From the IMG/VR virus record IMGVR_UViG_3300043465_000431, positions 1 to 23,096 of that record: a DNA stretch of 23,096 nucleotides; one strand, 5' to 3'. This DNA is from a virus. The position numbers were made by a program, and so were the translations under genes. How positions within the stretch are numbered: the stretch's first letter is position 1; every line of letters begins with the position of its first letter. The notes below the pieces were generated by a model. The model had not been told where the DNA came from, searched no databases, and saw only the letters and a program-made list of their open reading frames with translations. Below, piece by piece: positions 1 through 23,096 of the stretch.

Positions 1-2151
1 CTCGGTCTGCACAACAAACTTTTGAAGTGTTACTTCATCGCCAACAAGAACCATTTCAATGGCAGTCTTTAGTGCCTTACGAACATATGCAGGGGTAGAC
101 GATCTAGCAGTCTCCATACCCATGATCTTGAACTTCGGAGTCTTGTACCGAACACCCTCACTATCCCAAACTGAAAGCATATACCGCTTCTTGGCAGTCC
201 ACACGCCGCTCTCTGCAATAACTTCGCGTCCCATTGCCATCTTGTTCGCATACGCATTCATTACAGATGAAAGTTCGGCGAACTGCTTGTTGATGTACGG
301 CTGTAGTACCCGCTCACAGAAATCATTCAGGAAGTCTACCTGATCGTGGGCTTGGTGCTTCTTGCTCATTGCCACCACGCCACCAAGACGCAGATACACG
401 GAATCAGTATCGGACGCAATCACATAGTCTTCCCCATCGGTCTTCAACACCTTGTTGAGAAAGCGATTAATACCGTCACCAATCCATTGAATGCTTAACT
501 GACCTGATAGTGTAATGGCTTCTGCTAGGGCTACATCAAACCATCGGGAGTACTGATTGCCAAGACTGCCGTACATGGAGTTCAATTGAATCTTGCGAAC
601 CAATTGGAAATTGTGGTACTTGGAAATCTCGTACTCAATCCGCTGCCGCTCTTCGGCGGGAGCAGACTTATCCAATTCCACAAGCCGCTTCTGTGCTTGG
701 ATCATCAACCCCTTGAAGTGTTTGCGTTCCGCATACATCTTCTCCATGAGTTCTCCAAGAAAGCCTTGCTTGTCTTTTCTGAAAGCAACTCCATTAGCAG
801 CAATAGAAAGATTGCACCGCTTGGCTTCGCTCAAGTATTCCGCAGGGTCAAGGAACTCCGAAACAGGCTCTGCGCGGTTCCTGCTCAAAATGGAATCAGG
901 ACTAATGCTTCCGCGTTTCCAAACAGGATTCTGCTCCATTGTTTCGGGACTAATATTGTAACCCGCAATCAACATTGGATACAAAGAGTTCAAGTCGAAA
1001 CTCACAACCCAATCGTGCTTGCCCACAAGTGGATCCTTCACATACGCACCCGCGTACTGATCGTCCTTCTTGTTGCTTGTTCTCTGTGGAATCACCATGC
1101 CCTTGCTCATCAGGTGATGGTGAATAATGGCATCCCATGTGCGAACCTGAGAGAACACATCCTCAAAGTTTACTCGCGCAGAATACGCCAACGCCACCGC
1201 TAGTTCCATGAGTTTAAGTTTAGACTCCAACTTATCCACAAGCCGCACATCCTGTAGGTTGTACTCCATGAATCGCTGAAAGTCTTTGGTGTAGAACTCT
1301 TGAATGGTTTCGTATTCACCGTAGGACAGTTTCTCCTCACCCAATTCCATTTTGGAAATGTGGTTGAGTGAGTACGATTCCTGCTTTACATAAGTAAAGG
1401 TTTGGTACAACTCAAAGTAATCAAGCGTAGCCACACCACTAATGATGTGTGCTTGTTGATCCCGCCCCATGCGGTTCACAGTCATTTCCCGCATCTTCCC
1501 CCAAGGAGAGAGGGAGTTCGCCCACCCGTCTTCAAGATAGTTCATCCGCGCCACAAGGTACGGAATATCAAAAAAGCGAATGTTCCATCCTGTCACGATG
1601 TCGGGGTCAAGGAATTTCCAAATGGCGATAAAGCCTTCTAGAAGTTCTCGCTCGTCATCATACGGGGTGATCTGAACTCCCTCTCCCTCAATGTGAAAGT
1701 CTCCCAAGCCTAGCACATAGGTCTTTTCACCCATTGAGATCGTGATCGCGATAATCCTTTCAGTCGGAGAATCGGGCGTGGGAAAACCGCCGTCACAAGA
1801 TGTCTCAATGTCAAAGTTTGCTACGCGGAGGCTTTTGAAATCGTATTCGACTTCGTGGGGAAACTCCTTGTAAAGATACTGGTACACATAGTTCGTGTTG
1901 CCGTAGATTGCGTAATTAGAAACATCCTTGAACTGATCAATGAACCCCCGTGCTTCCTGCATATCCTCAAACTGCATGGGCTGTACAGGCTGACCGTGAA
2001 TCGTAGTAAGCGTAGACTCTCCACTCTTATCCTTGCCAGGAATATAGAGCGTGGGGCAAAACGGAACGCGCAAGTGTTGCCGCTGTCCATTCTTCCAACC
2101 ACGATAGAGAATGTTCTTACCACGAATGTCAACGGAAGTATAGAAGTCCAC
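1..2151 (-). CDS. 43: DNA polymerase, family B (T4 gp43-like), 3' end cut by window
   Basis: Replicative DNA polymerase with 3'-5' proofreading exonuclease. The frame stays open from a GTG at 2151 to base 1 (717 codons). T4 gp43 has 898 residues, so roughly the last 180, mostly the thumb, lie outside the window. Visible motifs in order: Exo I NFDIET (D114, E116), Exo II GWNIRFFDIPYL, Exo III YNLQDVRLVD, polymerase motif A SFDLNSLYP (D386), motif B QLNSMYGSLGN and motif C ASDTDSVY (D581, D583). All catalytic acids are present, so the enzyme should be active. The GTG start is chosen because AAGGA lies five bases upstream, overlapping the TAA of the GroES-like gene, and residue numbering then matches T4 closely at Exo I. 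In T4 this gene directly follows regA; here about 17 kb separates them. Identification is secure; the only uncertainty is the missing C terminus. Confidence 0.97.
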   Translation of the reverse strand, partial: MDFYTSVDIRGKNILYRGWKNGQRQHLRVPFCPTLYIPGKDKSGESTLTTIHGQPVQPMQFEDMQEARGFIDQFKDVSNYAIYGNTNYVYQYLYKEFPHEVEYDFKSLRVANFDIETSCDGGFPTPDSPTERIIAITISMGEKTYVLGLGDFHIEGEGVQITPYDDERELLEGFIAIWKFLDPDIVTGWNIRFFDIPYLVARMNYLEDGWANSLSPWGKMREMTVNRMGRDQQAHIISGVATLDYFELYQTFTYVKQESYSLNHISKMELGEEKLSYGEYETIQEFYTKDFQRFMEYNLQDVRLVDKLESKLKLMELAVALAYSARVNFEDVFSQVRTWDAIIHHHLMSKGMVIPQRTSNKKDDQYAGAYVKDPLVGKHDWVVSFDLNSLYPMLIAGYNISPETMEQNPVWKRGSISPDSILSRNRAEPVSEFLDPAEYLSEAKRCNLSIAANGVAFRKDKQGFLGELMEKMYAERKHFKGLMIQAQKRLVELDKSAPAEERQRIEYEISKYHNFQLVRKIQLNSMYGSLGNQYSRWFDVALAEAITLSGQLSIQWIGDGINRFLNKVLKTDGEDYVIASDTDSVYLRLGGVVAMSKKHQAHDQVDFLNDFCERVLQPYINKQFAELSSVMNAYANKMAMGREVIAESGVWTAKKRYMLSVWDSEGVRYKTPKFKIMGMETARSSTPAYVRKALKTAIEMVLVGDEVTLQKFVVQTE

Positions 2152-2159
2152 TGGTGTCC

Positions 2160-2423
2160 TTATCGTTCTACGAGTGCAATCCAATCCTGATGAACCATGT
2201 CTTTGCCTTCGTGTCCTTGACCCTTGTTCAGTGTTCTGTCCCACAGAATACGGTCGCCCACACGAATGTCTTCCGTTATCTTATCACCAATTGCGACAAC
2301 CCGCGCCCAAATGTTCCGAGATCGTATTACTTCATTGTAAATGATTCCTGCTTCGGTTTCGGTTTGACCACCAAGTTCAGACTGCACCCAAATCCATTTT
2401 CCAATTGGCTTAAACTTGCTCAT
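2160..2423 (-). CDS. GroES/Cpn10-like co-chaperonin
   Basis: An 87-residue protein with the layout of Cpn10: an opening strand (KPIGKWIWVQ), a short mobile-loop-like stretch ending EAGIIYNE, the central WARVVAIGDKI and VGDRILWDRT strands that resemble the GroES VVAVG and VGDRVLF core, and a closing DMVHQDWIALVE. Phage proteins of this kind (T4 gp31, for example) replace host GroES during folding of the major capsid protein. The start ATG has a strong AGAGGAG SD seven bases upstream and overlaps the methyltransferase end by 14 nt. Its stop codon merges with the SD of gene 43, so the two are probably translated together. The mobile loop is shorter than in typical GroES, so GroEL binding is inferred. 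Family assignment rests on motif resemblance only. Confidence 0.7.
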   Translation of the reverse strand: MSKFKPIGKWIWVQSELGGQTETEAGIIYNEVIRSRNIWARVVAIGDKITEDIRVGDRILWDRTLNKGQGHEGKDMVHQDWIALVER

Positions 2424-3363
2424 TTAAAATCTCCTCTAGAGTTTGTGGAACTGATTCTTTAATACGCGCTTCTGCAATCTTAATATAATCAGGATTCAAT
2501 TCAGTCCCAATATAATTCCGTCCGTTCTTCAAAGCCACCACAGCAGTTGTTCCACTGCCTGTGAATGGATCAAACACGGTGCCTCCTGCGGGGCATCCTG
2601 CAAGCACACACGGCGTTACTAGTTCTTCAGGATACACCGCAAAGTGTGCGCCCTTATAGCCCTTCGCATTCACCGTCCATACTGATCTCTTGTTCTTTAG
2701 TGGATTCTCTTCCCACTCTTTGCCCTGTAGTCCGTGGTGCTTTAGTTTGGGATCAGTGGTTCCGTCCCGCATTTCAGAGCGATCACGCGTTCCCCAATTA
2801 CGAGCAGGTTCCTTTACGGCTTCGTGATCGTAGTAGTAGTGGGGCTTCTTGGACAACAGGAAGATGTACTCATGCGACTTGGTGCAGCGGTCTGCCACGC
2901 TTTCAGGCATGGGATTGGGCTTGCTCCAAATAATGTCTTGACGCAGATACCATCCGTCTGCTTGCAGCGCAAACGCCACACGCCACGGAATACCAATCAT
3001 GTCTTTGGTCTTCAGCCCCTTCTGATCCTTGCGGTTTGCAGGAATAAAGTCTGAAGGCATTCCACGCTGACCGCCTTGCGTTTGTGGTGGTGGTACGCAG
3101 TTCTTTGCGCTCATGTACGAATCGCCAAGGTTTAGCCACAGCGTACCGTCATTACGAAGAATACGGCGCACCTCACGGAACACCTCGACCATCTTCTGCA
3201 CATAGCCCTCAACGGTGTCTTCTTGACCAATCTCGGCTTCTCCTCCTTGGTAATCACGCAAGCCGAAGTACGGAGGAGATGTAATGCAAGTCTGAACGCA
3301 TTTGTCGGATAGCGTCTTCATGCCCGTAATACAATCGCCAAGAATGATGTGGTGTGTGTTCAT
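2410..3363 (-). CDS. DNA methyltransferase, N4-cytosine/N6-adenine type
   Basis: A 317-residue SAM-dependent DNA amino-methyltransferase. The catalytic motif IV TSPPYFGL is near the N terminus (residues 28-35). The SAM-binding motif DPFTGSGTT follows near residue 265, with IGTELNPDY after it. Catalytic motif before SAM motif is the beta-class order, shared by N4-cytosine and N6-adenine enzymes, so the modified base cannot be told from sequence. Length is normal and both key motifs are intact. The start ATG overlaps the HNH stop as ATGA. No cognate restriction enzyme with a recognisable fold is adjacent apart from the HNH protein. A stand-alone methyltransferase protecting phage DNA from host restriction is the simplest reading; the target sequence is unknown. 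Confidence 0.92.
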   Translation of the reverse strand: MNTHHIILGDCITGMKTLSDKCVQTCITSPPYFGLRDYQGGEAEIGQEDTVEGYVQKMVEVFREVRRILRNDGTLWLNLGDSYMSAKNCVPPPQTQGGQRGMPSDFIPANRKDQKGLKTKDMIGIPWRVAFALQADGWYLRQDIIWSKPNPMPESVADRCTKSHEYIFLLSKKPHYYYDHEAVKEPARNWGTRDRSEMRDGTTDPKLKHHGLQGKEWEENPLKNKRSVWTVNAKGYKGAHFAVYPEELVTPCVLAGCPAGGTVFDPFTGSGTTAVVALKNGRNYIGTELNPDYIKIAEARIKESVPQTLEEILNEQV

Positions 3364-4091
3364 AGCATAAAATCCTCTAGTGTTGGCTTGTTCTTCAGCG
3401 GCTTGCCTGTGATTAGCGCGTCCAAATCTTCCTCACTCAATCCTAATCCTGCTGCAAGTTGCCGCACGAACTCCCATGCGCGTTCAGGACTAACACGCTC
3501 ACTATACAAGCGGAAGTGTTCAGGCGCAAGTGCAATCGCTTCAGGAAGGAGTTTATTCCATTTTGAAATGTTTTCTACAGCGTCAAGTATTCTTAAATTA
3601 ACGGGATGGTGAATACCACCGTGAGAAAGGGGAAGTATGTGATCAATGTGATAGGCTCGTCCCGTTTCGGTTTGAATTTCTTGGCGAGTGCGTTCCAGCA
3701 AGAGAATTTTCTCTTTTTCATTCGCAGTCAAATAAATTGACGAATTTTTCTTTTTACATCTTCGTCTTCTTGACCCTTCTGCGTGTAGTTCACGATAGCG
3801 TTCATGGTTGCGTTTACGATAAGCCTTGGTGTATGATGAAATCCGTTTGTAGTTGCGTTTATTACTATCTCTTTTGGATGCTGCTACCTTTTCGCGATTC
3901 TGTTCACGATAAACCTTATTCACTGCTGCTATCTTTTTGCGATTCTGTTCACGATACTTTGCACACGATGCCTTCTTTTTTTCAGGATTGCGGTGATACC
4001 TAGCCCTATCTAATGCATTCTGTTTTTCAGGATTGCGTGATTGATACCTAGCCCTATCTGATGCCTTCTTTTTTTCAGGATCTCTTGCCAT
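3360..4091 (-). CDS. HNH endonuclease with N-terminal basic repeats
   Basis: A 243-residue protein. Residues 1-110 are about seven degenerate 15-residue units, each starting near N/D-P-E-K or N-R-E-K and ending near A-R-Y or Y-R-E-Q. They are rich in Lys and Arg and probably helical, suiting DNA or RNA contact. Residues 147-185 form an HNH nuclease core: YHIDHILPLSHGG, then HHPVNLRILD and NISKWNK, with H148, D150, H151, N165 and N174 as likely catalytic or metal-site residues. The C-terminal tail has no recognised motif. The start ATG sits behind a GGGAGGTG SD. Free-standing HNH genes are common in T4-like phages, often as homing endonucleases. Whether this one is homing, part of a restriction pair with the downstream methyltransferase, or repurposed cannot be decided here. 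Confidence 0.85.
   Translation of the reverse strand: MARDPEKKKASDRARYQSRNPEKQNALDRARYHRNPEKKKASCAKYREQNRKKIAAVNKVYREQNREKVAASKRDSNKRNYKRISSYTKAYRKRNHERYRELHAEGSRRRRCKKKNSSIYLTANEKEKILLLERTRQEIQTETGRAYHIDHILPLSHGGIHHPVNLRILDAVENISKWNKLLPEAIALAPEHFRLYSERVSPERAWEFVRQLAAGLGLSEEDLDALITGKPLKNKPTLEDFML
3894..4059 (-). repeat. In-frame direct repeats encoding the HNH N-terminal units
   Basis: An 18-bp word at 3894-3911 recurs exactly at 3939-3956, 45 bp (15 codons) away. Another 18-bp word at 3994-4011 recurs exactly at 4042-4059, 48 bp away. The spacings match the 15-16-residue protein repeats, so the units appear to have grown by recent tandem duplication. Such near-identical units could expand or contract by slippage or recombination. 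Confidence 0.85.
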
Positions 4092-4106
4092 ACTTCACCT
4101 CCCAAA

Positions 4107-4502
4107 TTAGGCAATATCGCCGTAGCCCGTACCACGAGTAAAGAAGTTTTCTTCGTGCTCTTCAAAGCCAAAGCACTCCCGTGCGTAGTCAAGAATAATA
4201 TTCTTGTCAAACTTGTTGCAGGAGTACACATCAAGAGTAATGAACCGCTTTGGTTCCATTGAGTGAATCTGAATGCCGCTCTCAATAAGCGGAACCCAAC
4301 CACTTACCCCTGCCTTGTCGGGATAAATCTCAAGTCCATTTTTAGTTGGACCATGCATGACAACAGGCTGTGACATACGGGTCATACCGATCTTGTCCAC
4401 AACGCGCTCAAGAAAGCGGTAGTGCAATTCCAAGTCATCGGCTGCACCAATGCGACAGGTGTACATATCAAGGTAATACGAATATCCGAATGGTTTACTC
4501 AT
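4107..4502 (-). CDS. S-adenosylmethionine decarboxylase (SpeD)-like proenzyme
   Basis: A 131-residue protein resembling class 1 AdoMet decarboxylases, which self-cleave at a Glu-Ser bond to form a pyruvoyl group. The core reads GVSGWVPLIESGIQIHSM with DVYSCN further on. E74-S75, H80 and C95 have the same spacing (Ser to His 5, Ser to Cys 20) as E62-S63, H68 and C83 of the Thermotoga maritima enzyme. The usual ESHI is ESGI here, so a normally conserved histidine next to the cleavage site is glycine. The start ATG overlaps the lysozyme-like stop as ATGA, with AGGAG eight bases upstream. A true SpeD would supply decarboxylated AdoMet for spermidine. The ESGI change, and the known drift of SpeD homologues to other decarboxylase activities, leave the substrate open. 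No spermidine synthase is in the window. Confidence 0.75.
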   Translation of the reverse strand: MSKPFGYSYYLDMYTCRIGAADDLELHYRFLERVVDKIGMTRMSQPVVMHGPTKNGLEIYPDKAGVSGWVPLIESGIQIHSMEPKRFITLDVYSCNKFDKNIILDYARECFGFEEHEENFFTRGTGYGDIA

Positions 4503-4936
4503 TTGACTAACTCCTTTTTGATTTTGTTCCAATACTTAATTGTGTTCGGGTTAAGGTGTCCACGCGGACCACCGTTATGAATTCGTGCCAACTGCTCAAG
4601 CGTTGCACTCTTGGGAGCGTATCGCTTCCAATACGCACGAACAATCTTTTCGGCATACGCCTTTTTCATGCAGTCTTGGTACTCTCCACCAATAGACTTG
4701 TCAAACTCTACAGCGTCCTGCCAATACGCCTTCCAAATCTGATAAGGACCAATTGCCTTGCCCTCATCTCCCACAAGAATCAGCCCACGGTTGGACTCAA
4801 CAGTGTACATGGCATTAAGCAATTGGTCAACGGTGTGAAAATCAATAATCTTCACAGGATTCTCGCGGGGGCGAACCGTTACATCCTTAAAGGTGGCGGC
4901 AGAGCAAATTACGGTAGCAAGAATCACAGCAAGCAT
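4499..4936 (-). CDS. Secreted i-type (destabilase-like) lysozyme candidate
   Basis: A 145-residue protein starting with a hydrophobic segment (LAVILATVIC, then SAA) that looks like a signal peptide with cleavage after residue 14. It lacks a proper lipobox. The mature part carries VESNRG and GDEGKAIGPYQIWKAYW, then an AYWKRY, and ends with ARIHNGGPRG and YWNKIKK. The GPYQI, HNGGP-G and YW-K series is what invertebrate-type lysozymes (destabilase family) show, but most of their cysteines are absent. E47 and D57 are candidate catalytic acids. The protein would reach the periplasm through Sec and cut peptidoglycan, serving as an endolysin or an envelope-modifying enzyme. No holin is visible beside it. 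Another lysozyme-like or lytic transglycosylase family remains possible. The start overlaps the uvdE end by 13 nt; its SD is weak. Confidence 0.65.
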   Translation of the reverse strand: MLAVILATVICSAATFKDVTVRPRENPVKIIDFHTVDQLLNAMYTVESNRGLILVGDEGKAIGPYQIWKAYWQDAVEFDKSIGGEYQDCMKKAYAEKIVRAYWKRYAPKSATLEQLARIHNGGPRGHLNPNTIKYWNKIKKELVK

Positions 4937-5856
4937 GGGGCGTAAGCCTTTCGGTATTGGAGAAGTGCCAAGTCTTTTGCCTTGGCTTCAATCATTACAT
5001 CGTACTCAACGGTACTTGACAGTTCAGGAATCCGCTCAAGAATATAGTCTGAGTGGGCTTGGGGTCTAGCACCTGCTTTTGATTCCGAGTAGTGTACCTT
5101 TGGAATTTCACAAAAGCCGTCCCATGTGGTGAACGCCATGTCTGCTGCGTGGTGCAGAGACTCCCGTTTGCAGAAGCGGTGGTGGTGCACATCCAACACC
5201 AACTTTAAGCGTTGGCATCGTGACCACAGTAGTTCATACAGATCGCTCATGCTCCACATAGACGCTTTGTCATCGTTCTCAACTGTTAAACGATTCTGAA
5301 TGTTTAGCGGTAGGGAATTAAAAGCATCAGTGAATCGTTTTGCTGTGTCTGTTTTGTCGCCGTACACGCCACCCACATGAATATTAATGGCAAACTCATC
5401 ACCGCAGCCCAACAGGTCGGCAATAAGGGAGTGCATCCGCAAACATAAAATGCTTTTGTCTACTATATCGTGGTTAGGTGAAGCAATGCAAGTGTATGGA
5501 CCAGGATGGCATGACAAGCGAATGCCGTGCTCTTTGGCATACGCACCCGCTGCTGCAAGGCTGTTAACAATAGAATCGCTGTGTTTTGGGGATAGCGCAC
5601 CCATCCCGTACCCAAGCGTGGGATGATCCATGAACGGAAACATTCCGCTGCCAATACGGAAGAAGTGGATGCCGTTGGCGGCATTCCACTTGAGAATGGG
5701 AAGAAGATCGGCGGCGTTCCGCGCACCGAGTTCTCCCACACGCTCAAGGGTAAAGCGATCCATCCGTAGAGTTCGATCTGTGAAGAACCGATCCACTTTT
5801 TTCTGTCCTTCTGACAAGGACAGATTCATACAGGCGTAGCCAAGGTGTCGTATCAT
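4924..5856 (-). CDS. uvdE: UV-damage endonuclease UvdE (UVDE)
   Basis: A 310-residue TIM-barrel endonuclease of the UVDE family. These enzymes nick DNA 5' of UV photoproducts and several other lesions to start alternative excision repair. The metal-site motifs are all present: SCHPGPY (H117), INIHVGG (H160), LTVEND (E193), LVLDVHHH (D222, H225), PKVHYSES (K253, H255) and VMIEAK (E290). The K-x-H and D-x-x-H spacings match the metal site known from the Thermus enzyme, where the lysine is modified. Length is normal. The ATGA overlap with the preceding gene indicates coupled translation. T4 uses the unrelated DenV glycosylase for this role, so UvdE is an alternative solution. It fits a phage exposed to sunlight. 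Confidence 0.94.
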   Translation of the reverse strand: MIRHLGYACMNLSLSEGQKKVDRFFTDRTLRMDRFTLERVGELGARNAADLLPILKWNAANGIHFFRIGSGMFPFMDHPTLGYGMGALSPKHSDSIVNSLAAAGAYAKEHGIRLSCHPGPYTCIASPNHDIVDKSILCLRMHSLIADLLGCGDEFAINIHVGGVYGDKTDTAKRFTDAFNSLPLNIQNRLTVENDDKASMWSMSDLYELLWSRCQRLKLVLDVHHHRFCKRESLHHAADMAFTTWDGFCEIPKVHYSESKAGARPQAHSDYILERIPELSSTVEYDVMIEAKAKDLALLQYRKAYAPCLL

Positions 5857-6269
5857 GCCCCTAGTTTACCACCACCTATATTTGAATCAACAGGAATAGG
5901 TGTGCTTGTATATTTGATTGTGGGAGCGGCGGCGATCCGAGCGGCTTTCTTCTGCGCTTCTTTATCATTTAAGTACGCCGCAAGTAAAACCATATAATTA
6001 ATTACATCCACACAAGTATCCATAAAGGACTCGTCCTGCACATTCATCTTTCCTGCGTGAACAAAGGAAGACAGACGGCTCATCTTATCCGTTAGGCGGC
6101 ACATGAAGCCTTGCTCTGTTGTGCATATTCCCATTGCTTCCACGCGGGTAAAGTTGGCAAACGGCTCTGTGCCTTCCTTGCCAGCGTAGTCGCGGTTCTT
6201 TAGGCTCATTAGATCACGGGCTTCGGCGCAGAGTTCTGCGTGAAATGCTAGTAGTTCGTCTCGTGTCAT
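5853..6269 (-). CDS. DUF1599 / MazG-like nucleotide-associated protein
   Basis: A 138-residue helical protein resembling the DUF1599 family, also called nucleotide modification associated domain 1. Recognisable stretches are KNRDYAGKEG-EPFANF, then TEQGFMCRLTDKMSRLSSF and DESFMDTCVDVINYMVLLA. The E-x3-D-x3-D pattern near residues 80-88 resembles the metal site of MazG/all-alpha NTP pyrophosphatases. Family members are frequent in phages and are predicted to act on nucleotides or in base-modification pathways; the reaction is not established. The ATG at 6269 is preferred over in-frame starts within dUTPase because AGGAG lies six bases upstream and the ATG follows the dUTPase TAA by one base. 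The C-terminal 35 residues are low in conserved features. Position between dUTPase and uvdE supports a role in the nucleotide pool or DNA quality. Confidence 0.78.
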   Translation of the reverse strand: MTRDELLAFHAELCAEARDLMSLKNRDYAGKEGTEPFANFTRVEAMGICTTEQGFMCRLTDKMSRLSSFVHAGKMNVQDESFMDTCVDVINYMVLLAAYLNDKEAQKKAARIAAAPTIKYTSTPIPVDSNIGGGKLGA

Positions 6270-6270
6270 G

Positions 6271-6777
6271 TTATACTCCTGTGCTACCGAATCCGCCAAC
6301 GCGGTCGGTTTTTTGTTGGGGTGGGAATTCACTGCGAGTAAAGGCAACGGGTTGATTACGAACTAGTTCGCCTTGACATATTCTCATACCGTCATTAACG
6401 GTGACAATGCTGCCACTGATAGGTGTAACCATAACCATGAGTTCATCTGTGTAGTCTGAGTCGATTACACCTTCTGCGTTTGCAAGGATAAGCCCTTCCT
6501 TCAGAGCAAGTCCACTACGAGAGTGTAGACGCACAGAGAATCCCTGTGGGATATCTAGAATGATTCCAGTGGGCACAAGCACTCGCCACCCCGAAGGAAT
6601 GTCTACGAATCCGTCTGTGCCGTCAATTTCGACTTGCACATTCTGAGGACCGTATGCAATTGTTGGTTTGTATAGTCGAGCACAGATATCAAAACACGCA
6701 GAACCATTGGTGGCAAACTGCGGCAGTTCTGCACCCGAATCGGGAATAATATAAATGCCTAGCGTCTCAGTACTCAT
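6271..6777 (-). CDS. dut: dUTP pyrophosphatase (trimeric dUTPase)
   Basis: A 168-residue dUTPase that hydrolyses dUTP to dUMP and pyrophosphate, keeping uracil out of phage DNA and feeding dTMP synthesis. The five family motifs appear in order: GSACFDICA (motif 1, about residues 25-33), HSRSGLALK (2), ANAEGVIDSDYTDEL (3), GMRICQGEL (4) and RVGGFGSTG (5, the C-terminal arm that closes over the substrate). An insertion of about 15 residues (near 42-56) lengthens the first half compared with the usual 150. The start ATG at 6777 has AGGAG eight bases upstream; an in-frame GTG at 6807 lies upstream of the likely transcription start and has no SD. A good sigma70-like promoter and an SD-masking hairpin precede it. 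Confidence 0.95.
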   Translation of the reverse strand: MSTETLGIYIIPDSGAELPQFATNGSACFDICARLYKPTIAYGPQNVQVEIDGTDGFVDIPSGWRVLVPTGIILDIPQGFSVRLHSRSGLALKEGLILANAEGVIDSDYTDELMVMVTPISGSIVTVNDGMRICQGELVRNQPVAFTRSEFPPQQKTDRVGGFGSTGV

Positions 6778-6785
6778 AATGAAAT

Positions 6786-6799
6786 CTCCTAAAGAGGAG
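6786..6799 (-). promoter_or_regulatory. Hairpin masking the dUTPase Shine-Dalgarno
   Basis: On the coding strand CTCCT, a CTTT loop and AGGAG form a perfect 5-bp stem whose 3' arm (6790-6786) is the dUTPase SD. Transcripts reading in from upstream can form it. Transcripts started at the promoter at 6825-6798 should begin near 6791-6789, after the 5' arm, leaving the SD free. Confidence 0.6.
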
Positions 6800-6825
6800 T
6801 ATAGCACAACTCAGAGCAGAGTCAA
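6798..6825 (-). promoter_or_regulatory. Sigma70-like promoter upstream of dUTPase
   Basis: On the minus strand, TTGACT (6825-6820, 5/6 match to TTGACA) and TATACT (6803-6798, 5/6 match to TATAAT) are separated by 16 bp. This is the best sigma70-type promoter I found in the window. The -35 box overlaps the TGA stop (6824-6822) of the 71-residue gene. It would drive dut and the genes downstream of it, possibly through to gene 43. This is a sequence match only. Confidence 0.68.
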
Positions 6826-7037
6826 TCCCACTGCTTGATAATTTTGGTGTTCTTAATTTTTTGAATAATCACACCACGACTACGGTCTGTTTTCATCACA
6901 TTGTCGTATTTTGATAAATTCAAAACCACCCCACCAGGTTTTGGTTTAACCCCCACCGCATACGCAGGAGCCACAAGTTTACCCTTTTTTTGTTTGGGTT
7001 TTACTGTGTGGGCAGTTTCAAAAACCTTTATTCTCAT
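6822..7037 (-). CDS. Small basic protein of unknown function
   Basis: A 71-residue protein that I do not recognise. It is strongly basic: there are many lysines, including a KPKQKKGK cluster near residues 13-20, and a GVIIQKIKNTKIIKQW tail. There is no signal peptide or membrane segment. Its start overlaps the preceding gene as ATGA, which supports it being translated. Its stop lies inside the -35 box of the dut promoter, so it ends a transcriptional segment. Nucleic-acid binding is possible from charge alone but is not otherwise supported. Confidence 0.65.
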   Translation of the reverse strand: MRIKVFETAHTVKPKQKKGKLVAPAYAVGVKPKPGGVVLNLSKYDNVMKTDRSRGVIIQKIKNTKIIKQWD

Positions 7038-7459
7038 CTCGTGGCTTTGGGAGTAACAATGAATTGACCGTAAAGCAATTCATCGGTGGTGACACCGCTT
7101 TGAACAAGATCAATGGAGTACTTCCACGAGCCTGTGCGAATGTATCCCATTGTGGTGGCATCCGCAGTAATAAGAATGCCACCCGTGAGAGCCGCACCCG
7201 TCTCGCCCTTGTTCATGTAAACACGACCTGCTCCGCTAATGCCAGCAGTGCCTGTGTACTCGCCTGTGATACCACCACTAGTAACACCCGAAGTACTAAT
7301 CTCCATGTACTTCACCGAACTATTGGCGAACGGACGCACATGGAACCGTGCGGTGTAATTGGTTAAGTCTACGCGATTGCCGTTCTCATCGTAGTACTCC
7401 ACATGAAAATTAAATGTGGAGTACTGCTGTGCGTTAATATCGTAGTATCCTGATGCCAT
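7034..7459 (-). CDS. Virion-like beta-rich protein, unknown role
   Basis: A 141-residue protein of short Gly-, Thr- and Ser-rich strands. It has no cysteine, no signal peptide and no membrane segment. The N-terminal stretch FNFHVEYYDENGNRVDLTNY followed by TARFHVRP resembles a pattern in many phage structural proteins (a strand, a polar turn, then L-T-G/N-Y-T-A-R-M/F-x-V-R), as in BppU-like N-terminal domains of baseplate and fibre proteins. The closing GSWKYSIDLV and LLYGQFIV also fit a beta sandwich. TAATG overlap with the glycosyltransferase upstream and a GGAG SD support co-translation. It shares the possible late promoter at 8696, which suits a particle component. A structural role is inferred; the exact location in the particle is unknown. 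Confidence 0.7.
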   Translation of the reverse strand: MASGYYDINAQQYSTFNFHVEYYDENGNRVDLTNYTARFHVRPFANSSVKYMEISTSGVTSGGITGEYTGTAGISGAGRVYMNKGETGAALTGGILITADATTMGYIRTGSWKYSIDLVQSGVTTDELLYGQFIVTPKATR

Positions 7460-8667
7460 TACTTTCTCCGCTTTTTAAAGGTGTGCTGCTTTGTATTTAG
7501 CACGGGAGCAAGTGGGGGCATATTGGTGTCTTTGGCGAGTTTCTGTGTCATGGCATCCACTTCCTTGACTTTCTCAAGGTACGCAGCGTGGTTCTTCTGA
7601 ACTCGTTCAATTTCACTCTCTGGCAAACGGCTCTGCTTTAGCAGGGTTTCGCAAGCGGAGTAGCCAATCTTGAAATCGTGGGTAAAGAATGCTGTAGCCG
7701 CTAGTTCATCCAACGCCATCCACTTATACACATTCGTATCAATAAACAGAATGTCCTGCTGTGGGTACGGGAGTTGTGCGGCTTCCTTGGCAAACAGGTA
7801 CGCAGCGCGTGGACGACCGTTCATGCGAAGGAATCGTGCAATAGCGTGAAGCGGTTCTGCACGGCACGGACGGTAGTCATACGAGTCAAGGAATTTCTGC
7901 TGAACAATTGACCAATCAGAATTCTTTGAGATTTCACACAGGGCAATACGGAACAGGGAGTAGTAGCACTCTTCTTCCCATCCACCCATCTCCACACGCT
8001 TGTAGTACGCTGCAATGGCGTTGTCCCACTGCTGTGAGTCAAAATACGACTGAGCAAGGTAGAACTGGTAGCGAGAGTTCGTTGGCTCTGTTTCTAGAGC
8101 CTTGACCAGCATCTCTGCATCCTTTGTGTACTTCTCTACCTGTGTAATATTTACATTACGCGCACCAAGTGTACGCGCCTCAAGAGCGTAGTCACCTTCA
8201 ATACGGAATTGATTTAGTGGCTGTTTTTCGCAATGGGCGTACTCGTGGAGAACGCCAATGTACTTCCAACCAATACCTGTCTTAAAGATTTGATTGCGCC
8301 ACCACACACACCCGTCTCGTCCGCACTTGAGAGCATACGCATCATGCATTAGATTCTTGCCGTTGGGATACGCAAAATTTCCTGTGATCTTGTCATCGGC
8401 ATCAATCATCCAAGCGTAGTCTGCCTTGCCATCACATAGAGCAAGGGCTTCGCTACGGTTGTAGCCAAAGTCTACCCAAGGCTTCTCAATGAGTTCGCCA
8501 GGAATTCCCTTCTCTGCAAAGAAGGTGCGTATAAGGTCTTGGGTTCCGTCTGTGGATCCTGTGTCCACGATCACCCAATAGTCAATGTTTTGCCACATTG
8601 AATTGAGGCATTCATGGATAATGTGCGTTTCATTCTTAACGATCATTGAGAGGCATACTGTAGACAT
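7459..8667 (-). CDS. Family 2 glycosyltransferase with C-terminal helical (TPR-like) repeats
   Basis: A 402-residue protein. Residues 1-95 are a GT-A nucleotide-sugar domain: LSMIVKNE at the N terminus, VIVDTGSTDGTQ (residues 33-43) and the metal/nucleotide site MIDADD (88-92). After a middle section containing VWWRNQIFKTG and VLHEYAHCE, residues about 185-330 look like TPR or similar helical pairs (YQFYLAQSYFDSQQWDNAI is the clearest). It probably transfers a sugar to a protein or glycan acceptor in the cytoplasm; donor and acceptor are unknown. The start ATG has a strong AAGGAG SD. A CATAAATA late-promoter-like element lies just upstream and the next gene looks structural, so glycosylation of a virion protein is plausible. 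Confidence 0.88.
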   Translation of the reverse strand: MSTVCLSMIVKNETHIIHECLNSMWQNIDYWVIVDTGSTDGTQDLIRTFFAEKGIPGELIEKPWVDFGYNRSEALALCDGKADYAWMIDADDKITGNFAYPNGKNLMHDAYALKCGRDGCVWWRNQIFKTGIGWKYIGVLHEYAHCEKQPLNQFRIEGDYALEARTLGARNVNITQVEKYTKDAEMLVKALETEPTNSRYQFYLAQSYFDSQQWDNAIAAYYKRVEMGGWEEECYYSLFRIALCEISKNSDWSIVQQKFLDSYDYRPCRAEPLHAIARFLRMNGRPRAAYLFAKEAAQLPYPQQDILFIDTNVYKWMALDELAATAFFTHDFKIGYSACETLLKQSRLPESEIERVQKNHAAYLEKVKEVDAMTQKLAKDTNMPPLAPVLNTKQHTFKKRRK

Positions 8668-8687
8668 TTCACGATCTCCTTGTACGG

Positions 8688-8780
8688 TTATTTATGCTTG
8701 GCAATCCACTCTTCAAGACGAACTTGGGGAATCCATCCAAGATGTTCTTTTGCTTTGATATGTTTTACTTTCGTACTGCT
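8688..8780 (-). pseudogene. C-terminal remnant of a different SDR sugar epimerase/dehydratase
   Basis: Just past the end of the fcl-like gene, in another frame, an open stretch of 30 codons ends at TAA 8690-8688. It reads ...VKHIKAKEHLGWIPQVRLEE plus seven more residues. The K-A-K-E-x-L-G-W-x-P-x-V-x-L-E-E pattern is the typical C terminus of extended SDR enzymes such as GDP-mannose 4,6-dehydratase. It has no start and is closed upstream by an in-frame TGA (8783-8781). The intact fcl-like protein has its own normal C terminus, so this is the tail of a second, lost or replaced gene. Confidence 0.7.
8689..8696 (-). promoter_or_regulatory. T4-type late promoter motif (CATAAATA)
   Basis: The coding strand reads CATAAATA at 8696-8689, one base from the T4 late consensus TATAAATA and matching the NATAAATA form used by T4-like phages. 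It lies 21 bp upstream of the 402-residue glycosyltransferase start, giving a short leader that still holds the AAGGAG SD. It also forms the last codons and stop of the SDR remnant. The same octamer occurs by chance inside regA, so position is the main support. Confidence 0.55.
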
Positions 8781-9673
8781 TCATAGTTTTTTACAAAATA
8801 TTCAATAGTCTTTGCCAGTCCTGTATCTAGATCGGTAAACTTAAAGTCGGAGAATCGACTTCGGAACAAAGAATTGTCCGTATTCTTTCGCATTATGCCT
8901 TCCGATTTTGTGGCATCAAAAACAACTCTTCCAGTGAATTTCATATGCTTCACAATCACCTCAACAACTTCAGCGATGGTATGTACATATCCAGGAGATA
9001 CTATCATCAACGGAGGAAGATCATTCATTTGTTCGGTGTGAATACTCTTAACGATAGAAGCCATATCATCTGCATATACAAATTCTCGTTCTGCTTTTCC
9101 AGAACCCCATACCAAGAACTCAGTTCCGTTTTGCTTTGCAAGATAGCAGCGGTGTATGAGACTCGGAATAACATGACCATTTTCCAAATGGTAGTTGTCG
9201 TTTTTTCCGTACATATTACACGGAACAATACATGATGTGCGTATTCCATACTGTCTCATAAGACTTCTAGATCCGACTTCTAACATTCTCTTTGAGTATG
9301 CGTATCCAAAATTAGTTGGATGTGGTTCTCCATCGTGTATGCTGCTTTCTACTAGAGGCAGAGGAGCAGATTGAGGAAACACGCAAGTGGATAGGAAAAA
9401 AGTGGATCTCTTTATATTATGATCCTTACAGGCTCGGATGATATTTGCATTCATATAGAGATTGTTAATGAAAAAGTCATACATAAAATCATTATTGGCT
9501 TTCACCCCACCAACAATACCAGCAGCATGAACAATCTCATCAACATCATGCTCGCGAATATACCGATCTAAGGAACTATAATCCAACAGATTCACTTCTT
9601 TCTTTGTTGGCTTCAATCCAAAATCAATAGATGAACCCAACATACCATGACCGCCTAGTATTAAAGTATTCAC
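8765..9673 (-). CDS. GDP-L-fucose synthase / ColC-like epimerase-reductase
   Basis: A 302-residue extended SDR. The NADP site is GGHGMLG (residues 7-13). HAAGIVGGVKAN, FLSTCVFP, FGYAYSK (Y124-x3-K128), NMYGKNDNYHLENGHVIP, WGSGKAEREFVYADD and ATKSEGIMRKN closely follow the GDP-fucose synthase signature set. S95, C97, Y124, K128 and H167 match the catalytic Ser, epimerisation Cys, Tyr, Lys and His of that family. The normal reaction is epimerisation at C3 and C5 and reduction at C4 of GDP-4-keto-6-deoxymannose. The close relative ColC does the C5 epimerisation and reduction on the 3-deoxy compound to give GDP-L-colitose. With a ColD-like enzyme in the same operon, either substrate is possible. 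The start is GTG in a GTGA overlap, with GAGGTGA upstream. Confidence 0.85.
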   Translation of the reverse strand: MNTLILGGHGMLGSSIDFGLKPTKKEVNLLDYSSLDRYIREHDVDEIVHAAGIVGGVKANNDFMYDFFINNLYMNANIIRACKDHNIKRSTFFLSTCVFPQSAPLPLVESSIHDGEPHPTNFGYAYSKRMLEVGSRSLMRQYGIRTSCIVPCNMYGKNDNYHLENGHVIPSLIHRCYLAKQNGTEFLVWGSGKAEREFVYADDMASIVKSIHTEQMNDLPPLMIVSPGYVHTIAEVVEVIVKHMKFTGRVVFDATKSEGIMRKNTDNSLFRSRFSDFKFTDLDTGLAKTIEYFVKNYEAVRK

Positions 9674-10575
9674 GAAATCACCTCTAATTTTTCGTCAGCA
9701 AGTCCCCAGTTTTTTTCATTTGCATGAAATCTATTAGTGATCAAAGAGTCATTCATAACAGGCTTATTCTTATTGAAATTTTCGTAGTGATATAGATGAA
9801 AAAACTTGATGCCAAAATCTTCTAGATCTCCTCCACACGGATATCTTCTCTTGAGGCGAGTATGGAGTTCAATATCTTGCCATCCCCAATAAGTAAGTTC
9901 TTCCCACCAGCAACTACTTTCCTCTGCTATTTCTCTATGCATCAATACTGCCATAGCACCACCACTAAAATAGTCAACACTGATTTTATTATGACGAAGC
10001 ATATGCTCGTCAACAAAATTGTCTGCATCTACAGTAGGTTGTTTAGCGTTAACAGGATCAATAACGCAAGTCTTCAAAAACTCATCCACATCTTTATATG
10101 ATTCAGCATCAACATATCCTATTCGGGGAATATGAAAACGAGATCCCTGATAGAACTTCTTTTCCTTATTATCCGATAATGCCTTTACAAAATTGTATAG
10201 ACGCTCTATCTCCTCGTAAGGCATAAAGCAGTCAGAGTCCCAGAAAACAACATACTCACCCTTGCTATTACGATATGACACATTGTAAGGATGCACGATG
10301 GAATATGATGTTCCACGATTATACTTCTTGGTGATATCAGGGGACACATATACGAACTTCAAGTTTGGATGTCTCTCCTTGACCAATTCATCTGAAATCT
10401 TTATTTCACTTCCCCAGTCACAAACGACAACTTCAACATCGGATTTTCCTAAACGCTTTAAATTATCTACCATTTTGTTTAATGTGAGTTCGAGTCGCTT
10501 GTTGACTCCACCTTTTCCATTATCATCTGCTGCATAATTGTCATTTTTTCCACCAATCAGTATTGATAGTAGCAT
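9670..10575 (-). CDS. Family 2-type glycosyltransferase
   Basis: A 301-residue GT-A protein. The N terminus MLLSILIGGKND begins the nucleotide-binding fold. VVVCDWGSE (about 49-57) and GEYVVFWDSDCFMP (106-119, DSD at 113-115) form the donor and metal site. The acceptor-side motif SGGAMAVLMHRE, followed by WWEELTYWGWQDIELHTRL, matches the GW-D-x-E signature of polypeptide- and galactosyl-type GT2/GT27 enzymes. A long insertion (residues about 120-200) separates the two. ATG 10575 is preferred over the upstream TTG because GGAG sits six bases before it and the ATG follows the TAA of the preceding gene by one base. Likely it transfers a cassette-made sugar; specificity cannot be told. Confidence 0.85.
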   Translation of the reverse strand: MLLSILIGGKNDNYAADDNGKGGVNKRLELTLNKMVDNLKRLGKSDVEVVVCDWGSEIKISDELVKERHPNLKFVYVSPDITKKYNRGTSYSIVHPYNVSYRNSKGEYVVFWDSDCFMPYEEIERLYNFVKALSDNKEKKFYQGSRFHIPRIGYVDAESYKDVDEFLKTCVIDPVNAKQPTVDADNFVDEHMLRHNKISVDYFSGGAMAVLMHREIAEESSCWWEELTYWGWQDIELHTRLKRRYPCGGDLEDFGIKFFHLYHYENFNKNKPVMNDSLITNRFHANEKNWGLADEKLEVIS

Positions 10576-10576
10576 A

Positions 10577-11167
10577 TTATTCTCCAAAAGAATCTTTCAT
10601 TTGTTGAGTCTTGATATAAGCCCAACTGTCATCCTCGAATGTTCCATCGGGATCGCAAGAAAAAATTTCACTCAACGCTTTACGAACAGCATCACAACTA
10701 ACATCATGTCCAGCAATCACCCCACCAACTTTAACCTTTGGCATCCATGTGAGGATGTCTTGTTTTACAGCGGAGTATGAATGATCACCATCAATGTAAG
10801 CCAGATCAAGTGATTCGTTTTCAACAGAAACAGCAAACTCCACACTTGCCATCTTGTTCTTCTTGATGTTTTTATGTAATTTGATATTTGCGTCAAATAT
10901 CTCTTCGGCTTCTCTCAATTCCTCTGCCTGATTATCCAAATCATATGTCGATCCTTCTTCCCGATACATCGCCCAAGGATCAACGCAATTTATCGTAGCA
11001 TTTATGAAACAACTATTAATAATAAGTGTCGAATGACCACAGTAACATCCAATTTCTACTATGTTCAGGTCTTCTCTTTTGCCTAGCAAATTTTTTGTGC
11101 CAAGACATAGTTTCTGCAATCCCGTAACCATATTAGACGATCCACGCATTTCTATTAATTTAGCCAT
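10577..11167 (-). CDS. Class I SAM-dependent methyltransferase (Methyltransf_24-like)
   Basis: A 196-residue Rossmann methyltransferase. Motif I is IVEIGCYCGHST (residues 36-47). The acidic ribose-binding strand end is CVDPW. DLAYIDGDHSYSAVKQD (121-137) and GGVIAGHD (148-155) follow the pattern of the Methyltransf_24 / cephalosporin-hydroxylase-like group, whose D-G-x-H-x-Y residues bind metal or substrate. Family members often O-methylate sugars. The start ATG has AAAGGA. It sits between the SDR and a glycosyltransferase, so modification of the glycan made here is the best guess. Substrate unknown. Confidence 0.82.
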   Translation of the reverse strand: MAKLIEMRGSSNMVTGLQKLCLGTKNLLGKREDLNIVEIGCYCGHSTLIINSCFINATINCVDPWAMYREEGSTYDLDNQAEELREAEEIFDANIKLHKNIKKNKMASVEFAVSVENESLDLAYIDGDHSYSAVKQDILTWMPKVKVGGVIAGHDVSCDAVRKALSEIFSCDPDGTFEDDSWAYIKTQQMKDSFGE

Positions 11168-11192
11168 ATCAAATTCCTTTTAGTATGTCGGT

Positions 11193-12203
11193 TTAACCAA
11201 CAAATTGTGTTTGCCATTCTATTGTTCGATTCAATCCTTCATCAAAATCAACAAAGTTTTTTGATGATTTTCCAAACTCGTCCATGTATCTCTGAATACT
11301 GACATTTACAATTTTTGGATTACCTGCCATAGAGTTACTATTTTGCGGAACTGTGACTTCCTTTTCTAGAATAGTTCCTATCTTGCAAGCCAATTCGTAT
11401 ATGGAAAGTTCAGAAATTCCTCCGATATTGTATGTCACATCCTTACCGAATAGCATAATGGTAAACAGCATTTCGGTGACATCACTGATATAACAGAATG
11501 TCCGTATCGCGGAACCGTCATCCATCAGTTTGATGGACTGTTCAGTTAGCCCTCTGTCTATGAGGATATTCAGAACTCGCTTGTCGTTCTTTTTTGCACC
11601 AGCACCGTATGCAGAACTCAAACGAGCAATCTTGATGTTGTATCCCTTCTGAACATACGCATGGCAAATAGCCTCTCCTGTCCTCTTTCCTTCAATATAA
11701 CAAGACCGTGGATGATCTGTGTTGGTAGTTCCAACCTGATTCTCTTGTATGTTGTGGTGGTCCAAGCCGCTGTAAATTTCGCTAGTGCTGACAAACAAAA
11801 AGGTTCCATCCTTGTTCAACTTTTCTAACAGAAAAATGGTGGATATTGTGTTGAGTTGAATGGTTTTGATTTTGTCTTCCAAAAACTTGGACGGCTGTGC
11901 GTATCCAGAAGAATGAATAATAAAATCAAACTGCGGTAGATTGGAGAACATCTGTGTGTCTGTGATGTCTCCCCGAATGATGTTGCAATCTGTGAACACA
12001 TCAGAAAAACACGGATCTATTTGTTCACGAAACCAACACCACAATTCTATGTTGTATTCATCTTTCATCTTCTTGATGCAGGATACAAGGTTGATACCAA
12101 CAAGTCCCGATGCTCCCGTGACAAGAACTCGCTTATCGCGCATCTTGGAAAGATCGGTGCGGCTCAAAACAATGTCAGCGTCATTACTCAAGACTGAATG
12201 CAT
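11193..12203 (-). CDS. NAD-dependent nucleotide-sugar epimerase/dehydratase (extended SDR)
   Basis: A 336-residue SDR. Residues 26-36 hold VLVTGASGLVG, the NAD site. IRGDITD binds the adenine end. IHSSGYAQPSKF, VSTSEIYS (catalytic Ser/Thr near 139-141) and SCYIEGKRTGE (Y169, K173) complete the active site, and ARLSSAYG and IRTFCYISDV follow. The layout resembles UDP-glucuronate decarboxylases and dTDP-glucose 4,6-dehydratase relatives, but it is not a typical GDP-mannose 4,6-dehydratase. There is an N-terminal extension of about 22 residues. It may make the 4-keto intermediate or reduce the product of the preceding enzymes. The ATG overlaps the transketolase C gene by 16 nt and has AAAGGA upstream. 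Confidence 0.85.
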   Translation of the reverse strand: MHSVLSNDADIVLSRTDLSKMRDKRVLVTGASGLVGINLVSCIKKMKDEYNIELWCWFREQIDPCFSDVFTDCNIIRGDITDTQMFSNLPQFDFIIHSSGYAQPSKFLEDKIKTIQLNTISTIFLLEKLNKDGTFLFVSTSEIYSGLDHHNIQENQVGTTNTDHPRSCYIEGKRTGEAICHAYVQKGYNIKIARLSSAYGAGAKKNDKRVLNILIDRGLTEQSIKLMDDGSAIRTFCYISDVTEMLFTIMLFGKDVTYNIGGISELSIYELACKIGTILEKEVTVPQNSNSMAGNPKIVNVSIQRYMDEFGKSSKNFVDFDEGLNRTIEWQTQFVG

Positions 12204-13066
12204 GATTGAATCCTTTCTCTAACAGAATCAGCATCAACACGAATATCAAAATCGTGTTCCGTTTTTGTTCCGTAATTTGTCAGAAATCTGCGGGGAACAC
12301 CTATGTTAAACTTCCTATATCGCCTTCCAGCCAAAGCAAGATCAACCAAGTGATTAACTGTTCCTTCATAGAAGGGTTCGCATATGATAATGGTTTCGTG
12401 GAAGTTGTCAAGCAGAATCTTGCCATCAAAAGGTAAAACTGTGCTATAGTACAGAACCGTCACATCCATATTGCGTGTGGCTTCCATCACTTGCTTTAGC
12501 ATAGTTCCAAAACACAAAATAGTGCCAGATTTTCCATGCTTGATGATATTTCCGTATCCAAACTTGACATCAATCTGTTCGTCATGCTGAGTTTCACTCA
12601 TGCGAGTGTAGGTTGGATTCCCACTATTGTAGGTTTGTTTTACAAGAGTATCCAACTCAGATGCTGTACCAGGAATCAATATTTCCATATTTGGAATGGA
12701 TGTCATAAGTGAAACATCAGCGGGACAATGATGTGTGCATCCCAATGCTGCATAGTCATATGATCCACCAACACTAATGAAGTTTCCATTCAGTTCTTGA
12801 TATCCAAAATCTACCTTGAGTTGCTCAAACGCTCTTTCGACAATAAATGGAGCAATGGTGTGTACGAATGGAATCAATCCCTCCTTTGCCATACCTGCTG
12901 CAACTCCTATGGTACTCTGTTCAAGAATACCAATATTGTGTGCACGAGAAGGAATATTCTTAATCTCCTCCCGAAAACCAAAAACACCGATGTCACCGAG
13001 CAACAACACCGTTCGACTATCAGAATAGAGAATATCCTGCAAAGTTTTTACAAATTGCTTTCTCAT
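12188..13066 (-). CDS. Transketolase-like, C-terminal half (Pyr domain plus C domain)
   Basis: A 292-residue protein equivalent to the second half of transketolase. ILEQSTIGVAAGMA (E49) carries the glutamate that activates the TPP pyrimidine. VERAFEQLKVDFGYQ and GCTHHCPADVSLMTSIPNM match the transketolase/DXS pyrimidine domain. A C-terminal transketolase domain follows (TILCFGTMLKQ, then VPRRF). It should pair with the protein encoded just upstream to form one thiamine-diphosphate active site. ATG 13066 is chosen over the upstream TTG: it follows the partner's TGA by one base and has GGAAG nine bases upstream. Split transketolases of this size occur in many bacterial glycan clusters. A role in sugar branching rather than central metabolism is inferred from context. 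Confidence 0.9.
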   Translation of the reverse strand: MRKQFVKTLQDILYSDSRTVLLLGDIGVFGFREEIKNIPSRAHNIGILEQSTIGVAAGMAKEGLIPFVHTIAPFIVERAFEQLKVDFGYQELNGNFISVGGSYDYAALGCTHHCPADVSLMTSIPNMEILIPGTASELDTLVKQTYNSGNPTYTRMSETQHDEQIDVKFGYGNIIKHGKSGTILCFGTMLKQVMEATRNMDVTVLYYSTVLPFDGKILLDNFHETIIICEPFYEGTVNHLVDLALAGRRYRKFNIGVPRRFLTNYGTKTEHDFDIRVDADSVRERIQSCIQS

Positions 13067-13067
13067 T

Positions 13068-13820
13068 TCAAAGGGCTTCCAATTCTGCAATTATGGATTG
13101 TAGTTGTTCTGTGGTAGGAGACTTATGATGCCATTCAGGATTATTTTCCATTATGGCAATTCCCTTTCCTTTAACGGTATTACACAGCACAAAAGTTGGC
13201 TTGCCTGTAGTCATTGGAATTGATGTGATGGCATCAATGTTGTGCCCGTCTATTTCATGAGTTTGCCAACCAAATGCTGAAAATTTAGAAGTAGTATTAC
13301 CAATTCCCACAGCCCTATCAGTTGAATGGTTGTGATCCAACAGACAGACAAGGTTGTCTAGTCCATGATGACTTGCTAAAAGAGCGGATTCCCACACAGT
13401 TCCTTCGTTTGCCTCACCATCACCAATCAATACAAACACGGTTCCAACTGTTCCGCGGATCTTCTTTGCCATAGCCATACCAACAGCAATAGGCATACCA
13501 TGCCCAAGAGAACCAGTAGATGCTTCAATCGACGGGATTTTCGAGGTAGGATGACCACCAAGCAAAGAATCAAATTTGCAAAAGGAGTTCAAATCTGTAT
13601 TCAGCAATCCAAAGTGATCTAATACAACATACAATCCAAGAGAAGCATGACCTTTGGAGAGAACAAACTTGTGGTCTATGTTTTTGGTAATATACTCTCG
13701 ATACACTCCGTATATTATATCAAGCACTGATAGAGAACTAGGAATATGCCCTTCTTTGCTAGAATAGGCAAGATTCACAATTTTTGCAACTATCTTTTTT
13801 CTATCATCATTATATTGCAT
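13068..13820 (-). CDS. Transketolase-like, N-terminal half (TPP-binding)
   Basis: A 250-residue protein equivalent to the first domain of transketolase. The SSKEGHIPSSLS stretch holds the conserved histidine (H25) near the donor site. LSKGHAS and GSLGHGMPIAVGMA are family signatures. The metal/TPP motif starts GDGEANEGTVWE (133-144) and ends in LDHN (161-164). With the adjacent C-terminal half it would move a two-carbon ketol unit from a ketose phosphate to an aldehyde or ketone acceptor. The ATG overlaps the ColD-like stop by 11 nt. Its tight linkage to a sugar 3-dehydratase suggests a 4-keto-deoxysugar acceptor, but this is inference. The activity itself is well supported, as all TPP residues I can check are present. 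Confidence 0.92.
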   Translation of the reverse strand: MQYNDDRKKIVAKIVNLAYSSKEGHIPSSLSVLDIIYGVYREYITKNIDHKFVLSKGHASLGLYVVLDHFGLLNTDLNSFCKFDSLLGGHPTSKIPSIEASTGSLGHGMPIAVGMAMAKKIRGTVGTVFVLIGDGEANEGTVWESALLASHHGLDNLVCLLDHNHSTDRAVGIGNTTSKFSAFGWQTHEIDGHNIDAITSIPMTTGKPTFVLCNTVKGKGIAIMENNPEWHHKSPTTEQLQSIIAELEAL

Positions 13821-14967
13821 TCAAAATTCCCACTAGTCTTTGCACATCATCAATTTCCACAAACTCACTGTTTCCAACATATAGGCTATTGTCGTGAATA
13901 AAATCTGCTTTTCCTTCAATCACATATGTATTCACCCCGTGCATCATTGGATGACGAAATAGATTTCCTGCAATGAGTGGTCGGTTGTCAATTCCGTTTT
14001 CTTTCAGTGCTTGCGAAACCTTATGGATATTTCCATCTAATCTAATTATAGGAAAGGCAAAAAGACTAGTACCTACACATACCATGTCCGAATGATACTT
14101 GGATGAGTCCAATCCGTCAAGATATATTCTGAAATTTCGTTCACGAACACAAACTGATTTATCAAGACGAGCCATTTGAGATATACCAAGAACAGCATTC
14201 AAATCAGTGTTTCGTACATTGTAGCCACTGCACAGGAATGTAAACCGTTCATCAACTCCGTCCACCTTTCTCTTGCTCCGTTCTTGTTCTGGCAACTCTC
14301 GTAGCATTCCATGAGAACGCAACAGCAGAAGATGATGATACAGTTCTTCATCGTCAGTGCATACCATGCCCCCTTCGATGGAAGTAATATGGTGTCCATA
14401 GAAGAAAGAAAAAGTAGATGCTTTTCCAAATGTACCAACCTTTTTACCATTCCATGTGCTTCCGTGAGATTCGCAGCAATCTTCCAACAAAATTATATTA
14501 TGCTTGTCACAAAGGTCAATCAATTTTTGACTTATAGAAGGGATACCCAGAACATGAGTCACAAAAATGTATCGTACATTATGCTTCTTGATGTAATGCT
14601 CTACATTATCAAGATCTGGTCCAAGAGTCTTCATGTCAACATCGGTCATGTAAATACCTTGGCTGCTACTCTTCAGTTGCAGTATAGGTGCAATGTTGGT
14701 TGCCCATGTACAGGACTGTGCAATCCAGTCACCACGACCGTATAGATCATGCATAGCCTGTACAAGAATAAGATTGGCGGAGGATCCCGAATTAACAAAC
14801 ACGCTATACTTAACACCAAGCCATTCAGACCAAAGCCGTTCTAACTCTTTGCATTTTTCTCCATACGAGAGTTTTTCATTGCTCATAATGAACGCGCACA
14901 ATTTCTCACGATCTTGCTGATTAACCGCACGATCATCCATTAGTTTCCAATGTTTGGTGTCATTCAT
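13810..14967 (-). CDS. ColD-like PLP sugar 3-dehydratase (His-type DegT family)
   Basis: A 385-residue DegT/DnrJ/EryC1 fold-type I protein. VNSGSSANL binds the cofactor phosphate. LLEDCCESHGS (D163) contacts the pyridine nitrogen. At the position where aminotransferases have the Schiff-base lysine it reads SFFYGHHITSIEGG: His192 replaces Lys. This substitution marks the 3-dehydratases ColD (GDP-4-keto-6-deoxymannose) and RfbH/E1 (CDP-sugar), which use PLP or PMP to remove the C3 hydroxyl. The C-terminal NRPLIAGN and SLYVGN resemble ColD more than RfbH, and there is no [2Fe-2S] cysteine cluster of the E1 kind visible. Product expected: a 4-keto-3,6-dideoxy sugar. The ATG has no clear SD; a later ATG would cut the conserved N terminus. 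Confidence 0.88.
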   Translation of the reverse strand: MNDTKHWKLMDDRAVNQQDREKLCAFIMSNEKLSYGEKCKELERLWSEWLGVKYSVFVNSGSSANLILVQAMHDLYGRGDWIAQSCTWATNIAPILQLKSSSQGIYMTDVDMKTLGPDLDNVEHYIKKHNVRYIFVTHVLGIPSISQKLIDLCDKHNIILLEDCCESHGSTWNGKKVGTFGKASTFSFFYGHHITSIEGGMVCTDDEELYHHLLLLRSHGMLRELPEQERSKRKVDGVDERFTFLCSGYNVRNTDLNAVLGISQMARLDKSVCVRERNFRIYLDGLDSSKYHSDMVCVGTSLFAFPIIRLDGNIHKVSQALKENGIDNRPLIAGNLFRHPMMHGVNTYVIEGKADFIHDNSLYVGNSEFVEIDDVQRLVGILNAI

Positions 14968-14996
14968 GGTATATTTCTATAGTTTAATGATTTGTC

Positions 14997-15659
14997 TTAC
15001 TGACGAAGAACCTTCCACTGATCTCGTATCCATGAATCGTGGCAGAATATAATGGAATCATCAAGATAGTTTCCTGAAATATTCTTGTGTGCGTACATCT
15101 CTATAAGAGCATCTATCATGCTACGATCCCAACAATCAACATCGTCTACTATTATGACTGCTTGCGAAAGATCATAAAACTTTTCAAGAATGATAGTTGA
15201 TTCTTCAACTAGAGGAACAGGATGATTTGGATTGTGTGGACTGATTCCCCCGCTATAGTGGGCATCAAGATAAATCAGGCACGGAGTGTTTACAGATGGA
15301 ATAATCTTGTTGAGGTAATCAACGCTATCACCCTGTTCAATGCTGACAATCGGATTGTCTGCAAACATATTCTTACAGTATTGTGTTCTGCTCTCATCAA
15401 GTTCAACAGACATAATGTTAGTGAAGTTTATCTGCTTAGTAGCCCACAGAACACCGTTTCCGTAGTTTGTTCCTGTTTCAATGAATAGTGGAAGGGATTC
15501 CAACTTCAAAAATGTGTTAAGTCTCTTACTAGCCAATGATCCTGCAATGTAGTTTGGATGCAATCCAAAATTACGAAAGTATCCTTGAAGATTTTCAGGG
15601 TGTCGAACATTTGGCGTGTTGCTAGTGTTCTGAACAGTATGATAATTAGTTCCTGACAT
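14997..15659 (-). CDS. Putative class I SAM-dependent methyltransferase
   Basis: A 220-residue protein with a Rossmann-like core. LFIETGTNYGNGV (about 58-70) resembles SAM motif I with Thr in place of one Gly. IMSVELDES holds the acidic residue after strand 2. QGDSVDYL, LIYLDAHYSGG (128-138) and AVIIVDDVDCWD (167-178) follow. The D-A-H-Y and D-D-x-D acidic positions suggest metal-assisted O-methyl transfer, but no specific family is certain. The first 45 residues are polar and uncharacterised. It overlaps the FkbM gene by 14 nt and has an AAGGAG SD. Glycan methylation is the likely context; the substrate is unknown. Confidence 0.68.
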   Translation of the reverse strand: MSGTNYHTVQNTSNTPNVRHPENLQGYFRNFGLHPNYIAGSLASKRLNTFLKLESLPLFIETGTNYGNGVLWATKQINFTNIMSVELDESRTQYCKNMFADNPIVSIEQGDSVDYLNKIIPSVNTPCLIYLDAHYSGGISPHNPNHPVPLVEESTIILEKFYDLSQAVIIVDDVDCWDRSMIDALIEMYAHKNISGNYLDDSIIFCHDSWIRDQWKVLRQ

Positions 15660-16275
15660 ATATTGCTTCTCCTTCTGCGGTGAGTTGGTTATATAAAGTT
15701 TCTTTTCTGTCGAGAGAATATTTAGTTTTTAGTATCTCATCTAACTTAAAAATGTGGATGCAGTCTTTGTATAGTTCGCCAGCATTTATTTCCGAGTAAA
15801 CTACCTTCATATGGTGTAAAGTTTTTTCTGCACCAGCAACAACTTCTCCTTCGTATCCCTGTGCGTCAATCACCATTACATCAAAATCGCTTGCTTTTAA
15901 TTCGTGATTGTTATTTTCAAAATACCAATCTAGGGACACAACCTTGACTAGTTCCTTTCCATCAAACGCAATAGACGGGTGATAGATCAGGTGATTCACT
16001 GGTTGCAGTATAGAAGAAGACTGATAGTTGTTTGCAACAAACATCTCCACTTCCTTGTTTTCTGATCCTATCGCACACTGTTCGTTGTATATTTCTTCTC
16101 CCGTAGGGATTTGTGAAAAAGGAACAGACAAAGGTTCAAAGGTCAGCACCTTCTTGAAACCTAATTCTTTGTACATTGGAATTTCTTCTCCAATGTGTCC
16201 GCCGATATGAATTATACCTTTTCTGTCGTTACACCCGTATTTTTCTAACAGGGTCTTGAAATCCATGTGTAGCAT
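15646..16275 (-). CDS. FkbM family methyltransferase
   Basis: A 209-residue SAM-dependent O-methyltransferase of the FkbM family. GIIHIGGHIGEE (residues 20-31) is motif I, VLTFEPLS (43-50) holds the acidic ribose-binding residue, and VSLDWYF then FDVMVIDAQGYEGEVVAGAE (131-150) is the FkbM signature in which V-x-G-x-E is followed by a G-A segment. Such enzymes commonly methylate hydroxyls of sugars in polysaccharides and O-antigens. It opens the AT-rich sugar block. The start ATG has AAGGA seven bases upstream. The acceptor is not known. Confidence 0.87.
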   Translation of the reverse strand: MLHMDFKTLLEKYGCNDRKGIIHIGGHIGEEIPMYKELGFKKVLTFEPLSVPFSQIPTGEEIYNEQCAIGSENKEVEMFVANNYQSSSILQPVNHLIYHPSIAFDGKELVKVVSLDWYFENNNHELKASDFDVMVIDAQGYEGEVVAGAEKTLHHMKVVYSEINAGELYKDCIHIFKLDEILKTKYSLDRKETLYNQLTAEGEAIYVRN

Positions 16276-16295
16276 TTTTAGTTCCTTCTTTTATT

Positions 16296-17090
16296 TCAGA
16301 GTTGTATTACATTCACCGAAGCGTCAAACATTCTCATGCCACTGAAGACAAACCAAGACGCAAGATACCGCTCCATGAGTCCACCCTGCTGCCGACAGGT
16401 CTTTGCGGGATCAAAACAGTCAATGTTCTTGTTGTCTGCAACCCAACGCAGATAGTTCACTAAATCTTTGAATTCGTTCCTACCCATGATGAAAGAAGAG
16501 CAAAACGGCAACTTGTTTTCGTCATGCAGGAATATATCGTACTGTGTTTTGCGTGTTTCGTAGTACTCGTTATAGTGTTCAGCCATGACCGAATAGCAAG
16601 ACGGCTGACCCTGCAAACGCTGTGGGTCGCTGTAGTCCATGCAGGTGCGATTCACAGATAGTTCATACTCCCGCAAAGGGAATGTGCGTAATGCAAAGTA
16701 GTCACGACTACTGCTGATACCCTTTGAGCCTTGCAGTTTCCACTCAAAGAAATCAAACAGCGGCATACGAGAAAAACCAATCTCCATGCCGTGATCGTAT
16801 TGAGTCATCCCAATCCAATCACCCGTGACAACAGAATCAAAGGTGGACGGATCTGACACAAGGTTCAACAAAAACTCGTATTCAGCCCATCGCTGACCAT
16901 ATGGAATAAATCCTGATAGTGTGTTTGCGTCAAGCACAGCCGAACGAATCCAATCACTCTTTACGGTGTAGTCGTGGTTTCCCACCCGTACAAAGGTGAA
17001 CTTGTGAGGAGAATCCTTATACGGTTCATAAATGTCCTCACGCAGCCCCTTGTGGAAAAGGCAGAACATCTGTATGTTTTGAGTGGTCAT
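16296..17090 (-). CDS. Glycosyltransferase-like protein (DUF4422-like features)
   Basis: A 264-residue protein with features of capsular-polysaccharide glycosyltransferases. The N-terminal strand is QMFCLFHKG. YAEYEFL-type stretch RWAEYEFLLNLVSD is followed by GDWIGMTQYDHG, similar to the G-x-x-H/Q-Y-R/D segment of DUF4422 proteins. LPFCSSFIMGRNEF and QQGGLMERYLASWF near the C terminus resemble the R-x-x-G-F-L/M-x-E-R acceptor-side motif common in such enzymes. It starts in an ATGA overlap with the preceding gene, so the two are probably partners. Donor and acceptor sugar are unknown; the family placement is by resemblance only. Confidence 0.65.
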   Translation of the reverse strand: MTTQNIQMFCLFHKGLREDIYEPYKDSPHKFTFVRVGNHDYTVKSDWIRSAVLDANTLSGFIPYGQRWAEYEFLLNLVSDPSTFDSVVTGDWIGMTQYDHGMEIGFSRMPLFDFFEWKLQGSKGISSSRDYFALRTFPLREYELSVNRTCMDYSDPQRLQGQPSCYSVMAEHYNEYYETRKTQYDIFLHDENKLPFCSSFIMGRNEFKDLVNYLRWVADNKNIDCFDPAKTCRQQGGLMERYLASWFVFSGMRMFDASVNVIQL

Positions 17091-17797
17091 CGTGAATCTC
17101 GTGTATGAGAAAGGTATTGGTGTTCAGCGGTGTTTTCTCCGTGCTGAACTCCCCACTGTGTGGGATCAGGTAGTATAGTGATCCCGTGCTTCTTTGTCAA
17201 TAGACTCCATATAGATTGATCGTGTCGATGATCCATAAATCCTGGTTCTACCCATCCATCCTTGTTTGGTGTATCGGTAATCAGGTGGGGATTGCTGACT
17301 AGTTCAGAATATTCCAATGCTATCGCCAATGACTCAGGAGTTTTGCGAAAGCACATAAAACTAGCCATTCGCTGTGGTGTATCTGTATACTCAGTAGTAT
17401 TAATTCCCATATGATTAAACAGATCACGCTTGGTGTAATACTTTTCTAGATGACCACCTGCAAGAGCAAATCCAATGATTCCCTTTGGATCATTCATCAC
17501 TGCTTGAAATATAGGTTCAACTCGGCGAACAAACACAGAACCAGAATCAGAATAAAACAAGATATCATTCTTGTCCATATTGTGTAGTATTTTATTGATA
17601 AAATAAGATTTCCACAACCAATATCCAGCACCTCTCTTTTGAGACAAGATGCCATCATGGCGTACTGCAAATTCTGAGTCAATCTCAGAACGACTCATTT
17701 GGTGTACCACATTGAATCCTGCGGCAAGACCACTTTGGCTGTTCTTTAACTGAGATTCTAGGAACTTACCGTCTGCATAGTTAAGAAGAATTTTCAC
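17087..17797 (-). CDS. Putative GT-A type glycosyltransferase
   Basis: A 236-residue protein. RGAGYWLWKSYFI (residues 55-67) followed by DILFYSDSGSVF (78-89) is a pairing seen in many uncharacterised phage and bacterial glycosyltransferases: the Y-W-L-W-K block sits before a D-x-D-like Y-S-D-S-G metal site. The second half has RMASFMCFRKT and WVEPGFMDHRHDQSIWSLL, the latter resembling the H/R-x-D-Q-S acceptor-side motif. The start is GTG in a GTGA overlap with AGGAG five bases upstream. There is no membrane segment, so it should act in the cytoplasm. Substrate unknown. Confidence 0.72.
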   Translation of the reverse strand: MKILLNYADGKFLESQLKNSQSGLAAGFNVVHQMSRSEIDSEFAVRHDGILSQKRGAGYWLWKSYFINKILHNMDKNDILFYSDSGSVFVRRVEPIFQAVMNDPKGIIGFALAGGHLEKYYTKRDLFNHMGINTTEYTDTPQRMASFMCFRKTPESLAIALEYSELVSNPHLITDTPNKDGWVEPGFMDHRHDQSIWSLLTKKHGITILPDPTQWGVQHGENTAEHQYLSHTRDSR

Positions 17798-18435
17798 TGC
17801 TGCTCCTGCGGAACAAGAGAAGTGGTTGTCTGTGAACTGTAGATGTATCCGTGCAGCGAGTCATCAATGTGATGTTCCGTCTGAATCTTGGGATACAGGC
17901 GCATGAGCCAGTCAATGTCTTCAGAAGACTGACCATTGGCTCCGTACACAGGATTAAATGCCTCGCTCTTAGCAATTTCGCTGCGCCACAGGCACATATG
18001 GTATGGAGGACGCTTAATATTGCCAAGGAAACCGTCTTCATCCCGCCACAACTGCCCGTGGGGATTGCCAATGCCAAACTCCACATCCATTGGTTCACCG
18101 TCAATACTACACCACTGATTAAATGAGATGCAGTCAATACCGTCATGGGTATCAATGGCTGTAAAAATCTTTGCCATATATTCCTTACTGACTGCATCGT
18201 CATCGTCCAAGAACGCAATGTACTTGCCCCGTGCTATTTGCAAGAGGTCGTTGCGCTTTTCGGAAATGCTTTTAGAGCGGTTGTCGAGTAGTACAAGGAT
18301 TTCTACAGCCTTGCCTTGTCCTACGGCATCGGCTTGCTCTTGTAGATGCTTTACCGCAGCAGTCATGGATTCGATGCGTTCGGGGATAGACAGCATCAGA
18401 ATGCTGAACTTGATTTCACTTGCTGATACTGGCAT
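17794..18435 (-). CDS. Family 2 glycosyltransferase
   Basis: A 213-residue GT2 protein. FSILMLSIPERIESM opens the fold. EILVLLDNRSKSISEKRNDL and ARGKYIAFLDDDDAVS (DDDD 77-80) are the nucleotide and metal site. QSSEDIDWLMRLYPKI supplies the E-D acceptor-side motif with the catalytic base. ATG 18435 is chosen because GGAGG lies nine bases upstream; in-frame starts further up lie within the preceding gene and read as non-GT sequence. It overlaps that gene by 20 nt. The fold is complete though short. A role in phage- or host-surface glycan assembly is inferred from its neighbours. Confidence 0.85.
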   Translation of the reverse strand: MPVSASEIKFSILMLSIPERIESMTAAVKHLQEQADAVGQGKAVEILVLLDNRSKSISEKRNDLLQIARGKYIAFLDDDDAVSKEYMAKIFTAIDTHDGIDCISFNQWCSIDGEPMDVEFGIGNPHGQLWRDEDGFLGNIKRPPYHMCLWRSEIAKSEAFNPVYGANGQSSEDIDWLMRLYPKIQTEHHIDDSLHGYIYSSQTTTSLVPQEQQ

Positions 18436-19123
18436 TGAACATTGCCTCCATATTAAATTTGTTTTCGGATCTACGCTTAAATGTTTCACCGTCCACATCG
18501 TACATCTCCGAGTTCTCATTACGAGCATGGAGGGTGTCAAACGGCTCATTCGTCCACTGGTGCTGAATAATGCACAGGTCGCAACGGCGCAACTTGTTTA
18601 GCGTGGCACAAACCTGTGTCTGCTCGTTGTCGCAGTACAGAGACTTGTACTCAGGATTGTAAATGTATCCGAACTGCTTGTACAGGGGGAAGCCCATGAC
18701 TGTGAGAGTCATCAGCGGGTCTTCCTTTGGACGCAGACCATCCCAAAACTTGATTGCACCATCAAAGTCAGGAAAGGCTTGAGAGAAAGCACCAAAGATT
18801 ATATCATCGTATCCCATCTGCACGGGCACCATGTCATCTGATGCCAACAGCAGTACATCGCCGTCAACACCCTCTAGGTTGGCATTGCAAGCCTCAATCT
18901 TGGACTTAGAGTTCCCGTAGAAACACTCAATCTGCGCGTTCTCTGCACGAGTGGAAATCCACTGGTGCATTTCAGGATTATTCATGGTGAGGTCATCCTC
19001 ATCCATTGTCAGGATGAAACGAACATCATGCCGTCCACTCAGAAAGGTGAGGTAGCGGGAAAAGACGGTTTTGAATTTTTCGGGTCGGTTCCGCGTAGGG
19101 AACTTGATCACAAGTCTGCTCAT
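18416..19123 (-). CDS. Glycosyltransferase family 2-like (GT-A) protein
   Basis: A 235-residue protein starting LVIKFPTRNRPEKF, a GT2-type nucleotide-binding opening. FILTMDEDDLTM (37-48) and DGDVLLLASDDMVP (87-100) supply acidic donor-site positions. IIFGAFSQAFPDFDG and TVMGFPLYKQFGYIYNPEY form the acceptor half. It lacks a clear E-D-x-x-W motif, so it is a divergent member. AAAGGA precedes the ATG. It is the first gene after regA and so the start of the accessory region inserted between regA and gene 43. Substrate unknown. Confidence 0.75.
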   Translation of the reverse strand: MSRLVIKFPTRNRPEKFKTVFSRYLTFLSGRHDVRFILTMDEDDLTMNNPEMHQWISTRAENAQIECFYGNSKSKIEACNANLEGVDGDVLLLASDDMVPVQMGYDDIIFGAFSQAFPDFDGAIKFWDGLRPKEDPLMTLTVMGFPLYKQFGYIYNPEYKSLYCDNEQTQVCATLNKLRRCDLCIIQHQWTNEPFDTLHARNENSEMYDVDGETFKRRSENKFNMEAMFNASISK

Positions 19124-19141
19124 AATATAAATTTCCTTTGT

Positions 19142-19579
19142 CTACTCTTCGGTCTTGATGTTCTTTTTGGAACGACCGATATGATATTTCGGACACAACT
19201 CCCACTCACCCTTCTCCTTGAATGGAAGGATCTTTATTTTGTTGAGTGGTACTTTCTCTGTAATCTTGGTTTTGTCCACGATCTTAATCAGCCCCCACTC
19301 CTCAAGGAGACACGCAACGGTGTTACGCCGTCCAATGTCCTCACTATTTATGGAGGTAGGCAAACTGTCTAGGGCAAACATTTCCTTGAAATGCACAATG
19401 TAATATTTACCCTTCTTGTGCAGGATATGGCATGATTGCCACAACTTCTTTTCTGCGCGAGACGACACGCCAATACGCGTCAGAGTTTCGCGGACTTTAA
19501 GAAAGTCATCGGGTTTCTGTAGACTGATCTCTAGCAGATCAGTGGTTTCAAGATCAATATATCGTTCATCTGCTTCCAT
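19142..19579 (-). CDS. regA: RegA translational repressor
   Basis: A 145-residue homologue of T4 RegA, the RNA-binding repressor that blocks ribosome loading on many early phage mRNAs, including its own and those of 44 and 45. The core LEISLQKPDDFLKVRETLTR, then QSCHILHKKGKYYIVHFKEM and LLEEWGLIKIV, follows T4 RegA almost residue by residue. T4 RegA has 122 residues. This one has about 15 extra at the N terminus and about 9 at the C terminus (lysine-rich, ending KTEE). ATG 19579 has AGGAG ten bases upstream; an in-frame GTG at 19612 is less likely. The 48-nt leader between 62 and regA could hold the autoregulatory site, but I cannot define it. Confidence 0.96.
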   Translation of the reverse strand: MEADERYIDLETTDLLEISLQKPDDFLKVRETLTRIGVSSRAEKKLWQSCHILHKKGKYYIVHFKEMFALDSLPTSINSEDIGRRNTVACLLEEWGLIKIVDKTKITEKVPLNKIKILPFKEKGEWELCPKYHIGRSKKNIKTEE

Positions 19580-19627
19580 GTTCTGCTCACTCCTGATAAT
19601 TCGGAACCGCACATGGAAGTATTTAGA

Positions 19628-20020
19628 TTATTTGCTTCGTCCACCTTTATCTACAGCGGCAACAATCTCCTCTAGATCGGCTTCAGACAGCACAGACAGG
19701 GCTTCTCGCGCCTTGCGGGAAGATATACCGTAGTACTCCACTAGAGCCGCCACACGACTATCGTCCTCCCGCTTCAGCCACTTGGAGAACCGCTTACGGG
19801 GACGAACTGCTCCCCGCAGGAAGTCAAAGTGCATTTTTGAATCTATAAGGGGACGAGTATTCATCTCGTTTGCCGCGAACAGGGTATCAGGAAAGTACGA
19901 CAGACAACGGGTAACCACGAACGGTGGATACGACTGTTTGGTGTAAGACTCGCTACTGTCTAGTAGCGGATCCTTTGAAACATTGATCGCATTTAAATAA
20001 TCACTCAGGGTATGGGTCAC
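19628..20020 (-). CDS. 62: Clamp-loader small subunit (T4 gp62-like)
   Basis: A 130-residue protein matching the core of T4 gp62, the small subunit that joins four gp44 subunits to load clamp gp45. The clearest block is FVVTRCLSYFPDTLFAANEM followed by HFDFLRGAVRPRKRFSKW, with the P-R-K-R-F-x-K-W motif. T4 gp62 has 187 residues, so this form is shorter, lacking part of the N-terminal and C-terminal regions. The GTG start at 20020 overlaps the gene 44 stop as GTGA with GGAG upstream, which implies translational coupling and the fixed subunit ratio known in T4. An in-frame TTG at 20056 is less likely. Confidence 0.92.
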   Translation of the reverse strand: MTHTLSDYLNAINVSKDPLLDSSESYTKQSYPPFVVTRCLSYFPDTLFAANEMNTRPLIDSKMHFDFLRGAVRPRKRFSKWLKREDDSRVAALVEYYGISSRKAREALSVLSEADLEEIVAAVDKGGRSK

Positions 20021-20970
20021 TTGAACTTGATCTCCATCATTAGTTGCACAAGGCAAGCCGTGAGATTAATCTCGTGATCCGCAGCAAACGCCGCCTTGTA
20101 CTGATAGTCTGCAAGAATAAGAATGGCTTGAGGAATAGATCCACCCTCAACCGTATCACACAGGCTATCGTAAATTGCGCGGTACACCCGTGTCTGATCG
20201 TTGTCTAGATTGTCCACCACCCACCTACGAACATTGGCAAACTCCTTTGCCTTCATGTGCTTCACCAAGTCGCGGATCTGCACATCCCCAAGGGTCTGAA
20301 GAATACCCACATCAATCTTTCCGCTCACAGAATATCGCTGAAGTTCGTTCAGGGTACGCCGAAAGTCAGGAAAATACTTTGTAATGAGTTGAGCCACCAC
20401 CTTGGGTTCGTACTCAATACCCTCGGCTTCTAGAATCTCGGTGGCTCGTTTCAGGAACTTTACCGCAATCTGAGCCTTCTCCTTCTGCTGTATACGAAAA
20501 TCTATACAGGTGCATCGGGAGTGCAGCGGCTCAATGATTCTATTTTTGAAATTACAGGTGAGAATGAACCGACAGTTAGTCGAGAACTCCTCAATGAACC
20601 CCCGAAGTGCTGGCTGTGTGGACTGTGCATTGGAGTAGTCAAACTCATCCAATATCACCACCTTCTTTACGCCTTCGGTGAGAGACACCGTGGACGCAAA
20701 GTTTCTGATTCGAGTGCGGAGAGTATCAATGTTTCCATCCTCAGAGCAGTTCACAACAATATAGTCGCAACCCAAATCATTACACAAGGCTCTAGCAATA
20801 GAAGTCTTGCCACAACCCGCTCCTCCACTCAGTAGTAGATTTTGCGGTTCGCCTCGCTCTGCCATTTGCAGGAACAGGTCATGCGTTTCGGATGGAAGAA
20901 TACAATCAGCAACGGTTTGTGGTCGATACTTTTCGCACCACAATCCCTTCACGGTTTCAGTTGAGATCAC
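20017..20970 (-). CDS. 44: Clamp-loader ATPase large subunit (T4 gp44-like)
   Basis: A 317-residue AAA+ ATPase; T4 gp44 has 319. EKYRPQTVADCILP is the N-terminal clamp-loader signature. Walker A is GGAGCGKT (49-56), Walker B VVILDEFD (104-111), sensor 1 ILTCN near 136-140, and the SRC arginine finger is at 151-153. FPDFRRTLNELQRYS is the lid region. It opens and loads the gp45 clamp using ATP. The start is GTG, two bases after the gene 45 stop, with AAGG six bases upstream. All ATPase residues are intact. Confidence 0.97.
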   Translation of the reverse strand: MISTETVKGLWCEKYRPQTVADCILPSETHDLFLQMAERGEPQNLLLSGGAGCGKTSIARALCNDLGCDYIVVNCSEDGNIDTLRTRIRNFASTVSLTEGVKKVVILDEFDYSNAQSTQPALRGFIEEFSTNCRFILTCNFKNRIIEPLHSRCTCIDFRIQQKEKAQIAVKFLKRATEILEAEGIEYEPKVVAQLITKYFPDFRRTLNELQRYSVSGKIDVGILQTLGDVQIRDLVKHMKAKEFANVRRWVVDNLDNDQTRVYRAIYDSLCDTVEGGSIPQAILILADYQYKAAFAADHEINLTACLVQLMMEIKFK

Positions 20971-20971
20971 T

Positions 20972-21673
20972 TTAAGCCTTGTATGTTGAGTCTGCGTTCA
21001 GGGCAATCCAATAGGTCAGAGGTTCATTCTTATTCGTGAAGGAACTGACCACCTTCTCCGAAATCGCAACAGCGTAATCACCTGGAAGAATCTTTAGATT
21101 ATCCACATCAAAGATAAAGTCAAATGTGGCACCTGAAGCGTTCTCTCCTACAATAACTGAATAGAAGTTAGAAGTCTTGTCTGCCTTGTCTGTGGCTGCA
21201 AGTTCAATGTGCTTGCCGTCTGCCGATGATCGCACACACAGATGTGTTACCTGAAGCACCGAAGCCGCCTTGATGATCTCCGCAAAGTCCTTCGACTTCA
21301 GATCAAACTGCACCACAGGGGACGGCATACTGATCTTCTTGCTTGTGGAAGTCACTAGACGAGGATCACAATAGTAATAGCGAACACTTGAGTTTCCGCA
21401 CTTCACGGTGATGTAGTTGTCCTCAAACACGAACTCAGGATCCTTGAACAGACTCACGGTTCCCAAGAACTTGTTCAAATCCCAAATAGCAAACGACTTC
21501 GCAAAGGTTTCATCCACCTTTGCTTCGGCAAGGATATTCTTTGTGGACGACAGGGTATTCAACTTGTTACCCTCGTTCACTAGAATTCCTGAATTAATAC
21601 TAGCAAAGTTCTTGAGGATATCAAGTGTTCGCTTGGAAATCTTCACCACATTAGTCTTGGTCTTCGTTGTCAT
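20972..21673 (-). CDS. 45: Sliding clamp (T4 gp45-like)
   Basis: A 233-residue protein matching T4 gp45 (228), the trimeric ring that tethers the polymerase and activates late transcription. ISKRTLDILKNFASINSGIL aligns with the T4 N terminus (LSKDTTALLKNFATINSGIM), and FAIWDLNKFLGTVSLF, FDFIFDVDNLKILPGDYAVA and WIALNADSTY follow the T4 domains to the C terminus. ATG 21673 is preferred because it gives a short natural leader (MTTKTKTNVV) before the conserved region; upstream in-frame TTG/ATG codons lie in the preceding gene. It overlaps that gene by 23 nt. As in T4, it leads the 45-44-62-regA order. Confidence 0.96.
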   Translation of the reverse strand: MTTKTKTNVVKISKRTLDILKNFASINSGILVNEGNKLNTLSSTKNILAEAKVDETFAKSFAIWDLNKFLGTVSLFKDPEFVFEDNYITVKCGNSSVRYYYCDPRLVTSTSKKISMPSPVVQFDLKSKDFAEIIKAASVLQVTHLCVRSSADGKHIELAATDKADKTSNFYSVIVGENASGATFDFIFDVDNLKILPGDYAVAISEKVVSSFTNKNEPLTYWIALNADSTYKA

Positions 21674-21833
21674 AATCTTCTCGCTTTCCTGCATTAGAGT
21701 CTTCCACAAATCGTTTCAAAATTTCTTTCTGATCGTGGCGGCGGCTGCTCTTATGCTTTCGCTCCACACTCTTACGAGCCTTCTTTGCGTTCGGGTCGCT
21801 ACTGTCGTAGTCACGGTTGTTGCGCTCAAACAT
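21651..21833 (-). CDS. Small highly charged protein between rnh and 45
   Basis: A 60-residue protein that I do not recognise. It starts MFERNNRDYDSSDPNAKKAR, has a basic middle (KSVERKHKSSRRH) and an acidic end (DYDNEDQD), and is probably largely disordered or helical. ATG 21833 follows the rnh stop by one base and has GAGG nine bases upstream; an in-frame TTG at 21848 is less likely. Its end overlaps gene 45 by 23 nt, so it is co-translated with the replisome. T4-like phages have small transcription factors (gp33, RpbA) near these genes, but the sequence does not show their motifs. Confidence 0.75.
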   Translation of the reverse strand: MFERNNRDYDSSDPNAKKARKSVERKHKSSRRHDQKEILKRFVEDSNAGKREDYDNEDQD

Positions 21834-21834
21834 A

Positions 21835-22683
21835 TCAAAAGTCCTCAATATCAGAAATAAGGTTACGCAAACCCTTCTCTATCATGTAGCCAAGAATCTT
21901 GCTACGAGAGGGTGTAAAAGGTGTATTCCAATTCACTTCAATTTTTTCTTCGTACTCGGATGGGATATGGAGCAGATCAATAAGTGTCTTGTTTCGATTC
22001 CAATTCGCTTGGTGCTTTTCTTGCACCACTCCATGCTCCGCGTAATAGTTTAGTAGTTCATCCATACGCTTCTTTGTGATGGGCTTCTGTCGTTTGTCCT
22101 CCACCATGAAGCAGTCATCATCCGATAGAATATTTGGAACTCCATCAGACGAGTCTCCTCGGACAATATGCTCAAGCAAAAACTGCTTGGGGTTGTCTAC
22201 TTCAACAAACTTCTTCTGAAGGGGAGCGTACTGCCGCACACTTGGATGAATAAGCAGTTGAGAGAAGTCTTTGTCTCCACTCAACACAAGCATCTTCTCT
22301 GTTGGGGCAAATCGTTTTACAAGATAGGCAATAAGATCATCGGCTTCACAGCCTTGAACTGCCAGATTTCGATAAGGCATATGCAGAGCAACCTCATCCC
22401 TAATCTTATTCATTATCTCATAGAACCGAGTCCATTGAGCCTCGTTCTCTTTGCGGTCTTGTCTGCGCTTTCCCTTGTAGTGGGAAAAGAACTGCCGCCG
22501 CCAAGAAGAGCCTGAGTCTTCACAGATGACTAGTTCGCCGTATTCGCGGAAAAACTTCTTGCGATATATGCGATATGTGTTGAGTACCATGTGTCGAACT
22601 AGGTCTTCATCAATGGCTGCAACATCTCTGTGTTGTGCAAAGATAGACGACATCAATACCTGCGTGTTGTCAACGAGAATCAT
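21835..22683 (-). CDS. rnh: RNase H / 5'-3' exonuclease (T4 Rnh-like, FEN family)
   Basis: A 282-residue FEN-family nuclease; T4 RNase H has 305. It removes RNA primers and flaps during lagging-strand synthesis. Metal-site acids appear in MILVDNTQ (D5), CEDSGSSWRR (54-63), GCEADDLIAY (111-120), LSGDKDFSQ (134-142) and VRGDSSDGVPN. The conserved basic patch HYKGKRR (68-74) supports substrate binding. ATG 22683 shares its A with the TAA of the preceding gene (TAATG) and gives the natural start with D5 near the N terminus; an upstream TTG at 22707 adds eight unlikely residues. It heads the replisome cluster in this window. Confidence 0.94.
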   Translation of the reverse strand: MILVDNTQVLMSSIFAQHRDVAAIDEDLVRHMVLNTYRIYRKKFFREYGELVICEDSGSSWRRQFFSHYKGKRRQDRKENEAQWTRFYEIMNKIRDEVALHMPYRNLAVQGCEADDLIAYLVKRFAPTEKMLVLSGDKDFSQLLIHPSVRQYAPLQKKFVEVDNPKQFLLEHIVRGDSSDGVPNILSDDDCFMVEDKRQKPITKKRMDELLNYYAEHGVVQEKHQANWNRNKTLIDLLHIPSEYEEKIEVNWNTPFTPSRSKILGYMIEKGLRNLISDIEDF

Positions 22684-23096
22684 TACTGTACCTGTAGAAT
22701 GAGGCAATTACTGTTTACGCGACCCGTGGGTTCGCTACTCTTAGTCTTCAATCCCGTAAGGTAACGAATAGCAGTAACAACTGTCTTTCGGCAGTCATTC
22801 TGATTCTTCAGAAACTCATCAGGATTTCTGATAGTCTTTTCAAAAGACTTTGCTGAATCAAATCCAATAATGGTTGACCCCTTTACGGCAAGTCCGCTTT
22901 TTGGTTCAACTGCAATAAGCAGGATGGCTTTCTTGTTCTTTGTGTTGTACATGATCAGTCTCTGTGCCCCAATGATATCCACTGGATTGATGGAGTCAAT
23001 AGCAAAAGCATCACTTCTCTGTAAGAAGTGGAGTCTCTTTATTTGAGACTCTGGGGACTTGCGCTTCTGCTTTCGTGGCTTCTTGTTAGACTTCAG
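22683..23096 (-). CDS. Unrecognised protein, N-terminal part beyond the window
   Basis: The frame is open from the right edge (base 23096) to TAA 22685-22683, giving at least 137 residues. Calling a start at the internal GTG 22982 would discard a well-structured upstream segment (LHFLQRSDAFAIDSINPVD), so I treat the gene as 5'-truncated. The visible part starts with a basic tail (KSNKKPRKQKRKS), followed by a mixed alpha/beta domain: RLIMYNTKNKKAILLIAVE, GLAVKGSTIIGFD, then TIRNPDEFL and RKTVVTAIRYL, closing GRVNSNCLILQV. I do not recognise a family. The TAATG junction with rnh and its position ahead of the replisome suggest coupled expression. Function unknown. Confidence 0.7.
   Translation of the reverse strand: MKSNKKPRKQKRKSPESQIKRLHFLQRSDAFAIDSINPVDIIGAQRLIMYNTKNKKAILLIAVEPKSGLAVKGSTIIGFDSAKSFEKTIRNPDEFLKNQNDCRKTVVTAIRYLTGLKTKSSEPTGRVNSNCLILQVQ
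23012..23051. repeat. Two back-to-back perfect inverted repeats
   Basis: CACTTCT (23012-23018) and AGAAGTG (23024-23030) form a 7-bp stem with a 5-nt loop. Immediately adjoining, GAGTCTC (23031-23037) and GAGACTC (23045-23051) form a second 7-bp stem with a 7-nt loop. They occupy 40 contiguous bases within the open frame of the partial gene. No poly-U tract follows on either strand, so they are not simple terminators. Confidence 0.8.

Follow-up and report, generated by a model that had tools for sequence, protein, structure and literature searches.

The locus described here raises the question of which substrate, if any, is decarboxylated by a small SpeD-like protein that carries glycine directly after its putative self-cleavage serine, where histidine is usual. 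The window, i.e., the whole 23,096-base virus contig that was analysed, encodes this protein, P0001 (Table 1), in a gene whose ATG start codon (4502-4500) shares the sequence ATGA with the stop of the upstream lysozyme-like gene. P0001 is confirmed as a class 1b SpeD homologue: the Pfam family AdoMet_dc (PF02675) matched it with 54.4 bits (gathering cut-off 25, E = 1.8e-14), as the only match in the window's own record, and PHROG 3125 (SAM decarboxylase) matched it as well (1.5e-10). The NCBIfam AdoMetDC equivalog TIGR03330 gave 38.2 bits, under its cut-off of 75.65, and the validated AdoMetDC of phiN3 likewise stayed under this cut-off (28.9 bits); none of the NCBIfam models among the hits named an ornithine-type SpeD. 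Our preferred reading, held at close to but short of an even chance, is that P0001 is a self-processing pyruvoyl amino-acid decarboxylase that most likely converts L-ornithine to putrescine.

Table 1. Features of the SpeD-like gene, its predicted product and neighbouring genes (window positions).
Feature	Position	Strand	Remarks
SpeD-like proenzyme P0001	4107..4502, stop included	(-)	131 aa; translation 4502..4107
Predicted products of Glu74/Ser75 cleavage			74-aa beta chain and 57-aa pyruvoyl-bearing alpha chain; cleavage predicted from the family
Ser67 codon	4302..4304	(-)	counterpart of Thermotoga S55, from alignments
Glu74-Ser75 codons GAG AGC	4278..4283	(-)	predicted self-cleavage site and pyruvoyl precursor; Thermotoga E62-S63
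Gly76 codon GGC	4275..4277	(-)	replaces the usual His
Gln78 codon CAG (Ser+3)	4269..4271	(-)	clade signature; candidate SpeDC-diagnostic Gln
His80 codon CAC (Ser+5)	4263..4265	(-)	counterpart of catalytic H68
Cys95 codon TGC (Ser+20)	4218..4220	(-)	counterpart of catalytic C83
Destabilase-type (i-type) lysozyme, upstream neighbour	4499..4936	(-)	PF05497, 6.3e-11; near the gene in many relatives
DNA methyltransferase PF01555, downstream neighbour	2410..3363	(-)	domain match and loci comparison
GroES-like co-chaperonin, within the same gene run	2160..2423	(-)	domain match and loci comparison

Active site, predicted fold and selection

An AlphaFold model of P0001 based on a 34-row alignment, in which G65, S75, H80, C95 and R123 are invariant, reached a pLDDT of 94.3; a first model from 23 close rows (pLDDT 69.5) was discarded. 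Five Thermotoga and Aquifex AdoMetDC chains came out on top in the Foldseek search with the P0001 model (1.7e-09 and TM 0.79/0.88 versus 1tmi). VIA-align Z scores were 16.1-17.5 for the five chains, with 17.4-17.5 for the Thermotoga maritima structures 1tlu, 1tmi and 1vr7 and the value of 17.5 for 1vr7; the human AdoMetDC and spermine synthase structures reached about 9 to 10, and other folds about 7. The predicted fold is that of a class 1b SpeD, at 17-20% identity to the T. maritima enzyme over the structural alignments. The first-pass annotation had stated that Glu-Ser, His and Cys keep the Thermotoga spacing, and this was borne out: E74-S75, H80 and C95 fall on E62-S63, H68 and C83, the numbering of S63, H68 and C83 having been derived from PDB profile alignments and a scripted numbering check. 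The same annotation had described the histidine after the serine as invariant-looking and replaced by glycine. The glycine is confirmed, but across the superfamily the histidine is not strictly invariant: Ser+1 was His in 10/10 ordinary stand-alone SpeD rows and Asp in two Firestonebacteria N-halves, and Ala occurs too.

The viral motif reads E-S-G-x-Q-x-H-S-(M/I/L)-E-P with Cys at +20, and E-S-G, Q+3, H+5, E+8, P+9 and C+20 were retained in 90/90 viral copies, namely the window, 80 loci of the main viral search and nine from a search with a bacterial query; 11 HTVC201P-like rows (TSH motif) and one dead fusion half were left out of the motif scoring. Among bacterial relatives, ESG is likewise combined with Gln at +3, ESA taking its place in one case. 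Gly76 is a signature of the clade and no oddity of a single phage; within the dN/dS set it was encoded by all four Gly codons and by no other codon. By itself, Gly76 shows no substrate. The serine equivalent to Thermotoga S55 was invariant in a 23-row and a 13-row alignment. The 81 close viral rows correspond to 52 distinct proteins (as trimmed), and 78 of them, representing 53 distinct genes (L034, L038 and L073 left out), yielded a median dN/dS of 0.060 from those 721 of 1378 pairs whose synonymous divergence was usable; selection on the viral gene is strongly purifying. The earlier proposal of intact self-processing is well supported by the retained Glu, Ser, His and Cys, the S55-equivalent serine, the AdoMetDC fold and this purifying selection. 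The same retention of E, S, H and C, the invariant S55-equivalent and the low dN/dS speak against a catalytically dead or purely structural SpeD relative, for instance a regulator of a host enzyme, which we regard as very improbable, even if trypanosome prozymes of this sort are known. Chance resemblance or a decayed gene was likewise ruled out by the Pfam match, the 90/90 motif retention and dN/dS.

In addition to Gly for His64, P0001 differs from the T. maritima enzyme in the Trp-Pro-Glu of ordinary SpeDs, which is replaced by Met/Ile/Leu-Glu-Pro throughout the window family; in the Thermotoga enzyme, Trp70 and Glu72 hold AdoMet. One Pro is described as completely conserved among AdoMetDCs in the available part of PMC10407285, and we infer that it is the residue at Ser+8 (Thermotoga P71), which is Glu in all 90 viral copies and Asp in phiN3. 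According to the accessible text of PMC9992855, phiN3 is a genuine AdoMetDC; it lacks this Pro as well as the Trp and Glu of ordinary SpeDs. Since phiN3 is without Trp-Pro-Glu and also scores below the equivalog cut-off, such losses are no proof of lost AdoMetDC activity. P0001 might accordingly be a diverged but genuine AdoMet decarboxylase that boosts spermidine synthesis of the host. This we consider improbable: the fold and the catalytic residues are retained, phiN3 provides a phage AdoMetDC without Trp-Pro-Glu and the speD of cyanophage S-SSM5 is flanked by gp45 and gp44, which places it with the same replication genes, but the TIGR03330 score of P0001 and the bacterial relatives discussed below argue in the other direction.

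In the mechanism that we propose for ornithine decarboxylation, the SpeD-fold proenzyme would cut itself between Glu74 and Ser75, Ser75 would be converted to the pyruvoyl group, and the latter would form a Schiff base with the alpha-amino group of the amino acid, with His80 and Cys95 acting in catalysis like Thermotoga H68 and C83. Gly in place of His64, Gln at +3 and Met/Ile/Leu-Glu-Pro in place of Trp-Pro-Glu would remodel the pocket, such that the substrate would most likely be L-ornithine and the product putrescine, which would raise the diamine supply during infection.

Position of the family among SpeD proteins

In a tree of 51 rows, a branch with 98/97 support had on one side the window family, the Acidobacteriota proteins, the C-halves of Firestonebacteria fusions and two plasmid proteins. 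Ordinary SpeDs (100/99) formed another clade, as did the HTVC201P-like phage proteins (98/95), to which phiN3 was attached by a long branch; MaAM05 speH_1, copies from giant phages and a single Acidobacteriota fusion made up a further clade (96/89). Trees in which the window clade was joined with the HTVC201P clade plus phiN3 (p-AU 0.219) or with ordinary SpeDs (p-AU 0.215) were not rejected. In a profile comparison, the window clade scored 127 with MaAM05 speH_1, 45 with ordinary SpeD and 40 with HTVC201P. The MaAM05 speH_1 clade and the window clade have FG...C, IGMT..xQP and CxxFD in common; the former has kept ESH where the motif is intact. The two plasmid proteins (Halioglobus, L240 7896-8264; Nostoc, L241 7914-8276) have ESG/DSG and a Tyr for the catalytic His, and their annotation is hypothetical or none.

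In the record of Microcystis phage MaAM05 (L086, 5486-8264), speD, speH_1, speE and an agmatinase gene are contiguous, possibly constituting an arginine-to-spermidine route; PMC9992855 reports a single phage with both SpeD and SpdSyn. The location of speH_1 beside the agmatinase gene hints at an arginine decarboxylase in that phage. Activity on ornithine or arginine has already been published for SpeD homologues of phages (PMC9992855), among them the arginine decarboxylase of HTVC201P, and P0001 resembles HTVC201P in lacking the AdoMetDC Pro and, probably, in its shifted substrate. A pyruvoyl-dependent arginine decarboxylase of this SpeDA type, forming agmatine, would thus be in line with the phage precedent, with the loss of the Pro that is also lost in published SpeDA proteins (PMC10407285, as far as accessible) and with a nearest other clade that includes MaAM05 speH_1. 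We nonetheless rate it as improbable, no agmatinase or AguA having been found in four, possibly incomplete, bacterial genomes with a relative. The motifs differ as well, HTVC201P having ETSH...HSWDE and P0001 being of the ESG-Q type.

As to ornithine, PMC10407285 names four central-region residues, Gln, Thr, Phe and Tyr, as diagnostic for SpeDC, the SpeD-derived pyruvoyl L-ornithine decarboxylases known from bacteria, archaea and phages (PMC10407285, PMC9992855). Residues Q78, S/T81, F87 and Y93 occur in this order, matched by order only and not by column. Position 81 is Thr in three Acidobacteriota proteins (L082, L206, L207) and in all but one of the three Firestonebacteria C-halves; the remaining C-half and the phages have Ser, so that the phage family presents candidates for the diagnostic Gln, Phe and Tyr in order, with Ser for Thr. 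SpeDC and P0001 further have the class 1b fold, the self-cleavage Ser, the His and the Cys in common, and SpeDC and the window clade are both found in phages as well as in the C-half of AdoMetDC fusions. PMC10407285 places HTVC201P with SpeDC, while it forms a clade separate from the window family in our best tree; the same paper considers that SpeDC may descend from a SpeDA clade.

Bacterial relatives and the choice of substrate

A scan of bacterial genomes with two peptide patterns identified four loci, one in an Acidobacteria MAG (G016), where the relative (L082) is a stand-alone copy of 49% identity, and three in Firestonebacteria MAGs (G017-G019). Each of the latter three encodes a fusion of 256 to 257 aa that has the relative as its C-terminal half. 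Equivalog scoring was carried out for one of these fusions (L083, 5602-6372): its N-half exceeded the AdoMetDC cut-off (115.9 versus 75.65) and its C-half was below it (35.1), with candidate cleavage serines at 68 and 204. Judged from sequence, the N-half looks like an ordinary AdoMetDC, which argues against the C-half relatives being AdoMet decarboxylases as well. For a Desulfotignum fusion, mutations assigned AdoMetDC activity to the N-half and ODC activity to the C-half, and the AdoMetDC fusion architecture has been proposed as ancestor of the eukaryotic enzyme (both PMC10407285, available part). A SpeE-type protein (PF01564) was present in 3/3 Firestonebacteria genomes; the one scored was below the SpeE equivalog cut-offs. 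In these genomes, which may be incomplete, the agmatinase/arginase family PF00491 and AguA were each found in 0/3, while an OKR_DC_1 decarboxylase was present in 3/3 and may be a source of their putrescine; a frame of similar appearance has its start next to speE and an ordinary speD in two further Firestonebacteria genomes. Two of the three fusion-bearing genomes have PF02784 matches that are LysA.

Among 396 Acidobacteriota genomes searched with a profile, 40 had some match, and two further close clade members (L206 and L207; 131 and 128 bits) were obtained. In G016, G260 and G268, the clade gene was the sole PF02675 match (3/3; these genomes may be incomplete) and a stand-alone SpeE was absent, PF01564 occurring only in frames of at least 581 aa, although these large frames might make spermidine; G326 of the same phylum, searched alongside, had a short SpeE in addition to an ordinary SpeD. 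The PF00491 protein of G016 scored as arginase over the cut-off, not as agmatinase, and no AguA was found in this possibly incomplete genome. Overall, agmatinase or AguA as parts of an agmatine-to-putrescine route were detected in 0/4 bacterial genomes with a relative (G016-G019; possibly incomplete), a count that covers these two enzymes in these four genomes and leaves out AguB, G260, G268 and the host of the phage. SpeD without SpeE is termed 'anomalous' in the part of PMC10407285 available to us, where lack of an agmatine route is taken to suggest ODC; following this reasoning, a sole SpeD without SpeE and without an agmatine route points away from AdoMet and towards ornithine.

The first-pass annotation had left the substrate between ornithine, arginine, an unfamiliar compound and AdoMet. 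A shifted substrate is now favoured because the family forms a distinct clade, has lost Trp-Pro-Glu, is part of the Firestonebacteria fusion and is present in three Acidobacteriota genomes without SpeD and SpeE partners; here, ornithine fits best and arginine less well, with AdoMet keeping a small share of the probability.

The Acidobacteriota loci also offer another perspective. In G268 (L243, 8223-12222), the clade member with the ESA motif is the last of three same-strand genes, preceded by a PF13434 Lys/Orn-type N-monooxygenase gene and a gene for a cupin+MetRS didomain protein. In G260 (L242, 6573-8479), a member with ESGIQIHT adjoins a PF13434 N-monooxygenase gene, with an FAD oxidoreductase and an EamA transporter further off. 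For the N-monooxygenases of both genomes, histamine N-monooxygenase was the nearest named model, below cut-off. The neighbours of L082 are AlaDh/PNT-like and SET/ATP-grasp genes. From their domain content, the G268 genes resemble hydrazine-forming-type machinery plus a pyruvoyl-type decarboxylase. In a review (PMC11705231, seen in part), cupin-MetRS didomain enzymes are described to join N-hydroxy amino acids to amino acids; "decarboxylase", "SpeD" and "pyruvoyl" are absent from the main text of this review as available, and a SpeD-type decarboxylase in a nitrogen-nitrogen (N-N) bond cluster is thus an unexplored lead.

These contexts would be consistent with a self-processing pyruvoyl decarboxylase of a substrate new to SpeD homologues, whose amine product would be used by the phage; N-hydroxy-ornithine, lysine, histidine or a hydrazino acid would be examples of such a substrate. 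We consider this doubtful, though deserving of attention: the N-monooxygenase genes, the G268 didomain gene similar to hydrazine synthetases and the neighbours of L082 would support it, but the Firestonebacteria fusion and the missing agmatine route fit ornithine, the window genes followed in viral loci included no N-monooxygenase or hydrazine-type neighbour, and the assayed SpeD homologues were without lysine activity in the accessible text of PMC10407285. A bolder variant, to which we attach slightly less weight still, is that the ES(G/A)-Q clade represents a separate neofunctionalisation of SpeD for a new substrate. The Acidobacteriota copy would then supply an amine or trim an amino acid in a pathway for an N-N-bond natural product, and T4-like phages, with the gene as a standard element beside the replication genes of their lineage, would make an unusual amine.

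Another observation concerns a tandem SpeD-like fusion in G326 (L208, 1417-2277; L245, 7902-8762), whose N-half has lost the cleavage motif (AGGH). Its C-half is MaAM05 speH_1-like and its N-half dead, whereas published fusions are reversed, with a dead C-half.

Viral distribution and gene neighbourhood

Relatives are encoded on 124 viral contig stretches, the best 80 of which were analysed, and nine further, more divergent viral members were retrieved via the bacterial query; scanning viral contigs with a pattern from the acidobacterial L082 protein gave no hit. Publications on ODC- or ADC-active SpeD homologues of phages make this a known kind; new is the large coherent phage clade, known here from metagenomic contigs only, with its fixed ES(G)-Q signature and with bacterial fusions and stand-alone relatives. 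Among the open PMC papers listed in the literature search, none was seen to describe the ESG clade, and it may be among the at least 1,000 unlisted SpeDC homologues mentioned in the available part of PMC10407285. In INPHARED, 5/50,697 records matched P0001 at E<=1e-3. Three of these, MaAM05, S-H9-2 (NC_070960) and LR756501, have the motif ESH, and none of these three matches read among the five bears ESG; for LR756503 and MW147367, the same match statistics are listed. If P0001 is an ornithine decarboxylase, a common uncultured T4-like phage lineage would feed putrescine production via a 131-aa PLP-free enzyme. The findings further link phage genes to bacterial AdoMetDC fusions and possibly to N-N bond gene clusters.

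PF02675 matched once per record in 15/15 viral records, many of them fragments; accordingly, no phage in this set showed an ordinary SpeD in addition. PF01564 and PF00491 gave no match in 15 viral records, many of them likewise fragments. Photosystem reaction-centre genes (PF00124), sought as a clue to the host, were found in 0/16 viral records, many of which are fragments. Among 89 loci, several of which end at contig ends and 16 of which have at most one neighbourhood gene, versions of the gene order gp44, dUTPase, unknown, UvdE, lysozyme, SpeD-like, methyltransferase, GroES, gp43 are repeatedly seen. The PF05497-type lysozyme was matched in seven of 50,697 phage records at E<=1e-3, all of them from Cellulophaga phages. 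An HNH/endonuclease VII-like ORF (3360-4091) adjoins the SpeD-like gene in the window and lies before or after it, or is absent, among relatives; this varying place fits a homing endonuclease. The window DNA polymerase is about 46% identical to a T4-like cyanophage gp43, which ranked first among 2593 matching records. Finally, a transketolase in two ORFs, a DegT aminotransferase, two NAD-epimerases and a methyltransferase are encoded in a row at 8765-14967, a run that looks like an unusual sugar-building cluster of the phage.
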